The translations under genes and the position numbers were made by a program. From NCBI GenBank assembly GCA_027488755.1, contig JAIYAZ010000059.1:1-64000 (forward strand): a DNA stretch of 64,000 nucleotides, given 5' to 3'. This document shows, in pieces, positions 1 through 64,000 of this stretch (positions within the stretch are counted from its first letter, which is position 1; each line of letters begins with the position of its first letter). The stretch is from Verrucomicrobiaceae bacterium (lineage in GTDB: Bacteria > Verrucomicrobiota > Verrucomicrobiia > Chthoniobacterales > JAATET01). The notes under the pieces are model-generated. The model had not been told where the DNA came from and did no database searches. It was given only the letters and a program-made list of their open reading frames with translations.

Positions 1-347
1 CCGTCGCGCATGCGGCCGAGCCACCAGGCGCGGAGTCCGAGCAGGCGGTCGCGGTCTTCGCGGCGGCGTTCGTTCTCGAGCATGCGCCGGCGGGTGTCGA
101 GCCCGTCGGCGGAGCCGGGTTTGGAGCCGGCGAGGAGCAAACCGGGGAGGCTCGGGTCGGTCTCGGTGGTCCAGGCGGGGCGGGGGTCCTCGTCGGCGGG
201 TGGGTTCAGGAGGGAATCCACGGCGCGGTCGAGCCCGAGGGCGTGGAAGGCGTGGAGTTGGGCGGGGGTGCCGCCGAAGCCGGCGCGGCGCAGCAGGTGG
301 GCGGCATGGTCGAGGGACCAGTCCGACGGGGGGAGCGCGGCGAGCAT
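1..347 (-). CDS. DUF1800 domain protein, N-terminal part (cut by window edge)
   Basis: The visible 115 residues begin at an ATG and contain AHLLRRAGFG at about residues 16-25, the usual N-terminal signature of DUF1800 proteins. The family has no settled biochemical function. In Verrucomicrobia and Planctomycetes such genes usually sit beside a DUF1501 gene, which would lie outside this window. The frame is open to base 1, so the rest is missing because of the window edge, not because of a mutation. It is divergent from the beta-CASP gene, with a 91-base gap between the two starts. The family call is good; the function is unknown. Confidence 0.8.
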   Translation of the reverse strand, partial: MLAALPPSDWSLDHAAHLLRRAGFGGTPAQLHAFHALGLDRAVDSLLNPPADEDPRPAWTTETDPSLPGLLLAGSKPGSADGLDTRRRMLENERRREDRDRLLGLRAWWLGRMRD

Positions 348-438
348 ACCGATTCAACCCGCCGGCGGGGGGAAAGTTTCAGGATTCGGCGGGGTGGTTT
401 GCCATTGACGCCGGGCGCGCCGGGTTTATGAACGCGCG

Positions 439-1812
439 ATGGAGTTCGTAAACCTCGCCCGGCGCACGGAAATTGGCGCGAATTCCTATCTGCTGCGCAT
501 TGGTGGCCGCAATCTCGTGCTGGATTGCGGCATGCACCCGAAGGAGCAGGGCCTGGCGGCGCTTCCGGATTACGGCCGCGTCGAGACCGGCTCGGTGAAT
601 GCGATTGTCATCACCCACGCGCACCAGGATCACATCGGCTCCCTGCCGGTGCTCACGCGCAACGAGCCGCAGGCCCCGGTTTTCCTCACCGAGCCGACGC
701 GGCGCATCGGCGAGATCATGCTGCACAACTCGGTGAACGTGATGCAGCGCCAGCGGGAGGATGACAACATCACGGAGTATCCGCTCTTCACGCACCGGGG
801 CATTGAATTTTCCCGCAGCATGTGGCGGCCGGTGCCGGCGCGGGTGACGTTCACGCTGGATGGCGAGCGGGGCCGCGGCGACGGGGTCGAGCCCACGCTC
901 GAGTTTTACCATGCGGGGCACATTCTGGGCTCGGCCGGGGTGTTGATTCGCGGGGAGGGCCGCACGGTATTTTACACGGGCGACGTGAATTTCGAGGATC
1001 AGACGCTGATGCATCGGGCGGATTTTCCGACCGAGGGCGTGGACGTGCTCATCATGGAAACCACGCGGGGCGATGCGCCGACGGCGCCGGATTTCACGCG
1101 GGCGGCGGAGGAGCGGCGCTTTGCCGATGCGATTCTCGCGGCCTTTGAGCGCGGGGGCAGCGTGACCATTCCCGTTTTCGCGCTGGGCAAAACGCAGGAG
1201 ATCCTCGCGATGCTCTGGCGCATGCGGCAGGCCGGGGAGTTGACGCAGACGCCGATCTACATCGGCGGCCTGAGCACGAAGATCACAAACGCCTACGATG
1301 CGCACGCGCACAGCCCGGATCGGGGCCATTCCAACCTGGCCCTGCTTCATGAGATGGCGCCCTACGTGCTTTCGGGCAACGAGGTCCACACCCTCGCGCC
1401 CCGGGCGCACAGCATTTATGCGCTTTCCAGCGGGATGATGACAGAGCACACGCTCTCGAATCTCTGGGTGCGCCGCGTGCTGCCCGATCCGAAGCAGACG
1501 CTGTTCTTCGTGGGTTACTCCGATCCGGATTCCCCCGCCGGGAAGCTGCGTCGCGCCAAGCCCGGCGACCAGGTCGTGCTTGATCCCGAGTTGCCGCCCG
1601 TGCCTCTGCGCTGTCATCTCGACACGTTTAATTTCTCCGCGCACTCCTCGCGCGAAAGCCTGCTGAAATACGCGCTCGCGCTGAAGCCGCGGAAGATTCT
1701 CCTCGTGCACGGCGACCCGCCGGCGGTGGCGTGGTTCCGCGCGCAGCTGGCCGCGGAGTTGCCCGAGACCGAAGTGGTCGTTCCCGAACCGGGCCGGGCG
1801 CTCGCGATATAG
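439..1812 (+). CDS. beta-CASP metallo-beta-lactamase-fold hydrolase, probable RNase
   Basis: This 457-residue cytosolic protein has the metal-binding HxHxDH motif (H60, H62, D64, H65), then H158, D182 in TGDVN, the FALGKTQE stretch near 247-254, FSAHSS (H402) and a final VHGD (H424). This order matches CPSF73/YSH1-like beta-CASP enzymes, which cut RNA with two zinc ions. Known relatives act as exo- or endoribonucleases in RNA processing; the exact substrate here is unknown. It has no signal peptide. The ATG at 439 fits the family N-terminus (NSYLLRI followed by the LDCGMHP strand). It faces the sigma-factor gene tail to tail. Confidence 0.88.
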   Translation: MEFVNLARRTEIGANSYLLRIGGRNLVLDCGMHPKEQGLAALPDYGRVETGSVNAIVITHAHQDHIGSLPVLTRNEPQAPVFLTEPTRRIGEIMLHNSVNVMQRQREDDNITEYPLFTHRGIEFSRSMWRPVPARVTFTLDGERGRGDGVEPTLEFYHAGHILGSAGVLIRGEGRTVFYTGDVNFEDQTLMHRADFPTEGVDVLIMETTRGDAPTAPDFTRAAEERRFADAILAAFERGGSVTIPVFALGKTQEILAMLWRMRQAGELTQTPIYIGGLSTKITNAYDAHAHSPDRGHSNLALLHEMAPYVLSGNEVHTLAPRAHSIYALSSGMMTEHTLSNLWVRRVLPDPKQTLFFVGYSDPDSPAGKLRRAKPGDQVVLDPELPPVPLRCHLDTFNFSAHSSRESLLKYALALKPRKILLVHGDPPAVAWFRAQLAAELPETEVVVPEPGRALAI

Positions 1813-1823
1813 GCCGCGATCCC

Positions 1824-1862
1824 AAAAAAAGACCGGCACTCCCGCGCGGGGAATGCCGGCCT
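1824..1862 (-). terminator. intrinsic terminator of the sigma-factor gene
   Basis: An imperfect GC-rich stem (1833-1843 with 1848-1859, one mismatch) is followed on the minus strand by seven T residues (A-run 1824-1830 on the plus strand). The T-tract lies on the minus side only, so it fits the end of the sigma gene rather than the plus-strand hydrolase. Confidence 0.8.
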
Positions 1863-1892
1863 CAACCCAGAAAAACTTTTGGACGCGGGGCG

Positions 1893-2768
1893 TTACGCGA
1901 ATTCCGGCTTCGGCCGCTCTTTTTTGCTCAACGCGCGGCGCATCTTGTGCAGCGCGATGTTCTGGAGCTGGCGGATGCGCTCGCGGGTGACGCCGAATTT
2001 CTCGCCGACCTCCTCAAGCGTCTTCGGCTTTTGGCCGTCGAGCCCGAAGCGGGAGTTGATGATGCGGCGCTCGCGATCGTCGAGCACGTCGAGAAGGTCG
2101 CCCACCTCGTCGCGCAGGTCCTTGTCGCGCAAGAGTTCGAAGGGATCCTGCGCCTCTTCGTCGCCGACGATTTCGCCAAATTCGGTGGAATCATCGTCGC
2201 CGATCGGGGCATCCAGCGAGGCCGGGCGGATCGCGGCGGTCTTCAACTGCGAGACCTTGGCCGATGACATGCCGATCTCTTCGGCGAGTTCCTCGTCGGT
2301 CGGTTCGCGGCCGAGTTCCTCGCTCATTTGCACGGAGACGCGGCGGATCTTGGAAATCTTGTCCACGAGGTGAACGGGCAGGCGGATCGTCTTGCTCTGG
2401 TTGGCCAGGGCGCGCTTGATCGACTGCTTGATCCACCACGCGGCATACGTGCTGAGCTTGCCGCCCTTTTTCGGGTCGAAGCGTTCGACGGCCTTCATGA
2501 GGCCGATGTTGCCCTCGGAAATGAGGTCGAGCAGCGGGAGGCCGAGACCCTGGTAGTCGCGGGCAATTTTCACGACGAGGCGCAGGTTGGAGCGCACCAT
2601 GGTGGCGCGGGCGACGGCGTCACCGCGTTTGATTTTGCGGGCGAGTTTGACCTCTTCCTCAATGGTGAGCAGCGGGAAGCGCGCGATTTCGCGCAGGTAG
2701 AGCTGGAATCCAGTGTCGGTGTCTTCGATGGCCATTTTGTTTTTTGGAACTTGGGCGTTCCCCTCCAT
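1893..2768 (-). CDS. RNA polymerase sigma-70 factor, short (group 2-like)
   Basis: The protein has 291 residues. Region 1.2 is at about 19-50, region 2 at 55-125 (with STYAAWWIKQSI), region 3 at about 135-185, and region 4 ends in the helix-turn-helix TRERIRQ (261-267). Region 1.1 and the long non-conserved insert of primary RpoD are absent, so this resembles a group 2 (RpoS/SigB-type) factor, although some lineages use short primary sigmas. An alternative start is the ATG at 2735 (MAIEDTDTG). It lies downstream of an MFS gene with a 167-base gap that probably holds its promoter. It ends at a strong intrinsic terminator. Confidence 0.93.
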   Translation of the reverse strand: MEGNAQVPKNKMAIEDTDTGFQLYLREIARFPLLTIEEEVKLARKIKRGDAVARATMVRSNLRLVVKIARDYQGLGLPLLDLISEGNIGLMKAVERFDPKKGGKLSTYAAWWIKQSIKRALANQSKTIRLPVHLVDKISKIRRVSVQMSEELGREPTDEELAEEIGMSSAKVSQLKTAAIRPASLDAPIGDDDSTEFGEIVGDEEAQDPFELLRDKDLRDEVGDLLDVLDDRERRIINSRFGLDGQKPKTLEEVGEKFGVTRERIRQLQNIALHKMRRALSKKERPKPEFA

Positions 2769-2935
2769 GGTTAAGACGTTTGGTAACCGGGTTTTATTCG
2801 CACCCTGAGTTACTTAACGTTGTTAATGATTCGACCGCCGGGGTTGGCCGGCGTTCAAAAAACCGGAAAAAATCTCGCGCTTTTCTGACGGCGCTCAGGT
2901 TTGGGCGCAAATCACCCCGGTCGCCGCGGGCGGCC

Positions 2936-4183
2936 TCACAACACGCCCGCGCGCTCCAGAATCGGCCGGGCCTCCCGGCGCAATCGCGGCAGGTAACCGG
3001 CAAAGATTCCCACCACGACCACGCAGGCTAGGGCGTTGAATCCCGTGGCGGCACGCAGGCCGAAGGCGTCGGCGATCGCCCCCGTGAGCAGTCCGCCCAG
3101 CGGCATGCCGCCGAGAAACGCCACGGTGTAGATGCTCATCGCGCGGCCACGTTTGTCCTCGTCCACGAGGTTTTGCATGAGCGTGTTGTTCGTGGCGAAA
3201 ACGAGAATGCCGCCCATGCCGGCGAGCACGAGGCACGCGAGCGAAAGCGGAAACGACGACGAGAGCGAGAAACCCGCGAGCCCGACGGCGCCGATCACGC
3301 CGCCGCCAAGAATCGTGCGACTGATGCCCCGGATGCTGCGCCGTCCGGCGAGATAGAGCGCCCCGAGCACGGAGCCGGCGGCCGCCGCGGACATGAGCCA
3401 GCCGAGCGTGCGCGCGTCGCCGCGAAAAACCGTTTGGGCGTAGGCGGGAATGAGCACCGCGTAGGACATGCCGAACAAACCCATCGCGCCGGTGAGCGCG
3501 ACGAGCGCGCGCAGGGGCGCGAAGCCGAACACGTAGCGGGCACCGGCCCGGAGTTCGTGCCCGACGGAACGTCCGCCGGCGCGGGGTTTCGGGACGTTCA
3601 AATGCATCGCGGCGATGGCCGCCAGCACCGCGAGGTAGCTCAGGCCATCAATGAGAAAACACCAGCCCGCGCCCACGCTGGCGATCACCACGCCCGCCAG
3701 CGCCGGTCCCGCGAGCCGGGCCAGGTTGAACATCGAGGAGTTCATTCCGATGATGGCGGCGAGATCTTCGCGGCGCTCCGCCAGCAGCGGCACGATGGAT
3801 TGCCGGGTCGGAAGATCCAGCGCGGTGATGAGACCCTGGAACATCGCGAGCCCGGTAAGCCACCAGATGTCGATTTGGCCGGTGAGCGTGAAAAACGCGA
3901 GCAGCAGCGACTGCACCATGGAAAGCGTCTGCGTCCAGAGCAGGAGTTTCACGCGGTCGAGCCGGTCCACCCACACGCCGCCGAGCGGGCTGAGCAGGAT
4001 GGCGGGGAGCTGGCCGAGGAGGGTGACCGCGCCGAGCCAGAGCGGGGAATTCGTGAGGTGGTAGACGAGCCAGATCGTGGCGGTTTGCGTCATCCAGGTG
4101 CCGAGCAGCGAAACGATCTGCCCGCAGAAAAACAGGCGGTAATTGCGCGACGAAAAGGGAACCAGAATGCGCGCGAAACTCAC
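2936..4183 (-). CDS. MFS transporter, EntS/MFS_3-like
   Basis: This is a 415-residue inner-membrane protein with about twelve hydrophobic segments. The opening (RNYRLFFCGQIVSLLGTWMTQTA) and the PLGGVWVDRLDR loop are typical of the MFS_3 (DUF894, enterobactin-exporter-like) group, which generally exports small molecules by proton antiport. The substrate cannot be read from sequence, and there is no siderophore gene nearby. The AraC-OGT fusion gene lies 27 bases upstream on the same strand, so the two may be co-transcribed. Confidence 0.85.
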   Translation of the reverse strand: MSFARILVPFSSRNYRLFFCGQIVSLLGTWMTQTATIWLVYHLTNSPLWLGAVTLLGQLPAILLSPLGGVWVDRLDRVKLLLWTQTLSMVQSLLLAFFTLTGQIDIWWLTGLAMFQGLITALDLPTRQSIVPLLAERREDLAAIIGMNSSMFNLARLAGPALAGVVIASVGAGWCFLIDGLSYLAVLAAIAAMHLNVPKPRAGGRSVGHELRAGARYVFGFAPLRALVALTGAMGLFGMSYAVLIPAYAQTVFRGDARTLGWLMSAAAAGSVLGALYLAGRRSIRGISRTILGGGVIGAVGLAGFSLSSSFPLSLACLVLAGMGGILVFATNNTLMQNLVDEDKRGRAMSIYTVAFLGGMPLGGLLTGAIADAFGLRAATGFNALACVVVVGIFAGYLPRLRREARPILERAGVL

Positions 4184-4210
4184 CGCTCCCAGCCTACCGG
4201 CGGATTCGCG

Positions 4211-5059
4211 TCACGCAACCTCCGCCTCCGCCCGGGCCGCCTCCCAGCCGCACAGGGCCAGCTTGCGGGCGGCCCCCCAGCGGTAATGCCCGAGCACGCC
4301 CGTGCCCCGGATCACCCGATGGCAGGGGATGAGCACCGAAACCGCGTTGGCGCCCACGGCACCGCCCACGGCGCGGCTGGCCGTGGGCATTCCGAGGCGG
4401 GCGGCGAGGGCCCCGTAGGTCGTGAGCCGGCCGGGCGGCACGTCGAGCAGGGCGCGCCAGACCTTGAGCTGGAAATTGGTTCCGCGCAGGTGCAGCGCGG
4501 GTTGGTCGTCGCCCGGCCCGTGAAACACCCGCCGCGCCAGCGCCCGGGCGGCCGTGGCGTCCTCGCGCAGCCGGGCCTGCGGCCAATCGCGCCGGAGCTG
4601 CGCGCGGAGATTCTCCGCCGTCTCCGGCCCGACGAAGGCGAGCGCGCATATGCCGCGCGCGGTCTCCGCCAGCAGTGCCTCGCCAAACGGCGTCTCCGCC
4701 AGGCCGAAGCGAATTTCGACTCCGGCACCGCCCCGCCGCGCCTCGCCCGGCGTGACGGCCTCGCCCGTCACCAGCAGATCGTGCAGGCGCCCCGGGCCGC
4801 TGAGCCCGACATCCAGCGTGGCGTCGAGCACGCTGGCCCCGCCGCGCAGGCGCTCCAGGGCGGCTTCCTTCGTCATGTAATGGCGGAACCGCATCGGGCT
4901 CACGCCCGCCCAGCGGGTGAACATCCGGTCGAAATGCGCCGGGCTCAATCCCGCCACGGCGGCTACCTCGGCCAGCGTGACCGGCTCGTTCCAGCGCGTC
5001 GCGAGATAACCGATGGCTCGCTCAATCCGGTCGTAATCGCGGCCGTCGGAATTCCTCAT
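4211..5059 (-). CDS. AraC-type HTH fused to O6-methylguanine-DNA methyltransferase (Ada-like, no metal domain)
   Basis: The 282-residue protein starts with an AraC-type helix-turn-helix region (about 10-105; LAEVAAVAGLSPAHFDRMF). It then has the methylguanine methyltransferase domain with the active site IPCHRVI (C246). Such proteins remove O6-methyl groups from DNA by transfer to the cysteine. E. coli Ada also has an N-terminal zinc domain that senses methylphosphotriesters through another cysteine; that domain is missing here. Repair activity is well supported. Whether the HTH half still regulates genes, and in response to what, is unclear. The MFS gene follows closely. Confidence 0.9.
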   Translation of the reverse strand: MRNSDGRDYDRIERAIGYLATRWNEPVTLAEVAAVAGLSPAHFDRMFTRWAGVSPMRFRHYMTKEAALERLRGGASVLDATLDVGLSGPGRLHDLLVTGEAVTPGEARRGGAGVEIRFGLAETPFGEALLAETARGICALAFVGPETAENLRAQLRRDWPQARLREDATAARALARRVFHGPGDDQPALHLRGTNFQLKVWRALLDVPPGRLTTYGALAARLGMPTASRAVGGAVGANAVSVLIPCHRVIRGTGVLGHYRWGAARKLALCGWEAARAEAEVA

Positions 5060-5127
5060 GCCCGCACGCTAGGCGGGCCGGAAAAATCGCGACACCCGAT
5101 TTTTGCGCGCGACCCGCCGGAGTCATT

Positions 5128-6675
5128 GTGACAAATCCGCCATTGACTCCGTCGCCCCCGGACCACGAACTCAGCGGCATGCACGCAGCCGACGAGCATC
5201 CGCGAAAAACCGTCCAGGAATACATCGACGAGACGCCGAGCTGGGCCGACGGCACGCGGGTCGCGGATGTGCCGATGACCGCCATGCAGTGGCGCATCTG
5301 GATGCTCGCGACGGCGGGCAAGTTCTTCGAGGGGCTCGTGGTGTTCATGACGGGTGTGGCCCTGCCGCTCATCGCGTGGGAGTTTCAGCTCACCAACGCC
5401 GACAAGGGCTTCGTCGGCGCGGCCACGCTCTTTGGCATCCTCATCGGCGCCACGCTCCTCGGCGGCCTCTCCGACCGCTTCGGGCGGAAGGTCATGTTCA
5501 TCGCCGAGATGGCCCTTTTTGTCGGCTTCCTCGTGCTGGTCACGCTCTCGTCGAGCTTTCCGCTGCTGCTGCTGGGCCTGTTTGGAATCGGGCTCGCGCT
5601 CGGTTGCGATTATCCGACGGCGCACCTGGTCATCTCGGAAAGCATCCCGAGCAAATACCGCGGCCGCCTCGTGCTGGGGGCGTTTGGGTTCCAGGCCGTG
5701 GGTGCGCTAGTCGGCACGTTCCTCGGCTACGTCATTCTCAAGGCGGATGGCAGCACGGACGACTGGCGGCTCATGTATGGCATGGCGATCGTGCCGGCCA
5801 TCGTGGTCACGTTCGGCCGCTTTTTCATCCCGCAGAGCGGGCATTGGCTGGTGGCCCGTGGCCGGGTGCGTGAAGCCGAGCGGGCGCTTCACCAGCTGCT
5901 CGATCGCCGGCCGCCGTATCCGCGCCGCATCGTGCTCGCCGATCCCATCACGGAGAAAGCCACCGAGAAGAATGCCTCCGGCTACGTGAAGTTGTTCGAG
6001 AAAAAGAACCGCCGCGCGACCATCCTGGCCTCGCTCCCGTGGTTCCTCCAGGACCTGGGCACCTACGGCATCGGCATTTTCACACCGACGATTCTGGCGG
6101 CCACGATCGGCACCTCGCTCGGTGCGGCGGACTCCTTGAGCGCCGTGGTTTACGACGACATGATCGCGGCCAAGGGCGCGGCGTTCCTCGACGCGCTGCT
6201 GCTGGTGGGCATCATCGGTGCGATCCTCCTCGCCGACCGCGCCGGCCGGATCCGCCTGCAAATGCTGGGTTTCGTCGGCTGCGCGCTCGGTCTGCTGTTG
6301 GCGGCGTTTTCCACGCACGTCGACGGCCCGACCAAAGTCGTCCTCATCTTCAGCGGCTTCATGCTCTTCAACCTCATGACCAACCTCGGGCCGAACGCGA
6401 TGACCTACCTGCTCGCGGGTGAGGTTTTTCCGACGAAAATCCGCGGCATCGGCGCGGGCTTTGCCGCGTCCGTCGGCAAGATTGGCGCGGTGCTCACGGC
6501 GTTTTTCTTCCCGATCCTGCTCAAGGAAATCGGCACCGCCGCATTGCTCTATCTGCTCGCGGCCGCCTCGCTGCTCGGGGCCTTCGTGACGTGGCGCTTC
6601 GCGATTGAAACAAAGGGCGTGAACCTTGAGCGCATCGGCCGCGAGCACACCGACGCCCAGGCGCCGCCGCCCTAG
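5128..6675 (+). CDS. MFS transporter, sugar/metabolite porter-like
   Basis: A 515-residue membrane protein with about 12 transmembrane segments after a polar N-terminus of roughly 55 residues. The loop GGLSDRFGRKVMFIAEM between helices 2 and 3 and PTKIRG near helix 10 are major-facilitator signatures. The C-terminal IETKGVNLE recalls the PETKG motif of the sugar-porter family. The reading frame begins at a GTG; ATG 5179 is an alternative start. The central loop (REAERALHQLL) also fits sugar or aromatic-acid porters. The substrate is not determinable. It overlaps the convergent DUF4202 gene by four bases. Confidence 0.85.
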   Translation: MTNPPLTPSPPDHELSGMHAADEHPRKTVQEYIDETPSWADGTRVADVPMTAMQWRIWMLATAGKFFEGLVVFMTGVALPLIAWEFQLTNADKGFVGAATLFGILIGATLLGGLSDRFGRKVMFIAEMALFVGFLVLVTLSSSFPLLLLGLFGIGLALGCDYPTAHLVISESIPSKYRGRLVLGAFGFQAVGALVGTFLGYVILKADGSTDDWRLMYGMAIVPAIVVTFGRFFIPQSGHWLVARGRVREAERALHQLLDRRPPYPRRIVLADPITEKATEKNASGYVKLFEKKNRRATILASLPWFLQDLGTYGIGIFTPTILAATIGTSLGAADSLSAVVYDDMIAAKGAAFLDALLLVGIIGAILLADRAGRIRLQMLGFVGCALGLLLAAFSTHVDGPTKVVLIFSGFMLFNLMTNLGPNAMTYLLAGEVFPTKIRGIGAGFAASVGKIGAVLTAFFFPILLKEIGTAALLYLLAAASLLGAFVTWRFAIETKGVNLERIGREHTDAQAPPP

Positions 6676-7259
6676 GGATTGGCTGCGGCCACGGCCTCGC
6701 GGATGAGGTCGCGAATCGCGGAAGGCAGATCGAGCGAAAGCGCCGCCTCGCGGGCGGGCGGGCTCATCTTTCGCCAGGTGCGCTGGAGAATGCGGAGAAA
6801 TTTCTCGCGCTCGTAGTGCGCGTGCGACGCGGCAAAGTCCGCGATCTCGTGCTCAAGAAACGTCAGGCAGGCGGCGTCCTCAAGGGCCTGCGTGCCGGCG
6901 TTGCGCGCCAGCCCGGTTTTCGACACCCAGGTGGCGACCTCGTCCGCCTCCGGCGCAGGAACCCCGGCGGCCACGAGGAGCTCGCGCGCGCGGTCGGCCT
7001 GCCGGCGGTAAAGCCCCGAGCGCCAGGCGTGATAACCCGCGCGGTCCGCCGGCTGCGAGCTGCGCGGCACCTGCCAGCGCTCCAGGTGCTGGCAGCGGGC
7101 CGCGAGGCGGAGCAGCGGCGGGGCGGCGGGCACGAGTCGCGCGACCCAGGTCTCCATGCGGTCGGCGTAAACGAGCTCGGCGGGCCGCCCGTCGGGCAGG
7201 CGCTTCGGATCGGCCGCGTGGGCGGCGTCGATCAGTTCGCGAGCGCGTTCGTAGGACAT
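6672..7259 (-). CDS. DUF4202 domain protein
   Basis: The 195-residue protein matches DUF4202: YERARELIDAAHAADP at the start, LAARCQHLERWQVPR in the middle and WVSKTGLARN / LEDAACLTFLEHE further on. The histidine and acidic residues suggest an HD-like all-helical fold, but the function of the family is unknown. A longer frame extends upstream; ATG 7259 is chosen because the family begins there. The stop codon overlaps the convergent MFS gene at CTAG (6672-6675). The radical SAM gene lies 50 bases upstream on the same strand. Confidence 0.8.
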   Translation of the reverse strand: MSYERARELIDAAHAADPKRLPDGRPAELVYADRMETWVARLVPAAPPLLRLAARCQHLERWQVPRSSQPADRAGYHAWRSGLYRRQADRARELLVAAGVPAPEADEVATWVSKTGLARNAGTQALEDAACLTFLEHEIADFAASHAHYEREKFLRILQRTWRKMSPPAREAALSLDLPSAIRDLIREAVAAANP

Positions 7260-7309
7260 CGGCGAAGAATCTGGCCGGGGCGGGCGGAAATTTCCAGCCC
7301 GCGGGTCGC

Positions 7310-8782
7310 TCACAAGCCGGCGGCGACCCGGCGGAAGTGATGCCCCATCACGCAGAGCTCCATAGCGCGGGAAAACGCCCGAGGCCGCCGCCACAGCGTG
7401 CCCCAAAACAGACGCCAGTAGGCGCGGCGCCCCGGCAGCCACACGCCGAGCAGCCACATGCTCTTGAGGAAGGCGCGGGCGTCACTCGCCGTCAGCGGCA
7501 GCCGCGGCCCGCTCGGCCGGTAGTTTTCCAGAAACGTGCGCACCCGGGCGTAATAATTCACCGGCTCATACAGCGAACGCATGAGCCGCCGATACCCCTG
7601 GAGCAGAAATTCCCGGTCCAGCCGCGGGGTGAAATTCAGCTCGGCCTGCGTGTTGTTGCCCGAGCTGACCGCCTCCAGCCGGCCCTCGCGCCGCAGCCGC
7701 TCGAACAGTTGCGTGCCCGGCAGCGCCGTGAGCAATCCCACCATCGCCACCACCACGCCCGAGCGCTGCACAAACTGAAACTGCTGGCGGAAAATGTCCG
7801 GCGTGTCGCTGTCGAACCCCACAATGAAGCCCCCAAGCACCTCCATGCCGTAGCCCTGAATCACCCGCACCGCCGCCACCAGATCCTTCCGCGCGTTCTG
7901 CACCTTGCCGCATTCCGCCAGGCTCTCCGCGGAGGGCGTCTCCAGCCCGAGAAAAACTTTTTTGAATCCTGCCGCCGCCATCAGCGCGCACAATTCCTCG
8001 TCCTCCGCGAGATTCACCGACGCCTCGGTGAGAAATCCCATCCGCGCCCCGGTCCGCTCCCGCCACGCGATGATCGCCCGCAGCAGCGCCTTCGAGCAGC
8101 GCTTGTTGCCGATGAAATTGTCGTCCACGACAAACACCATGTCCTCCCAGCCGCGCTGCCGCAGCGCCTCAAGCTCCGCGATCAACCGCTCCACCGGCTT
8201 TGTGCGCGGCACGCGGCCGTTCATCACGATGATGTCGCAAAACTCGCAGTTGAACGGACACCCGCGCGAAAACTGCACCGACATCGTCACATACGGCCGC
8301 AGGTCAATCAGGTCCCACCGCGGCACGGGCACGCGGTCCAGCGAAGGCCGCTGCTCCGAGTGGTAAATCCGCCGCGGTCGTCCGCTCCGCAGATCCGCCA
8401 CCAACTCCGGCAACACCTCCTCCGCCTCGCCCAGCACGAAGTGCGCGATGCCGGGGAAATCCCCGTGCCCCGTCGTGAACAGCGGCCCGCCCGCGATCAC
8501 CGGCCGCCCCGCCCGCTCGCACCGCGCGACGATCGCCCGCACGGAATCGCGATGCACGATCATCGCACTCACCAGCACGTAATCCGCCCAGGCCAGATCC
8601 CGTTCGCGCAATTTCCCGACGTTCAAATCCACCACGCGCAACTCCCACTCCGGCGGAAACATCGCCGCGACCGTCAGCAACCCCAGCGGAGGAAACGCCG
8701 CCCGCTTGCCCACAAAACTCATCACGTGGCGAAAACTCCAGAACGTGTCGGGACTGCGCGGAGACAGCAAAAGCAGTTTCAT
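7310..8782 (-). CDS. B12-binding domain radical SAM protein with DUF4070
   Basis: A 490-residue protein. Residues 1-140 form a Rossmann-like cobalamin-binding domain. The radical SAM cluster motif is C175-x3-C179-x2-C182 inside RGCPFNCEFCDI. The C-terminal third fits DUF4070. Class B radical SAM enzymes of this layout usually methylate or rearrange unreactive carbons; hopanoid C-2 methylase is one member of the DUF4070 group. No hopanoid gene is nearby, so the substrate is open. ATG 8782 (MKLLLLSP) is preferred over the upstream start because it begins the first beta strand. It is divergent from the YifB gene. Confidence 0.87.
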   Translation of the reverse strand: MKLLLLSPRSPDTFWSFRHVMSFVGKRAAFPPLGLLTVAAMFPPEWELRVVDLNVGKLRERDLAWADYVLVSAMIVHRDSVRAIVARCERAGRPVIAGGPLFTTGHGDFPGIAHFVLGEAEEVLPELVADLRSGRPRRIYHSEQRPSLDRVPVPRWDLIDLRPYVTMSVQFSRGCPFNCEFCDIIVMNGRVPRTKPVERLIAELEALRQRGWEDMVFVVDDNFIGNKRCSKALLRAIIAWRERTGARMGFLTEASVNLAEDEELCALMAAAGFKKVFLGLETPSAESLAECGKVQNARKDLVAAVRVIQGYGMEVLGGFIVGFDSDTPDIFRQQFQFVQRSGVVVAMVGLLTALPGTQLFERLRREGRLEAVSSGNNTQAELNFTPRLDREFLLQGYRRLMRSLYEPVNYYARVRTFLENYRPSGPRLPLTASDARAFLKSMWLLGVWLPGRRAYWRLFWGTLWRRPRAFSRAMELCVMGHHFRRVAAGL

Positions 8783-8911
8783 CAGCCCCCCCACCGACAC
8801 CCGCCGCCCGCCCCGCACCAAGCGCCATCGCCCGCCGCCTTGGCGCCCGTCAATTTCACCTGTCCCGACGTTTCGACTTGGCCCCTGCGGTCAAACCGGT
8901 AAGCCCCTTGC

Positions 8912-10441
8912 ATGCTCACGAGGGTATTTTCGGCGGCGCTGCGTGGCGTGGACGCCATGGAAGTGACCGTGGAGGTCAACGCCGGCCCCGGCGACCCCCA
9001 GCTTGTTGTCGTCGGCCTGCCCGACGCCTCGGTGCGCGAAAGCCGCGAACGCGTCACCACCGCCATTGCCAACAGCGGCCTGCGCTGGCCCCGCACGCGC
9101 ACGACCGTCAACCTCGCCCCCGCCGACCTCAAAAAGGAGGGCCCCAGCTTCGACCTGCCCATCGCCGTCGGCATGGTCGCCGCCGCCGACGGCGCCGACA
9201 TCCCGCGCCTCGACCGCTGCCTCATCGCCGGCGAACTCGGGCTCAACGGCGAGGTCCGCCCCATCAAGGGCGCTCTCTCCATCGCCATCGAGGCCCGCCA
9301 CCGAAAAAAACGCGCCATCGTCGTCCCGCTGGCCAACGCCGCCGAAGCTGCCGTCGTCGCCGGCATTGACGTTTTCGGCGTGCGCAGCCTGCGCGAAGCC
9401 TACGACTTCCTCACCCGCGCGCAGGAGCTCACCCCCACCGCCGCCGACTTCGGAACCGCGCCGCCCGCGCCCGCCGAGGAGCTTGATTTCGCCGAGGTCC
9501 GCGGGCAGGAGCAGGTGAAGCGCGCCATCGAAGTCGCCGTCGCCGGCAACCACGCGCTCATCCTCATCGGCCCGCCCGGCAGCGGGAAGTCGATGCTCGC
9601 CAAACGCATCCCCTCCATCATGCCGCCCCTCACGCTCGAGGAGGCCATCGAGACCACGAAAATCCACAGCGTCGCCGGCCTCGGGCTCGGGGCCGGCGTG
9701 GTCGCCACCCGCCCCTTCCGCGCCCCGCACCACACCATCTCCGACGTCGGCCTCGTCGGCGGCTCCACGAATCCGTCGCCCGGCGAGGTCAGCCTCGCCC
9801 ACCACGGCGTCCTCTTCCTCGACGAGCTGCCGGAGTTCAAACGCTCCACCCTCGAAGTCCTCCGCCAACCGCTGGAGGACCGCAAAATCCTCATCAGCCG
9901 CGCCGCCGGCACCGTCACCTTTCCGGCGAACGCCATGCTCGTCGCCGCCCTCAACCCGTGCAAATGCGGCTATTTCGGCGACCCGAAACGCGAATGCCGC
10001 TGCTCCCCGCGCGAGGTGGAAAACTACCGCAACCGCATCTCCGGCCCGCTCCTCGACCGCATCGACATTCACGTCGAAGCCCCCGCCGTCGAATATCGCG
10101 ACCTCGCCAGCACCGAACGCGCCGAGTCCAGCGCCGCCATCCGCGCCCGCGTCGTTGCCGCCCGCGCCATCCAGACCGCCCGCTTCGCCAGCAGCCGCCG
10201 CGGCCGCACGAACGCCGAAATGTCCCCCGCCCAGCTCAAGGCCCACTGCCGCCTCGACGCCGCCGGCCAGGACCTCCTCCGCCTCGCGATGACCGAGCTT
10301 CAACTCTCCGCCCGCGCCTACGACCGCATCCTCAAAGTCGCCCGCACCCTCGCCGACCTCGCCGCCGCGGAAACCATCGCCCCCGCCCACGTCGCCGAGG
10401 CGATCCAATACCGCACCCTGGATCGCAACCTCTGGCGCTGA
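8912..10441 (+). CDS. YifB/ComM family Mg-chelatase-like AAA+ ATPase
   Basis: The 509-residue protein has an N-terminal Lon-like S5 domain (1-170), a Walker A GPPGSGKS at 220-227, the Walker B region LFLDELPEF, and the chelatase-type C-terminal domain. A cysteine-rich stretch ([19 protein letters not shown]) lies near 346-364, as usual in the family. ComM is a hexameric helicase that promotes branch migration during natural transformation in Vibrio and Haemophilus. A similar role here is inference. The start matches the family N-terminus ([10 protein letters not shown]). Confidence 0.93.
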
Positions 10442-10816
10442 GATGGAGGTTCACGCCCCGGCCGCAATGGGCGCCATGAAGGAGACGAGTAAAAGGGAAA
10501 ACGGGAAAAGAGGGAGAAAGCGGTTCCCACCCCGATCACCTGTAGCGCCGGTCTATGACCGCCGGTCGACAAAAAATCCGACGGTCGCAGACCGCCGCGA
10601 CAATCCCTACCTAACGTTGCCAACCGGTATTCGCCCTTACCTTCCCAATCGAGCAGGATGTAGGTTTCGCCGCTGCCGGATCGATACACGCGGACGTTGA
10701 TCAAGGGGGGCGTCGGCCAACTTCCGGTTTTTGCCGCTCGATGGGCGGATGACCGTCTTTGACGGGAGGCGACCCGTGCCCTAGCCTTTCAAGCAGGATC
10801 TTCATCCCCTCTCCCC
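10442..10816. other. 375-base gap: REP-like inverted repeat and a possible coding remnant
   Basis: No complete gene is visible. The gap holds the inverted repeat described separately at 10541-10602. To its right, the minus strand between about 10735 and 10605 reads through without a stop and gives a protein-like sentence (VRVYRSGSGETYILLDW, then GEYRLATLG). This could be a gene remnant that ends at the repeat, or chance in GC-rich DNA. I found no start codon with a ribosome site for it. Confidence 0.5.
10541..10602. repeat. REP-like imperfect inverted repeat
   Basis: Left arm 10541-10565 and right arm 10578-10602 match at 20 of 25 positions when one is reverse-complemented. Each arm also contains its own small palindrome, CGGTC-3 bases-GACCG. 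This nested layout is typical of repetitive extragenic palindromes scattered through genomes. Only this copy was noticed in the window. Confidence 0.7.
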
Positions 10817-11344
10817 ATGACCATTCCTTATCCTCAGGCCAAACGTCTTTGCACCGCCAGCGAGTATCAACTGCTGGAGGCCGCGCGCCCCGAGAACCTC
10901 AACCGTCTGAAAGCGGCCGCGCTGAAGGCGAAGATCGCGCGGACGCGGACCTTCCTCGGCAAATGGCGGGATCTCGGCATCAGCCAGTCCCGCCGGGCCA
11001 AGGCCGGCGCAACGCCCGAGCGCACCGCGCAAAAGGCCGCGTGGTTTGCGGAGGCCATCCGCCGCTTCGAAGCGCAGGGGGCGAAGCTTGAAAAAGCCGC
11101 GGAGACCGCCGCCCGGCAGGCCGCGCAGAAAGCGAAAAAAGCCGCCCGGCCGAAACCCGCGACCCCCGCGCCGACCAAACGGGGCAGCCGCGCGAAGGGC
11201 AACCCGTTGAAATCGCCGGGAGCCGTCGCGACGCAGGGCAAGGTTCGCAAAATCCGCATCGCGCAGAGCGGCCAGAAAGGGCGCCTGCGCGGGCACGTTC
11301 TCGCCGCGGGCCGGCGCAACCAGGCCAAACGAAACGCACGCTAA
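10817..11344 (+). CDS. Lys/Ala-rich basic hypothetical protein
   Basis: The 175-residue protein is strongly basic. Residues 1-95 look helical and charged (SEYQLLEAARPENLNRLKAA, then KIARTRTFLGKWRDLGISQSRR). Residues 95-135 are an Ala/Lys/Pro-rich low-complexity region, and the tail is Arg/Lys-rich (GRLRGHVLAAGRRNQAKRNAR). The composition suggests nucleic-acid binding, as for small chromatin-like proteins, but I recognise no domain. The ATG follows a C/T-rich stretch without a clear Shine-Dalgarno site. It lies 58 bases before the permease gene. Confidence 0.7.
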   Translation: MTIPYPQAKRLCTASEYQLLEAARPENLNRLKAAALKAKIARTRTFLGKWRDLGISQSRRAKAGATPERTAQKAAWFAEAIRRFEAQGAKLEKAAETAARQAAQKAKKAARPKPATPAPTKRGSRAKGNPLKSPGAVATQGKVRKIRIAQSGQKGRLRGHVLAAGRRNQAKRNAR

Positions 11345-11352
11345 AACCGCGC

Positions 11353-11370
11353 CAAGGGACCCCTCCCTTG
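11353..11370. other. short stem-loop between two plus-strand genes
   Basis: Arms CAAGGGA (11353-11359) and TCCCTTG (11364-11370) pair perfectly around a four-base loop. No T-tract follows, so this is not a standard intrinsic terminator. It may slow transcription or have no role. Confidence 0.35.
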
Positions 11371-11402
11371 CCTGCGGCGCGGGCGCTGATTCCCTTCCCT
11401 AG

Positions 11403-12779
11403 ATGCCCCTTCCGCCCGCTCCTGCTGATACCGCCGCCCCGCCGGGCCTCGCGCGCTCGCTGGGTTTTACCGGCGTCCTCGGCCAGGCCATCGCGGGCAC
11501 CGCGCCCACGGCCACGCCGGCTGTGAACGTCGCCCTCGTTTTTATCGCCGTCGGCAGCGGCTCGTGGCTCGTTTTTCTTTTCGCCACGCTCGCGATCCTG
11601 CTCGTGGCGTTGAATATCCTGCCGCTGGCGCGCACGGGCTCGGCGGCCGGCTCGTTGTCGGACTACGTCGGGCGCGGCCTTGGTGAGACCTGGCGGCTCG
11701 TCGCCGGCTGGGCCCTGCTGCTCGCCTACCTCAGCACTGGCGTCGCCGTGCTGGCGGCCTGCGCGGGTTACACGGCTACGCTGCTCGCGGCCTTCCATGT
11801 TGCCCTGCCCGCCGCGGCGATCACGCTCATTCTCGGCGGCTTTGCCAGCCTGCTCGTCTCGCGTAACGTCCGTCTCTCCACCGGCGTCATGCTCGGCTTC
11901 GAGCTGCTGTCCATCGCCCTCGTGCTCGGGCTCTGCGCCATCATCCTGGTGCGTCTGGGTGGCGCGATGGACCTTTCCCAACTCCGTTTCGAAGGCCTGT
12001 CGCTGCAGGGAATCAACGGCGCGCTGCTCATCGGCATCCTCAGCTTTGCCGGCTTCGAAACCGCCGCCGTGCTCGGGGACGAAACCAAGGCCCCGCTGCG
12101 CGTGATCCCCCGGGCGCTGCTCGCCACGCCGGCGCTTACCGGGCTGTTCTTCGTGTTCTCGTCCTATGTGCTCGTCCTTGGTTTCAACCAATACCACATC
12201 GACGTCGCCGCGACCTCGACGCCGCTGGACGTGCTGGCCGACCGCATCCAACGCCCGGAACTCGGCATCCTCATCAGCTTCGGGGCCACGATCAGTCTCT
12301 TTGGCTGCACCGTCGCCACGCTGCTCGCCACCTCGCGCATCGCCTACGCGCTGGCCCGGCAAAATGCCCTGCCTGCCGCCCTGGCAAAGGTGGATCCCCG
12401 TCACGGCCTGCCCCGCAATGCCGTGGCGGGCGCCATTGGTCTCGTGCTCGCCGCCGCGGTGGGGCTGGCCTTCATGGTGCCGCCCGACACGCTCTACGAC
12501 TGGTTCGGCAGCTTTGCCACGTTCGGCTTCGTGCTCGCCTACCTGCTCACCTGCCTCAGCGCGCCGGTGTATCTGCACGCCCGCGGCGAGCTCCGCGTTT
12601 CCACGGTCGTCCTTTCCGTCGCGGGCATCCTCGTGCTGCTCTACGTGCTGGGGGCCTCGATCTATCCGGCCCCCGCCGCGCCCCTGAACCTCCTGCCGTG
12701 GATTTTTCTCGGCCTGCTCGTGGTGGGCACGCTGCTTTCCTTCGCGCTGCGTCGCCGGAGCGCGTCCGCCGCGCCTTAA
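11403..12779 (+). CDS. APC-family amino acid/amine permease
   Basis: A 458-residue inner-membrane protein with about twelve transmembrane segments. The first helix (GVLGQAIAGTAPTATPAVNV) and FAGFETAAVLGDETKAPLRVIPRALL near the sixth helix are typical of the amino acid-polyamine-organocation superfamily. The GFE(S/T)-type turn after helix 6 is characteristic. It probably imports or exchanges an amino acid or amine. The substrate is unknown and the gene has no metabolic partner next to it. Confidence 0.87.
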   Translation: MPLPPAPADTAAPPGLARSLGFTGVLGQAIAGTAPTATPAVNVALVFIAVGSGSWLVFLFATLAILLVALNILPLARTGSAAGSLSDYVGRGLGETWRLVAGWALLLAYLSTGVAVLAACAGYTATLLAAFHVALPAAAITLILGGFASLLVSRNVRLSTGVMLGFELLSIALVLGLCAIILVRLGGAMDLSQLRFEGLSLQGINGALLIGILSFAGFETAAVLGDETKAPLRVIPRALLATPALTGLFFVFSSYVLVLGFNQYHIDVAATSTPLDVLADRIQRPELGILISFGATISLFGCTVATLLATSRIAYALARQNALPAALAKVDPRHGLPRNAVAGAIGLVLAAAVGLAFMVPPDTLYDWFGSFATFGFVLAYLLTCLSAPVYLHARGELRVSTVVLSVAGILVLLYVLGASIYPAPAAPLNLLPWIFLGLLVVGTLLSFALRRRSASAAP

Positions 12780-12792
12780 TCCCCCCGCAAAG

Positions 12793-12804
12793 ATTTCGCG
12801 AAAT
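12793..12804. promoter_or_regulatory. 12-base perfect palindrome upstream of a TATAAT box
   Basis: ATTTCGCGAAAT is its own reverse complement. It ends 11 bases before the TATAAT box, placing it around the -35 position of the promoter described at 12816. It could be a second operator, but a 12-base palindrome alone is weak evidence. Confidence 0.35.
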
Positions 12805-12815
12805 TCTCCTTGCAA

Positions 12816-12840
12816 TATAATACGACTAACTTAGTCGTAT
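12816..12840 (+). promoter_or_regulatory. TATAAT -10 box overlapping a 21-base perfect palindrome (probable operator)
   Basis: A consensus TATAAT lies at 12816-12821. Overlapping its end is a perfect palindrome at 12820-12840, with arms ATACGACTAA and TTAGTCGTAT around a single C. The centre falls about where transcription would start. The core GACT-5 bases-AGTC resembles the class of sites bound by IscR/Rrf2-type regulators, though the flanks are shorter. A poor -35 match suggests dependence on an activator or a sigma variant. The likely controlled unit is the leader and the substrate-binding-domain gene at 13059. Confidence 0.65.
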
Positions 12841-12844
12841 ATAA

Positions 12845-12946
12845 ATGAAAACGCCGCTTGCCCCAAAGCCTGCGCCCCTCTGGTTGGGTCGCGCGGGTGG
12901 CCGGCGTTTGCCCGCCCCGGGGCGGAGTGGCTGTCGGCGGTGTTGA
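12845..12946 (+). CDS. possible 33-residue leader ORF
   Basis: An ATG five bases after the palindrome opens a 33-codon frame (MKTPLAPKPAPLWLGRAGG at its start) that ends at a TGA. It has no clear ribosome site and no recognisable motif. It might be a leader peptide between the regulated promoter and the gene at 13059, or chance. I include it because its position is suggestive, not because the sequence proves it. Confidence 0.2.
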   Translation: MKTPLAPKPAPLWLGRAGGRRLPAPGRSGCRRC

Positions 12947-13058
12947 TCCCGGCGTTTCCGGGCCAGGTCCGGCCTGAATGCGGCCGCCTGGCGTGTGTTT
13001 GTGCGCGGGGACCGGTGTCTCCCGCGGTCTGTTTCCAACCTTTTCGTGATTGTTTTCC

Positions 13059-13736
13059 ATGTCCTTTTCATCGTTTGCCGTTGCCCCCGATTCGCTCGGG
13101 CCGAATGTGCTCCGCGTCGGCCTCTTTGCCGGTTTTGCTCCCTTTGCCTGGCGGGAGGCCGGGCGGGGATGGCGGGGCCGTGATGTCACCTTTCTTCGCC
13201 GGTTTGCGGCGCGGGAGAAGCTGCGCCTCGAATTTGTCGAAAGCCGGTTCGACCGGCTCTGGGAATCGCCCGGGGCGGGAGCGGTGGACCTGGCGGCGAG
13301 CGGCATTTCCCGGCGGGAGGCCGTCCCGGGCGTGGCGTGGAGCGAACCCTACGCGGAGGTGCGCCGCAGCCTGCTGGTGCGGCGGCGGGACCGGGCGCGT
13401 CTCCACTCGCTGCGGGATTTCGGAGGGGCCCGCATGGCGGCCGTGGCGGGATCCGCGGCGGCCACGCACGCGGCGGAGCATCTGCCGGCCTCGGCCACGC
13501 TCACGCCCTGCGCCACGCTGGAGGCCGGCATTGAGGATCTGCTTGCCGGCCGGGTGGATGCCGTGGGCACCGGCAGCGTGAGTGCGGAGCATCACGCCGC
13601 GCGGCGGGATGGTCTCGGCATCGTGGATGTGCATGCCGACGCGCCCCGCGAGCGCATCGTCTTTGCGCTGCCGCGCTCCAGCCCCCTGCGCACCCGTCTC
13701 AACGCTTTCATCGCCGGCCATGCGCACCTTTATTGA
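13059..13736 (+). CDS. solute-binding (SBP_bac_3-like) domain protein without signal peptide
   Basis: The 225-residue protein looks like a type 3 periplasmic binding-protein fold: LRVGLFAGFAPFAWRE as first strand, a polar-amino-acid-type middle (DLAASGISRREAV, then WSEPYAEVRRSLLVR), and DLLAGRVDAVGTGS near the end. Such domains bind amino acids or other small ligands. No export signal is visible at the N-terminus (MSFSSFAVAPDSLG), so it may act in the cytosol or be a decayed secreted protein. ATG 13059 is preferred to a TTG at 13050. No permease or ATPase partner follows. Confidence 0.65.
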   Translation: MSFSSFAVAPDSLGPNVLRVGLFAGFAPFAWREAGRGWRGRDVTFLRRFAAREKLRLEFVESRFDRLWESPGAGAVDLAASGISRREAVPGVAWSEPYAEVRRSLLVRRRDRARLHSLRDFGGARMAAVAGSAAATHAAEHLPASATLTPCATLEAGIEDLLAGRVDAVGTGSVSAEHHAARRDGLGIVDVHADAPRERIVFALPRSSPLRTRLNAFIAGHAHLY

Positions 13737-13797
13737 CCGCTCGGCGCGTCGGCGCGGGCGCCGCCGGGGGCGGATGTTTGCCGGGACGGAGTTTCTC

Positions 13798-13862
13798 CTC
13801 GCCGCGCCCGACCTCGACGTCCGGCTGGAAGATGAGGACGCCGGGATGGAGGAGTGGGATGC
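13798..13862 (-). pseudogene. remnant copy of the 3' end of sbtB
   Basis: This stretch aligns with 15079-15143, the 3' end of the intact sbtB. Of the first 33 aligned bases 30 match, and similarity fades after that. On the minus strand it still reads HPGVLIFQPDVEVGRGEE, against HHGVIAFQQDVEVVRGEK in the intact protein. The rest of the gene and the stop codon are missing. The caspase-like gene lies between the two copies. Confidence 0.65.
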
Positions 13863-13966
13863 CGGTGAAAATCCGGCCCGCCGCACCCGGTGGTTGACGG
13901 ATGCTGGGGATGCCGGCATTGAGGGCGGGAATCGGTGCCCCATTTGAACCTTTGCCCCATGCTGCC

Positions 13967-15058
13967 ATGAAACAATGCGTCCTGCTCGCGGTGTTGTTTG
14001 CGTTCACCTCCGCGCTGGTCGCCGCCCCCGCCTGGGACCCCGCGCGAACGTGGGTCTTCGCGGTGGGCATCCTGAACTTCCAGGGCGGGGCCCTGCATGG
14101 CTGGCCGGAGGAAGGGCGCGTGGACGCCATCATGATCGATGCGCTCATCGAGCGCGGGGTGCCCGAGGATCAAATCGTCTTCCTCAAAAACGACGAGGCG
14201 ACGGACGCGCAGATTCGGAAAAAATTCGCCGCGTTTCTCCGGCTCCCGGAGCCTGGGGATACGCTCATCTTTTACTACGCGGGCCACGGCGGACGCGATT
14301 ACTACGACCCGGCGCGGCCCGTCTGGCTCGTGCCCTACGACACCGATAAGTCCTGGCAGACCGCCGACGTGCTCGGGGCCATTGAGAAAAACTTCCGCGG
14401 CGACCAGGTTCTCCTCACCGCCGATTGCTGCCACTCCGGCGGTCTCGCCGAGGAGGCGGCGCGCCGCGAGGGCCGCATCCGTTACGGCACGCTCACCAGC
14501 GCGCGATCCAGCGCGACGAGCACGGGCAACTGGACGTTCACGCAATGCCTGGCCGACGCCTACGCGGGCAAGTCGGCGGTGGACCTCAACCACGACGGCT
14601 CGATCACCTTCGCCGAGCTCGCCCAATACGCCGACCTCAAGATGGCCTTCCACGAGAACCAGCGCATGACCAGCGCGACGACGGACGGCTTTTCCGAGGA
14701 TCTCGTGCTCGCCTCCACCGGCGGCGCCGAGCCGGAGTTGGTGGGCGAGACTTGCGAGGGGCGCTGGGAGGGGGAGTGGTATTCCGCCCAGATCATCGCC
14801 GCCCAGGACGGCAAGTATTTCGTGACCTGGCCCGGCGCGGAGGACCGCGACGATGCCTGGCTGGAGCCGAAGGATCTGCGCCCCGTCGGAAACACCGGGC
14901 TGGACGATGGCACGAAGGTGGAGGCCGAATGGAACGAGACCTGGTATGGCGCCACCATCGTTCGCACCGAGCTCGGGCTCTCCCTCGTGCACTACGACGA
15001 TTTTGAGGAAACCGACGACGAATGGGTGCCCGCGCCGCGGATTCGTCCCCCAAGCTAG
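13967..15058 (+). CDS. secreted caspase-family protein with EF-hand loop and two Tudor-like repeats
   Basis: The 363-residue protein starts with a cleavable signal peptide (MKQCVLLAVLFAFTSALVAA). A peptidase C14 domain follows, with H107 in YYAGHGGRD and catalytic C155 in ADCCHSGG. Residues 206-217 (DLNHDGSITFAE) form a perfect EF-hand calcium loop. Two repeats, about 264-306 (EGRWEGEWYSAQII) and 316-360 (VEAEWNETWYGATIV), resemble Tudor/Agenet beta barrels. The protein is probably periplasmic or surface-located and calcium-responsive. The substrate is unknown. ATG 13967 is chosen because it places the signal peptide at the N-terminus. Confidence 0.87.
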   Translation: MKQCVLLAVLFAFTSALVAAPAWDPARTWVFAVGILNFQGGALHGWPEEGRVDAIMIDALIERGVPEDQIVFLKNDEATDAQIRKKFAAFLRLPEPGDTLIFYYAGHGGRDYYDPARPVWLVPYDTDKSWQTADVLGAIEKNFRGDQVLLTADCCHSGGLAEEAARREGRIRYGTLTSARSSATSTGNWTFTQCLADAYAGKSAVDLNHDGSITFAELAQYADLKMAFHENQRMTSATTDGFSEDLVLASTGGAEPELVGETCEGRWEGEWYSAQIIAAQDGKYFVTWPGAEDRDDAWLEPKDLRPVGNTGLDDGTKVEAEWNETWYGATIVRTELGLSLVHYDDFEETDDEWVPAPRIRPPS

Positions 15059-15066
15059 GGGGTGCC

Positions 15067-15369
15067 TCAGAGATACTTCTCGCCGCGCACGACCTCGACG
15101 TCCTGCTGAAAGGCGATGACGCCGTGGTGGGCGAAGTAGGTGTCCGCGAGATGCGCGATGATGCGCTCGGCCACCTCGGCGCTCACGATGGTTTCGAGGC
15201 GGGTGTTGGAGCCCTCCCAGTCGAGGGGTTCAAGCCCGCGCGCGCCCTGCCCGCGGGCGTCCGTCGCGGTGTAACCCTTTGCGCCGAGCCGGAGGATCGC
15301 GCTGACGATTTCCTCGGCGATGAGCCGCGTGGCGATGATGGTGACGAGCTTGAGTTTGACGGTGTGCAT
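15067..15369 (-). CDS. sbtB: PII-like signalling protein SbtB
   Basis: This 100-residue protein has the ferredoxin-like PII fold: VKLKLVTIIATRLIAEEIV, then GAKGYTATDARGQGARG, then WEGSNTRLETIVS. It lies directly downstream of the bicarbonate permease, as in cyanobacterial sbtAB, where SbtB binds cyclic AMP and adenine nucleotides and controls SbtA. The C-terminal cysteine pair of some cyanobacterial SbtBs is absent. ATG 15369 is preferred to an upstream start because it begins the first strand. It ends eight bases from the convergent caspase gene. Confidence 0.85.
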   Translation of the reverse strand: MHTVKLKLVTIIATRLIAEEIVSAILRLGAKGYTATDARGQGARGLEPLDWEGSNTRLETIVSAEVAERIIAHLADTYFAHHGVIAFQQDVEVVRGEKYL

Positions 15370-15392
15370 GGCGGGGAGGGGACTTGGGACAC

Positions 15393-16352
15393 TCACGCGA
15401 GGCGGCGCGCAATTTCCAGGTAAAGCGGAATGCCGATGGCGAGGTTGAACGGGAACGTGAGCCCGAGCGACGCGGTGAGGTAGTAGGAGGGATTGGCGTC
15501 CGGCAGCGCGATGCGCACCGCGGCCGGTGCGGCAATGTAGGACGCGCTGCCCGCCATCGCGCCGAGCACGGCGGCCCCGCCCGGGCTGAGGCCGGCGAAG
15601 ATTCCGAGCGCGACGCCGAGCGAGCCGTTGATGAGGGGCACCACGACCGTGAGCACGAGAAACCGCCAGCCCGCCCCGCGCAGCTCGCGGATGCGGCGCG
15701 CGGCGAGGGTGCCGAGTTCGATCATGAACAGCACGAGCGCACCGGTGAACATCGTCGTAAAAAACGGCGTCGCCTTCTCCATCCGCTCGACCCCGGCGAT
15801 CCAGCCGATCAGCAGCCCGCCGACCAGGAGCACGATGCTTTTGCCCGTGAGCACCTCGTGCAGCACCTTGGGCAGCGAGCGGGCGCCGCCGCCGGGCGAA
15901 AACATCTGCAGCGCCAGCAGCGCGATCACGATGCCGGGCACCTCAAGGATGGCCACCAGCGCGGGCATGAAGCCCTCGGGGCGCGCCCCGGCCGAGATGC
16001 AAAAGGCCACTGCCGCAATGAACGTGACCGCCGAGACCGAGCCATAGTGGGCCGCGAGCGCGGAGGCATCCATGAGCGAGAGCCGGGCGAACTTGCGGAA
16101 GCCCACGAGCGCGACCAGAGGGGTCACCACGCCGAGCACGAGCGTGACCCCCGCCGGCGCAAGCACCTCGAGCGGCGGGGTGCGGCTGAGTTCGATGCCG
16201 CCCTTGAATCCGATGGCCAGCAGCAGGTAGATCGACAGTCCGCCGTAGATCGCCTCGGGCAGTCGCAGGTCGCTGCGCAAAAATGTCGCGATCATCCCGA
16301 GCAAAAACGCGAGCGGCACGGGCGAGAGGAAATTTGAGGCGAGGATATCCAT
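15393..16352 (-). CDS. sbtA: sodium-dependent bicarbonate permease SbtA
   Basis: A 319-residue inner-membrane protein with about ten transmembrane segments in two inverted halves. The opening (LASNFLSPVPLAFLLGMIAT) and GSASYIAAPAAVRIALPDANPS near the end are typical of SbtA, which imports bicarbonate with sodium. The ATG at 16352 (MDILASN) fits the family better than a start 57 bases upstream. sbtB follows 23 bases later. In a heterotroph it may feed carboxylases; no carbon-fixation gene is visible here. Confidence 0.88.
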   Translation of the reverse strand: MDILASNFLSPVPLAFLLGMIATFLRSDLRLPEAIYGGLSIYLLLAIGFKGGIELSRTPPLEVLAPAGVTLVLGVVTPLVALVGFRKFARLSLMDASALAAHYGSVSAVTFIAAVAFCISAGARPEGFMPALVAILEVPGIVIALLALQMFSPGGGARSLPKVLHEVLTGKSIVLLVGGLLIGWIAGVERMEKATPFFTTMFTGALVLFMIELGTLAARRIRELRGAGWRFLVLTVVVPLINGSLGVALGIFAGLSPGGAAVLGAMAGSASYIAAPAAVRIALPDANPSYYLTASLGLTFPFNLAIGIPLYLEIARRLA

Positions 16353-16415
16353 GGCGGAACTCCCGCGCAAAAAGCCATCGCGCGGCCCGGCAGGGCAAGC
16401 CAATATCATCGGACC

Positions 16416-16829
16416 ATGCGCGCCCGCCTCCTTCCCCCGCTGCTTTTTGTCGTTCTCGCCCTCGCCGGGTGCGCCTTCTTGCCGGAGGAGGGCGGCGCCA
16501 CGCAGCGTCTAGGCGGGCAGATCATTTTCCCGGGGCCGACCGCGCTGCCCCCGAGCGCCCGGGCCCATGTCACCGTGGTCCCGCTGCTGGGCACTGATCC
16601 CAAGCCGGCGGCGGAGGGGGATTTCCCCGCGCGCACGGGCGAGGCCATTCCCTTCGAGCTGAAGTTCCCCGCCGAGCGCGTCGCCGACCGGGGCGAATAC
16701 CTCGTGTTTGCCCAGATCATCGACCACGGGCGCGTCTGGTATTCCAACGTGAACGCTCCCCTGCGCCTCAGCTTCGCCGCCGAGCCGGGTGAGATCATCC
16801 TCGAAATGCGCCCCGAGGCCGGCCGCTAG
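16416..16829 (+). CDS. YbaY-like lipoprotein
   Basis: The 137-residue protein has a lipoprotein signal with lipobox LAGC (Cys19), then a single beta-sandwich domain of the YbaY type: GGQIIFPGPTALPPSARAHVTVV at the start, FELKFPAERV in the middle and FAQIIDHGRVWYSN near the end. The family is linked to surface or secretin-chaperone-like functions, but the role is not settled. It is divergent from sbtA and 56 bases upstream of fabV. Confidence 0.75.
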   Translation: MRARLLPPLLFVVLALAGCAFLPEEGGATQRLGGQIIFPGPTALPPSARAHVTVVPLLGTDPKPAAEGDFPARTGEAIPFELKFPAERVADRGEYLVFAQIIDHGRVWYSNVNAPLRLSFAAEPGEIILEMRPEAGR

Positions 16830-16885
16830 CCGGCCCCGCAAAGACTTGCCCCGCCGCGCGAAAGGCCGCAAAACCTTGGTCCATC

Positions 16886-18073
16886 ATGATTGTCTCTCCC
16901 AAAATTCGCGGTTTCATCTGCACGACGGCCCACCCCGAAGGTTGCGCGGCGCATGTGCAGGAGCAGATCGATTACGTGAAATCGCAGCCCCCGCTGGCCA
17001 ACGCCCCGAAGCGCGTGCTCGTCGTGGGCTCGTCGACGGGTTACGGCCTCGCCTCGCGCATCGTGCCGGCCTTTGGCGGCGGCGCGGCGACCATCGGCGT
17101 CTTTTTTGAGAAGGAGCCCACGGACAAAAAAACCGCCTCCGCCGGTTGGTATAACTCCGCCGCCTTCGAGGCCGCCGCGGCGCAGGCCGGGCTCTACGCG
17201 AAGAGTTTCAACGGCGACGCTTTTTCCAACGAGGTGAAGCAGCAGGTGATCGCGGCCATCCAGGCCGACCTCGGCCAGGTCGACATGGTCGTTTACAGCC
17301 TCGCCTCCCCGCGGCGCGTCGACCCGGTCACCGGCGAGGTTTACAAATCCTGCCTCAAACCCACCGGTGGCACCTACACGAACAAAAACCTCAACACCGA
17401 CAAAAAGGAAATCGAGGCCGTCACCATCGAGCCGGCCACCGCCGAGGAGATCGCCCACACGATCAAGGTCATGGGCGGCGAGGACTGGCAGCTCTGGATC
17501 GACGCCTTGTCCGCCGCGAGCGCGCTCGCGCCGGGCTTTAAAACCGTCGCCTACTCCTACATCGGACCGGCCGTCACGTGGCCGATCTACACCGACGGAA
17601 CCATCGGCCGCGCCAAGCTCCACCTCGAGGAAACCGCCGCCGCGATGAACGCGAAATTTGGCCCCGGCACCGCGGTCGTTTCCGTGAACAAGGCGCTCGT
17701 CACGCAGGCCAGCTCGGCCATTCCCGTCGTGCCGCTCTACATTTCCCTGCTCTACAAAATCATGAAGGCCAAGGGCCTCCACGAAGGCTGCATCGAGCAG
17801 ATTACGCGCCTCTTCGCGCAGCACTACGGCGCGCCCGGTGGCCCGCAGCTCGACGAGAAGGGTCGCATCCGCATCGACGACTGGGAAATGCGCGAAGACG
17901 TGCAGGCCGAGATCACGAAGGTCTGGGACACCGTGACGACCGCGAACATCGACGAGCTCTCCGACTTCGCCGGCTACCAGCAGGAATTCCTGCGCCTCTT
18001 CGGCTTCGGCCTTGCCGGCGTCGACTACGAGGCCGAGACCGATCCCCTGCGCCCGATTCCGAGCCTGGGCTGA
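16886..18073 (+). CDS. fabV: trans-2-enoyl-CoA/ACP reductase FabV
   Basis: The 395-residue protein carries the FabV active site Y235-x8-K244 in IYTDGTIGRAK and the NAD-binding VLVVGSSTGYGLASRI (44-59). The length is that of the family. FabV reduces the enoyl double bond in the last step of fatty-acid elongation using NADH, and is intrinsically insensitive to triclosan. The N-terminus MIVSPKIRGFICTTAHPEGC is canonical, so the ATG is secure. No other fatty-acid gene is adjacent. It may be the main enoyl reductase or an alternative to FabI. Confidence 0.96.
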   Translation: MIVSPKIRGFICTTAHPEGCAAHVQEQIDYVKSQPPLANAPKRVLVVGSSTGYGLASRIVPAFGGGAATIGVFFEKEPTDKKTASAGWYNSAAFEAAAAQAGLYAKSFNGDAFSNEVKQQVIAAIQADLGQVDMVVYSLASPRRVDPVTGEVYKSCLKPTGGTYTNKNLNTDKKEIEAVTIEPATAEEIAHTIKVMGGEDWQLWIDALSAASALAPGFKTVAYSYIGPAVTWPIYTDGTIGRAKLHLEETAAAMNAKFGPGTAVVSVNKALVTQASSAIPVVPLYISLLYKIMKAKGLHEGCIEQITRLFAQHYGAPGGPQLDEKGRIRIDDWEMREDVQAEITKVWDTVTTANIDELSDFAGYQQEFLRLFGFGLAGVDYEAETDPLRPIPSLG

Positions 18074-18096
18074 TTCGCGCGGTCTCTCCGACCGGC

Positions 18097-18630
18097 CTAC
18101 TTGGGCGCGGCGACGCGCCCGAGGTCGGCGAGGCCGGCGGCAAACTGGTCGCCCACCATTTTGTCGCAGTCCACGAAGAGGCTCATCGCCTTGCCGAGGA
18201 AGTTGTTGCGCCCCGTCATCGACCACGTCACGCGGCTCTGGCCGTCGGGTTCGTTTCCAAAGGTGAATTCGACGTAGTTCGTCGCCGCCATCGGCCGCAC
18301 AAAATCCAGCCGGATGCCGATGCGCCGGGCCGGCTCGCTGAGCGTGATCTGCATGCGCCCTTCGCCCACGTCGTTGTTGCCCGCCCAGGCCATGGCCGCG
18401 CCCACCCCGGCGGCGGGACCGGAAAACGTCTCGCGCGCCTGCGGGTCTATTTTTGCCCACGGCGACCAATCCGCCCAGCGGTGGAAATCGTTCACCAGCG
18501 CGAAGACCGCCTCGGGCGGCGCGGGCAGAATCGCCGCGCGCGAGACCCGGAACTCATCCGGCCGCGTCGCGATGTAGGCCGCCAGCCCCGCAAGAATCAC
18601 CAGCACGCCAAGAAGGAGTTTCGGAATCAT
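18097..18630 (-). CDS. SRPBCC (polyketide cyclase/START-like) protein with N-terminal anchor
   Basis: The 177-residue protein has one N-terminal hydrophobic helix (LLLGVLVILAGLAAYIAT) and an SRPBCC domain: ILPAPPEAVFALVNDFHRWADWSPW, then GPAAGVGAAMAWAGNNDVGEG, then SRVTWSMTGRNNFLGK. These helix-grip folds bind hydrophobic ligands; many are of unknown function. The position of the membrane helix supports ATG 18630. It is convergent with fabV (23-base gap) and divergent from dinB. Confidence 0.82.
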   Translation of the reverse strand: MIPKLLLGVLVILAGLAAYIATRPDEFRVSRAAILPAPPEAVFALVNDFHRWADWSPWAKIDPQARETFSGPAAGVGAAMAWAGNNDVGEGRMQITLSEPARRIGIRLDFVRPMAATNYVEFTFGNEPDGQSRVTWSMTGRNNFLGKAMSLFVDCDKMVGDQFAAGLADLGRVAAPK

Positions 18631-18732
18631 TCCCGGCCCACCGTGAGGCCGCGAGGCCGCCGGCACAAGGCCCATGAAATTCCCGCCCGGACGTTCGTGC
18701 CGTTCCCCGCCGCGGTGCGGTAACATCCGTCC

Positions 18733-19812
18733 GTGTCCGCGCCGCCGCGAAAAATCATCCACCTCGACATGGATTGCTTTTACGCCGCGGTGGAAATGCG
18801 CGAGCGGCCCGAGCTGGCCGGCCAGCCCATTGCCGTGGGCGGCGGCGGGCGGCGCGGCGTGGTCACCACGTGCAACTACGAGGCCCGCAAATTCGGAGTG
18901 CGCTCGGCCATGCCGGGTTTCATGGCCCGCGAACGCTGTCCGCAGCTCGTGTTTCTGCCCGTGCGCTTTGATCTCTACCGCGCCGACTCCGCGCACGTTT
19001 TCGGCATCCTGCGTGAATACACGCCGCTCGTGGAGCCACTCTCGCTCGACGAGGCCTTTCTCGACGTGAGCGATTCGCCGCGCTTCGCGTGGGACATCGC
19101 CCGGGAAATCCGCGCCCGCATCCGCGCCGAGCTCGGGCTCACCGCCTCGGCCGGCATCGCGGCAAACAAGATGCTCGCCAAGATCGCGAGCGACTGGCGC
19201 AAGCCCGACGGGCAGTTCGCCATCCTGCCGGAGCAGGTCGAAGCCTTCATGCGCGCGCTGCCCGTGCGCAAGCTCTGGGGCGTCGGGCCGAAGGGGGCGG
19301 ATCGCTTTGCCGCCCAAGGCATCCACACCTGCGGCGACCTGCAGGCCCTTTCCCGCGCCGCGCTCGCGCAGCGCCACGGCCGCTGGGGCGAGGAACTTTA
19401 CGCCCTCTGCCGCGGACACGATGACCGCCCGGTGGAGCCGGACCGCCTCCGCAAATCCCTCAGCAACGAATCCACCTTCGCCGAGCCGCTTCTCACTCTC
19501 GACCAATGCGGGGTCGCGCTCGACGCGCTTTGCGCCGAACTGCTCGACGAGCTGGACCGCATTACTCCGGCGCGCCGGGTGCGCAAGGCGTTCGTGAAGG
19601 TGAAGTTTGCCGACTTTACGCGCACCACGCGGGAATGCGTCTGCGCGGAGCCGACGTCGGACGTTTTTCGCGCATTGCTCGCCGAAGCGCATGGGCGCAG
19701 CGTGCTGCCGGTGCGCCTGCTCGGCACTGGCGTCCGCTTTGCGGAAGAGGAGGAGGCGGAAGCCGCCGTGCAGCTTGAGCTTTTTCCGTCGGCGCGGGAG
19801 GGAGCGGGCTAG
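18733..19812 (+). CDS. dinB: DNA polymerase IV (Y-family)
   Basis: The 359-residue protein shows IIHLDMDCFYAAVEMR (metal ligand D12) and SLDEAFLDV (D106, E107), the catalytic carboxylates of Y-family polymerases. Thumb and little-finger domains follow. It copies damaged DNA without proofreading. The start is a GTG. The C-terminus (EAAVQLELFPS) looks like a beta-clamp binding peptide (QLELF). The stop overlaps the convergent 88-residue gene at CTAG. No LexA-type operator was recognised. Confidence 0.95.
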   Translation: MSAPPRKIIHLDMDCFYAAVEMRERPELAGQPIAVGGGGRRGVVTTCNYEARKFGVRSAMPGFMARERCPQLVFLPVRFDLYRADSAHVFGILREYTPLVEPLSLDEAFLDVSDSPRFAWDIAREIRARIRAELGLTASAGIAANKMLAKIASDWRKPDGQFAILPEQVEAFMRALPVRKLWGVGPKGADRFAAQGIHTCGDLQALSRAALAQRHGRWGEELYALCRGHDDRPVEPDRLRKSLSNESTFAEPLLTLDQCGVALDALCAELLDELDRITPARRVRKAFVKVKFADFTRTTRECVCAEPTSDVFRALLAEAHGRSVLPVRLLGTGVRFAEEEEAEAAVQLELFPSAREGAG

Positions 19813-20075
19813 CGGCGCACGCGATCCTTCTTCGCCTCGCGCTCCTCTTCGAGGCGCGCGACCTCGCGGGCCAGCTGCAGGCGCAGCTCGCGCTCCGCGA
19901 CGGGGTCGCCGGCGGCCTCGCGAATCTGGCCCTCAAGAAACACGCGGCGCTCGGCGATGCGGGCGGTGTAAAGGTTGTCGATCTCGGCGAGCTCGGCCTT
20001 TTGCGCGGCGGTGAGCTTGACCGGCGGGGCGGCCGCGTCGAGGCGACTCATGGCGAGTTCGTAGGCGGATTTCAT
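19809..20075 (-). CDS. small coiled-coil hypothetical protein (88 aa)
   Basis: The protein is almost entirely charged helix: KSAYELAMSRLDAAAPPVKL, then AQKAELAEIDNLYTARIAER, then a long EEEREAKKDRVRR tail. I believe similar proteins of this size occur widely in Verrucomicrobia, with no known function. A longer upstream frame exists; ATG 20075 fits the start of the helical protein. It is divergent from the HAD gene. Confidence 0.75.
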   Translation of the reverse strand: MKSAYELAMSRLDAAAPPVKLTAAQKAELAEIDNLYTARIAERRVFLEGQIREAAGDPVAERELRLQLAREVARLEEEREAKKDRVRR

Positions 20076-20157
20076 GCCCCGAGTCTGCGCCGCGGGGGCG
20101 GGAAAATGAAGCCTCTTTCCGGCTTGCGGGCGCGGGGCGGCTCTCCAAACTGGCGCG

Positions 20158-20961
20158 ATGGCAGACGGCCTTCGCCTCATCAGCACGGATTTTGACGGCA
20201 CCTTGATCGGGCATCCCTCCGACGGGAGGTGCGTGCCCGTCCTGGCGCGGGAGCTGGCCGACTTCAAGGCCGCGGGCGGGCAATGGGTGATCAATACCGG
20301 CCGCTCCCTCGAGCACGCGCTGGAGGGCGTGGAGCTCTTTGCGGCGCCGGTCGAGCCGGACTTCCTTATCACCAACGAGCGGGAGATTTACCGCCGCGGG
20401 GAGGACGGCGGATGGGTGGACTTCGGCGAATGGAACGCGGGTTGCCGCGAGCGGCTCGGCGAGCTCTTTGCGCGGGCGGAGCCGATTTTTCGCCGGGTGC
20501 GCGAGATGGTGGCCGACGCGGGGGACGTGACGCTGATTCCGAGTGCGGACGCGCCGGAAGGCCTGATTACGACCAGCGAAGCGGTGATGGAACGCGTGGT
20601 GGCCTTTTTGGACGAGGTGCGCGCGGGGGTGCCCGAGTTCGCCTACCAGCGCAACACGGTGTATCTGCGCTTTGCCCACGTCGATTACAGCAAGGGCACC
20701 GCTTTGCGCGAACTGCGCCGGTTGCTGGACGTGCCGCGGGAGGCGACCTTTGCGGCGGGCGATCACTACAACGATCTTTCGATGCTCGACGGGGAGGTCG
20801 CCGCGCACGTGGGCTGCCCGGCCAACGCGATCCCCGAGGCGCAGGCGCTGGTGCGCGCCGCGGGCGGCTGGGTGGCGGCGGAGACCTTCGGCGCGGGCAC
20901 GGCGGCCACCCTCGCCGCGGCGCGCCACCGCGCCGGGGCAAAAAAAACGGCGGCCGCATGA
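20158..20961 (+). CDS. HAD-superfamily (Cof-like) phosphatase
   Basis: The 267-residue cytosolic protein has motif I STDFDGTLIG (D11, D13), NTGRS as motif II, a lysine in YSKGTALRE, and the acidic motif IV AAGDHYNDLSMLD. This layout with a large cap is that of Cof-type HAD hydrolases, which remove phosphate from sugar phosphates or cofactors such as FMN. The substrate cannot be told. The last 20 bases of the gene lie in a bidirectional terminator stem. Confidence 0.85.
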   Translation: MADGLRLISTDFDGTLIGHPSDGRCVPVLARELADFKAAGGQWVINTGRSLEHALEGVELFAAPVEPDFLITNEREIYRRGEDGGWVDFGEWNAGCRERLGELFARAEPIFRRVREMVADAGDVTLIPSADAPEGLITTSEAVMERVVAFLDEVRAGVPEFAYQRNTVYLRFAHVDYSKGTALRELRRLLDVPREATFAAGDHYNDLSMLDGEVAAHVGCPANAIPEAQALVRAAGGWVAAETFGAGTAATLAAARHRAGAKKTAAA

Positions 20962-20979
20962 GCGCGGCCGCCGGTTTTG
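20940..20979. terminator. bidirectional intrinsic terminator
   Basis: A perfect ten-base stem (20948-20957 with 20964-20973, loop of six) is flanked by eight A on the left and TTTT on the right. It can end the minus-strand histone-like gene (eight T in its direction) and, more weakly, the HAD gene, whose stop codon sits in the loop. Confidence 0.85.
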
Positions 20980-21011
20980 CTAAGGGTTGGTTGGGGAAGC
21001 GAAAGCGGGAC

Positions 21012-21494
21012 TTAGGCTTCGGGCTGGAGGCTGCTGCCGGTCGGCAGCTTGAAGGCGTAGCGGGCTTCGCCGACCTTAAGGATTTCGGCGAGCTTTTTAC
21101 CCGTGGTGCTGAACCAGACGTGAACGTTCTGGGTCTTCACGCCGAGGTTGGCGGCGATGTCCTTCACGGTCGCGCCTTCCGGGCCGGCGTTCGCGAGGAG
21201 GTTGAGGATGTTGCCCTTGAGGGCACCGCGCTTGCCGGCTGCCTTGGGAGCCTTCGGAGTTTTCGCGGCCTTGGGAGCTTTGGGTGCTTTCGGGGCTTTG
21301 GCGGCCTTGGCGGGGCGGCCACGGCGCTTGCCGGTGGCGGCGGGCGCTTTCGGGGCCTTCGCGGCGCTCGCTCCGCCCAGAAGGGCTTCGAGGCGGGCGT
21401 CGATCGCGGCGGCTTTCTTTTCGAGGGAGGCCTTTTCTTCGCTCAGCTTAAGCAGCTCGCGAAGCACGTCGGGATTAAGGATGGATGATGCCAT
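21012..21494 (-). CDS. histone H1-like DNA-binding protein: coiled coil, AT-hook, KAP repeats, winged helix
   Basis: The 160-residue protein has a short coiled coil (8-40), a canonical AT-hook core RGRP within KRRGRPAK (56-63), a low-complexity AKAPKAP-type linker (64-88), and a compact C-terminal domain (about 89-150; GNILNLLANAGPEGATVKDI, then LGVKTQNVHVWF) that reads as a winged helix. It most likely shapes the nucleoid or acts as an architectural regulator. The KAP repeats are like those of histone H1 tails. The divergent promoter carries two TTAGCTAA palindromes. Confidence 0.82.
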   Translation of the reverse strand: MASSILNPDVLRELLKLSEEKASLEKKAAAIDARLEALLGGASAAKAPKAPAATGKRRGRPAKAAKAPKAPKAPKAAKTPKAPKAAGKRGALKGNILNLLANAGPEGATVKDIAANLGVKTQNVHVWFSTTGKKLAEILKVGEARYAFKLPTGSSLQPEA

Positions 21495-21501
21495 TTGGCT
21501 C

Positions 21502-21553
21502 TTAGCTAAATGAATCTAAGTCAAAAGCAATCCCTAATTTAACATTTAGCTAA
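21502..21553. promoter_or_regulatory. paired TTAGCTAA operator-like sites in a divergent promoter
   Basis: The 69-base gap between divergent starts (21494 minus, 21564 plus) contains an 11-base inverted repeat, 21502-21512 and 21543-21553. Each arm holds the perfect palindrome TTAGCTAA. The palindrome centres are 44 bases apart, close to four helical turns. The gap is far richer in A+T than the surroundings. One regulator dimer per site could control both genes. Self-regulation by the AT-hook protein is possible. Confidence 0.65.
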
Positions 21554-21563
21554 TATTATTCAC

Positions 21564-22202
21564 ATGACCGGAGCGCCCCTTTGCATCGAGCTGGTGGCCG
21601 TGGATCTCGCTCAGGCGGGCGGAGAGTTTGCCTCGGCGGCGGAGCGGGCGCGGGCGGCGGGCATGGCGGCGGAGGCGGGGGAGCGGTGGCTTCGGGTGCG
21701 CTCGGCGGTGCGGCGGGAGCTGGGGCGCTGGCTCGGCGAGGAGCCGGGGCGGGTGGAGATCACGGTGGCGCTGGGCGGCAAGCCGGGGGTGCGCGGCGGG
21801 GAGTTTTCGCTTTCGCATTCGGGCGGGCATCTCGTGCTGGCGTGGGCGGCGGTGCCGGTGGGCGTGGACCTGGAGACGCGGGTGCCGGCGGAGCCGGAGC
21901 GGCTGGCGGTGCGGTTTTTTTCGGCGGCGGATGCGGCGGTGGTCGGGGCGGCGGATGCGGCGGCGCGGGGAGAGGTTTTTCGCCGGCAGTGGGTGGCGAA
22001 GGAGGCGGCGCTGAAGGTGCGGGGCGGAGGGCTGGCCGGGCAGCTGGAGCGGGCGGTGTGCCGCTGGTGCGGGGACGAGGTGGTGGGCGTGGAGTGCGCC
22101 GGCGAAAGCTACGGGACGCAGGCCTTTCGGCTGGCGGATGGCACGCCGGGGGCGGTGGCGTGGGGCGTGGCGGGGCCGGCGACGGTGCGCTGGCGGGCCT
22201 AG
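21564..22202 (+). CDS. 4'-phosphopantetheinyl transferase (Sfp type)
   Basis: The 212-residue protein has FSLSHSGGHLVLAW (ACP/CoA binding), GVDLE (metal-binding acidic residues) and the WVAKEAALKVRGGGL motif. These define the Sfp/HetI class, which transfers phosphopantetheine from CoA onto carrier proteins. In the absence of nearby synthase genes it may serve fatty-acid or secondary-metabolite carriers. It shares a divergent regulatory gap with the histone-like gene. It overlaps the convergent IscA-type gene by four bases. Confidence 0.85.
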   Translation: MTGAPLCIELVAVDLAQAGGEFASAAERARAAGMAAEAGERWLRVRSAVRRELGRWLGEEPGRVEITVALGGKPGVRGGEFSLSHSGGHLVLAWAAVPVGVDLETRVPAEPERLAVRFFSAADAAVVGAADAAARGEVFRRQWVAKEAALKVRGGGLAGQLERAVCRWCGDEVVGVECAGESYGTQAFRLADGTPGAVAWGVAGPATVRWRA

Positions 22203-22573
22203 GCGGAGAAGCTTTCGCCGCAGGAGCAGTGGGCGACGGCGTTCGGGTTCGTGACCTTGAAGCCGCCTTTCTGGAGGTCGTCGCTGTAGTCGAGCTCGGA
22301 GCCGCTGACGAAGAGGGCGCTTTTGGGGTCGATGACGACGCGCACGGCGTTGGTTTCGACCATGATGTCGCGGTTGGCCGGGCCGTCGACGAGGTCCATT
22401 TTATACTGGAGGCCGGAGCAGCCGCCGCCGATGACGGCGACGCGGAGGGCGCCTTGCGGGCGGCCCTGGCGTTCCAGGAGGCTGCGCAGCTTGGCGCTGG
22501 CGGCGTCGAGGATGCGGATGAGCTTTTCGTTGCCCATGCGATACTGGACGGCGGACTCGGTGGCGGTGGACAT
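22199..22573 (-). CDS. HesB/IscA/ErpA-type iron-sulfur carrier
   Basis: The 124-residue protein has the A-type carrier cysteines C52 (GGGCSGLQY), C116 and C118 (AHCSCGESF). These proteins accept Fe-S clusters and insert them into target enzymes. The length and the C-terminal CxCGxSF are normal for the family; the N-terminus is about 15 residues longer than usual. It stands alone, with no isc or suf genes nearby. ErpA versus IscA cannot be decided by eye. Confidence 0.9.
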   Translation of the reverse strand: MSTATESAVQYRMGNEKLIRILDAASAKLRSLLERQGRPQGALRVAVIGGGCSGLQYKMDLVDGPANRDIMVETNAVRVVIDPKSALFVSGSELDYSDDLQKGGFKVTNPNAVAHCSCGESFSA

Positions 22574-22702
22574 GACGGAACCTTTATCGCCCGGGTGGCG
22601 AATTCTTTCAAGCGGGGGTGCCTTGACAGGCGTAATTTAGGAAACCGAAACTCCCGGTGCGGCCGCCCGCGGGCCCGGCGGGGGATTTTCCCGAACCGAC
22701 TT

Positions 22703-23260
22703 ATGCGAATTGTTCTGGCCGGCACCGGCGCGAGTGGTGCGATTTATCTTCAGCGGTTGCTCGATCATCTGGGCGCGGCTGGCGGGCATGAGCTGCACCT
22801 CGTGCTGACCGGCTACGCGCGGCAGGTGGTGCGGGAGGAAATCGGCGAGCTGAAGCTGCCGGCGGGGGTGATCGAGCATTCGGACAAGTCGATGAACGCG
22901 CCGTTTGCGAGCGGGTCGGCGTTGTTTGACGCGATGATCATTGCGCCATGCTCGATGGGCACGATGGGGCGGATCGCCGCGGGGACGAGCGAGTCGCTGA
23001 TCCTGCGGTCGGCGGATGTGTTTTTGAAGGAGCGGCGGCCGTTGATTCTGGTGCCGCGCGAGACGCCGTGGAGCCTGATCCACGCGCGGAATGCCGTGGC
23101 GGTGCTGGAGGCGGGGGCGCGGCTGGTGCCGGCGATGCCGTCGTTTTACAGCCGGCCGGCGACGTTGCAGGAGGCGGCGGACACGGTGGTCTGGCGGATT
23201 CTCGACCAGATCGGGATCGCGGCCCCGAACGCGTGCCGCTGGCAGGAGCCGGGCGGCTAG
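22703..23260 (+). CDS. ubiX: UbiX-family flavin prenyltransferase
   Basis: The 185-residue protein opens with the flavin-binding MRIVLAGTGASGAIY, contains IAPCSMGTMGRIAAG and LVPRETPWSLIHARN, and has the family length. UbiX joins dimethylallyl phosphate to FMN to make prenyl-FMN, the cofactor of UbiD decarboxylases. No ubiD is visible, so the decarboxylase must be elsewhere. ATG 22703 begins the first beta strand. A TTGACA lies 75 bases upstream but no good -10 follows it. Confidence 0.92.
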   Translation: MRIVLAGTGASGAIYLQRLLDHLGAAGGHELHLVLTGYARQVVREEIGELKLPAGVIEHSDKSMNAPFASGSALFDAMIIAPCSMGTMGRIAAGTSESLILRSADVFLKERRPLILVPRETPWSLIHARNAVAVLEAGARLVPAMPSFYSRPATLQEAADTVVWRILDQIGIAAPNACRWQEPGG

Positions 23261-23721
23261 CGTTCCTTCGCGACGTCGGCGGCGGTGACGGGGGGAAGCC
23301 CGTTGCCGTAGCGGTCGCGGACGTAGCTGACGACGGCGGCGACCTCGGCGTCGGTGAGGCCCTGGGTGGCCGGCATGATGCCGCCGAAGGGGCGGCCGTT
23401 GACGACGCTGACGTTGCGCTGGCCGTGGAGGGTGACGCGAATGAGCGGGCCGGGCGGGCCGGTGACGATGGGCGAGCCGATGAGGGCGGGCGCGGCCTGG
23501 CTGTCGTGGCCGTCGTAGTGGCACATGGCGCAGGATTGCTCGTAGAGCGAGGCTCCTTCGGCGGGGCTGAGCGCGGGGGCGGGCGTTGGGGTGGCGGTTG
23601 CGGCCGCGGGGGGCGCGGGTTTGCAGGCGGCGAGGAGGAGCGCGAGGGCTAAGGGGAGCACTTGCGCGGGGCGGTGGGTGCCCTTACTTTCGCGGCGTGA
23701 CCAGCAGACAAAAAACATCAT
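23257..23721 (-). CDS. lipid-anchored c-type cytochrome
   Basis: The 154-residue protein has a lipoprotein signal (lipobox LAAC, Cys33), an Ala/Thr/Pro-rich spacer, one haem site C64-AM-C67-H68 and a likely methionine ligand M116 in GGIMPATQGLTD. It is a class I monohaem cytochrome facing the periplasm. The gene is divergent from, and overlaps by about 25 bases, the PQQ sugar dehydrogenase gene. It may therefore accept that enzyme's electrons. The two adjacent ATGs at the start are equally possible. Confidence 0.85.
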   Translation of the reverse strand: MMFFVCWSRRESKGTHRPAQVLPLALALLLAACKPAPPAAATATPTPAPALSPAEGASLYEQSCAMCHYDGHDSQAAPALIGSPIVTGPPGPLIRVTLHGQRNVSVVNGRPFGGIMPATQGLTDAEVAAVVSYVRDRYGNGLPPVTAADVAKER

Positions 23722-24842
23722 TGGGACTCGGGTTGTGCGTCGGTTTGATGGCGGCGGCGGCGTTTGCGGCGGATCCAGCCATCGCCTCGGAGAAGGCGCG
23801 ATTCAAGGTGGAAGTGGTGGCTGAGGGGCTGGATCATCCGTGGGCCGTGGCGCGGCTGCCTGACGGCCGCCTGCTGGTGACCGAGCGCCCGGGACGGTTG
23901 CGCATCGTGGAGAACGGCCGCCTGCAGCCCGAGCCGGTGACGGGCACGCCGGCGGTGTATGCGCGCGGCCAGGGGGGATTGCTCGACGTCGTGCTGCATC
24001 CCGACTACGCGCGGAACGGCTGGATTTACCTCGCGTTTTCCGACGCCCGCGGGGATGTCGGAATGACGAAAATCGTGCGTGGCCGGCTCAAGGGCAACGC
24101 CTGGGTCGACCAGGAAACGATCTTCGAGGCGGCGCCGGAGGAATACACCGCGCGCAACGTCCACTTCGGCTGCCGGATGCAGTTCGACAAAGCGGGGTAT
24201 TTGTTTTTCACGATCGGGGACCGCGGGGACGCGACGACGCCCGCGAACAACGCGCAGAAACTCACGAACGTGAAGGGCAAGGTCCACCGGGTGCATGACG
24301 ACGGCCGCATCCCGGCGGACAATCCCTTTGTCAGCAAGGCCGGCGCCATCGACTCGATATGGAGCTGGGGCCACCGCAACGGGCAGGGCCTGCGCTTTGC
24401 TCCGGACGGCACGCTCTGGGAGGTCGAGCACGGCCCGCGCGGCGGCGATGAACTCAACGTCGTCGAACGCGGCAAAAACTACGGCTGGCCGCTCGTGACC
24501 TTTGGCATCAACTACAGCGGCACCCCGATCTCCGACAAAACCGAGGCTCCCGGGCTGGAGTCCCCCGTCACGCATTGGACGCCCTCGATTGGCATCGGCG
24601 GCATGGATTTCTACCTCGGGGATGCCTTCCCCGGGTGGAAGGGCAATCTCTTCATCACCGCGCTGGCGCACCAGAAGTTGCTGCGCCTGGAGATCGACGC
24701 GAACCGCCGCGTCACTCACGAGGAAATCCTGCTCCAAAAAACCGGCCGCATCCGCGACGTGCGCGACCTCGGCGACGGGGCCCTCACCGTTGTCTACGAC
24801 GAGCCGGGCCGCATCGTTCGCCTCGTGCCGGACGCCTCCTGA
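23697..24842 (+). CDS. PQQ-dependent sugar dehydrogenase (Asd/YliI type), secreted
   Basis: The 381-residue protein starts at a GTG with a signal peptide (TSRQKTSLGLGLCVGLMAAAA). It folds as a six-bladed propeller of the GSDH/YliI class: VVAEGLDHPWAVARLPDGRL, GQGGLLDVVLHPDYARNGWIYL, RNGQGLRFAPDGTLWEVEHG and DELNVVERGKNYGWP. Such enzymes oxidise aldose sugars in the periplasm with PQQ and calcium. No PQQ synthesis genes are present. The divergent cytochrome c is a plausible electron acceptor. Confidence 0.92.
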   Translation: MTSRQKTSLGLGLCVGLMAAAAFAADPAIASEKARFKVEVVAEGLDHPWAVARLPDGRLLVTERPGRLRIVENGRLQPEPVTGTPAVYARGQGGLLDVVLHPDYARNGWIYLAFSDARGDVGMTKIVRGRLKGNAWVDQETIFEAAPEEYTARNVHFGCRMQFDKAGYLFFTIGDRGDATTPANNAQKLTNVKGKVHRVHDDGRIPADNPFVSKAGAIDSIWSWGHRNGQGLRFAPDGTLWEVEHGPRGGDELNVVERGKNYGWPLVTFGINYSGTPISDKTEAPGLESPVTHWTPSIGIGGMDFYLGDAFPGWKGNLFITALAHQKLLRLEIDANRRVTHEEILLQKTGRIRDVRDLGDGALTVVYDEPGRIVRLVPDAS

Positions 24843-24893
24843 GCCGCCCGGGTCCGGCGTTTGGCGCTTGCGCCCCGCGGGTTTGCGGCCACG

Positions 24894-25373
24894 ATGGAGA
24901 ACCCCATGAACACTCTGCATTCCCGCCCCGCCCGGCTTTGGCTCGGACTTTTAATTTTCCTTTGCCTCCCGGCCTGGCGAGTCGTTGCGGCCGACCCGGC
25001 GGAGGCGGAAAAAACCGCGGCCGTGACGGCCATGGAGACCTGGCTCCGCGGGATTGATGCGGGCGATTACGCCGCGAGCTGGACGGCGGCTTCCCCGGCG
25101 TTTCAAAAGGCCGTCACGAGCGAGCAGTGGGTCGCCGCGCTGGAGGCCGTCCGCAAACCCGCCGGGACCTGTCAGACTCGCAAGCTGGCCTCCGCCATGC
25201 GGCAGGAGGGGGTGCCCCAGCCCGACGGGAAAATGCTCAAGGGCGATTTTGTGATCGCGCAGTTTCACACCGCCTTTGCCAATCTCGCCGAAGCCACGGA
25301 GACCGTGACCTTTGAACGCGGGCCCGACGGCACCTGGCGGGCGAGCGGTTATTTCATCCGCCCCGGTCGGTAA
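24894..25373 (+). CDS. secreted DUF4019-like protein
   Basis: The 159-residue protein has a signal peptide (RLWLGLLIFLCLPAWRVVA) followed by one domain: WLRGIDAGDYAASWTAASPA, then FQKAVTSEQWVAALEAVR, ending in WRASGYFIRPGR. This matches DUF4019, a small exported domain of unknown function. ATG 24906 is an alternative start. It follows the sugar dehydrogenase by 51 bases on the same strand. Confidence 0.78.
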   Translation: MENPMNTLHSRPARLWLGLLIFLCLPAWRVVAADPAEAEKTAAVTAMETWLRGIDAGDYAASWTAASPAFQKAVTSEQWVAALEAVRKPAGTCQTRKLASAMRQEGVPQPDGKMLKGDFVIAQFHTAFANLAEATETVTFERGPDGTWRASGYFIRPGR

Positions 25374-25451
25374 GGCCGCCCGGCCGGCGGAAAAATTTCC
25401 CCCGCGCCGCAAAGCCTGGCGTTCCCCATGCTTTCCTGAATTTCCGAAACC

Positions 25452-25985
25452 TTGAAACCCATCCCGTTCACCGAGCCTCTCACCCGCATGCTCTCCGCGC
25501 TCGTGCCCGAGCTGCGGGTGCTCATCGCCACCTCCACCCTGCTCCGCGGGCTCACCGCCAAGGGCCGGTATGACGTGCGCCTTTCTGACGACGGCCGCGA
25601 GCTGCGCACCTCGTTTCTCGCGAAGGGCCGCAATCCCCTCAAGCAAAGCAAACTCCTCCTGCGCGGGCCTCTCACCGACGAGGAAAGCGTGCAGGCGCAT
25701 GTCGCGGCCATCCGCGAGAACGAACAGCGGCTGCCGTGGATCGTGCGCCGCATGGATCCGAAGCTCGGCGATGACATCGTGACCGTGCGCCCGTTCGGGT
25801 CCGACGACAGCGCGCCGATGGTCGCCGTGCGCACGAGTGCGCTCACCGGGTTCATCTCGCTCACGGTGCAAAACGCGCGGGAAATGAGCCCCGCCGAGGC
25901 CCGCCTGGTGGCCAAGGCACTCACCAAAGCCTCGAAGCTCGCGGCGGTGAGTCCGATTGCGCCGACGGGCGTGCCGACCGCCTGA
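25452..25985 (+). CDS. unrecognised 177-residue protein
   Basis: I do not recognise a family. The N-terminus is amphipathic (MLSALVPELRVLIATSTLLR). The middle is mixed alpha/beta (GRYDVRLSDDGRELRTSFLA, then LLLRGPLTDEESVQAHVAAI). The end has a helix of alanines and lysines. It has no signal peptide. The frame starts at a TTG; ATG 25488 is an alternative start. Neither has a good ribosome site. Base composition and codon use look like those of the neighbours, which supports real coding. Confidence 0.55.
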   Translation: MKPIPFTEPLTRMLSALVPELRVLIATSTLLRGLTAKGRYDVRLSDDGRELRTSFLAKGRNPLKQSKLLLRGPLTDEESVQAHVAAIRENEQRLPWIVRRMDPKLGDDIVTVRPFGSDDSAPMVAVRTSALTGFISLTVQNAREMSPAEARLVAKALTKASKLAAVSPIAPTGVPTA

Positions 25986-26060
25986 TCCGGCCCGGCGCGC
26001 CGGCGGAAATTGGCTCGTTTTTCCGGCGTTCGGTTCGTAACCTGCTTATTCCTCCGGCCT

Positions 26061-26918
26061 GTGAAAGCAAAACGACTCGCGGTTCTCAAAACCTCCAAAC
26101 TCTTCATCGGCGGGGCGTTTCCCCGGAGTGAAAGCGGGCGCGTGCTCGCGGCCACGGGCCCGGCCGGCGAGCCGCTCGGGAACTACGCGCACGCCTCGCG
26201 GAAGGATTTTCGCGACGCCGTGGTGAAGGCCCGCGCCGCCCAGGGCAAATGGGCCGGCTCCAGCGCCTACCTTCGCGGGCAGATACTCTACCGCGCGGCC
26301 GAGATCATGGAGACCCGCCGCGCCGAGCTGGAGGCCGAGCTGCGGCGCGCCACCGGCAAATCCGGCGAGGCCGAGGTGACCGCGACGATTGACCTCCTCG
26401 TCCATTACGCCGGCTGGACCGACAAATACGGCGCGCTCTTCTCGAGCGTGAACCCGGTTGCCTCCCCGCATTTCAACTTCACCTTCCCCGAGCCCACCGG
26501 CGTGGTGGCCGTGATCGCGCCCGACGCGCCCGCGCTGCTCGGCCTTGTCGGTGTGATCGCGCCGGCCCTCGTCGCGGGCAACGCCGTGATCGCCCTCGCC
26601 TCCGAGCGGCACCCGCTGCCGGCCGTGGCCCTGGCGGAAATCCTCGCCACGAGCGACCTGCCGGGTGGCGTCGTGAATTTGCTCACCGGCCGGCGCGCCG
26701 AGCTGGCCCCGCAATTTGCCGAGCACATGGACGTGAACGCCGTCATCGACGGCTCCGGCGATGCCGCCATCGCCCGCACGCTGCAGGCCGGCTCCGCGCT
26801 GAATTTGAAGCGCTTCGCCGCCCAGGTGCCGCCGCGGGGCGATTGGGCGGAGGGGAATCCCTACTGGATTCTGGATACCGCGGAGTTCAAGACCGCGTGG
26901 CACCCGCTGGGAGTGTGA
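26061..26918 (+). CDS. truncated aldehyde dehydrogenase-like protein lacking catalytic residues
   Basis: The 285-residue protein matches only the N-terminal coenzyme-binding half of aldehyde dehydrogenases (LFIGGAFPRSESGR, GKWAGSSAYLRGQILYRAAE, VVAVIAPDAPALLGLVGVI). It ends just before the place where the catalytic cysteine should be. The conserved asparagine of PWN (here PDAP) and the lysine of KPSE (here LASE) are also missing, so it cannot be a normal dehydrogenase. It starts at a GTG and ends two bases before the phosphopentomutase gene. A structural or regulatory partner in nucleoside breakdown is a guess. Confidence 0.78.
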   Translation: MKAKRLAVLKTSKLFIGGAFPRSESGRVLAATGPAGEPLGNYAHASRKDFRDAVVKARAAQGKWAGSSAYLRGQILYRAAEIMETRRAELEAELRRATGKSGEAEVTATIDLLVHYAGWTDKYGALFSSVNPVASPHFNFTFPEPTGVVAVIAPDAPALLGLVGVIAPALVAGNAVIALASERHPLPAVALAEILATSDLPGGVVNLLTGRRAELAPQFAEHMDVNAVIDGSGDAAIARTLQAGSALNLKRFAAQVPPRGDWAEGNPYWILDTAEFKTAWHPLGV

Positions 26919-26920
26919 CC

Positions 26921-28078
26921 ATGCCGCGAGCCCTGCTGATCGTGCTCGACAGCGTCGGGTGCGGCGAAGCGCCCGATGCCGATGCCTACGGGGATGCGGG
27001 AGCCAACACGCTCGGGCACATTTTGGAACGACAGCCGGACCTCCGGCTGCCCGCGCTCCAGTCGCTCGGATTAAGCCACGCGCTGGAGCTGGCGCGGGGC
27101 GACGCGGGATCGTGCCGGCCGGCGCGCGGGGCGGTCGGCGTGCTCACCGAGGCCTCGCCCGGGAAGGATACGACCACCGGCCACTGGGAGCTTGCCGGCG
27201 TCGTGCTGGCGGAGCCGTTCGCGACCTACGAACGCTTCCCGGAGGAACTCGTCACCGCCATCGAGGCGGAGGCGGGCGTGGAATTCCTCGGCAACTTCGC
27301 CGCGAGCGGGACGGAAATCATCGCGCAGCTTGGCGCGGAGCACGTCGCGAGCGGGCGCCCGATTCTTTACACCTCGGCCGACAGCGTGCTGCAGATCGCC
27401 GCGCACGAGGACGTGTTTCCCCTCGAACGGCTCTACGCGCTCTGCCACATCGCGCGGCGGCACGCGGACCGCTGGCGCATCGGGCGCGTGATTGCGCGGC
27501 CCTTCGCCGGGGGCGAGGAGGGATTTCGCCGCACCGCGCACCGGCACGACTATTCGTTCCAGCCGCCGCGCACCGTGCTGAATGCCCTCGCCGACGCCGG
27601 GGTGCCGGTGCGGGGGGTCGGCAAGATCAGCGACATTTTTGCCGGCAGCGGGGTGACGGAATCGCATCCCACGGCGTCGAACGCCGAGGGTTTGGCGGCC
27701 ATCGCGCGGCTGTGGAGCGCGGGCGCGGAGGGGTTGATTTTTGCGAACCTGGTCGATTTCGACATGGTCTTCGGGCACCGCCGCGATGTGGCGGGCTACG
27801 CCGCGGCGATGGAGGAGTTTGATCGCTGGCTGGCGGGATTTTTGCCGCAGATCGGGCCGGACGATCTGGTGATCATCACCGCCGATCACGGTAATGATCC
27901 GACGGCGCCGGGCACGGATCACACCCGCGAGCGGGTGCCGGTGTTTGTGCTGCCCGCGGAGCCGCGGTTGCTCGGGGTGCGGGAAACCTTCGCCGACGTG
28001 GCCGCCACGTTGACCGCGTTTTTCGGGCTGCCGCCGTGGCCCTTGGGCCGTCCGCTCGTCCGTTTCGACCGCCCATGA
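26921..28078 (+). CDS. deoB: phosphopentomutase
   Basis: The 385-residue protein has the alkaline-phosphatase-fold motifs of DeoB: LLIVLDSVGCGEAPDA, the phosphorylated threonine region GKDTTTGHWELAG, FANLVDFDMVFGHRRDV and IITADHGNDPTAPGTDHTRE. It interconverts ribose or deoxyribose 1- and 5-phosphates with manganese, in nucleoside salvage and breakdown. The preceding truncated dehydrogenase gene ends two bases before its ATG. Its stop overlaps the next ATG (ATGA), so the three genes form an operon. Confidence 0.96.
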   Translation: MPRALLIVLDSVGCGEAPDADAYGDAGANTLGHILERQPDLRLPALQSLGLSHALELARGDAGSCRPARGAVGVLTEASPGKDTTTGHWELAGVVLAEPFATYERFPEELVTAIEAEAGVEFLGNFAASGTEIIAQLGAEHVASGRPILYTSADSVLQIAAHEDVFPLERLYALCHIARRHADRWRIGRVIARPFAGGEEGFRRTAHRHDYSFQPPRTVLNALADAGVPVRGVGKISDIFAGSGVTESHPTASNAEGLAAIARLWSAGAEGLIFANLVDFDMVFGHRRDVAGYAAAMEEFDRWLAGFLPQIGPDDLVIITADHGNDPTAPGTDHTRERVPVFVLPAEPRLLGVRETFADVAATLTAFFGLPPWPLGRPLVRFDRP

Positions 28079-28920
28079 TCTCGCTCTCCGCCGCCATGTC
28101 GTCCGATCCGCTCCGGCTCTGGCCGGGCAATGCCCCGGGGGCGCTGGGGTCGCGGGAGGCGGATGTGCCCACGCTCACGCCCGTATGGCCCGATCCGCAC
28201 AGCGCCTCGGGCGCGGCGGTGATCGTCTGCCCGGGCGGCGGCTACGGCTCGCTCGCCGCGCATGAGGGCATTGATTACGCGCGCTGGCTCAACGGCCAGG
28301 GGCTCGCGGCCTTTGTGCTGAAATACCGCCTCGGCTCCGATGGGTATCGGCATCCGGCGATGTGGCAGGACCTCACGCGCGCGGTCCGGCTGGTTCGCGC
28401 GCGGGCCAAGGCGTGGAAGCTCGATCCGCATCGCATCGGCGTGATGGGTTCGTCCGCCGGCGGGCATCTTGCGGCCACAGTGCTCACGCATTTTGACAGC
28501 GGCGATCCGCGCGCGGAGGACCTCACCGAGCATGTAAGCAGCCGGCCGGATTTCGGCGTGCTGTGTTACCCGGTGATTACGATGACCGGGGAGTTCGCCC
28601 ACGAGGGCTCCCGGCGCAATCTGCTGGGCGACGCGCCCAACCCGCAGTTCGTGGAGTATCTCTCCACCGAGCGGCAGGTGACGCCGGATACGCCGCCGTG
28701 TTTTTTGTGGACGACGGGAAACGACCCGGTCGTGCCCGCAGCGAACACCCTGCTTTTTGCCGAGGCGCTGGCGCGGCGAGGGGTGAGCGTGGAGCTGCAC
28801 GTGTATGAGAACGGCCCGCACGGACTGGGGCTGGACGGCGACCCGAAGCGGCCGGGCATCATGCTGCCGTGGGTGTCGGAGTTCCGCCGCTGGCTGACGG
28901 CGCGGGGCCTTTCCCGCTAG
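28075..28920 (+). CDS. alpha/beta-hydrolase (BD-FAE/acetyl-esterase type)
   Basis: The 281-residue protein has VIVCPGGGYGSLAAHEG (oxyanion hole), the nucleophile elbow GSSAGGHLAA, an aspartate in WTTGNDPVVP and a histidine in ENGPHGLGL. This is the layout of carbohydrate acetyl-esterases and related esterases. It has no signal peptide, so it probably acts in the cytosol. Its ATG overlaps the deoB stop, and its own stop overlaps the convergent 80-residue gene at CTAG. A link to nucleoside use is only positional. Confidence 0.85.
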   Translation: MISLSAAMSSDPLRLWPGNAPGALGSREADVPTLTPVWPDPHSASGAAVIVCPGGGYGSLAAHEGIDYARWLNGQGLAAFVLKYRLGSDGYRHPAMWQDLTRAVRLVRARAKAWKLDPHRIGVMGSSAGGHLAATVLTHFDSGDPRAEDLTEHVSSRPDFGVLCYPVITMTGEFAHEGSRRNLLGDAPNPQFVEYLSTERQVTPDTPPCFLWTTGNDPVVPAANTLLFAEALARRGVSVELHVYENGPHGLGLDGDPKRPGIMLPWVSEFRRWLTARGLSR

Positions 28921-29159
28921 AGGTCGCGGGGGAGGATCGCCTCGAAGAGCATTTCGCCGCCGCGGCCGCTGCCGGGGCGGGGTTCGAGATCGAGCTCGCG
29001 GTAGGCTTTTTCGAGGGCCTCGGGGTCGTTGCGCAGCTCGGGGAAGATGTGGGCGAGCCGCTGCTTCACGTAATGCTTCGCGGCGCGGCGGTCGATCGGG
29101 TGGAGCGGGGGCTCCCCGACGAGCTTACGGCGGAAAAAATCGATGAGGCCGGCACCCAT
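28917..29159 (-). CDS. small conserved-type hypothetical protein (80 aa)
   Basis: The protein reads MGAGLIDFFRRKLVGEPPLH, then a basic helical middle (AAKHYVKQRLAHIFPELR) and an acidic, glycine-rich tail. I recognise no domain. The single clean frame with an ATG at 29159, short spacing to both neighbours and a CTAG overlap with the convergent esterase support a real gene. It lies downstream of the deacetylase gene on the same strand. Confidence 0.65.
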   Translation of the reverse strand: MGAGLIDFFRRKLVGEPPLHPIDRRAAKHYVKQRLAHIFPELRNDPEALEKAYRELDLEPRPGSGRGGEMLFEAILPRDL

Positions 29160-29212
29160 GGTTGTCGCCACCCTCGCCGGATTTTCCGGCGCGGCAAGCG
29201 GAAAACGGGGGG

Positions 29213-30505
29213 TTACTCGGCGGGTTTCATCGCCGGGATGCCGGTGGTGTCCTCGCCGGGGAGGGGCACTTCGACCGGGGTGGGCGTGGGCGGGGGTGTC
29301 GGGCTGGGGGTGGCCTCGGGGTCGTAGCGGAAGGTCCAGTTTGTCGCGACGCGTTTGCCGCCGGCGCGGGCGGTGACGAGCACGGTGACGTCGGTTTCGC
29401 GGAGGCGGTTCGTGAGTTTGTAGGAGAGGTTTTGCGAGGCGGGGTCGTAGGTGGCGGGCACGAGGCCGAAGCCGCTGATGCGCATTTCGACGGTTTTCGG
29501 GTCGATGGCGCCGAGGGTGGCGAGGTTGATCTTCAGCTCCGGGCGGGAGTCGGCGATCGTCTCGCCCTGCGCGGGGAGGGTGAGCATGGTGGCGGCGGCG
29601 GGGTTGCTGGCGGCGAGGGCCGTGCTGGGCGCGGGGCCGCTGGCGGTGGCGCCGGATTTGAGCGCGTTGGAGAAGGTGAATTCCTTGTCGCTCTGGACGA
29701 TGTAGCGGCCGATTTTCGCGGGCGGGGCGCCGTGGAGGGCCTTCTGGCCGTTGACGGTGAAGGCGGCTTCGTAGCCGGCTTCGAGGGCCTTTTGGGCGAT
29801 GGCGTCGTTGTGGATGCCGAAGGGGTAGGCGAGCGTGGTCACGGGTTTGCCGAGTTCCTGCTCGATGCGGTCCTTCGAGCCTTTGAGTTCGTTCCAGAGC
29901 CAGGCGTCGTAGGTCTGGCCGGCGAGGTTTTTGGCCTTGGGGCGGATGAGGTTGTCGTGGGCGACGGTGTGGCTGGCGATGTCCACGCCCGCGGCGGACA
30001 TTTCGCGGAGCTGGTCCCACTTGATCGAACGGCCGCCGGCGCCGATGTAGTTGATGTAAACGTAGTAGGTGAACGGGTAGCCGAACTCCTGCAGGATCGG
30101 CCAGGCGAGCGTGTAGGTGTCGTTGTAACCGTCGTCGATGGTGATGACGATGGCGCGGGGCGGGATGGCCTTTTCGCCGCGGCGCCAGGCGAGGTAGTCG
30201 GCCATGGGGATGACCGGGATGCCCGAGGCCTTGATGGCTTCGAGCTGCTTGCGGAAGTGCTCGGGCGTGATGGCGAGGGGGTCGCGCGGCTTGGCCTCGA
30301 AGCGGTGGTAACCGAGGACGGAGACCTGCGCGCTGGTGTCGACCGGCGTCGGGCTGGGCGTGGGCGTCGGAGTCGGGCTCGGCGTCGCGGTCGCGGTGGG
30401 GCTGGGCGTGGGCGAGGGGGTCGGAGCCGGGGCGGGGGCCTTGCCGCAGGCCGCGAGGGCCGCGAGGGCAAGCAGCGTGAGGACGGCGCGGGTGGGCGGG
30501 ATCAT
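29213..30505 (-). CDS. polysaccharide deacetylase-family lipoprotein
   Basis: The 430-residue protein has a lipoprotein signal (LAAC, Cys20), a Pro/Thr/Ser spacer (about 22-56), and a NodB-type carbohydrate esterase 4 domain with TIDDGYND (D124, D125) and SHTVAHD (H179, H183). A C-terminal beta-sandwich-like region ends in a second Pro/Thr tail. It probably removes acetyl groups from cell-wall or matrix polysaccharide at the outer membrane or in the periplasm. It lies 17 bases downstream of purB. Confidence 0.9.
   Translation of the reverse strand: MIPPTRAVLTLLALAALAACGKAPAPAPTPSPTPSPTATATPSPTPTPTPSPTPVDTSAQVSVLGYHRFEAKPRDPLAITPEHFRKQLEAIKASGIPVIPMADYLAWRRGEKAIPPRAIVITIDDGYNDTYTLAWPILQEFGYPFTYYVYINYIGAGGRSIKWDQLREMSAAGVDIASHTVAHDNLIRPKAKNLAGQTYDAWLWNELKGSKDRIEQELGKPVTTLAYPFGIHNDAIAQKALEAGYEAAFTVNGQKALHGAPPAKIGRYIVQSDKEFTFSNALKSGATASGPAPSTALAASNPAAATMLTLPAQGETIADSRPELKINLATLGAIDPKTVEMRISGFGLVPATYDPASQNLSYKLTNRLRETDVTVLVTARAGGKRVATNWTFRYDPEATPSPTPPPTPTPVEVPLPGEDTTGIPAMKPAE
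30341..30440. repeat. low-complexity repeat encoding the Pro/Thr/Ser spacer
   Basis: On the plus strand this is a run of GTCGG/GGTGG-like hexamer units, GGCGTG and GGAGTC among them. On the coding (minus) strand it gives TPSPTP repeats of the deacetylase linker. Such a tract can change length by replication slippage. Confidence 0.7.
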
Positions 30506-30522
30506 GGTTGTGGGGCGGCGGG

Positions 30523-31821
30523 TTACGGCAGGAGGCCGACGGCGCGGAATTTTTCGTCGATGTGCTTGAAGTGGTGGTCGAGGGCGCAGGCTTCGGCGAC
30601 GTCGGCGGGGCTGAGCTGGGCGGCGACTTCGGGCTCTTCGGCGAGGGTTTGGGCGAGCGGGATTTTTTCGGCCCAGGTGCGCATGGCGGCGCGCTGGACG
30701 GCTTCGTAGGCGGTTTTGCGTTCGAGGCCTTTTTCGGTGAGGCGGAGGAGGGCGCCCTGGCTGGCGTAGAGGCCGCCGGTGATCTCCATGTTGCGCCGCA
30801 TGTTCTCGGGGTAGACGAGGAGGCGGTCGACGAGCTTGGTCAGCAGGACGAGCATGTAGTCGAGCAGGGTGCAGGAGTCGGGCAGGATGATGCGCTCGAC
30901 GGAGCTGTGGCTGATGTCGCGCTCGTGCCAGAGGGGGACGTTTTCGAGGGCGGCGCCGGCGTTGTTGCGGATGACGCGGGCGAGGCCGGTGAGTTTTTCG
31001 CCGGTGATCGGGTTGCGCTTGTGGGGCATGGCGGAGCTGCCTTTCTGCCCGGCGGAGAAGTATTCCTCGACCTCAAGGACCTCGGTGCGCTGGAGGTGGC
31101 GGAATTCCGTGGCCCAGCGGTCGATGGAGGACGCGATGAGCGCGAGGGTGGTCATGAACTCCGCGTGGCGGTCGCGCTGGACGACCTGCGTGGAGATGGG
31201 CGCGGGCTTGAGGTGGAGGCGCTCCATGACGAAGGCCTCGACGCGCGGGTCGAGGTGGGCGTTGGTGCCGACGGCGCCGCTGAGCTTGCCGACGCGGATG
31301 CGTTCGCGGGTCTGTTCGAGCCGCTCGATGGCGCGGCTAAACTCGTCATACATGAGGGCGAGCTTGAGGCCGAAGGTGATGGGCTCGGCGTGGATGCCGT
31401 GGCTGCGCCCGATCATGGGCGTGTATTTGTGCTCTTCGGCGCGGCGGGCGATGGCGGCGCGGAGGGCGTGGAGGTCGGCAAGCAGGCGGATGCAGGATTC
31501 GTTCATCTGCACGGCGAGCGTGGTGTCGAGGAGGTCGGAGCTGGTGAGGCCCTGGTGGACCCAGCGGGCGGCGGGGCCGATGTGGCTGGCGACGTTTTCG
31601 AGGAAGGCGATGACGTCGTGGTTCGTGCGTTCCTCGATTTTTTTGACCTCCTCGAGGTCGAAGCGGCCCTTGGCGCGGATGGTGGCGGCGTCCTCCTTCG
31701 GGATCTGGCCGAGTTCGGCCATGGCCTCGCAGGCGAGGGTTTCGATTTCGAGCCAGATTTCGAGTTTGCGCTGCTCGCTCCAGAGCGCGCGCATTTCCGG
31801 GAGACTGTAGCGGTCGATCAC
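30523..31821 (-). CDS. purB: adenylosuccinate lyase
   Basis: The 432-residue protein has the lyase signature SSAMPHKRNP, the upstream GRSHGIHAEP and TSSDLLDT motifs, and the normal length. It releases fumarate at two steps of purine synthesis, forming AICAR and AMP. The ATG lies just after the purine-family N-terminal motif (IDRYSLPEMRALWSEQRK). A deacetylase gene follows closely. Another purine gene, purN, lies far away in the window. Confidence 0.97.
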   Translation of the reverse strand: MIDRYSLPEMRALWSEQRKLEIWLEIETLACEAMAELGQIPKEDAATIRAKGRFDLEEVKKIEERTNHDVIAFLENVASHIGPAARWVHQGLTSSDLLDTTLAVQMNESCIRLLADLHALRAAIARRAEEHKYTPMIGRSHGIHAEPITFGLKLALMYDEFSRAIERLEQTRERIRVGKLSGAVGTNAHLDPRVEAFVMERLHLKPAPISTQVVQRDRHAEFMTTLALIASSIDRWATEFRHLQRTEVLEVEEYFSAGQKGSSAMPHKRNPITGEKLTGLARVIRNNAGAALENVPLWHERDISHSSVERIILPDSCTLLDYMLVLLTKLVDRLLVYPENMRRNMEITGGLYASQGALLRLTEKGLERKTAYEAVQRAAMRTWAEKIPLAQTLAEEPEVAAQLSPADVAEACALDHHFKHIDEKFRAVGLLP

Positions 31822-31853
31822 TCGCTACATTTAGCGGAGCGTGGGGCGCAGAC

Positions 31854-31891
31854 AAAAGAAAACCGCCGGGCGGTGAGGCGCCGGCGGTTTT
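31854..31891 (-). terminator. intrinsic terminator of the 62-residue gene
   Basis: Perfect 11-base arms (31859-31869 and 31881-31891) enclose an 11-base loop. On the minus strand the stem ends in TTTTCTTTT. It lies directly after the gene at 31915 and before purB, so purB needs its own promoter or read-through. Confidence 0.88.
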
Positions 31892-31914
31892 CGCGGGGTG
31901 GGGAAAAGCGGGGT

Positions 31915-32103
31915 CTAGCAGCCGGGGGCGAGCTTGAGTTGTTTGCGCTGGCCCTGATCGCAGACGGCGACGCGGCCACTGGCGATGAGGTCGGCGACGG
32001 CGGCGACGGTTTCTTTGCTGTTGCGGGCGCAGGAGCCGACGATGGCGACAAGCTGGCCTAGGGAGAGCGGGCGGTTGTTGATTTTGCGGTAGCGGTTTTT
32101 CAT
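31915..32103 (-). CDS. small helical, possibly DNA-binding protein (62 aa)
   Basis: The protein reads MKNRYRKINNRPLSLGQLVA, then SCARNSKETVAAVADLIASG, then VAVCDQGQRKQLKLAPGC. The middle resembles a small winged or three-helix fold, and there are three cysteines (in GSCARN, VAVCDQ and PGC). I recognise no named family. ATG 32103 is chosen over an upstream start because a full GGAGG site (32112-32116) lies eight bases before it. A strong terminator follows, so it is a single-gene transcript that is well translated. Confidence 0.75.
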   Translation of the reverse strand: MKNRYRKINNRPLSLGQLVAIVGSCARNSKETVAAVADLIASGRVAVCDQGQRKQLKLAPGC

Positions 32104-32169
32104 CTCATTGTCCTCCACTAAGGGATACGCAGATGAGACGAGGGTCGGATCAATTTCGTTCAAAAAAAG

Positions 32170-32847
32170 TTACGCCGCGTGCCCGGGCTGGGGCGGATTT
32201 TGCGCCGGGGCGGCGGCCGGGGTGACGGGGACGACGAGGCCGCCGGAGACGATGAGTTTGGAGGCCTCCTCGAAGGTGAGTGAGCAGGGGATGATTTTTT
32301 CCGGGGGGATGGCGACGACGAAGCCGGCGAGGGGGTTCGGGGCCATGGGGAGAAAGACGAGGGTGAACTCGCGCTGGAGGGTGGGTTCGTGGAAGTGGCC
32401 GGTGACGAAGCCGAGGAGGAGGCAGCCGGGGCTGGGGTATTCGACGTAGACGACGCGCTTGGATTCGCCGTCAGGGCCGCCCCGGAGTAGGCGGAAGGAG
32501 TCGAGCATCTGCTTCACCGCGCCGTAGAGCGGGGCGACGAGCGGCACGCGCATGAGGACGGACTCGGTGCGTTCGATGATGCGCTGGCCGACGACGTGCG
32601 CGGCCATGAAGCCGATGCCGAGGAGGAGGAGCAGGGTGGTGCAGAAGTTCAGCAGGGTGGCGCGGGAGACGCCGAGGGTTTCCCAGATGGGCTCGCTGAT
32701 TTTCGCGATGAAGGAGTAGCCGAGGGAGAGGACCCAGAGGCTGACGATGAGCGGCACGGCGATGACGATGCCGGTGAGGAGGTGCTGCCAGAGGAGGCGG
32801 GGCAGCCGCTTGAGGCGTTCGGGAAGCGAGAGGGGCTCAGGCGTCAC
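32170..32847 (-). CDS. DUF502 membrane protein
   Basis: The 225-residue protein has two transmembrane helices near the N-terminus (LTGIVIAVPLIVSLWVLSLG and LNFCTTLLLLLGIGFMAAHV). A soluble domain follows with VPLVAPLYGAVKQM and MAPNPLAGFVVAIP, the marks of DUF502. The family function is unknown; plant relatives (LCV-like) are membrane proteins. A Pro/Ala tail ends the protein. The 62-residue gene lies downstream on the same strand. Confidence 0.87.
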   Translation of the reverse strand: MTPEPLSLPERLKRLPRLLWQHLLTGIVIAVPLIVSLWVLSLGYSFIAKISEPIWETLGVSRATLLNFCTTLLLLLGIGFMAAHVVGQRIIERTESVLMRVPLVAPLYGAVKQMLDSFRLLRGGPDGESKRVVYVEYPSPGCLLLGFVTGHFHEPTLQREFTLVFLPMAPNPLAGFVVAIPPEKIIPCSLTFEEASKLIVSGGLVVPVTPAAAPAQNPPQPGHAA

Positions 32848-32952
32848 GGGGCGCGAAAGGTCATGTCCCTTGGAAGGGAGCAGGTTCGGGCCGGGCGGGC
32901 AATCGGGAAGTCATGCTACCCAAGCGGGCGGCGTTCGGGTAAGCAAGGCGGC

Positions 32953-34737
32953 ATGTCCGTTTACCTGCGCACGTTGCGCTACTTCCGGCCGTTTGTCGGG
33001 CCGACGATCTGGGCGACGCTCACGATGTTGATCGCGATTGCTCTGAACCTGCTTTCGCCGTGGCCGCTTAAATACATCATCGACGGCGTGCTGGTGCCGA
33101 AGGACGGCGCGAGCCGGGAGTCGGTCGCGCAGCTGGCGGCGGTTTTTGGCGCGATGCCGCCGATGACGATCGTGCTGTGGCTGTGCGCGGCGGTGGTGGG
33201 GATCAAGCTCATCTGGGGGTTGCTGAACCTTTGGTCGAACTTCCTGTTCATCCGCGTGGGGTTGCAGTCGATGCTGAAGCTGCGCACGGATCTTTACGCG
33301 TGCCTGCAGGCGCTGCCGTTGCGGTTTCACGACGCGCGGCGGAGCGCGGATTCCTCCTACCGGGTGGCCTATGATTCGCAGTCGATCCAGACGATTTACA
33401 ACAAGGGGTTCGCCACGATTCTCCAGGCGATCGTGATGTTGATCGGCGCGATGGCGATCATGTTTGCGGTGAGCTGGCAGCTCACGCTGGCGTCGCTGGC
33501 GGTGCTGCCGTTTGTGTATTGGGCGATCCGGCATTACGCGGAGCGGATCCGGCTGCAGTCGACGGCGATCCACGAGCGGGAGAGCGACGTGCTGGCGGTG
33601 GCGCAGGAGGGTTTGAGCTCGATCCGGCTGGTGCACGCGTTCGGGCGGGAGCGGTTTGAGGTGCGGCAGTTTTTGAACCGCGCGAGCCGCAGCCTGGAGG
33701 CGAATCTGCGGTTCAACGTGACGTCGGTGGTGAGCGCGCTCGTGATCGGGACGTTGATGGCGATGGGCACGGCGGGGATGTATTACGTCGCCGCGCAGCA
33801 GGTGCTGGCGGGGCAGTTGAGCGTGGGTGATCTCGTGCTGTTCGCGACGTATCTGACGATGCTTTACCAGCCGATCGAGCAGCTTTGCTACACGGCGTGG
33901 TCGCTGGAGGGCGCGGCGGCGGGGATGATTCGGTGCTTTGAAATTCTCGACCGCGAGCCGGAGAGCCGCGACGAGGTGGGGGCGACGGATTTGCCGGCGG
34001 TGCGCGGCGAGATCACCTACCGGGGCGTGGCGTTTGGTTATTCGGCCGAGCGGCGGATTCTCAAGGGGATCGATCTGGCGATCGCCCCCGGCGAGACCGT
34101 GGCGTTTGTCGGCGGGACGGGCGCGGGCAAGAGCACGATCCTGAGCCTGCTGCTGCGGTTTTATGAACCCGATGCCGGACAGGTGCTCGTCGACGGGCAC
34201 GACATCCGCCACGTCACCAAAAAATCCCTGCGCGGGCAGATCGGCATGGTGCTGCAGGACACGCTGCTCTTTTCCAGCACGGTGCGGGAGAACATCGCCT
34301 ACGGTCGCCCGGGTGCGACCGAGGAGCAGATTATCGAAGCGGCGAAGCGGGCGCAGGCCTACGATTTCATTATGCAGATGCCGGGGGGCTTTGACGCGCA
34401 GGTGGGTGAGCGGGGCGGGCATCTGAGCGTGGGTCAGCGGCAGCGCATCGGGATCGCGCGGGCGTTTTTGAAGGATGCGCCGATTCTCCTGCTCGACGAG
34501 CCGACGAGCGCGCTCGATCCGGGGACGGAGGCGGCGATCATGGGCACGATCGAGGAGCTGATGAAGGGGCGCACGACGTTGATCGTGACGCACCGGCTGG
34601 CGACGGTGCACCAGATCGGGCGCATCGCCGTGCTCAAGCACGGGGAGATCGTGGAGTTTGGCACCGGGCCCGAGTTACTCACGCGGGGCGGCACCTACGC
34701 CGAGCTTTACCGCGCCGGGCAATACGACGGGGCATAA
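32953..34737 (+). CDS. ABC exporter, MsbA/half-transporter type
   Basis: The 594-residue protein fuses a six-helix permease domain (1-310) to an ATPase domain. Visible motifs are the Walker A GGTGAGKST, the Q-loop region MVLQDTLLFSSTV, the signature LSVGQRQR, the Walker B ILLLDEPTS and the H-loop THRLA. Homodimers of this type export lipids, peptides or drugs. The substrate cannot be assigned. ATG 32953 fits the start of the first membrane helix. A bidirectional terminator separates it from serA. Confidence 0.92.
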   Translation: MSVYLRTLRYFRPFVGPTIWATLTMLIAIALNLLSPWPLKYIIDGVLVPKDGASRESVAQLAAVFGAMPPMTIVLWLCAAVVGIKLIWGLLNLWSNFLFIRVGLQSMLKLRTDLYACLQALPLRFHDARRSADSSYRVAYDSQSIQTIYNKGFATILQAIVMLIGAMAIMFAVSWQLTLASLAVLPFVYWAIRHYAERIRLQSTAIHERESDVLAVAQEGLSSIRLVHAFGRERFEVRQFLNRASRSLEANLRFNVTSVVSALVIGTLMAMGTAGMYYVAAQQVLAGQLSVGDLVLFATYLTMLYQPIEQLCYTAWSLEGAAAGMIRCFEILDREPESRDEVGATDLPAVRGEITYRGVAFGYSAERRILKGIDLAIAPGETVAFVGGTGAGKSTILSLLLRFYEPDAGQVLVDGHDIRHVTKKSLRGQIGMVLQDTLLFSSTVRENIAYGRPGATEEQIIEAAKRAQAYDFIMQMPGGFDAQVGERGGHLSVGQRQRIGIARAFLKDAPILLLDEPTSALDPGTEAAIMGTIEELMKGRTTLIVTHRLATVHQIGRIAVLKHGEIVEFGTGPELLTRGGTYAELYRAGQYDGA

Positions 34738-34767
34738 AAAAAGGGACGCGTTGCCGCGTCCCTTTTT
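34738..34767. terminator. bidirectional intrinsic terminator between convergent genes
   Basis: Thirteen-base perfect arms (34738-34750 and 34755-34767) around a four-base loop, with A5 and T5 ends. It serves the ABC exporter on the plus strand and serA on the minus strand. Confidence 0.93.
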
Positions 34768-34788
34768 GAAGATTTCGAGCCGGGCGGC

Positions 34789-36387
34789 CTAGAGCTGGAC
34801 GACGCGGGCCGAGAAGATGTCGGGCTCGGCGAGCAGGCGGTCGAGCGTGGGCTGGTCGGGGGTGCTGTCGACGTTCAGCACGGTGAGCGCCTTGCCGCCG
34901 ACGGCGTCGCGGGAGAGCGACATGCTGGCGATGTTGACGTTCTGCTGGCCGAGGAGCGTGCCGAGGTGGCCGACGATGCCGGGGCGGTCCTTGTTTTCGA
35001 GGAGGAGGACAACGCCGCCGGGGGTGACTTCGACGGGCTGGCTGTTGATGCGGACGATGCGGGGATCGTTCTTCGCGCCGAAGAAGGTGCCGCCGAGCGA
35101 GACCTTCGTGTCGCCGCTCCAGACGGCGACGTGGAGCCATTCGTTGAAGTCGGTCTGTTCGCTGGACTTCACCTCCTCGACCTGGAGGCCGAGGGTTTCG
35201 GCCATGGAGCGGACGTTGACGCTGTTGACCTCGTCGCCGCCGGCCTGGCGGAGGAAGCCGGTGAGGATGGAGCGGGTGACGGCGTCGGTGGGCAGCTCAA
35301 CGGCCTTGCCGCCGTAGGTGATGACGATGCGGTCGTTGCGCTTCGGCGCGAGCTGGCCGGCGAAGCGGCCGAGTTTGTCGCCGAGGGTGAGGTAGGGCTT
35401 CACGACGGCGAAGGTTTTTGCGTCGATGCTGGGCATGTTCACCGCGTTGCGGATTTCGCCGTCGAGGAGGGCGGCGCGGATGGCCTGGGCGATCTCGATG
35501 CCGACGTTTTCCTGGGCTTCGGCGGTGCTGGCGCCGAGGTGCGGGGTGAAAACGATGTTTTTGAGGTCGCGGAGGGGAAATTCGGCGGGCGGGGGTTCGA
35601 CTTCGTAGACGTCGAGGGCGGCGCCGGCGACCTGGCCGCTTTCGAGGCCGTCCTTGAGGGCGGCTTCATCGATGAGGCCGCCGCGGGCGCAGTTCACGAT
35701 GCGAACGCCCTTTTTGCAGAGCGCGAGGCGGCGGGCGTCGATCATGTGCTTGGTCTCCGCGGTGAGCGGCATGTGCATGGTGAGGAAGTCGACGCGAGGG
35801 AGGAGTTCGTCGATGTTTTCGACGACTTCGACCTGGAGCGAGCGGGCCTTGGCCTCGGAGAGGTAGGGGTCGTAGGCAACGACTCGCATACCGAAGGCGA
35901 GCGCGCGGCGGGCGACCTCGGTGCCGATGCGGCCCATGCCGAGGATGCCGAGGGTTTTATTATAGAGCTCGACGCCCTCGAATTTTTTGCGATCCCAGCG
36001 GCCGGCTTTCATGCTGGCGTCGGCCTGCGGGATGGAGCGGGCGAGCGAGACGATGAGCGAGAAGGCGAGCTCGGCGGTGGAGATCGTGTTGCCGCCGGGG
36101 GTGTTCATGACGATGACGCCGGCCTTGGTGGCGGCGTCGATGTCCACGTTGTCCACGCCGACGCCGGCGCGGCCGACGACCTTCAGGTTTTTGGCGGCCT
36201 CGAGCACCTTGGCGGTGACCTTCGTCTGGGAGCGGACGACGAGGGCGGAAAATTCGGGAATGATTTTGATGAGCTCGGCTTCGGGGAGGCCGGTGTTGAC
36301 CGTGACCTCGAGCGCGCCGCCGGTGGCGAGTTCATCGACGCCGCTTTGGGAGACTGGGTCGGCGACCAGGACCTTGAGGGTTTGCAT
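34789..36387 (-). CDS. serA: D-3-phosphoglycerate dehydrogenase, long form with ACT domain
   Basis: The 532-residue enzyme has GRAGVGVDNVD, the NAD site GILGMGRIGTEVARR, the substrate arginine in NCARGGLIDE and the histidine in FTPHLGASTAEAQ. An allosteric substrate-binding domain follows (about 320-450), and a C-terminal ACT domain (GIVGHLGTLLGQQNVNIASM). It makes phosphohydroxypyruvate, the first step of serine synthesis, and the ACT domain usually gives serine feedback. The length is that of the type I enzyme. Confidence 0.96.
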   Translation of the reverse strand: MQTLKVLVADPVSQSGVDELATGGALEVTVNTGLPEAELIKIIPEFSALVVRSQTKVTAKVLEAAKNLKVVGRAGVGVDNVDIDAATKAGVIVMNTPGGNTISTAELAFSLIVSLARSIPQADASMKAGRWDRKKFEGVELYNKTLGILGMGRIGTEVARRALAFGMRVVAYDPYLSEAKARSLQVEVVENIDELLPRVDFLTMHMPLTAETKHMIDARRLALCKKGVRIVNCARGGLIDEAALKDGLESGQVAGAALDVYEVEPPPAEFPLRDLKNIVFTPHLGASTAEAQENVGIEIAQAIRAALLDGEIRNAVNMPSIDAKTFAVVKPYLTLGDKLGRFAGQLAPKRNDRIVITYGGKAVELPTDAVTRSILTGFLRQAGGDEVNSVNVRSMAETLGLQVEEVKSSEQTDFNEWLHVAVWSGDTKVSLGGTFFGAKNDPRIVRINSQPVEVTPGGVVLLLENKDRPGIVGHLGTLLGQQNVNIASMSLSRDAVGGKALTVLNVDSTPDQPTLDRLLAEPDIFSARVVQL

Positions 36388-36469
36388 AGGAAGGCGAGAG
36401 CGTAGGCGGCAACCGGCGGGGTGTCAAAACGGCATTGCCTCCGGCGTGGCGCGGTGCAATTTTCCCCGC

Positions 36470-36700
36470 ATGGCTCAAGGTCAAGGTTCCTCCGGCAACG
36501 TGATTGCCGCGCTCGCGAGTTTTTTCATTCCGGGGCTCGGGCAGCTCATCCAGGGCCGCATCCTGCCGGCGCTGGGGTTTTTCCTGACGGTCGGCATTGG
36601 CTACGCGCTGTGGTGGCTGCTGTTCATCCCGGCGGTGATTGGTTTTCTCGTCCATGTCTGGGCCGTGGTGGACGCGGCGACGTGGAAGCCGCGGGGATAG
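36470..36700 (+). CDS. small two-helix membrane protein (76 aa)
   Basis: The protein has two hydrophobic helices: LASFFIPGLGQLIQGRILPA leading into LGFFLTVGIGYALWW, then FIPAVIGFLVHVWAVVDAAT. The PGLGQ-x2-QGR turn is shared with TM2-like small membrane proteins. The function is unknown. It is 41 bases upstream of the aldehyde dehydrogenase gene and may be co-transcribed with it. Confidence 0.75.
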   Translation: MAQGQGSSGNVIAALASFFIPGLGQLIQGRILPALGFFLTVGIGYALWWLLFIPAVIGFLVHVWAVVDAATWKPRG

Positions 36701-36741
36701 CCGGCGTTCGCATTTGGCGCGGGATGGGGTAGATTCGCGCC

Positions 36742-38220
36742 ATGGAGCCCCTGCTGAACTACGTTGGCGGGAAGTTTGTCCCGGCCCGGGACGAACGCAC
36801 CCGGGAGTTTCTCAATCCGGCGGACAATTCCGTGCTGGGCCTGGCCACCGAGAGCGACGCGGCGGATGCGGCGGCGGCGGTCGCGGCGGCGCGCGCGGCG
36901 TTTGACGAGGGGCCCTGGCCCGCCACGCCCCCGCCGGAGCGGGCGGCGCGGTTGTTTCGGCTCGCGGATTTGATTGAGGCGAACGCCGAGGAGTTTTCCC
37001 GCCGCGACACGTTGAACAACGGCAAGCCCCGCCGTGAGGCGCGGTTTGATGCGGCCGACACCGCGGCGTGCTTCCGCTACTACGCGGGCCTCGCGACGAA
37101 GCCGCACGGGCAGACGTTCGAGCTGAGTGATCCGAACATGACATCGATGACGGTGCGCGAGCCGGTGGGCGTGTGCGGGCAGATCATTCCGTGGAATTAC
37201 CCGCTGCTCATGGCCGCGTGGAAGCTCGCCCCCGCCCTGGCCGCGGGCAACTGCTGCATCCTCAAGCCGTCGGAGCTTACCCCGTGGAGCGCGCAGCTGC
37301 TTTTTCAGCTCATCGACGAGGTTGGCTTCCCGCCCGGCGCGGTGCAGCTGCTTTACGGGGCGGGCGATCCGGTCGGTTCGGCGCTGGCGGCGAGCGAGCG
37401 CGTGGACAAGATCGCCTTCACCGGCGGCACGGCGACGGGGCGCAAAATCATGCAGGCCGCCACGGGCAACCTGAAGCGCGTCACGCTCGAGCTGGGCGGC
37501 AAGTCGCCCATCGTGATGTTTGCGGACGTGGACCCCGACGTGGCGGTGGAATACGCGCTCTTCGGCATCTTTGCGGGCCAGGGTGAGGTGTGCAACGCGG
37601 GTTCGCGCCTCTTTCTGGAGCGCGCGCTGGCCGACAAAATCCTCCCGCGCCTCGCCGCGGCGGCGGCGAAAATCGCGGTCGGCCCCGGCCTCGACGAAAC
37701 CAGCGAAATGGGCCCGCTCGTCTCCCGGGCCCACCAGCAGAAGGTCCTCGGCTACATCGCCGGCGGCCGCGAGGTCGGCGCCACGCTCCTCACCGGCGGC
37801 GAGTCCTACGCCGACCACCGCGCGGCGGGGAATTTCGTGCCGCCCACGATCTTCACGGACGTGCCGCCCGATGCGAAGATCTGGCGCGAGGAAATCTTCG
37901 GACCCGTGCTGTGCGTGGACACCTTCGAGACCGAGGAGGAGGCCATTCGCAAGGCCAACGACACGCCCTACGGCCTGGCCGGCGCGGTCTTTACGAAGGA
38001 TGGTTCGCGCGCCCAGCGCGTGATCCGCCGCCTGCGCGCGGGCGTGACGTGGATCAACACCTTCCACTTCACGTTCAACGAAGTGCCCTGGGGCGGCTTC
38101 AAGATGAGCGGCTTCGGGCGCGAGCTCGGGCCGCACGGTTACGACGCCTACACCGAGGTCAAACAAATCACCACCCACCTCGCGCCCGCGCCGCTCGGCT
38201 GGTTCCGCCACCTCGGTTGA
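36742..38220 (+). CDS. aldehyde dehydrogenase (betaine/aminoaldehyde type)
   Basis: The 492-residue enzyme has PWNYP (N152), KPSE (K175), LELGGK (E250) and the catalytic cysteine in GQGEVCNAG (C284). All key residues are present, unlike the truncated homologue at 26061. It oxidises an aldehyde to its acid with NAD(P). A nearby FAD amine oxidase suggests that the aldehyde comes from an amine, which is inference. The start fits the family N-terminus (YVGGKFVPA). Confidence 0.92.
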   Translation: MEPLLNYVGGKFVPARDERTREFLNPADNSVLGLATESDAADAAAAVAAARAAFDEGPWPATPPPERAARLFRLADLIEANAEEFSRRDTLNNGKPRREARFDAADTAACFRYYAGLATKPHGQTFELSDPNMTSMTVREPVGVCGQIIPWNYPLLMAAWKLAPALAAGNCCILKPSELTPWSAQLLFQLIDEVGFPPGAVQLLYGAGDPVGSALAASERVDKIAFTGGTATGRKIMQAATGNLKRVTLELGGKSPIVMFADVDPDVAVEYALFGIFAGQGEVCNAGSRLFLERALADKILPRLAAAAAKIAVGPGLDETSEMGPLVSRAHQQKVLGYIAGGREVGATLLTGGESYADHRAAGNFVPPTIFTDVPPDAKIWREEIFGPVLCVDTFETEEEAIRKANDTPYGLAGAVFTKDGSRAQRVIRRLRAGVTWINTFHFTFNEVPWGGFKMSGFGRELGPHGYDAYTEVKQITTHLAPAPLGWFRHLG

Positions 38221-38263
38221 GCGGCCTCGCCAAGTCCGCCGCGCCGAGTTAACGTCCCTCCCC

Positions 38264-38629
38264 ATGGCCCACAACGTCCTCGGCGGTGAACTGGCGGCAT
38301 GCTGCTCGTCCCCGCGCACCGGCTACTTCCGCGATGGTTACTGCCACACCGGACCCGGCGACGTGGGCCTGCACACGGTCTGCGCGGAAATGACCGAGGA
38401 ATTTCTCCGCTTCACCTACGAGCGCGGCAACGACCTCGTGACCCCGCGGCCGGAGTTTCAATTTCTCGGCCTGCAACCGGGCGACCGCTGGTGCCTGTGC
38501 GTCAGCCGCTGGGTGGAGGCCCTCGAGGCCGGCTGCGCGCCGCCCGTGCTCCTGCGCTCCACCCACGCGTCCACGCTGGAATTCGTCACCCTTGCCGACC
38601 TCGCCGCCCATGCCCTCGATGACCGATAA
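38264..38629 (+). CDS. DUF2237 family protein
   Basis: The 121-residue protein fits DUF2237: NVLGGELAACCSSPRTGYFR, GPGDVGLHTVCAEMTEEFL, TPRPEFQFLGLQPGDRWCLC and PPVLLRSTH. Several conserved cysteines suggest metal or redox chemistry, but the family role is unknown. It lies between the aldehyde dehydrogenase and amine oxidase genes and overlaps the latter by 11 bases. Confidence 0.92.
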   Translation: MAHNVLGGELAACCSSPRTGYFRDGYCHTGPGDVGLHTVCAEMTEEFLRFTYERGNDLVTPRPEFQFLGLQPGDRWCLCVSRWVEALEAGCAPPVLLRSTHASTLEFVTLADLAAHALDDR

Positions 38630-39890
38630 AAAACCCATCATTGTCATCGGCGCCGGCGCCGCCGGCCTTTGCGCGGCCGATGCGCTCGTGGAGGCCGGCT
38701 ACGACGCCGTGATCTTTGAGGCCTCCGACCACCTCGGTGGACGCGTGCGCTCGCTCGAAGGGTTTGCCGACGTGCCGATCGAACTCGGCGCGGAGGAAAT
38801 CCACGGACCCGACAACGCCGTGGCCGCGGCGGCCCGCGCCCTCGGCATGGAAACCGTGCACCACGTCACGATGGACGACGTGCTCCGGCTCGACGGCGAG
38901 TTGCTCGCCCTCGACCAGGCGCAGGCCGACCCGGACGTGCGTCGCGCCTTCGACGTGATTGATTCCCTTGGCGACTACCGCGGCGAAAACTGGACTGCCG
39001 AGGAGTTTCTCGTGCGTTCGCATTTCCCGCGCCGCGCCTGGCATTACCTCGACTCGCGCCTCGGCGTCGAGCACGGCACCACGCTCGACCGGCTCGCCAT
39101 GCGGGGCTTCGCCACCTACCAGCGCGGCTGGGAGGCGCGGGAGACGAATTACACGCTCAAGGGCCGCTACCTCGACCTCTTCCAGCCCATGATCAAACGG
39201 CTCGAAGGCCGCATCCGGCTGAACACGCCCGTCGCCGCGATCGAGTGGAACGACGCCCCGCGCGTGCGGCTGCAGAACGCCGGGGAGCATCCCGCCGCGG
39301 CCATAATCGTCACCGTCCCGCTCACCATCCTGCGCGAGCGGCTGCTCCATTTCTCGCCCCAGCTTCCGCCGGAAAAGGTCGCCGCGGCCGACTCCATCGG
39401 CATGGACACGGGCATGAAAATCATCCTCAAGTTCAAGCACCGGTTCTGGGACGACGGCATGTATTTTCTGCACACCGACGGGTTTCTTCCGCAGTTCTGG
39501 ACCGCGGCCAAGGGCAAGTCCGACACCGCGCACGTGCTCACCGCCTTTGTCGGCGGCACCCGCGCCGAGACGCTCGACAACATGAGCGTCGACCCTGTGC
39601 GCTTCGCCATCGAGGAGCTCGACGAGGTCTTTGGCGCGAAGATTGCCTCGCGTTCCTTCGAGCGCGGGCTGATCGCCGACTGGGGCGCGGACCCTTGGAT
39701 TCGCGGGCTCTACAGCTACCCGACGCCGCAGACCACCGAGGCCGTGCGCGAGGCGTTGGCGCGGCCGCTGGCGGGCAAAATCTTTTTCGCCGGCGAGGCC
39801 ACGAACACGCTCGGCGCCAGCGGCACCGTGCATGGCGCGATGGACACCGGCTGGCGCGCGGCCGCCGAAGTGCGCGCCGCGCTCGAATAA
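38619..39890 (+). CDS. FAD-dependent amine oxidase (flavin monoamine oxidase family)
   Basis: The 423-residue protein opens with the dinucleotide-binding KKPIIVIGAGAAGLCAADAL, followed by FEASDHLGGRVRS. It ends with the FAD motif IFFAGEATNTLGASGTVHGA. This layout belongs to polyamine/monoamine oxidases and related oxidoreductases. It has no signal peptide. ATG 38619 is used because it directly precedes the FAD fold; ATG 38610 is close by. With the aldehyde dehydrogenase upstream it could convert an amine to an acid. Confidence 0.9.
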   Translation: MTDKKPIIVIGAGAAGLCAADALVEAGYDAVIFEASDHLGGRVRSLEGFADVPIELGAEEIHGPDNAVAAAARALGMETVHHVTMDDVLRLDGELLALDQAQADPDVRRAFDVIDSLGDYRGENWTAEEFLVRSHFPRRAWHYLDSRLGVEHGTTLDRLAMRGFATYQRGWEARETNYTLKGRYLDLFQPMIKRLEGRIRLNTPVAAIEWNDAPRVRLQNAGEHPAAAIIVTVPLTILRERLLHFSPQLPPEKVAAADSIGMDTGMKIILKFKHRFWDDGMYFLHTDGFLPQFWTAAKGKSDTAHVLTAFVGGTRAETLDNMSVDPVRFAIEELDEVFGAKIASRSFERGLIADWGADPWIRGLYSYPTPQTTEAVREALARPLAGKIFFAGEATNTLGASGTVHGAMDTGWRAAAEVRAALE

Positions 39891-39915
39891 TCGCCGTTTC
39901 GTGCGAGGATCCCGC

Positions 39916-40434
39916 ATGCCCGCCGAAGCCGAGCCCATCGACGTCGAAGTTTTGCCGCCCCGCCGCGACGGGGACACGCCGGACTTGTCCCGCCTGATCG
40001 CCTGGATTCTCGACGACCTCATTCCGATCCCCGGCACGAAATACCGCGTCGGGCTCGACCCGTTCATCGGGCTCATTCCCGGCGTGGGCGATGGCTCGAG
40101 CGCACTCATCGCGTCGACGCTGCTCATCAACGCCCTGCGGGCCGGCGTGCCGCGCATCGTCATCGTGCGCATGGCGCTCAACGTCCTCATCAACGCCGTG
40201 CTGGGCGCGCTGCCCGGCGTGGGCGATGTGTTCTCCGCCGTGTTCAAATCCAACCGGCGGAACTGCGACCTGCTCGAGCGTCACGCGAGCCGGGGCGTGC
40301 GGCGGGCCTCCACGCGGGGCGACTGGATCTTTGTCGGCGCGCTGGTCGGCGGTGTGCTGCTCGCGGCGGTGGCGGCCTCGGTGGGCGTTGCCCTGCTTGT
40401 CTGGCAGGTGGTGAAGCTGCTCTTCGGCGCCTGA
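39916..40434 (+). CDS. DUF4112 membrane protein
   Basis: The 172-residue protein has DLSRLIAWILDDLIPIPGTK, then RVGLDPFIGLIPGVGDGSSA, and a second LGALPGVGDVFSAVFKSN repeat, all typical of DUF4112. A C-terminal transmembrane helix follows (WIFVGALVGGVLLAAVAASV). The function is unknown. The membrane hydrolase gene begins one base after its stop, so the two are coupled. Confidence 0.92.
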   Translation: MPAEAEPIDVEVLPPRRDGDTPDLSRLIAWILDDLIPIPGTKYRVGLDPFIGLIPGVGDGSSALIASTLLINALRAGVPRIVIVRMALNVLINAVLGALPGVGDVFSAVFKSNRRNCDLLERHASRGVRRASTRGDWIFVGALVGGVLLAAVAASVGVALLVWQVVKLLFGA

Positions 40435-40435
40435 G

Positions 40436-41563
40436 ATGCTGGCGGGCTTTTGTCTGCTAATCGCGCTGGCCCTGCTGGCGCTGAGCACGCTGGTCTTCCG
40501 GCCTGCGCCGACGATGGGGACCTTTCCCCTGGCGGTGGGCGCGACGGAGCTTGGGCACTGGTTTGCGCTGGCGGCGCTGGCGGTCGCGCTGGCGGCGCCG
40601 AAGTCCGACCCTGTGGGCATGGCGGCGGCGGGACTGGCCGGGATCGCGTTTGCGTTCTTCCTCGTGCCCGCGGTGCGGGCGGCCCGGAACGCGTGGCGGC
40701 TCCAGGCCGCGCTGCGTGCGCTGGGGGAGGCGCCGCCGGTGTTTTCGTGGCGTCGTCTGTTTTGCTGGCCCGAGCGGCATCGGCCGGAAGGCAAACGGAT
40801 GGTCGCGGATGGGGTGGGGTTTGATTTTTACCGGGCCCGGGGTCGGTCGGCTGCGCCACTCGTGGTCGTCGTGCACGGCGGGGGCTGGATGGCGGGGGCG
40901 GCGGACGAACTTGCGGGATGGAACCGCTGGCTGGCGGCTCGCGGCGTGGCCGTGGCGGCCGTTGAATACACGCTCGTGCCCGGCGCGGTGTGGCCACGGC
41001 AGCGGGACGAGGTGCGGGCGGTGATCGCGCATGTGCGGGCGGAGGCGGCGGTCTTTGGCGTCGATCCCAGCCGCGTGGTGCTGCTCGGACGCTCGGCGGG
41101 CGGGCAGATCGCCAGTGCGCTGGCGGCGTTGCCGGGACAGCCGTGGCTGCGGGGGTGCGTGTGCCTTTACGCGCCGTTTGACCTCGAGTTCGCCTACACC
41201 CACGGGCGGGAGGACGACGTGCTGCGTTCGCGCTGGCTGCTGCGCAGCTACCTCGGCGGCACGCCGGAGGAGGTCCCCGCGGCCTACCGCGAGGCTTCGG
41301 CCTACGCGGAGGTGCGGGCCGATGCGCCGCCGTTCCTGCTGCTGCACGGCGGGCGCGACGAACTCGTCTGGCGCGTGCAGACCGAGCGCTTTGCCGCGCG
41401 GCTGGCGGAGCGCGGGGTGGAGCACGTGTTTCTGGAACTGCCGTGGGCGACCCACGCGTTTGATTACAATCTCCACGGTCCCGGCGGGCAGGTGTTCGCC
41501 GCGGCGATCACGGCGTTTCTCGCGCGCACCTGCGGCACTGATGCCATGTCGGCGGCGGGCTGA
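40436..41563 (+). CDS. membrane-anchored alpha/beta-hydrolase (esterase)
   Basis: The 375-residue protein has three N-terminal hydrophobic helices (1-80), then a hydrolase domain: VVVVHGGGWMAG (oxyanion hole), GRSAGGQIASALA (nucleophile serine), HGGRDELV (acid) and ATHAFDYN (histidine). The hydrolase side is of the hormone-sensitive lipase/BD-FAE type. It likely acts on an ester near the membrane. The topology cannot be settled by eye. The start follows the DUF4112 stop by one base. Confidence 0.85.
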   Translation: MLAGFCLLIALALLALSTLVFRPAPTMGTFPLAVGATELGHWFALAALAVALAAPKSDPVGMAAAGLAGIAFAFFLVPAVRAARNAWRLQAALRALGEAPPVFSWRRLFCWPERHRPEGKRMVADGVGFDFYRARGRSAAPLVVVVHGGGWMAGAADELAGWNRWLAARGVAVAAVEYTLVPGAVWPRQRDEVRAVIAHVRAEAAVFGVDPSRVVLLGRSAGGQIASALAALPGQPWLRGCVCLYAPFDLEFAYTHGREDDVLRSRWLLRSYLGGTPEEVPAAYREASAYAEVRADAPPFLLLHGGRDELVWRVQTERFAARLAERGVEHVFLELPWATHAFDYNLHGPGGQVFAAAITAFLARTCGTDAMSAAG

Positions 41564-41606
41564 ATCCGCGCTCGCCCCTCGGGGGCGTTTCGCCTGAAAT
41601 GACGCC

Positions 41607-42353
41607 ATGCGCTGGATTTTTGCGGTCGTGTTCGCGGGTGTCTCCGCGGTGCATGCGGACTGGACCCCGGTGACTACGCCCGCCCCAGTGGACGCGGGGC
41701 CCGGGGTGGTGTTCGTGCGGCAGGACATCCGCCACGGCGACCGCACCGTGCGGGTCGAGGGCGTGCTGGCCCGCGCGCGGGACGTGCGTTTTGCGGTGTG
41801 CGACAACCCCGGGGGCGAGTCGCTCGCTGCTTTCCTCGCGGCGAAGGGCGCACTTGCCGGCGTGAACGGCGGTTACTTTCACCCGGACGGCACGCCGCTC
41901 GGTCTCGTGATCACGGACGGCCGGCGCGAGCACGGCTTTGAGCGGGCCAAGTTGCTGAGCGGAATCTTTCTCGTTACGAAAAGCGGGCCGCGGCTCGTGC
42001 GCGCGGGTCAGTATCAGCCTTCGTCCGGCGATCGCGAGGCCCTGCAGGCCGGGCCGTTTTTGCTGGAAGCCGGGCAGCCGGTGGCCGGCTTGAACGCCAC
42101 CCGCGCCGCGCGCCGCACCGTGGTCGCCACCGACGGCAAGGGCCGCTGGGCGCTGCTCACGGTCTCGCCGCTCACGCTGGCCGAGACCGGCTCCCTCCTC
42201 GCGGCTTCGTCGGGCTGGCTGGGGGTCGCGTTGACGACCGCGCTCAACCTCGATGGGGGCTCCTCCACGGCGCTGTGGGTGGGTGGACCGGGGATTTCCC
42301 GACCCGAGTTCGGCTCGGTGCGAAACTTCCTGGCGATTTTTCCGCGGCGCTGA
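41607..42353 (+). CDS. secreted NAGPA-type phosphodiester glycosidase
   Basis: The 248-residue protein has a signal peptide (MRWIFAVVFAGVSAVHA) and the NAGPA domain: ALAGVNGGYFHPDGTPLGLV, QAGPFLLEAG and TALNLDGGSSTALWV. Such domains hydrolyse N-acetylglucosamine phosphodiesters and occur in bacterial exopolysaccharide and wall proteins. It probably acts in the periplasm or outside the cell. The ATG is supported by the signal peptide. It precedes the TPR/Exb cluster by 201 bases. Confidence 0.87.
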   Translation: MRWIFAVVFAGVSAVHADWTPVTTPAPVDAGPGVVFVRQDIRHGDRTVRVEGVLARARDVRFAVCDNPGGESLAAFLAAKGALAGVNGGYFHPDGTPLGLVITDGRREHGFERAKLLSGIFLVTKSGPRLVRAGQYQPSSGDREALQAGPFLLEAGQPVAGLNATRAARRTVVATDGKGRWALLTVSPLTLAETGSLLAASSGWLGVALTTALNLDGGSSTALWVGGPGISRPEFGSVRNFLAIFPRR

Positions 42354-42554
42354 TTTGCGCGCCGCCGGGCGGGGGTGACGATTTTTTCACGCGCGACCGC
42401 GTTCGCCCTTGTCGCATCAGGGAAAATCGGTAGATTCACCGGTCCCGGCTTCCTGCCGTCCATCCACTTTCTCCCCTTGAACGTTGGTAAGAACATTTGC
42501 TGCCCCGGCCCCGCGGCCTCGCGCCCGGCTGCCCCAAGCTTTTCCGCCCTCCTT

Positions 42555-45419
42555 GTGAACCCGCTTCGTCTCTTTCCGGTTTCGATGGTGACTTTGCTGG
42601 TGGCCCTGCCTTCGCTCCAGGCGCAAACCCCGCCGGCTCCGGCCCCGGCCGCGCCTGCCGCCGCGCCCGCGGAGGGCGACATCACGGCTATGCTGAAGTC
42701 GGCAATGGCGGCCTTCGACGGCGGCGACTTCCCGCAGGCCATCACCGGCCTCAACCAGGTCCTCAAGGAGATCGACCCCAAGTCGCCGCAGGTCGAGGCC
42801 ATCACGTTTTCGCTCGGAGCCGCCTACTTCAACACCAAGCAATACCCCGAGGCGATCGCGACGTTTAAGTCGTTCGTCGAAAAGTTTCCGACGAGCCAGC
42901 GCCGCAATGAGGCCATCTTTGCCACCGGCCAGGCTCAGCTTCTCAGCGGCGATCAAGCCGGCGGGGCGGCGACCCTGAAGACCCTGGAAAACGTGCCGGG
43001 CATGCGCGACCAGGCCCTCATCTTCGGCGCGAACGCCGCAAAGGCCGCCGGTAACAACCCCGAAGCCATCGCCACGCTTGAGAAGCTCACCTCCGGCGGC
43101 ATTCGCAACAGCCTCACCGCGAAGGGCGCCATCATCCTTGCCGATCTTTACATTGAAGCCGGCGACACCGACAAGGCGTCCGCCCTCATCAATAAGCTGC
43201 AGAGCAACCTGCGCTTCGTGGAGAACATCGTCGGCCTCGACTCCCTCACCCTGCGGCTGGGCGACAAACTTTTTGAAAACAAGGACTACGCGGGTGCCCT
43301 CGAAGCCTTCCGCCGGGTTCGGTTGAAGGAGGAAATCATCGAAGCCCAGCAGCGGCGCATCGCCGACATGGAGGCCTCGGCCGAGCGGCTCCAGCAGGAC
43401 ATCAAACGCGACCCCGCCAAGGCCCCGCAGAACGCCGCCGCCCTCACGCAGATTCGCGCGGACATTGAGGCCTCGAAGAAGCAGCTCGCCGATTTCCAGA
43501 ACCTGCCCCCCATCCTCGGGCCGCTCTACCTGCGCATGGCCCGCGCCTTTGCCGAGCAGGGACAGCCGTGGGAGTCCATTGTCGTCTACGAGGCCCTCCT
43601 TAAACAAATCCCCACCGGCAAGGACCGAGAGCCCGTGCTCTTCGCCCTCGTGGCGACGAACGGGGACGTCAACCAGCCCGCCGCGGCCCTCCAGCGCGCG
43701 GACGACTATCTCAAGGAATTCCCCGCCGGCCCGAACGTTGGCCTCGTGAAATACCTTCGCGGCATGATCGCCGTGCAGAGCGGCGACACGAAAAACGGCG
43801 AGACCTGGCTCACCGAACTCACCAACGACACCACGCTCAAGCCCGAGCTCGCCCAGCAGGTCCTCCTTTCCCTCGCGAACATCAAGTTCTCCCAGGGCCG
43901 CTTCCCCGACGCCATCGCGGACTACCGGAAATTCATCGAACGCTACCCCAGCGCCGGCCAGAGCGGCGAACTCACCGAGGAGGCCGTCTACCGCATCGCC
44001 ATCGCCAACCTCTTCGACGGCAAGTTTGAGGAGGCGATCAAAAACCTGAACGAATACCTCGCGAAGTATCCCAGCGGCGCCTTCCGCGGGGACGCCAAGT
44101 ATCGCCTCGCCTACTGCAGCTTCGCCGCGCAGGACCACCAGGCCGTCATTGATCAATGCCTCGCCTGGGAAAAGGAATTCCCCGACGACAACCAGCTCGG
44201 CGAAGTCGCCTCCCTGCTCGGCGACGCCTATGTCGCCAAGGGCCAGAGCAACGAAGCCGTGGAAGCCTACAAGCGCTCCTACACGCACGCGGCGACGGAT
44301 CAGGTGCTGAACTACTCCATCTTCGAGGCCGCCAAGCTCATGCAGCAGCAGGGCCGCTGGGCGGACATCGCCACGATGTTCGAGGACTTTGTCCGCAGCA
44401 AGCCCGACCATCCCACCACGCTCGCCGCCATGTTCTGGATCGGGAAAGCCAAGGCCCGCGACGGCAAGCCCGACGAAGCCAAGCAATTCCTCGCCGAAAA
44501 CATCAAGAAATTCATCGACGATCCCAGCCGCGAACCCGTCGAGGAAATGCTCGCCCAGCTCGCCCAGCTCACCGCCAAGCGCAAGCGCCCCCCGCTCCCA
44601 GCCCCCGGCGCCACGCCCGCCCCCGCGCCCGCGCAGCCCGATCCGGCCGTCGAACTCGAGGGTCTGCTCGCCTTCGCCCGTGACACCCCCACCGCCGAGG
44701 CCCGGGCGCTCTTCGCCAAGTCCGAGCTCGCCCGCTTCCGCCGCCAGCCCGAAGAGCAGCAGGCCCTCCTGAAGAAGGTCGCCGATTTCAAACCGGAGGA
44801 CCTCAGCCCGCCCCTGCTCGGCGTCGCGGGTGATTATCTCCTCGATGCCGGTGAGCTCGACCACGCCGCGGCCCTCTACAAATACCTCCTCGATTATTAC
44901 CCGAAGAGCCCCTTCATCGACTTCGCCTACGCCGGCCTCGGCGAGGTGGCCTACGAAAAGGGTGAATACGACAAGGCCCTCACCTACTTCAACGACGGCA
45001 CGCAGAAAATCGCTCCGAACAGCAAGCTCGCCGCCCTCACCCTCGGCCGCGCCAAGGCCATGCTCGCCCTCAACCGCGACGACGAAGCCAAGCCCATCTT
45101 CGAGTTGGTGGCGCAGACCCGCGAATGGCGCGGCGAACCCACCGCCGAGAGCGTCTTCTCCCTCGGGGAAATCCAGCGCAAAAAAGGCAACTGGGCCGAG
45201 GCCAACGCCTTCTACCAGCGCGTCTTCGTCACCTACCGCAAGTTCACCAAGTGGGTGGCGAAATCCTACCTCCAGAGCGCCGAGATGTTCGTCAAACTCG
45301 GCAAGAACCAGGAGGCCATGAAAACGCTCAGCGAAATGCTGCGCGACGAAAAACTCGCGCAACTTCCCGAGGCCGCCACCGCTCGCGAACGTCTCAAACA
45401 GCTTAGCCCCCAGTCATGA
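42555..45419 (+). CDS. large secreted TPR protein of the Exb/VWA cluster
   Basis: The 954-residue protein has a signal peptide (VTLLVALPSLQAQ) and then helical tetratricopeptide repeats over almost its whole length, for example SGELTEEAVYRIAIANLFDG and AAALYKYLLDYYPKSPFIDF. A Pro/Ala-rich linker splits the array near residue 680. Periplasmic TPR proteins of this kind often bind Tol, TonB or Bam partners. GTG 42555 starts the signal peptide; ATG 42585 is an alternative. The stop overlaps the next ATG, so this is the first gene of a six-gene operon. Confidence 0.87.
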   Translation: MNPLRLFPVSMVTLLVALPSLQAQTPPAPAPAAPAAAPAEGDITAMLKSAMAAFDGGDFPQAITGLNQVLKEIDPKSPQVEAITFSLGAAYFNTKQYPEAIATFKSFVEKFPTSQRRNEAIFATGQAQLLSGDQAGGAATLKTLENVPGMRDQALIFGANAAKAAGNNPEAIATLEKLTSGGIRNSLTAKGAIILADLYIEAGDTDKASALINKLQSNLRFVENIVGLDSLTLRLGDKLFENKDYAGALEAFRRVRLKEEIIEAQQRRIADMEASAERLQQDIKRDPAKAPQNAAALTQIRADIEASKKQLADFQNLPPILGPLYLRMARAFAEQGQPWESIVVYEALLKQIPTGKDREPVLFALVATNGDVNQPAAALQRADDYLKEFPAGPNVGLVKYLRGMIAVQSGDTKNGETWLTELTNDTTLKPELAQQVLLSLANIKFSQGRFPDAIADYRKFIERYPSAGQSGELTEEAVYRIAIANLFDGKFEEAIKNLNEYLAKYPSGAFRGDAKYRLAYCSFAAQDHQAVIDQCLAWEKEFPDDNQLGEVASLLGDAYVAKGQSNEAVEAYKRSYTHAATDQVLNYSIFEAAKLMQQQGRWADIATMFEDFVRSKPDHPTTLAAMFWIGKAKARDGKPDEAKQFLAENIKKFIDDPSREPVEEMLAQLAQLTAKRKRPPLPAPGATPAPAPAQPDPAVELEGLLAFARDTPTAEARALFAKSELARFRRQPEEQQALLKKVADFKPEDLSPPLLGVAGDYLLDAGELDHAAALYKYLLDYYPKSPFIDFAYAGLGEVAYEKGEYDKALTYFNDGTQKIAPNSKLAALTLGRAKAMLALNRDDEAKPIFELVAQTREWRGEPTAESVFSLGEIQRKKGNWAEANAFYQRVFVTYRKFTKWVAKSYLQSAEMFVKLGKNQEAMKTLSEMLRDEKLAQLPEAATARERLKQLSPQS

Positions 45420-46246
45420 AATCCGTTGCCCTTTTCCTGGCCGCGTTCGGCTTGCTGGCGACCCTCCACGCCCAGCGTGTGACCCTCAAATCCGGCGAGG
45501 TCATCCCCGCCGAGGCCGTCGCCCGCTCCGGCGCGACCCTCAACGTCACCATCAAACTCCCCGCCGGCAAGGTCACCCGCGGCATTCCCGCCGCTTCCGT
45601 CCAAAAAATCGACTTCCCCGAGCCGCCCGACCTCGCCGCCGCCAGCCAGATCCTCGAGTCGGGCAACGCCGCGCTCGCCCTCGCCAAGATCAACCCCGTC
45701 ATCGCCGCGCAGCAGCCCTTCCGCGACATCCCCGGCAACTGGTGGGACAAAGCCGTCAACGTCAAGCTCTCCGCCCTCGGCGTGCTCCGCCTCGACGAAC
45801 AGATCGCCCCCCTCGTGGCCGAGCTGGCCCGCTTCAGCGGCAGCCCGGAGACCGCCCGCATCGCCCGGCTTTACGAGGCGAAGGCCCAACTCAAAAAGGG
45901 CAACAACGAGGGCGCCGTCGCCGTCGCCAACATCCTCATCGAAGAGAGCAAGCAGTCCGACCTCCTCGCCAGCGCCTGGCTCATCGCCGGCCAGGCCGAG
46001 CTCGCCCGGAAAAACTACCGCGCCGCCCTGCTCGCCTTCCTCCACGTGCCGGTCTTCTTCCCCGACCAGAAGGTCGCCATGCCGACCGCCCTGCTCGGCA
46101 GCGCCCGCGCCTTTGAGGGCATGGAGGATTTCGCCCGCGCCAAGGACGCCCTCGACAAGCTTGTGGCCGACTACCCCGGGTCGCCCGAGGCCACCGAGTC
46201 CAAAGAGGACTTGAAACGCGTCACCCGCCAACTCAATAAGATTTAA
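45416..46246 (+). CDS. secreted TPR-like protein of the Exb/VWA cluster
   Basis: The 276-residue protein has a signal peptide (MKSVALFLAAFGLLATLHA), a small beta region (QRVTLKSGEVIPAEAVARS), and TPR-like helices (AWLIAGQAELARKNYRAALL, then FPDQKVAMPTALLGSARAFE). The ATG overlaps the stop of the large TPR gene. It is probably a periplasmic partner of that protein. The function is otherwise unknown. Confidence 0.8.
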   Translation: MKSVALFLAAFGLLATLHAQRVTLKSGEVIPAEAVARSGATLNVTIKLPAGKVTRGIPAASVQKIDFPEPPDLAAASQILESGNAALALAKINPVIAAQQPFRDIPGNWWDKAVNVKLSALGVLRLDEQIAPLVAELARFSGSPETARIARLYEAKAQLKKGNNEGAVAVANILIEESKQSDLLASAWLIAGQAELARKNYRAALLAFLHVPVFFPDQKVAMPTALLGSARAFEGMEDFARAKDALDKLVADYPGSPEATESKEDLKRVTRQLNKI

Positions 46247-46288
46247 CCCCAGTTTGAAATTCACCCCATCCCGCCCCACGTTCCAACC

Positions 46289-47110
46289 ATGAAAACCCGC
46301 ACCGCCAAAATCCTCGCGACCTCCCTTGCGTTCGCTTTCGTCATGGGCTCCGCCGCGCTCCTCGCAGCCCCGGCCGCCGGCGAAGGCGGCGCCTCCGTCC
46401 AGAAAAAGACCCTCTGGTCCACCCTCGTCCAGGGTGGCTGGGTCATGATCCCCATCGGCATCTGCTCCGTGCTCACCGTTTACCTCGCGGGCGACGGCAC
46501 GATTCGCACCAGCCGCAAGAAATCCATCCCCGCCGACCAGGAGGCCGCCGTGAAGGATCTCTTCCGCCAGGGCGACTACGTGGGCGCCTACCAATACTGC
46601 AAGGCCAACCCCAGCCCGTTCACGAACGTCATCCGCGCCGGCGTCAGCCGCCTCGGGGACGGCAAGACCATCGTCGAGGAAGGCATCCTCGGGGAACTCT
46701 CCAAGGAAAACTCCAAGCTCCAAAGCTGGATCAGCTACCTCTCCGTGATCGGCGTTTGCACGCCCATGATCGGTCTCCTCGGCACCGTCGTCGGCATGAT
46801 CGACGCGTTCGAAGCCCTGGGCCAGGCCGGCATCGGCGATCCCTCCGCCCTCTCCGCCGCCATCGGTCACGTGCTCGTCGCCACCGCCAGCGGTCTCGCC
46901 GTCGCCATTCCGGCCTTCGGTTTCTACTACTACCTGCGCAACCGCACCCAGGTGATGACCCACGACATCCAGGCCCTCTGCGACAGCCTCTTCCGCAAAA
47001 TGCCCTACGAGTCCTTTGCCGGCGCCCACGTCGGGGACGAGGAACTCTACGCCGCCGACCCGAACTGGGTGGCGGGCTCCTCGGCCACCGGCGAAGAGGT
47101 CCCGGCCTAA
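46289..47110 (+). CDS. ExbB/TolQ/MotA-type proton-channel protein
   Basis: The 273-residue protein has an extra N-terminal signal-like segment (LATSLAFAFVMGSAALLAAP) and three ExbB-type helices. Characteristic are WISYLSVIGVCTPMIGLLGT and VVGMIDAFEALGQAGIGDPS, followed by the ATASGLAVAIPAFGFYYYLR helix. With ExbD it forms the ion channel that uses the proton gradient to do work in the periplasm. An N-terminal extension is common in non-model ExbBs. It is followed by two ExbD genes. Confidence 0.92.
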   Translation: MKTRTAKILATSLAFAFVMGSAALLAAPAAGEGGASVQKKTLWSTLVQGGWVMIPIGICSVLTVYLAGDGTIRTSRKKSIPADQEAAVKDLFRQGDYVGAYQYCKANPSPFTNVIRAGVSRLGDGKTIVEEGILGELSKENSKLQSWISYLSVIGVCTPMIGLLGTVVGMIDAFEALGQAGIGDPSALSAAIGHVLVATASGLAVAIPAFGFYYYLRNRTQVMTHDIQALCDSLFRKMPYESFAGAHVGDEELYAADPNWVAGSSATGEEVPA

Positions 47111-47155
47111 GCCCGGCCCTCCGGACCAACCCCAACCCCCAAGAAATAACCTGCT

Positions 47156-47611
47156 ATGGCCAGCGGCGGAGGCGGAGACGGCGAACCCGAGTTTCAGATC
47201 GCACCGATGATCGACGTGCTGATCGTGCTGCTCGTGTTCTTCATGAGCATCACCTCCACGCAGGTCCTCCAGGTCGACAAAACCGTCCAGCTTCCCCTCG
47301 CGCCCGACGCGAAAAAGAAGGACGACAAACGCTCCGAGGCCATCATCAACGTCCGCTGGGACGAGGCCACCGAGAAACCGACCTTCGTCGTCAACGAGCG
47401 GGTTTACGCCACGCCCAGCGAGCTCACGCCGGCCCTCCAATCCGCGCGCATCGCGGATGAGAAATCCGACAAACACTCCGACGGCAAAAACTTCCGCGTC
47501 GTGATCCGCGGCGACCGCAACGCCCACGCCGCCGCCGTTTCGCAGGCCATGAACGCCGCCGCCGAAGCGGGCATCGTGGACGTCTCGTTCTCGGCCATGA
47601 ACAAGGACTGA
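47156..47611 (+). CDS. ExbD/TolR-type protein (first copy)
   Basis: The 151-residue protein has one transmembrane helix with the essential aspartate (IAPMIDVLIVLLVFFMSITS, D20) and a periplasmic TolR-like domain ending in AAAEAGIVDVSFSAM. The aspartate carries protons in ExbD. The sequence is clearly different from the second ExbD, so the pair may form a hetero-oligomer in one channel. It follows exbB by 45 bases and precedes the next gene by four. Confidence 0.9.
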   Translation: MASGGGGDGEPEFQIAPMIDVLIVLLVFFMSITSTQVLQVDKTVQLPLAPDAKKKDDKRSEAIINVRWDEATEKPTFVVNERVYATPSELTPALQSARIADEKSDKHSDGKNFRVVIRGDRNAHAAAVSQAMNAAAEAGIVDVSFSAMNKD

Positions 47612-47615
47612 CCGC

Positions 47616-48062
47616 ATGAAGACGATCACCAGCAACCCCAACGAGGGCAACGTCGGCTTTCAGATCGCGCCGATGCTCGACGTCATCTTCGTCATCATGC
47701 TCTTTTTCATGGCCATGGTCGGCCAGGTGAAGATCGAGCAGGAACTCAACACCCAGCTCCCCGGCTCCGCGGAAACCAAGGGCCAGCAGGACTTCGTCGA
47801 CGAGTCCATCATCACCATTGCCGAGGACGGCGAAGTCGCGCTCAACGACGACATCATGGACTCGCCGGACAGCACGACCCTCACCCAGCTCAAGGGCACG
47901 CTCATGCGGCTCAAGGAAAACGCCGACGCGGCGAAAACGCCCGCCGTCGTCACCATCGTCAGCGACGCGACCGCCCGCTACAGTCGCACCATCGATGTGC
48001 TCAACGCCCTTTCCGTGGCCGGCATCACCAACGTGACGTTCACGATTGCCGAGCAAAATTAA
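47616..48062 (+). CDS. ExbD/TolR-type protein (second copy)
   Basis: The 148-residue protein repeats the ExbD plan: membrane aspartate in QIAPMLDVIFVIMLFFMAMV, then a periplasmic domain ending in LNALSVAGITNVTFTIAEQN. Its spacing to neighbours is four bases upstream and three downstream, so translation is coupled. Two ExbDs behind one ExbB are usual in Verrucomicrobia-like and delta-proteobacterial Exb loci. Confidence 0.9.
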   Translation: MKTITSNPNEGNVGFQIAPMLDVIFVIMLFFMAMVGQVKIEQELNTQLPGSAETKGQQDFVDESIITIAEDGEVALNDDIMDSPDSTTLTQLKGTLMRLKENADAAKTPAVVTIVSDATARYSRTIDVLNALSVAGITNVTFTIAEQN

Positions 48063-48065
48063 GCC

Positions 48066-49139
48066 ATGAACACCGAGCCATCCGCGGAATCCCCCCTCGA
48101 ACCGGCCCAGCCGGCGGCTCCCGCCAAACCGAAGCGGAAGTTTTTTGCCCTCAAGAGCAAGTTCCTCTGGATCAGCATCGGCTTCCACGCCCTCCTGCTC
48201 CTCGTCGCGGGTTACTTCGTCGTTTCCACGATTGTCTCCCGCCCGAAGCCGGAGTTTAAGGCGGGCCCGAAGGGACCCAGCGCCCCGGCCTCGATGGAGC
48301 ATCAGATCCAGATGACCAAGCGGCAAAACACGATGAGCGCCCCGGCCACCAAGCGCATCGTGACCAAGGGGGCCAACGCCGCCATCGCCCTCCCCGACCT
48401 GCCCAGCCTCGGCCAGGACGACAGCTTTGCCCCCAGCGCGATGGCGGGCATGGGGGCCCCCGGCGCGGCCGGCCAGATGGGTGGCGGCCTCGGCGGCGGC
48501 GGCGAGCCGATCAACTTCTTCGGCCTGCGCGCCAAGTCGAAATCCATCGTGTTCATCATCGACGTCACCGGCTCGATGGTCAGCGGCAAAAAGGACTCCT
48601 CCACCTGGGTCCTCCTCGAGGACAAGGTCACCGAATCGATCTCGAAGCTCCCCTCGAACACCAATTTCAACGTCGTGGTCTTCGGGCCCGACTCGCAGAG
48701 CTTCAAGCCCAACCTCGTGCCGGCCACGAAGACCAACATCGACGCGGCCCTCAGCTTCGTGAAGAGCTGGAGCCCCGTGCGCGCCCTCAAGGGCGGTGAA
48801 ACCAAGGGAACCGCCGCGACCTGGGACACGCCGCGCGGGAAGCGCCACAAGGGCACCGTGCCCTCCAAGGCCTTTCAGCTCGCCTTCCGGATGAAGCCGG
48901 AAACCATCATGTTTCTGTCCGACGGAGATCCGACCGTGCCCGACAAACCCGCGGCCGTGCTCACGCTGCTTCAGCAGCTCCAGGGGCAGATCACCAAAAA
49001 GGTGAAAATCAGCGTCATCGCCTACTTCGCCGACAGCGGCCAGGCCTTCATGCGCGCCGTGGCCGAGCAAAACGGCGGCGAGTTCCGCGAGATCAGCGTC
49101 CGCAGCGACGCCGAGACGGGCGCCAAGCCCGCCTTGTAG
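48066..49139 (+). CDS. TonB-like membrane-anchored von Willebrand A protein
   Basis: The 357-residue protein has a basic, proline-rich cytoplasmic start and one transmembrane helix, FLWISIGFHALLLLVAGYFV, that contains S37-x3-H41, the motif TonB uses to couple to ExbB/ExbD. A periplasmic linker with a Gly/Met-rich patch follows. The VWA domain comes next (SIVFIIDVTGSM metal site at about 160-171, later FLSDGDPT), with no TonB C-terminal domain. It is probably the energised output of the operon. The target is unknown. Confidence 0.85.
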   Translation: MNTEPSAESPLEPAQPAAPAKPKRKFFALKSKFLWISIGFHALLLLVAGYFVVSTIVSRPKPEFKAGPKGPSAPASMEHQIQMTKRQNTMSAPATKRIVTKGANAAIALPDLPSLGQDDSFAPSAMAGMGAPGAAGQMGGGLGGGGEPINFFGLRAKSKSIVFIIDVTGSMVSGKKDSSTWVLLEDKVTESISKLPSNTNFNVVVFGPDSQSFKPNLVPATKTNIDAALSFVKSWSPVRALKGGETKGTAATWDTPRGKRHKGTVPSKAFQLAFRMKPETIMFLSDGDPTVPDKPAAVLTLLQQLQGQITKKVKISVIAYFADSGQAFMRAVAEQNGGEFREISVRSDAETGAKPAL

Positions 49140-49401
49140 CCTCCCCCGCCGGTCAACGGCCCGGGCCCGGCCCACCTCCCCCGCGCCGTTCAGTTGCCGC
49201 GGGGCCGGCGGGCCTTTCGCCCCGGAACCCCGCAAATCGCCGAACGGACTCCCCCCAATCCGGGAATCCCCCGCCCCGCAGAGCGCGTAAATTGAGAAAA
49301 CGATTTTCAAACAAAAAAGTGGTTGCTCATTCCATACGCGCCCTTATATCTAAGAGTATTATCCTTCAACTTTCTTAACCACACTGCATCACTGTTAAAA
49401 C
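49140..49401. promoter_or_regulatory. 262-base gap with likely promoter of the efflux operon
   Basis: The left half is GC-rich and featureless apart from small palindromes such as GGCCCGGGCC. The right half turns AT-rich. A possible promoter is TTGCTC (49323-49328), 16 bases, TATATC (49345-49350). CTTATATCTAAG (49343-49354), which overlaps the -10, is near-palindromic (10 of 12) and could be a MarR site. The match is weak. Confidence 0.4.
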
Positions 49402-49962
49402 ATGGAAATTCCTCGCTCCACTCCCCTTGTTGAAGCCGCGAAATCCCACCCGGACTTCCACGCGGCCGCCTGCGACCTGTTTCTCACGGCGCTGACGACT
49501 GGCAATACCGTCTCCGCGCTGGAGACGCGCTACCTCGCCGAGCACAACATCACGCCGGGCCGCTTTGCCGTGATGCTCCTCCTCGGCGTCGAGGAAAGCA
49601 TCACCCGCAAGCCCTCGCAGCTGGCGGAAATGATCGGCGTCACCCGCGCCACGATGACCGGTCTGCTCGACACCCTCGAGCGCGATGACTTTGTCCGCCG
49701 GGCGATTGACCCGAACGACCGCCGCTCCATGCGCGTTGAGAGCACGCCCGCCTGCCGCGAACTCCTCAAAAAGGTGCTTCCGGGTTACTTCCGCCTCCTC
49801 CAGGCCATCCCGGCCACGCTTACCGAGCCGGAGCAGGCCGAGTTCATCCGCCTGAGCCGCAAGCTCAGCGACGGCCTCCAGCTCGCGGAAAACAAGTTTG
49901 TGGACCGCGCGATCGCCGGTCACAGCGCGCCGCCTTTGTCGAATTCGTATGCCGAAGCCTAG
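49402..49962 (+). CDS. MarR-family transcriptional regulator
   Basis: The 186-residue protein has the MarR winged helix: LAEMIGVTRATMTGLLDTLE (recognition helix) and FVRRAIDPNDRRSMRVESTP (wing, DDRR-type motif). Dimers usually repress adjacent efflux genes until a small phenolic or drug binds. The downstream adaptor gene starts within its last codons (14-base overlap), so the regulator and the pump are one operon, probably autoregulated. Confidence 0.92.
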   Translation: MEIPRSTPLVEAAKSHPDFHAAACDLFLTALTTGNTVSALETRYLAEHNITPGRFAVMLLLGVEESITRKPSQLAEMIGVTRATMTGLLDTLERDDFVRRAIDPNDRRSMRVESTPACRELLKKVLPGYFRLLQAIPATLTEPEQAEFIRLSRKLSDGLQLAENKFVDRAIAGHSAPPLSNSYAEA

Positions 49963-51085
49963 GGTCTGGCTTTCGCTCATTGTCACGGTCGTCGCGCTGG
50001 GCGTCCTCGTGTTCCTGCTGGGGGGCTTCAAGTTCCTCCAGATTCGGCATCTCATGTCGCAGTCGTTCGTGATGCCGCCCACGGCGGTCACCTCGCTCGT
50101 GATCGAGGAGCAATCGTGGCAGCCCACGCTCGCGGCGGTCGGCACGGTGAAGGCCGTGCAGGGCGTCACGGTCAGCACGGATCTCCCGGGCATCGTCGAA
50201 AAAATCACCTTCGAGTCCGGCCAGCCGGTCAAGGCGGGGGATCCCCTCGTGAAGCTCGACACGAAGCAGGAGGAGGCCCAGCTCGTCTCCGCGCAGGCCC
50301 GGCTCCAGCTCGCCAAGCTCAACCTCAGCCGCCAGCAGGAGCTCCTCAGCAAACGCGTGGCGGCGCAGTCGGACTTCGACGCCGCCAGCGCGGAGTTCAA
50401 GCAGGCCGAGGCGGCCGTGGCGGAAATCCGCGCCACGATTGAGCGCAAACTCATCCGCGCTCCGTTCGCCGGAGTGCTCGGCATCCGCCAGGTGAACCTC
50501 GGCCAGTATCTCCAGAGCGGCGATCCCGTCGTGCCGCTCCAGTCGCTGGATCCGATCTACGTGAACTTCTCCCTGCCCCAGCAGCGGCTGGCGGACCTCC
50601 AGCCCGGCCGCCCCGTGAACGTGCGGGCCGACGGGTTGCCCGGCGAGCAGTTCAACGGCCGGATCACCTCCGTGGACAGCGTAATCAACGACGCCACCCG
50701 CAACGTGCTCGTGCAGGCCACCCTCGACAACCGCGAGCACAAGCTGCGGCCGGGCATGTTCGTGAGCCTCGAAGTGCTCCTGCCCACCCAGGAAAAGGTG
50801 ATCGCCGTGCCGGCCTCGGCCGTGACCTACGCGCCGTATGGCGACTCCATCTTCGTGATCGAGTCGATGAAGGGCCCGGACGGCAAGGCCTACGAGGGCG
50901 TCCGCCAGCAGATCGTGAAGCTCGGGCCGGCGCGGGGCGACCAGGTCGCCATCGTTACGGGGCTCAAGGCCGGCGACGAAATCGTCACGGCCGGCGGGTT
51001 CAAGCTCATGCCGCATGCGCCCGTCGTCCGCAACAACGAAGCCCAGCCCGACAACTCGGCCAATCCGACGCCCGGGGACAGCTAG
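49949..51085 (+). CDS. RND efflux periplasmic adaptor (membrane fusion protein)
   Basis: The 378-residue protein has an N-terminal membrane anchor (VWLSLIVTVVALGVLVFLLG), a biotinyl-lipoyl half motif (VSTDLPGIVEKITFESGQPV), a coiled-coil hairpin, then beta-barrel and proximal domains. It joins an RND pump to an outer-membrane channel. ATG 49949 is preferred because it directly precedes the anchor. It overlaps the MarR gene and is 15 bases before the pump gene. No TolC-like gene is in the window. Confidence 0.93.
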   Translation: MPKPRVWLSLIVTVVALGVLVFLLGGFKFLQIRHLMSQSFVMPPTAVTSLVIEEQSWQPTLAAVGTVKAVQGVTVSTDLPGIVEKITFESGQPVKAGDPLVKLDTKQEEAQLVSAQARLQLAKLNLSRQQELLSKRVAAQSDFDAASAEFKQAEAAVAEIRATIERKLIRAPFAGVLGIRQVNLGQYLQSGDPVVPLQSLDPIYVNFSLPQQRLADLQPGRPVNVRADGLPGEQFNGRITSVDSVINDATRNVLVQATLDNREHKLRPGMFVSLEVLLPTQEKVIAVPASAVTYAPYGDSIFVIESMKGPDGKAYEGVRQQIVKLGPARGDQVAIVTGLKAGDEIVTAGGFKLMPHAPVVRNNEAQPDNSANPTPGDS

Positions 51086-51100
51086 CCGCCGCGATTCCCC

Positions 51101-54100
51101 ATGAAGTTGACCGACATTTTTGTGCGGCGGCCGGTGCTCGCCCTCGTGGTGAACATCGCGATCCTCATCGCCGGGCTCCAGTCCATCAAGAGCCTGGCCG
51201 TGCGCCAGTATCCGCGCAGCGACATCGCCGTCGTGAAGGTCAGCACCGCCTACGTCGGCGCGAACGCCGATCTCGTGCGCGGCTTCATCACCACACCGCT
51301 GGAGCGCGTCATCGCGAGTGCGGACGGCATTGACTACATCGAGAGCTCCAGCGCGCAGAGCCTCAGCACCATCACGGTGCACCTCGACCTCAACTACGAC
51401 ATCAACGCCGCGCTCACGCAGATCCAGGCCAAGGTCGCCCAGGTCCGCAACGACCTGCCGCCCGAGGCCGAGGCACCCGTAATCGACGTCGAACTCGCCG
51501 ACAACGAAATCGCCGCGATGTATATCGGCTTCGCGTCCGACACGATGGACGCCAGCCAGATCAGCGACTACCTGCTGCGCGTCGTGCAGCCGAAGATCAG
51601 CGCCATCAACGGCGTGCAGAAGGCGGAGATTCTCGGCAACCGCACCTTCGCCATGCGCCTTTGGCTCAAGCCGGAGAAAATGGCCGCGCTTGGCATCTCG
51701 CCCACCGAGGTGCGCGACGCCCTCACGGCCAACAACTACCTCTCCGCCCTCGGCCGCACGAAGGGCACGATGACCGCCGTCAACCTCGTTGCGAACACCG
51801 ACCTCCGCACGCCCGAGGAGTTCCGCGACCTCGTGGTGAAGCAGTCCGGCGACACGATCATCCGCCTCGGCGAAATCGCCGACGTCGAGCTCGGCGCCGA
51901 AAGCTACGACGACGCCGTGCGCTTCGACGGGCAGACCGCGACCTTCATGGGCGTCTGGACGCTGCCCACCGCGAACTCCCTCGACGTCATCCGCGCCGTG
52001 CGCGAGGCCATGCCCGCCATCCAGGCCGCCCTGCCCGCCGGCATGCGCGCCGACATCGCCTACGACTCGACCATCTACATCGACGCCGCCATCCACGACG
52101 TCATCAAAACCCTCATCGAAACGCTCATCATCGTCGTCGCGGTGATCTTTCTGTTCCTCGGGTCGGTGCGCGCCGTGTTCATCCCGGTCATCGCTATCCC
52201 GATCTCCCTCGTGGGCGCCTGCCTGCTCATGGCGATCTTCGGCTTCACGCTGAACCTCCTCACGCTCCTTGCCATCGTGCTCTCGGTCGGTCTCGTCGTG
52301 GATGATGCCATCGTCGTCGTGGAAAACATCGAGCGCCACCTGCACGAGGGCAAAACCCCCTTCGACGCCGCGCTCATCGGCGCGCGCGAGTTGGTGGGTC
52401 CGGTCATTGCGATGACCATTACGCTCGTGGTCGTCTACACGCCCGTCGCGATTCAGGGCGGCCTCACGGGCGCGCTCTTCCGCGAGTTTGCCTTCACCCT
52501 CGCCGGCGCGGTCGTCATTTCCGGCATCGTCGCGCTGACCCTCTCCCCCATGCTCGGCTCGAAGCTGCTGCGGGCGGGCGACACGCAACGGGGTTTTGCC
52601 GGCGTCGTGAACCGCCGCTTCGACAAGATCCGCAGCTTTTACGCCCGCGCGCTGGAGATCACGTTGCACCACCGCCCGGCGGTGATCGCGTGCTGGATCG
52701 TGGTGACGCTGCTCTCGATTCCGTTCTACATGTTTTCCACGCAGGAGCTCGCCCCGGTGGAGGATCAGGGCGTCGTCTTCGGCATCGTGCAGAGCCCGGC
52801 CGATGCGACGCTTGAGCAGACCAAGCTGTTCGCCGGAAAAATCTACGACGTGTTCCGCAGCTTCCCCGAGGCGAGGAGCATCTTCGAAATCATCAATCCC
52901 GCGATGGGGTTCAGCGGCATGGTGGTCAAGCCGTGGAACGAGCGCAAACGCACGACGGAAGAGCTCCAGCTCGCCGCCTCGGAGGAGTTTGCCAAGGTGC
53001 CCGGCGTGCGCATCATCCCGATTACGCCGGCCCCGCTGCCCGGCGGCGCGCAGTTCCCGGTCGACTTTGTGATCGGCTCCACCGCCGAGCCGAAGGTGCT
53101 GCTCGAAATCGCAAACAAGCTCGTCGCGAAGGCGTTCGCGAGCGGCATGTTCATGTTTGCGGACAGCGATCTGAAGTATGACCAGCCGCAGGCCGAGGTG
53201 CTCTTTGACCGCGACAAGGTGCGCGCGCAGGGCATCAACCTCTCGCAGGTCGGCGCGGACCTGTCGACCATGCTGGGCGGCAACTGGGTGAACCGGTTCA
53301 GTAACTCCGGGCTCAGCTACAAGGTGATCCCGCAGATCAAGCGGGTGAGCCGCCTCAACACGGACCAGCTCGGCGACATCTACGTCACGGGACCCGCGGG
53401 CAAGCTCGTGCCGCTCTCGACGTTTGCCACGATTGAGACGACCGCCCAGCCGCGTGAACTCAAGCGCTTCCAGCAGATGAACGCTGTGCGCATCCAGGGC
53501 GTGATCCCGCCGGGTGTCCCGCTCGACAGCGCGCTCAAGGTGCTGGAGGACGAGGTGAAGAACAGCCTGCCCGTGGGCTACAGCATCGACTACGCGGGCC
53601 AGTCGCGACAGCTCCGCGTCGAGGGCAGCAAATTCCTCCCCGTGCTCCTGCTCTCGCTGGTGCTCATCTACCTCGTGCTCGCGGCCCAGTTTGAGAGCTT
53701 CCGCGACCCGTTCATCATTCTCTTCGGCTCGGTGCCGCTGGCGATCTCCGGCTCGCTCATGTTCACCTTCCTCGGCTTTACCTCGCTGAACATTTACAGT
53801 CAGGTCGGGTTGATCACGCTGGTTGGCCTCGTGGCGAAGAACGGCATCCTCATGGTCGAGTTCGCGAACCACCTCCAAGAGAGCGGCCGTGAGAAGCTGC
53901 ACGCCATTCTTGAGGCTTCCGCGACGCGCCTGCGGCCAATTTTGATGACGACGGCGGCAACGATTGTGGGTCACTTCCCGCTGGTGATCGCGAGCGGCCC
54001 GGGCGCGGCGGCGCGCAACTCCATCGGCATCGTGCTGTGCACGGGCATGTTCATCGGCACGGCGTTCACGCTCTTTGTTGTGCCGGCGATTTACATGCTC

Positions 54101-54172
54101 ATCGCGCGCCGCCGGGAAAAGCTGGCGGAGGCCGGTCCCGAGGGCTCGATGCCGGCTCCGGCGGGGGTTTAG
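51101..54172 (+). CDS. RND multidrug efflux permease (HAE1 type)
   Basis: The 1023-residue protein is full length for AcrB/MexF relatives: helix 1 with FVRRPVLALVVNIAILIAGL, two periplasmic loops, and the central helix 4 stretch LLAIVLSVGLVVDDAIVVVE with the paired aspartates that relay protons. The second half repeats it (VGLITLVGLVAKNGILMVEF). It expels hydrophobic compounds using the proton gradient. The specificity cannot be read. The stop overlaps the convergent protease gene at TTAG. Confidence 0.95.
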   Translation: MKLTDIFVRRPVLALVVNIAILIAGLQSIKSLAVRQYPRSDIAVVKVSTAYVGANADLVRGFITTPLERVIASADGIDYIESSSAQSLSTITVHLDLNYDINAALTQIQAKVAQVRNDLPPEAEAPVIDVELADNEIAAMYIGFASDTMDASQISDYLLRVVQPKISAINGVQKAEILGNRTFAMRLWLKPEKMAALGISPTEVRDALTANNYLSALGRTKGTMTAVNLVANTDLRTPEEFRDLVVKQSGDTIIRLGEIADVELGAESYDDAVRFDGQTATFMGVWTLPTANSLDVIRAVREAMPAIQAALPAGMRADIAYDSTIYIDAAIHDVIKTLIETLIIVVAVIFLFLGSVRAVFIPVIAIPISLVGACLLMAIFGFTLNLLTLLAIVLSVGLVVDDAIVVVENIERHLHEGKTPFDAALIGARELVGPVIAMTITLVVVYTPVAIQGGLTGALFREFAFTLAGAVVISGIVALTLSPMLGSKLLRAGDTQRGFAGVVNRRFDKIRSFYARALEITLHHRPAVIACWIVVTLLSIPFYMFSTQELAPVEDQGVVFGIVQSPADATLEQTKLFAGKIYDVFRSFPEARSIFEIINPAMGFSGMVVKPWNERKRTTEELQLAASEEFAKVPGVRIIPITPAPLPGGAQFPVDFVIGSTAEPKVLLEIANKLVAKAFASGMFMFADSDLKYDQPQAEVLFDRDKVRAQGINLSQVGADLSTMLGGNWVNRFSNSGLSYKVIPQIKRVSRLNTDQLGDIYVTGPAGKLVPLSTFATIETTAQPRELKRFQQMNAVRIQGVIPPGVPLDSALKVLEDEVKNSLPVGYSIDYAGQSRQLRVEGSKFLPVLLLSLVLIYLVLAAQFESFRDPFIILFGSVPLAISGSLMFTFLGFTSLNIYSQVGLITLVGLVAKNGILMVEFANHLQESGREKLHAILEASATRLRPILMTTAATIVGHFPLVIASGPGAAARNSIGIVLCTGMFIGTAFTLFVVPAIYMLIARRREKLAEAGPEGSMPAPAGV

Positions 54173-55257
54173 GCCGTCCGGAGTTTTGCCCGTTCGCGCA
54201 GGAGGTTGAGGCTCACGAGGCCGACGATCTGGCCCGCGGGGTTGACCACGGGCAGCACGGCCTGGCCGCTTTGCTGCATCGCGGCGAACGCCTCGTCAAA
54301 CGAGGCGCCGGCCGCGACCGAGGGCACGGGCGTGGCGACGGATTCCAGCGGGCGGGGTGCCTCCGCGCCGGCTCCGGCAACGAGTAGGTCGTTGCGGCTG
54401 ATGAGGCCGCGAATGCGCAGATGGTCGTCGGTGACGGCGTAGACGGATTGGATGTCGCGCAGGGCCTCGGCGGCGGCGGCGGCCACGGTCATGTGCGCGG
54501 GGAGGGTTTGGAAGCGGGTGATCATGGCGTCCGCCACGCGCAGGCCGGTGACGGCGGAGCGCATCGCGGCGAAGGTGATTTCCTGCTGCGCGCCCATGAA
54601 AATGAAGATGCCGATGAGGCCGAGGAAAAAGTTTGGCGCGAGCAGGCCGGGGATGCCGACAAATCCGGCGAGGACGAACAGGCCGGCCATGACCTGGCCA
54701 ACGCGGCCGGCGATGCGGGTGGCCTTGACGTGATCGAGGCGCATCGCGAGCAGCGCGCGGAGCACGCGGCCGCCATCCATCGGGAAGGCGGGCAGGAGGT
54801 TAAAGAGCACGAGCGCGATGTTCACGTTCAGGAGCTGGATCGCGAGGGAGGAAAGGGGGCGGTCGAACACGATGAAATCCGCGAGCCGGGACGGAAAGCC
54901 GAGGCCAGCCCAGAGCAGGATGGCGATGACGACGTTGACGAGCGGGCCGGCGACGGCCACGACGAGTTCCTGCGTCGGCGTGGAGGGCATGCGCTCGAGC
55001 CGGGCGACGCCGCCGATGGGCAGGAGGGTGATGTCGGGCGTGCGGATGCCGTAGGCGCGGGCGGCGAAGGCGTGGCCGAATTCGTGCAGGAGCACGCAGA
55101 GGAAAAGCAGGAGGACGAAGGTGGTGCTGGCAAGGGCGCCGGTGGGGCCGCCTTCGAGCAGGCCCTGGTAGGCGTAGAAGCCGAGGAGCAGGAGGAAGGT
55201 GACGTGGATTTTGACGTCGATCCCGGCGACGCGGAGGAGGCGGAAGGACCAGCTCAT
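54169..55257 (-). CDS. site-2 protease (M50) with two CBS domains
   Basis: The 362-residue membrane protein has the zinc site HEFGH (H58, E59, H62), the third ligand in LLPAFPMDGGRVLRALLAM, and about six membrane helices. A C-terminal CBS pair follows (VADAMITRFQTLPAHMTVAA, then VLPVVNPAGQIVGLVSLN). Such proteases cut transmembrane helices, and CBS domains often sense adenine nucleotides. It is the last gene after purN and the helicase and overlaps the helicase gene by four bases. Confidence 0.93.
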   Translation of the reverse strand: MSWSFRLLRVAGIDVKIHVTFLLLLGFYAYQGLLEGGPTGALASTTFVLLLFLCVLLHEFGHAFAARAYGIRTPDITLLPIGGVARLERMPSTPTQELVVAVAGPLVNVVIAILLWAGLGFPSRLADFIVFDRPLSSLAIQLLNVNIALVLFNLLPAFPMDGGRVLRALLAMRLDHVKATRIAGRVGQVMAGLFVLAGFVGIPGLLAPNFFLGLIGIFIFMGAQQEITFAAMRSAVTGLRVADAMITRFQTLPAHMTVAAAAAEALRDIQSVYAVTDDHLRIRGLISRNDLLVAGAGAEAPRPLESVATPVPSVAAGASFDEAFAAMQQSGQAVLPVVNPAGQIVGLVSLNLLRERAKLRTA

Positions 55258-57254
55258 TCGGCGAGCATTTCGCGCAGGCGCGCGAAGGAGTTTTCGAAGT
55301 GTTCGTCGGAGACGGGGGCGTTCATGAGTTCCTCGAAGTTTTTGCGGAGAACGCCGTCACCCTCGATTTCCGTCAGGAAGCGGCTGGGCTCGCAGAAGGT
55401 GGCGGTGCCGAATTTGTCGCGGTGGCGGCAGTGGGTGATGTGCAGCGAGCGCATGGCGCGGGTGACGCCGACGTAAAAGAGCCGGCGCTCCTCGTCGATG
55501 GTATCCTCGGCCTTGGAGCGTTCGTGGGGGAGCAGGCCCTCCTCGGCGCCGATGAGGTAGACGTGGGGGAACTCGAGGCCCTTGGCGGCGTGCAGGGTGA
55601 TGAGGGTGACGCCGCGCTGGCTGTCCTCCTTGTCCTCGCGGTCGCGGTCGAGGGAGATTTCGTCGAGGAAGCCCTGGAGGCCCTTGCGGGAGCGCTTTTG
55701 GTGCTCGGCGAGGCTGGCGAGGAGCTCGCGGACGTTGATCTCGCGCTTATCGCCTTCCTCGACGGTTTTGCAGGAACGTTTGAGGTCCTCGAAGTAACCG
55801 GACTCAACGAGCAGCTCGCTGAGGATGTGGGCGGCGTCCGAGCCGGGAGTGGCGATGCGGATGCGGGCGGTCTCGATCGTGTCGGTGAAGGCGCGGATGG
55901 CCTCGGCGGCGCGGCGGGTGATGAAGGCGAGGAACTCGTCGGACTTGAGCTCGGCGAAGAGGCTGTGCCGGTGCTGGGTGCTGCGCTCGAGGGCGATCTC
56001 GACGGTGGTGGGGCCGATGCCGCGGGGCGGGGTGTTGATGATGCGGAGGAGCGCGGCGTCGTCGGAGGGGTTGAGGAGGACGGCCATGGTGGCCATGAGG
56101 TCCTTGATCTCGCGGCGGTCGTAGAAGCTTTTCCCGCCGATGATGCGGTAGGGGATGCGGAGGCGGCGGAGGTTTTCCTCGAAGAACCGCGACTGCATGT
56201 TCATGCGGTAGAGGATGGCGAAGTCCTCCCAGGCGCCGGTCTCCTGGTCGCGGCGGGCGGCGAGTTCGTTGACGATGAACTCGGCCTCCTCCTTGTCGTT
56301 GGGGACGGCAATGATCTCGACGGGGTCGCCGCCGGATTTCGGGCTCCAGAGGTTTTTGCCGCGGCGTTTGACGTTGTGGCGGATGACGCGGTTGGCGGCC
56401 TGGAGGATTTCGTTCGTGCTGCGGTAGTTCTGCTCGAGTTTGACGACCTTGGGGCCGGGGAAGTGGCGTTCGAATTCGAGGATGTTGGAGGCCTCGGCGC
56501 CGCGCCAGCCGTAGATGCTCTGGTCGTCGTCGCCGACGACGCAGACGTTGGGCGGGTCGCCGGCGGCGAGGAGGGAGACGAGATCGAGCTGGAGGCGGTT
56601 GGTGTCCTGAAACTCGTCGACGAGGAGGTGGCGGTAGCGGGCCTGCCATTTGGCGCGGACGGCGGGGAAATCGCCGAGGAGGCGGACAGCGTTGACGAGC
56701 AGGTCGTCGAAGTCCATGGCGTTGAGCGCGCGGAGCTCGGCCTCGTAGCGGGCGTAGACGGCGCCGGCGAGGGTTTCCTCGTCGGTGGGGGCGCGGTGGC
56801 CGAGGTTTTTGGCCTTGCTGATGAGGTTTTTCGCGAGGCCGGCATCAAGTTTTTCGTCGGCCGCGGCGGTGCGGGTGATGATTTTTTTGATGAGGCCGTT
56901 GGTGTCGCTCTCGTCGTATATGCTGAAGTTCGGCTTGTAGCCGAGGTGCTGGGCGTCGGCGCGGAGGATGCGGACGCAGAGGGCGTGGAAGGTCGATGTG
57001 GTGACGAGAGCGGCCTGATCGCCTTCGACCATGCCGGCGACGCGTTCCTTCATTTCCTTGGCGGCCTTGTTGGTGAAGGTGACGGCGAGGATGGAGGCGG
57101 GGTCGGCCCCGTGGGCGATGAGCCAGGCGATGCGGGCGGTGATGACGCGGGTCTTGCCCGTGCCGGCACCGGCGAGGATGAGGAGCGGACCGCGGTCGTG
57201 GCGAACGGCGGCCTCCTGCTCGGGATTGAGGTCGAAGAGGCGGAAGCGGCTCAT
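55254..57254 (-). CDS. UvrD/Rep/PcrA-type superfamily I DNA helicase
   Basis: The 666-residue protein has the Q motif LNPEQEAAV, Walker A AGAGTGKTRVI, DEFQDTN (Walker B), VVGDDDQSIYGWRGA (motif III) and LEQNYRST (motif IV), all in order. It unwinds DNA 3' to 5' in repair or replication restart. ATG 57254 starts at the Q motif; a much longer upstream frame is antisense to other genes and is rejected. It is slightly shorter than E. coli UvrD/Rep. Four-base overlaps link it to purN and to the protease gene. Confidence 0.94.
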   Translation of the reverse strand: MSRFRLFDLNPEQEAAVRHDRGPLLILAGAGTGKTRVITARIAWLIAHGADPASILAVTFTNKAAKEMKERVAGMVEGDQAALVTTSTFHALCVRILRADAQHLGYKPNFSIYDESDTNGLIKKIITRTAAADEKLDAGLAKNLISKAKNLGHRAPTDEETLAGAVYARYEAELRALNAMDFDDLLVNAVRLLGDFPAVRAKWQARYRHLLVDEFQDTNRLQLDLVSLLAAGDPPNVCVVGDDDQSIYGWRGAEASNILEFERHFPGPKVVKLEQNYRSTNEILQAANRVIRHNVKRRGKNLWSPKSGGDPVEIIAVPNDKEEAEFIVNELAARRDQETGAWEDFAILYRMNMQSRFFEENLRRLRIPYRIIGGKSFYDRREIKDLMATMAVLLNPSDDAALLRIINTPPRGIGPTTVEIALERSTQHRHSLFAELKSDEFLAFITRRAAEAIRAFTDTIETARIRIATPGSDAAHILSELLVESGYFEDLKRSCKTVEEGDKREINVRELLASLAEHQKRSRKGLQGFLDEISLDRDREDKEDSQRGVTLITLHAAKGLEFPHVYLIGAEEGLLPHERSKAEDTIDEERRLFYVGVTRAMRSLHITHCRHRDKFGTATFCEPSRFLTEIEGDGVLRKNFEELMNAPVSDEHFENSFARLREMLAE

Positions 57255-57829
57255 GGCGCGAGCACGTTGGCGAGGTCGCGGATGACGCGGGGGTAGAGCG
57301 CGTGTTCGGCCTGCTGGATGCGGGCGTGAAGGGTTTCGGCGGTGTCGCCGGGGAGGACGGGGACCTCGGTTTGCGCGAGGATTTCGCCGGTGTCGATGGA
57401 GGCGTCGACGTAATGGACGGTGCAGCCGGCCGTGGGGACGCCGGCCTGGAGGGCCTGTTCCCAGGCGGCGATGCCGCGGAAGGCGGGGAGGAGCGAGGGG
57501 TGGATGTTGATGATGCGGCGGGGGAAGGCGTCGAGCATCGGGCCCTTCACGACGCGCATGTAGCCGGCGAGGACGACGAGGTCGACCCCGGCGGCCTGGA
57601 GGGCGGCGACGAGGGATTCCTCGACCTCGGGGGAAAGGCGGGTGCGGTAACGGGGCTCGTGGAGCGTGAGGGTCGGCAGGCCGGCGCTGCGCGCGAGATC
57701 GAGGATGCCGGCCCCGGGCACGTCGCTGGCGACGAGGGCGATTTCGACGGGAAGTTCCCCGGCCTGAATCGCGCGGAGGATGGCCGCGAAGTTGGAGCCT
57801 TTTCCGGAACCGAGGACGCCGAGTTTCAT
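57251..57829 (-). CDS. purN: phosphoribosylglycinamide formyltransferase
   Basis: The 192-residue protein has LGVLGSGKGSNFAAI, VVLAGYMRVVKGPMLDAFPR, NIHPSLLPAFRG (catalytic H and N) and DTGEILAQ, all PurN signatures. It adds the formyl group to GAR using formyl-tetrahydrofolate, the third purine step. The ATG at 57829 begins the first strand. It overlaps the helicase start by four bases. Sharing an operon with a helicase is not a known functional link. Confidence 0.96.
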   Translation of the reverse strand: MKLGVLGSGKGSNFAAILRAIQAGELPVEIALVASDVPGAGILDLARSAGLPTLTLHEPRYRTRLSPEVEESLVAALQAAGVDLVVLAGYMRVVKGPMLDAFPRRIINIHPSLLPAFRGIAAWEQALQAGVPTAGCTVHYVDASIDTGEILAQTEVPVLPGDTAETLHARIQQAEHALYPRVIRDLANVLAP

Positions 57830-57910
57830 GCCCCGCCGATGATGCACTTCCCACCCGCGGGCGCAAGCGACGCTTCCCAAGACGGGCGGGGTTTGCATAC
57901 TCACTCGCCG

Positions 57911-58792
57911 ATGGATTTGTCGGTTTACCTTGCGGAATGTGCGCGGTCGGTGGATCGCGCCCTGGATGAATTTCTCCCCGGCGAGCGCGTGAAGCCGGCG
58001 ACGATTCACCGGGCCATGCGCTACAGCCTGTTTGCGGGCGGGAAGCGGCTGCGGCCGGCGCTGTGCCTGGCGGCGGCGGAGGCCTGCGGCGGGACGCGTG
58101 AGGCGGCGCTGCCGGCGGCGTGCGCGGTGGAGTGCATCCACACGTATTCGCTCGTGCACGATGATCTGCCCTGCATGGACGACGATGATTTGCGGCGCGG
58201 ACGGCCGACGTCGCACAAGGTCTTTGGCGAGGGCATTGCGGTGCTGGCGGGCGATGCGTTGCTCACGCAGGCGTTTGAGATTCTGGCGCAGACGCGGGTG
58301 GTGCCGCGGTATCCCGTGGCGGCGCAGATTCGTGAGCTGGCGGCGGCGGCGGGCAGTTTGAAGTTGATCGCGGGGCAGGTGGCGGACCTCGAGGGCGAGG
58401 GGCGGCCGGCCACGCGGGCGGAACTGCGGTTCATTCACCTGGGCAAGACGGCGGCGATGATCGAGGCCAGCCTGCGGCTGGGCGCGATGAGCGCGAACGC
58501 GACGTCGGGGAAAATGGATGCGCTCACGGAGTTTGGGCGGAACCTTGGCCTGGCGTTCCAGGTGATCGACGACATTCTCGACGTGACGCAGACCAGCGAA
58601 AAGCTGGGCAAGAGCGCGGGCAAGGACGTGGCGGCGCAGAAGGCGACGTATCCCGCGGTGATCGGCCTGGAGGCCTCGCGGCGCGAGGCACGGCGGTTGA
58701 CGGCGGCGGCGCGCGGGGCGCTCAAGCCGTTTGGGAAACGCGGCGCGACGCTCCTGGCGATGGCGGACCACCTGCTGGCGCGCGATTTTTAG
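57911..58792 (+). CDS. ispA: short-chain polyprenyl diphosphate synthase (farnesyl type)
   Basis: The 293-residue protein has GGKRLRPALCLAAAEACGG, the first aspartate motif DDLPCMDDDDLRRG, KTSAM-like KTAAMIEASL, and the second motif FQVIDDILDVT. The two-residue insert in the first motif and the length fit bacterial farnesyl/geranylgeranyl synthases. It condenses isopentenyl units for quinones, undecaprenol or hopanoids. The exact chain length is not decided by sequence. It overlaps the convergent transporter gene by four bases. Confidence 0.93.
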   Translation: MDLSVYLAECARSVDRALDEFLPGERVKPATIHRAMRYSLFAGGKRLRPALCLAAAEACGGTREAALPAACAVECIHTYSLVHDDLPCMDDDDLRRGRPTSHKVFGEGIAVLAGDALLTQAFEILAQTRVVPRYPVAAQIRELAAAAGSLKLIAGQVADLEGEGRPATRAELRFIHLGKTAAMIEASLRLGAMSANATSGKMDALTEFGRNLGLAFQVIDDILDVTQTSEKLGKSAGKDVAAQKATYPAVIGLEASRREARRLTAAARGALKPFGKRGATLLAMADHLLARDF

Positions 58793-59724
58793 GACAGCGC
58801 GAGGGCGAGGGCGAGGCTGGCGGCGGCGAGCACGGTGCTGAGGGCGATGGCGCCGGAGGCGAGGGATTCGTCCGCGCCGAGTTTGCTGGCCATGATGAAT
58901 GAGGCGACCGCGGTTGGGCAGGCGGCGAGCACGAGGACGATGCGGAGGTCGGGGCCGGTGACGCCGGCGAGCCGGCAGAGGACGAGGGCGAGCGCGGGTT
59001 TCGCGAAAACCTTGAGCGCGGCGGCGGCGACGATGGCGGCCTTGCGGCCGCGCAGGGAGACGAAGGCGAGCGAGCCGCCGATGCAGAGCAGCGAGACGGG
59101 GACGGCGGCGGCGCCGAGGGTTTCCAGCGTGCGGTGCGCGATGAGCGGGAGGTGCCAGCTGAAGATCGGGAAAAGGAGGCCGGCGAGGCTGGCGAGGATG
59201 AGCGGATTGGTGGCGATGCCGCGGAGGATGGCGGGCAGGGCGCGGAGGGAGAGGTGGTGCTGGCTGCCCTCGAGGACGACGACGGCGAGGACGTTGTAGA
59301 GGGCCATGAGCGGGGTCATGACGAGCAGGGCGAGGCCTAGTTCCTCCTCGCGCTGCGCGGCGGGGAGGGCGGCGAAGGCGTAGGTAAGCACGGGGATGCC
59401 GACGTAGGCGAGATTGCCGCGGAAGGCGGCCTGGATGAGTGAGCCGTTGGCGGGCGGCGGGAGGCGGAGGAGGCGGCCGGTGAGCCAGGCGAGGGCGGCG
59501 ACGCCGAGGGTGGCGCCGAAGGTGATCGCGATGAGCAGGCCGACGCGCGGGGCGGGTTTTTCGATGGCGGCGACGCTGACGAAGATGAGCGCGGGCAAGG
59601 CGACCCAGAAGACGAGCTTGTTGAGGTCGTCCATGAAGCCGCGCCCGAGGAAGCGCAGGTGCGCGAGGGCGGAACCCAGCGCGATGAGCAGGAGAATGGG
59701 CGCGAGGGTCTCAACGAGAAACAT
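58789..59724 (-). CDS. AEC (auxin efflux carrier) family transporter
   Basis: The 311-residue protein has about ten membrane helices: LAPILLLIALGSALAHLRFL, FRGNLAYVGIPVLTYAFAAL and ASKLGADESLASGAIALSTV. This is the AEC layout (malate or other organic-acid export in bacteria). ATG 59724 is preferred to a TTG nine bases upstream. It starts five bases after the U32 gene, so the two form an operon. Confidence 0.9.
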   Translation of the reverse strand: MFLVETLAPILLLIALGSALAHLRFLGRGFMDDLNKLVFWVALPALIFVSVAAIEKPAPRVGLLIAITFGATLGVAALAWLTGRLLRLPPPANGSLIQAAFRGNLAYVGIPVLTYAFAALPAAQREEELGLALLVMTPLMALYNVLAVVVLEGSQHHLSLRALPAILRGIATNPLILASLAGLLFPIFSWHLPLIAHRTLETLGAAAVPVSLLCIGGSLAFVSLRGRKAAIVAAAALKVFAKPALALVLCRLAGVTGPDLRIVLVLAACPTAVASFIMASKLGADESLASGAIALSTVLAAASLALALALS

Positions 59725-59729
59725 GGCGC

Positions 59730-62159
<2,430 letters not shown>

Positions 62160-62182
62160 GATGATTTGAGACACTAGCCTGC

Positions 62183-62497
62183 ATGCCGGCGCTTGCCATT
62201 TCGAACCTTCAGATCATCGGCCCGGAGCTCGCGATTGCGTGGAGTGACGGGGAGGAGTCGTATTTTCCGCTCGAGGCGCTGCGGCGGGCGTGTCCCTGCG
62301 CGGCGTGCACCGGGGAGGCAGACGTGATGGGAAACGTGGAGCGGCCGGGGCGGAGCTTTGGGCCGAACAGCTTTGCGCTGAAGAGTTATGAATTCGTCGG
62401 CGGGTATGGGTTTCAGCCGCGCTGGGCGGACGGGCACGCGACGGGGATTTTCTCGTTCGAATACCTGCGGCGACTGGCGAAGGAGCTGGCCGATTAG
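62183..62497 (+). CDS. DUF971 family protein
   Basis: The 104-residue protein shows DUF971/GBBH-like features: LAIAWSDGEESYFPLEALRR, CPCAACTGE (three cysteines) and WADGHATGIFSFEYLR. The GBBH-like domain occurs at the N-terminus of gamma-butyrobetaine hydroxylase and stand-alone beside Fe-S genes; its role is unclear. It is divergent from the U32 gene with only about 20 bases between starts and overlaps the convergent methyltransferase gene by four. Confidence 0.88.
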   Translation: MPALAISNLQIIGPELAIAWSDGEESYFPLEALRRACPCAACTGEADVMGNVERPGRSFGPNSFALKSYEFVGGYGFQPRWADGHATGIFSFEYLRRLAKELAD

Positions 62498-63093
62498 AGG
62501 CGGTGGAGGAGCCGGAGGCGTTCGCGGCGTTCGCGGCCGGCGAAGGCGCGGGCGGGGGTTTCCTGGTGCTCGAGGTGGAATCCGGCGAAGAGCGCGTCGA
62601 GCTCCGCCGGGGTGACGCCGTGGGGCGGGCCGGGCTCCGGGCCGGGGTCGAGGTAGAAGATGGCGAGGAGGTGACCGCCGGGCCGGAGGGCGGCGTGGAC
62701 GGCGGCGACGTAGTCCGCGCGGCGCGCGGGGTCGATGGCGCAGAAGCAGGTGTGCTCGAAGACGGCGTCGAAGGTGCCGTGGAGTTCGGGCGGGAGGGTG
62801 AAGAGGTTTTCGAGGCGGTAGCGTTCGCCGGCCACGGGAGGAAAGGAAGCCGCGTGGGCGAGGGCGGTGGGCGAGAGGTCGAGGCCGAGGACGTCGGCGC
62901 CGGCGGCGGCGAGGGCGCGGACGTCGTGACCGGAGCCGCAGCCGGGGACGAGGACGCGGCCGGAGACGGGGTGGCGGGCGAGCCAGTCCACGAGGGGCGG
63001 AGCGGCGGTGCCCTTGTCCCAGGGGGTGTCGCCCGCCTGCCAGCGGGCCTCCCAATCAACGCCGGCGCCAGCGGGTTCCGTCGGCGATGCCAT
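62494..63093 (-). CDS. SAM-dependent methyltransferase (TPMT/TehB-like)
   Basis: The 199-residue protein opens with VDWEARWQAGDTPWDKG, then LVPGCGSGHDVRALAAAGAD (SAM site) and FDAVFEHTCFCAIDPARRAD. The DTPWD and EHTCFCAI patterns are those of thiopurine-methyltransferase-like enzymes that methylate small thiol, selenium or halide-type substrates. A longer frame begins at 63249, but ATG 63093 fits the family start. It overlaps the end of the ovothiol-type methyltransferase gene by 38 bases. Confidence 0.87.
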   Translation of the reverse strand: MASPTEPAGAGVDWEARWQAGDTPWDKGTAAPPLVDWLARHPVSGRVLVPGCGSGHDVRALAAAGADVLGLDLSPTALAHAASFPPVAGERYRLENLFTLPPELHGTFDAVFEHTCFCAIDPARRADYVAAVHAALRPGGHLLAIFYLDPGPEPGPPHGVTPAELDALFAGFHLEHQETPARAFAGRERRERLRLLHRL

Positions 63094-63820
63094 ACTGGAA
63101 TTTGCGCGCGTGTTCGCGGATGAGGAAGGGGATGTCCGCGCGGTGCTCGAGGGTGAAGTGGGGTTCGAGCCGCGCGCGGAGGGCGTCGAAGCCGCGGCCG
63201 GTGGCGGGGGTGCCGCCGAGCCAGCGGTCGCGGGGGGTGTATTCCTCAAGCCAGCTGAACGGGGTGGTGAGGAGGAGCTGGCCGCCGGGGCTCACGAGGT
63301 CGGACAGGCGCGCGAGGAAGGCGGCGGGGTCGGGCAGGCGGCAGAGGAGATTGGCCGCGAGAACGACGGAGAATTTTCGATTTTGGATTTTGGAGTTTGG
63401 ATGGGCGTCGAGGTTGCAGGCGTCGCCTTGCTCGAAGGTGAGGCGGTGGCGTTCGATGCCGGGCGGGACGGTGGCGACGGCGGGTTCGGTGAGGGTGCCT
63501 TCGACGGCTTTTTCGTAGGGGTGGGTGCCGAGGTCGCGGAGGTGGGTGGCGGCGGCGATGAAGGCGTGGGAGTAGTCGATGCCGAGGACGGAGGCGCAGG
63601 TGCGGGCGAGTTCGAAGGAGGACGCGCCGACGGCGCAGCCGACGTCGAGGGCGGTGGCGTCGGGGCCGACGGGCGCGAGGAGTTCGCGCACGAGGCGGAC
63701 GGGGAAACCCGCGGCTTCGGCGGGGCCGATTTTTCCGCCGAGAACCTCCTCCGCGCTGCCGTAATGGAGGAGGAGGTATTCGGCGAGGAGCCGCGGGGTT
63801 TCGTAGGGGTTGGCGCTCAA
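63056..63820 (-). CDS. ovothiol-type 4-mercaptohistidine N1-methyltransferase (stand-alone OvoA C-terminal domain)
   Basis: The 254-residue protein opens with NPYETPRLLAEYLLLHYGSA, the recognised start of stand-alone OvoA C-terminal methyltransferases. It contains ALDVGCAVGASSFELA (SAM site) and VVLAANLLCRLPDPAAFL. The family methylates the imidazole of 4-mercaptohistidine in ovothiol synthesis. Between GDACNLDAH and VVLAANL an inserted heptamer repeat replaces the usual short loop. The start is a TTG that overlaps the previous stop (TTGA), since no ATG is in reach of the conserved N-terminus. Confidence 0.83.
   Translation of the reverse strand: MSANPYETPRLLAEYLLLHYGSAEEVLGGKIGPAEAAGFPVRLVRELLAPVGPDATALDVGCAVGASSFELARTCASVLGIDYSHAFIAAATHLRDLGTHPYEKAVEGTLTEPAVATVPPGIERHRLTFEQGDACNLDAHPNSKIQNRKFSVVLAANLLCRLPDPAAFLARLSDLVSPGGQLLLTTPFSWLEEYTPRDRWLGGTPATGRGFDALRARLEPHFTLEHRADIPFLIREHARKFQYGIADGTRWRRR
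63373..63400 (-). repeat. AT-rich tandem heptamer inside the ovothiol methyltransferase gene
   Basis: Four heptamers (ATTTTCG, ATTTTGG twice, AGTTTGG on the plus strand) share the consensus of the repeat at 61134-61161 and lie in the same orientation relative to their gene. They encode PNSKIQNRKF in a loop where relatives usually have only a few residues. Confidence 0.75.
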
Positions 63821-64000
63821 GCGGCGATAAGCCCGGTGAGGTAGGGCGAGGGCTCGAAGCTTTCGATGAGGACTTCGACCCGGCCGTCGCGGTGCATGCG
63901 GGCCTGGGAGACGTTGATCTCGGGCGTTTTGTGCGGCGCGAAGAGGATGTCGTCGTGGGTGGCGTTTTTGGCTTCGGCGAATTTGTCGGGGGTGAGGTGG
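63817..64000 (-). CDS. 3' end of an unidentified gene (cut by window edge)
   Basis: The last 60 residues are visible: HLTPDKFAEAKNATHDDILF, then APHKTPEINVSQARMHRDGR, ending VEVLIESFEPSPYLTGLIAA. I do not recognise the family from this piece. Its TGA overlaps the TTG start of the ovothiol-type methyltransferase, so the two are translationally coupled. A sulfoxide synthase would be the expected partner, but the C-terminus does not obviously look like one. Confidence 0.6.
   Translation of the reverse strand, partial: HLTPDKFAEAKNATHDDILFAPHKTPEINVSQARMHRDGRVEVLIESFEPSPYLTGLIAA

Follow-up and report, generated by a model that had tools for sequence, protein, structure and literature searches.

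A bacterial caspase-like protein with an apparent export signal, a conserved EF-hand-type loop in its p10 half and two Tudor-like barrels

The window analyzed here is a 64,000-nucleotide stretch of contig JAIYAZ010000059.1 of a Verrucomicrobiaceae bacterium. The gene under study (Table 1) encodes a caspase-like enzyme that has Tudor-like barrels, a conserved EF loop, and what appears to be an export signal, and the only match to this protein in its own genome at E ≤ 0.001 was the protein itself. Pfam matches above the respective cutoffs were obtained for Agenet (35.8 bits; cutoff, 27; E = 1.2e-8) and Tudor-knot (32.3 bits; cutoff, 20.8; E = 9e-8), both in two stretches, and for Peptidase_C14 (25.0 bits; cutoff, 21.4; E = 1.7e-5). 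H107 is located within the motif GHG (residues 106 to 108) and C155 within DCCHSG (residues 153 to 158), and the barrel repeats carry the motifs WEGEWY (residues 267 to 272) and WNETWY (residues 322 to 327). An earlier sequence-only reading had named a signal peptide, this caspase dyad, a 12-residue EF-hand loop, and two C-terminal beta-barrel repeats. These elements were recovered where they had been placed: none of the 16 aligned homologues deviates in the dyad or at loop positions 1 and 12, Pfam and structure models agree on the barrels, and the sequence itself and its hydropathy profile point to an export signal.

Table 1. Features of the caspase-like gene and its surroundings in the window
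Feature	Coordinates	Strand	Basis or remark
Family-3 solute-binding protein gene	13050-13736	+	Upstream of the caspase gene
61-nt direct repeat, upstream copy	13789-13849		Resembles an orphan piece of the P-II gene (by eye)
Whole caspase-like gene	13967-15058	+	363 aa, then stop codon
Apparent signal peptide, residues 1-20	13967-14026	+	Sequence and hydropathy scan
Caspase-fold core, residues 23-250	14033-14716	+	Pfam, AlphaFold model, structure matches
Catalytic His H107 (predicted)	14285-14287	+	Invariant in 16/16
Catalytic Cys C155 (predicted)	14429-14431	+	Invariant in 16/16
EF-hand-like helix-loop-helix within the p10 half, residues 190-230	14534-14656	+	Model helices 190-199 and 215-230
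12-residue EF loop DLNHDGSITFAE, residues 206-217	14582-14617	+	Sequence, homologue alignment
Tudor-like barrel 1, residues ~260-304	14744-14878	+	Pfam, profile matches, models
Tudor-like barrel 2 (chromo-barrel like), residues ~313-360	14903-15046	+	Pfam, models, structure matches
P-II gene	15067-15396	-	Downstream of the caspase gene
61-nt direct repeat, downstream copy	15070-15130		3' end of the P-II gene
SbtA-type bicarbonate transporter gene	15393-16409	-	Downstream, beside the P-II gene

Protein searches at E ≤ 1e-10 gave matches in 12 of 213 order, 11 of 286 class, and 3 of 387 phylum genomes, with the genome of origin counted each time; these samples overlap, and some of the matches are confined to the barrels or to the p20 part. 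Within the family, one of four genomes had a match at this threshold, namely, the genome of origin, the other three belonging to the same genus. A scan of named genomes identified one relative, on a contig filed as Planctomycetota, which matched residues 1 to 360 (best segment, 45% identical). A profile search covered 384 class genomes; 58 of these had a match to some part of the protein at E ≤ 1e-5, and one more near-full-length relative, with a single barrel (L082), was added. Nine of the 16 rows of the homologue alignment come from one family, designated f2, and the rows are thus not independent; the independent lineages aligned are f1, f2, f5 (two paralogues), f11, f103, f123, and the Planctomycetota contig. 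Four sequences were left out of the alignments: L004 (barrels only), L011 (its frame does not extend beyond the p20 part), L012 (a different type of caspase), and L018. The last is a truncated relative (L018/L032, in G613) whose sequence starts with the EF loop, Gly occupying loop position 1; it lies at ~8281 to 8715 on the minus strand of L032, and the stretch examined yielded no p20 part.

The AlphaFold model of the caspase-like protein had a mean pLDDT of 87.9 and a pTM of 0.85. Structure alignment of the model gave Z scores of 19 to 20 for the core against metacaspases, legumains, and caspases (20.3 over 212 residues for Arabidopsis metacaspase 4), and the best Foldseek E values for the core model were to the MALT1 paracaspase. 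The modeled fold and the His/Cys pair in the GHG and DxCxSG motifs place the protein among the C14 caspase-fold proteins, and peptidase activity is predicted. H107, D153, C155, D206, and E217 are invariant in the 16 homologues. With type I metacaspases (C14B; TbMCA2), the protein shares the fold, the His/Cys pair, and the S1-pocket Asp of the DxC motif, D153, which aligns with TbMCA2 D211, one of the S1-pocket residues of that enzyme. D53, present in 15 of 16 homologues, is within ~1 residue of the place of TbMCA2 D95, as extrapolated beyond the printed alignment. In the model, only ~17 residues separate C155 from the strand at 172 to 177, so that, unlike in type I metacaspases, there is no long p20/p10 linker for cleavage.

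Another difference concerns calcium. The metacaspase Ca2+ site is formed by TbMCA2 Asp173, Asp189, Asp190, and Asp220 (PMC4357240 and PMC9622860, in the sections available). In the printed alignment, the first three places are taken by P118, D134, and a gap; the place of D220 corresponds, by extrapolation, to E162. The homologue family has no conserved Asp in the p20-site columns, although the f2 rows do have Asp at column 118. Judged from these aligned sequences, the four-Asp p20 calcium site of type I metacaspases is not kept, whereas the EF loop of the p10 half is.

In the model, the EF element consists of a helix (residues 190 to 199), a loop with a short strand (212 to 214), and a second helix (215 to 230) and lies between the strands at 172 to 177 and 247 to 250. 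As modeled, it belongs to the p10 half of the caspase fold rather than forming an added domain, and the "separate" EF-hand of the earlier reading has to be revised to a loop joining two helices inside that half. The loop is more than a chance match, as the strict pattern arose in 88 of 100,000 shuffles of the protein. The loop is conserved among the homologues, and the check that could have told against it gave no refutation: position 1 is D and position 12 is E in all 16 sequences, positions 3 and 5 (residues 208 and 210) are always either D or N, and position 6 (residue 211) is Gly in 15. An EF-hand loop, defined by D, N, or S at positions 1, 3, and 5 and E at position 12, is thus present in 16 of 16, and the model has the helix-loop-helix arrangement of an EF-hand. 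The best Pfam EF-hand model reached 16.8 bits, which is below the cutoff of 25.9, and the loop is single and unpaired. Of 24 other Peptidase_C14 matches, which came from 12 of 96 phylum genomes, one carried the strict pattern; several other C14 proteins appear by eye to have a shorter Asp/Gly turn at this place. The one with the strict pattern, L040 in genome G091, is a different C14 protein of the same phylum, whose p10 half has the exact EF loop DANEDGYVTLTE in the corresponding position.

The loop would be expected to bind calcium, and this binding might gate activity. It is also possible, if on balance unlikely, that its role is purely structural, the loop stabilizing the p10 half with or without Ca2+ in an enzyme that is not switched by calcium and is constitutively active after export. 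Such a role would fit a single loop that scores under the Pfam cutoff, as well as the shorter turns of other C14 proteins, which suggest that the turn itself may matter. The paralogue L019 points the same way: it retains the EF loop and has neither barrels nor a clear export signal, so that the loop occurs independently of export. However, all five of the tested side-chain ligand places are kept (positions 1, 3, 5, and 12 in 16 of 16), which should exceed the needs of a mere turn.

For the whole model, the VIA list spanned residues 16 to 250 only, and the barrels were therefore modeled and searched apart. Modeled alone, they had a pLDDT of 89.5 and a pTM of 0.58, the latter leaving their mutual placement unsure. 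The two repeats align with each other with a score of 81, compared with 50 for the best of 2,000 shuffles, and structure prediction confirmed barrel folds at the C terminus rather than SH3-like noise. The best structure matches of barrel 2, all with a Z score of 10.5, were MRG15 (1.6 Å over 56 residues) and the methyl-lysine reader MRG2 (0.9 Å over 53 and 0.7 Å over 52 residues); barrel 1, hardly covered by the structure-match list, is supported by profile matches and its own strands. The aromatic cage is formed by His62, Tyr67, Tyr87, Trp90, and Trp94 in MRG2 (PMC4161306, available sections) and by His37, Tyr42, Tyr62, Trp65, and Trp69 in MRG701 (PMC5084153, available sections). When mapped by spacing and aligned ranges (model 56 to 107 on chain 51 to 106; 52 residues aligned), these places would correspond in barrel 2 to W322, Y327, Y343, F346, and D350, four of which are aromatic. 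The corresponding columns are aromatic in 12, 12, 13, 11, and 9 of 13 rows. The barrel 1 equivalents are W267, Y272, W288, A291, and D295 (columns aromatic in 3, 13, 13, 11, and 3 of 13), and this barrel has fewer cage aromatics than barrel 2 in the protein studied here. Barrel 2 thus shares with the MRG2/MRG15 chromo-barrels the fold and four of five cage places; it differs from MRG2 in that Asp350 replaces Trp94, and a histone ligand would be unexpected for a bacterial, apparently exported protein. From the model and the aligned residues, a cationic side chain, perhaps a methylated one, could apparently be held by barrel 2; in this protein, barrel 1 looks less suited to that role. The sequence-only reading had also suggested sugar binding by Tudor/Agenet folds, in favor of which nothing was found for these barrels.

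The caspase gene is flanked by a 61-nt direct repeat, the copies of which are 82% identical. The SbtA gene was found in none of the three other genus genomes (1 of 4, the genome of origin, has it). Together, the repeat and this absence hint at a local rearrangement or insertion, and given the flanking repeat, insertion of the caspase gene is possible. A G003 stretch was also examined, in which only the upstream gene is common with the surroundings of the caspase gene, so that an empty site could not be demonstrated. The GC content of the caspase gene is 66.5%, compared with 67.6% for the window (35th percentile). Among 66 pattern matches in viral contigs there were no relatives, and the four weak plasmid matches included none covering 80%; three of these four were examined by eye, and no EF loop was seen. 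With this ordinary composition and no match to phage records, a mobile-element or phage cargo is unsupported. An operon partner was likewise rejected, as the caspase formed the only cluster reaching the window or other families among the 25 largest clusters listed. Promoter/terminator and Rfam scans found nothing. At the 8 f2 loci examined, out of 9 found, the common neighbors are rhodanese, ABC-2 permease, and MacA/MacB-like genes (named by eye), and we read this common neighborhood as shared descent within f2. The core tree, which has open forks and long rows, gives the caspase-like protein no firm place. Its identity is 44 to 45% to L002 and L005 and 37 to 39% to the same-order f2 proteins; these identities and the absence from all three other genus genomes are what hint at horizontal transfer. 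The small protein encoded at 16416 to 16829 on the plus strand matches the YscW family weakly (24.2 bits; cutoff, 22.6).

Bacterial caspases are also the basis of intracellular systems, such as those treated in the available part of a 2021 eLife study of death domains in bacteria (PMC8195603). Matches to the PADLOC "caspase" model (E = 4.2e-13) and to EACC1-type caspases (NF047832), the best NCBIfam match (residues 59 to 224; E = 2.9e-10), would suit an intracellular cell-death or antiphage effector of this kind, but the latter score, 40 bits, is far under the curated cutoff of 140, and there is no EACC1 context at the locus. An export signal is apparent in 15 of 16 aligned homologues, the neighbors are a solute-binding protein gene and the P-II/SbtA pair, and no phage record matched. 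On the apparent export signal and the gene context we reject an effector role, to which we assign very little probability.

Among known systems, the closest is the one described by Kaur et al. in 2018 (PMC5906684). According to the available sections of that paper, bacterial chromo-like domains are consistently found in secreted proteins, in tandem, and a caspase-like peptidase is among their commonest partners; their proposed role is to bind peptides, probably through methylated lysine-like groups, in murein or matrix. Those secreted proteins combine, as here, a caspase-like peptidase with tandem Tudor/chromo-like barrels and cage aromatics. Secretion of the present protein is suggested by its apparent signal peptide, and of the features of that kind we observed the SH3-like barrel, a subset of the cage aromatics, and the linkage to a caspase, which is a common but nonobligatory partner. 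The domain mix, which had been thought unusual outside the cell, was thus already published. The same sections name planctomycetes, cyanobacteria, bacteroidetes, and chloroflexi for the caspase plus chromo-like architecture, and in them the EF-hand is another partner of chromo-like domains, not an element within the caspase p10. Prokaryotic orthocaspases are also bacterial C14 homologues with additional C-terminal domains; an EF-hand motif is listed in seven archaeal orthocaspases as an additional N- or C-terminal domain (PMC6426788, available sections); orthocaspases by definition lack p10. No Tudor-like partner is listed among the domain architectures in the available part of the Baltic waters survey (PMC4933709), and the accessible parts of the open-license literature that we searched describe no bacterial caspase with an EF-hand in its p10 half. 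The protein belongs to the described secreted caspase plus chromo-like kind, and its conserved p10 EF loop is, as far as that literature goes, the undescribed part.

We propose, with a probability of roughly 0.55, that the protein is an exported caspase-fold cysteine endopeptidase, probably directed to Arg or Lys, shaped by Ca2+, and tethered by its barrels to cationic peptides. The fold, the conserved catalytic pair, the conserved EF loop, the barrels, and four of five cage positions of barrel 2 were computed here; export, protease activity, basic specificity, the calcium requirement, the ligand, and the place of action are what we infer. In the proposed mechanism, H107 and C155 would cleave peptide bonds, with Arg or Lys as the most likely residue before the cut. 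In the p10 half, two helices are joined by the EF loop; the leading helix directly follows the stretch at 178 to 189, and this stretch should, by its position in the fold, border the substrate site. Outside the cytoplasm, where calcium is plentiful, the loop would bind Ca2+ and firm the p10 half, so that the enzyme might become fully competent only after export. The two barrels could then tether it to cationic, possibly methylated, peptides of the envelope, the matrix, or other cells. The absence of the gene from the other three genus genomes, the Asp at the fifth cage place of barrel 2 with the fewer aromatics of barrel 1, the unpaired loop with its subthreshold EF-hand scores, and the presence of the loop in L019 count against this proposal. 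That the catalytic pair is a relic in a nonenzymatic binder or calcium sensor would accord with the lack of a substrate or activity on record, but we find it hardly credible, as both residues are invariant in 16 of 16 homologues at a mean column identity of ~43%.

A bolder version of the endopeptidase proposal, which we consider doubtful, is that of a caspase lineage with calcium control placed in a p10 EF-hand instead of the metacaspase p20 site, the enzyme being off in the low-calcium cytoplasm and on only after export, with chromo-barrels aiming it at methylated cationic peptides. If true, this would be an export-coupled, mark-guided protease. One compact chain combines a catalytic pair and a calcium-type loop, both invariant, with a cage that is almost complete, and with all three in one small protein, calcium dependence and ligand choice are directly testable. 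Bacterial caspase plus Tudor-like proteins also bear on the origin of eukaryotic methyl-mark readers, as argued in the available sections of PMC5906684, where the functions of these proteins are so far proposals.

L017 has, by eye, further C-terminal repeats, and tandem Tudor-like repeats with no visible caspase domain were observed in other class members, namely, L033 (8447 to 9841, plus strand), L085, L086, and L096.

Follow-up and report, generated by a model that had tools for sequence, protein, structure and literature searches.

A TonB-like anchor with exchangeable heads in an ExbB/ExbD/ExbD operon of Verrucomicrobiota and its relation to Akkermansia MUL1

A six-gene operon encoding two secreted TPR proteins, an ExbB, two ExbDs and a membrane-anchored von Willebrand A (vWA) protein is present in a 64,000-nucleotide stretch of DNA from a Verrucomicrobiaceae bacterium (GCA_027488755.1 JAIYAZ010000059.1:1-64000; the whole stretch is referred to as the window). 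The vWA domain is one of several exchangeable heads on a common anchor, and the operon, on balance, probably encodes a Ton/Tol-like energised system, in which an ExbB/ExbD motor, a TonB-like transducer with an interchangeable head and TPR partners serve to capture or import large glycans. The operon belongs to the vWA force transducers that were proposed, with this gene neighbourhood, in PVC bacteria (PMC12204202; Mol Biol Evol 2025, msaf138; Fig. 4, first family). A sequence-only reading of the window had suggested a new type of energised envelope machine, a novelty that is forestalled by this publication of 2025. There, AF3 put the histidine of the transducer on the motor, while the function was unknown and no deletion phenotype was available. 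The tie of the motor and the TPR proteins to the MUL1 locus of Akkermansia now links these transducers, published without a function, to a testable phenotype.

Organisation of the operon

The coordinates, order and families of the six tightly packed genes were confirmed by open reading frames and Pfam, as described in the sequence-only reading:

42555..45419, + strand: TPR1, secreted TPR-repeat protein of 954 aa (Pfam TPR), start codon GTG
45416..46246, + strand: TPR2, secreted protein of 276 aa, an N-terminal non-TPR domain followed by TPR (Pfam TPR)
46289..47110, + strand: ExbB-type motor protein (PF01618, MotA_ExbB, E 5e-25)
46466..46468, + strand: ExbB Ser60, counterpart of E. coli ExbB Ser34 (alignment to E. 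coli numbering)
47156..47611, + strand: ExbD1, with transmembrane (TM) Asp20 in APMID (PF02472, E 5e-17)
47616..48062, + strand: ExbD2, with TM Asp22 in APMLD (PF02472, E 4e-18)
48066..49139, + strand: VWA transducer of 357 aa, with cytoplasmic tail, TM anchor, Gly/Pro linker and vWA head (Pfam VWA_3, E 6e-8, and AlphaFold)
48144..48236, + strand: TM helix, residues 27-57, carrying S37-x3-H41 (SIGFH; AlphaFold model; H41 codon 48186-48188)
48288..48332, + strand: second predicted helix, residues 75-89, a possible "motor box" (AlphaFold), with near-invariant F64 and P93 on either side
48510..49118, + strand: vWA head, residues 149-351 (AlphaFold fold; Foldseek)
48561..48575, + strand: MIDAS-type motif D166-V-T-G-S170 (sequence)

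From first to last, the genes are joined by a 4-base overlap and by gaps of 42, 45, 4 and 3 bases, and TPR1 has an alternative in-frame ATG at 42585 to the GTG at 42555. A Pfam scan of the flanks showed a glycosidase upstream and MarR, HlyD and AcrB downstream; neither TolB nor Pal was found in the operon or among the scanned flanking genes. The operon is present twice in this genome, as a family search for paralogs located another copy on contig C164. The genome is from the same class as Akkermansia, and genomes of one sampled family of this class match named Akkermansiaceae records.

In the AlphaFold model, the only TM helix of the VWA protein includes the S-x3-H motif at residues 37-41, as had been read from the sequence, and the metal-site motif of the head is likewise present. 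A disordered stretch extends over approximately residues 90-147, and the best Foldseek match of the head in the PDB is the vWA domain of inter-alpha-inhibitor (prob 1.00). A canonical TonB_C domain, named beforehand as a finding that would speak against a vWA transducer, was not detected in this protein by the Pfam scan, and its fold is that of a vWA domain. The further statement that TonB is missing holds for the operon but not for the genome, which carries TonB_C genes on contigs C73 (beside an ExbB) and C130, as well as one TonB-dependent receptor plug. The operon thus works alongside a Ton system rather than replacing it.

Exchangeable heads and homology to MUL1

The fetched loci from Verrucomicrobiota, in which genes were called with a home-made caller, contain 103 genes matching the VWA profile. 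Of these, 59 adjoin ExbD genes and are termed motor-linked, while 44 were counted as free-standing, including a few at loci cut by contig ends. The gene order of the window, which the sequence-only reading had suggested looking for in other genomes, is widely kept in this phylum: the complete upstream order TPR1-TPR2-ExbB-ExbD(-ExbD) precedes 54 of the 59 motor-linked VWA genes. Near-invariant columns in the alignment of the VWA family are H41, F64, P93, G153, D166 and G338, and His41, present in 54 of 57 rows, is conserved to the same degree as the Asp of the vWA domain.

With a profile built on the N-terminal 158 positions, the anchor was detected in 95 of 241 sampled genomes, with up to 15 anchor genes per genome, compared with 68 genomes for the full VWA protein at a stricter E-value. 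The heads on 154 anchor genes comprise 98 vWA, 23 PA14-like and 23 toroid domains. The head models did not assign the remaining 10, whose sequences contain a vWA-like DxSxSM motif. Toroid heads are squalene-hopene-cyclase-like (above the Pfam cut-off), whereas PA14-like heads score just below the Pfam cut-off, with sugar-bound PA14 domains as their fold matches (prob 1.00). Both types occur in the very slot of the operon that is held by the vWA protein in the window: L207 and L213 have a toroid head after TPR1-TPR2-ExbB-ExbD-ExbD, and L055 has a PA14-like head in this place, as do L278 and L280, which come from the window's own genus. In the ExbB tree, the ExbB of the window falls into one group with the ExbBs of L055 (a PA14-type locus) and L048, where both heads stand in tandem. 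The same genus also contains TPR1-TPR2-vWA cassettes without adjoining motor genes (L277, L281 and L283), as if the TPR proteins plus a head formed a module that shares a motor. If true, a single motor anchor that accepts different heads would be a principle new to force transducers of the periplasm.

The relationship to MUL1 was analysed with HMMs trained without the Akkermansia family, which keeps the comparison non-circular. TPR2 matches the NCBIfam model NF052542 (Mul1B) with E 0.0027, below the cut-off of that model, and the profile-profile comparison between TPR2 and Mul1B gives prob 98.2 and E 3e-14 over 261 columns. Full Mul1B matches are confined to one sampled family, which also matches named Akkermansia records and has the MUL1 order ExbB-ExbD-ExbD-TPR-Mul1B. 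The TPR1 HMM retrieves the MUL1 TPR protein of this family with E-values of 5e-46 to 1e-5 (3e-40 to 5e-36 in the named Akkermansia records), and the ExbB HMM matches the MUL1 ExbB at 158-189 bits. The two ExbDs pair in an order-specific manner, also in named A. muciniphila records: the ExbD1 HMM scores 84-112 bits with the first MUL1 ExbD and 43-56 bits with the second, and the ExbD2 HMM prefers the second (89-103 bits with the right partner and 43-56 bits with the wrong one). The MUL1 ExbBs nest among the ExbBs of VWA loci in the ExbB tree. Judged by these comparisons, the MUL1 ExbB, both ExbDs and both TPR proteins (Mul1A/Mul1B) are homologous to those of the window operon. The homology of motor and TPR proteins speaks for MUL1 being a rearranged offshoot of a system that extends through the phylum.

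A search with P0001 found no VWA gene in the Akkermansia MUL1 loci. The anchor profile detected His-less anchors elsewhere in the genomes of this family, which carry PA14, toroid or vWA heads, mostly not vWA, and these anchors may pair with the MUL1 motor. A. muciniphila is reported to need its MUL genes to accumulate mucin products in the cell (reviewed in PMC12418764 and PMC12928651), a phenotype known from this species only. Operons that do carry a transducer may not share it, because the MUL1 locus is devoid of a transducer and the anchors elsewhere are devoid of His. Aquatic Akkermansiaceae were reported to be without MUL1 synteny, and MUL1 was described as mucin-specific and as a gut-specific adaptation (PMC13174399), a view that is questioned by the homology described here.

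The curated models closest to ExbB and ExbD are TolQ and TolR (below their cut-offs), and the one closest to TPR1 is YbgF, which would fit a Tol-Pal-like tethering or division machine, with a motor that pulls CpoB/BamD-like TPR proteins and thereby holds or constricts the outer membrane. This explanation is nevertheless unlikely in view of an anchor that occurs in only about 40% of the sampled genomes and in up to 15 copies in one of them, of heads that can be exchanged, of TolB and Pal that are not adjoining, and of MUL1 mutants that were reported as mucin-use mutants.

Coupling of the anchor to the motor

The ExbB proteins were aligned to E. coli numbering on a reference sequence that we take to be that of E. 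coli ExbB. In E. coli, Ser16 and His20 of TonB contact Ser34 and Trp38 of ExbB, and Trp38 lies against Pro190 (PMC12215075). S34, W38 and P190 fall in the alignment where they are placed in that study, and the position of P190 also agrees with a PDB alignment.

S-x3-H is present in 47 of the 59 motor-linked VWA proteins; 9 have the His with another residue at position -4, and the His is absent in 3. As a control for chance, 126 unrelated N-terminal TM segments were taken from these loci, and one of them had the motif. All 56 motor-linked loci with a TM His have Ser at ExbB position 34, whereas this position is Phe, Asn and Ala in the His-less loci L103, L133 and L170, respectively (L103 was scored by eye, its His being cytoplasmic with none in the TM helix). 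In the MUL1 ExbBs of the Akkermansia family, with candidate transducers that likewise are without His, position 34 is Glu, Phe, Val or Leu. Fisher's exact test gives p = 1/C(59,3), approximately 3e-5, when worked by hand and with kinship ignored. Relatedness was handled by one ExbB tree, in which four separate changes account for the His-less rows; branches with good support force three of the four. Ser34 is also present in all of 10 further ExbBs from the window's order, with a His in the readable cognate helices. The vWA-operon family does not keep Trp38, the other ExbB residue of the Ton/Tol network.

Operons that are conserved despite the loss of S-x3-H had been regarded as potential evidence against the contact. 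Such a loss of the His does occur, in 3 of 59 operons, yet these favour the contact because the corresponding Ser34 of ExbB is missing from every one of them as well. The covariation is evidence of physical coupling that is independent of modelling, and it supports an anchor that docks on the ExbB/ExbD motor. It also points to residues for mutation in a contact that was previously only modelled.

A VWA protein that is not energised and has the motor genes only as neighbours, while it scaffolds the TPR proteins or helps to assemble them, would resemble the vWA proteins BatA/BatB with the TPR protein BatC. The 44 free-standing copies and the motor-less cassettes of the window's genus are in line with such a role, as is the presence of BatB among the Foldseek matches of the vWA head. 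A scaffold is improbable all the same, considering that the motif, rare by chance, is kept in most free-standing copies too, and that His and Ser34 covary in the motor-linked loci.

Proposed mechanism and comparison with known systems

In the Ton/Tol-like system favoured here, an inner-membrane, proton-driven motor of the ExbB/ExbD type with two different ExbDs would receive the TM helix of the transducer, its Ser/His facing the Ser34 position of ExbB. Proton flow would move the anchor, and the tension would reach the head, which a long flexible linker could take across the periplasm. The head and the two secreted TPR proteins, which are probably its partners, would then engage an outer-membrane or periplasmic partner and exert force on it. 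By analogy to the homologous MUL1, the system would most probably supply the energy with which large glycans are captured or brought into the periplasm; a glycan ligand is plausible given the PA14 head. Such a system could help to explain how large polysaccharides enter the periplasm of Verrucomicrobiota.

Proton energy had been proposed from the sequence to reach a metal-dependent adhesion domain that pulls on TPR complexes. Operon linkage, the motif and the covariation support the part of this proposal in which a TonB-like anchor is coupled to the motor and acts together with periplasmic TPR proteins. Metal-dependent adhesion is not the common principle, however, because the heads interchange and only 34 of 57 aligned relatives retain the third Ser of the MIDAS. 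It is also very doubtful that the operon serves motility or surface adhesion, with an adhesive vWA complex moved by the motor, as in the gliding suggestion of PMC12204202, since the vWA fold and the partly conserved MIDAS have to be set against non-vWA heads in the same operon slot, a MIDAS that is not strictly kept and an operon without motility genes.

An association of free-standing VWA genes with polysaccharide clusters, conspicuous on inspection of genomes with several copies, was dropped as evidence, because sulfatases were more frequent in random regions of the same genomes (18/115) than near these genes (6/82). PBP-type regulator domains (PF13377) occurred near 6 of 82 free-standing VWA genes and in 2 of 115 random regions, numbers too small to use. 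Verru_Chthon or pseudopilin genes accompany some loci, but this association is not general.

Taken further, the Ton/Tol-like reading leads to a tentative proposal, to which we give slightly less than an even chance: Ton and Tol would be joined by a third class of energised outer-membrane system, which is common across Verrucomicrobiota and is used for large-glycan import. It would combine a dedicated ExbB-ExbD1-ExbD2 motor with two TPR proteins of the Mul1A/Mul1B type and plug-in transducers that have the motor-binding anchor in common and differ in their heads (vWA, PA14 sugar-binding-like and cyclase-like toroid). MUL1 would then be one of its derived branches and not an innovation specific to the gut.

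Among known systems, the Bat (aerotolerance) operon shares the combination of a membrane-anchored vWA protein with TPR proteins, and the window operon differs from it by the TM His motif; Bat operons are not known to contain ExbB/ExbD. Tol-Pal (TolA-TolQR) provides the best-scoring curated relatives, TolQ and TolR, and also has a TPR partner, but the window operon is without TolB, Pal and a TolA head. With TonB-ExbBD it has in common the motor type, the Ser/His of the anchor, the long linker and the periplasmic head. Unlike TonB-ExbBD, it is without a TonB_C fold and a TonB-dependent receptor gene, ExbB Trp38 is not kept, and two different ExbDs and the TPR partners are additional components. 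MUL1 shares homologous ExbB, ExbD1, ExbD2, large TPR protein and Mul1B with the window operon, and differs in its permuted gene order, the absence of a transducer from the locus, His-less anchors elsewhere and the loss of ExbB Ser34. The closest counterparts are the vWA force transducers of PMC12204202, with the same TM His motif, disordered linker, C-terminal vWA domain and upstream TPR, tolQ-like and two tolR-like genes. That study described vWA heads only, one TPR gene and a contact modelled by AF3, to which the present analysis adds exchangeable heads, a second TPR gene, the covariation of the contact and the homology to MUL1.

Second operon copy and downstream genes

The genome from which the window derives (G000) contains a second complete copy of the operon (G000:C164:125017-126063 and L047:8033-14728). 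Its vWA transducer carries the motif SVGLH, and its ExbB belongs to a different subclade from that of the window's ExbB. The genes immediately downstream of the window operon (window:49402-54172) are ordinary and encode a MarR regulator, an HlyD-type fusion protein and an AcrB-type efflux pump.

Transducers without adjoining motor genes

TPR1-TPR2-vWA cassettes that lack adjoining ExbB/ExbD genes are present in the window's genus (L277, L281, L283) and at the locus L287, as if a motor encoded elsewhere were shared. L052, L120, L144 and L163 encode orphan vWA proteins that belong to this family and likewise have no motor genes nearby; their TM helices contain Gln and are devoid of His. Some free-standing transducers adjoin type II secretion/pseudopilin or Verru_Chthon A-like genes (L095:612-7797, L111:4305-7685, L165:2787-6389), but this neighbourhood is not general.

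Anchor multiplicity, head variants and ExbB paralogs

Genomes of the genus g57 (G035, G050, G087, G160, G228) each encode 13-15 anchor genes, and only one motor-linked VWA locus was found in G228. In this genus, several free VWA copies are each paired with a PA14-headed anchor (L100, L135, L136). The anchors of L148, L151, L152, L211, L212, L215, L248, L256, L259 and L263 carry a diverged head, which has a vWA-like DxSxSM motif and is not matched by the vWA head model. At L207:8572-12152, a toroid-headed transducer is immediately followed, within a single gene run, by a second ExbB-ExbD pair and a further large protein. The ExbB paralogs of G020 and G012 (L088 and L083, respectively) form a clade that branches beside the ExbB clade shared by the VWA operons and MUL1, the mucin-utilisation locus of Akkermansia.
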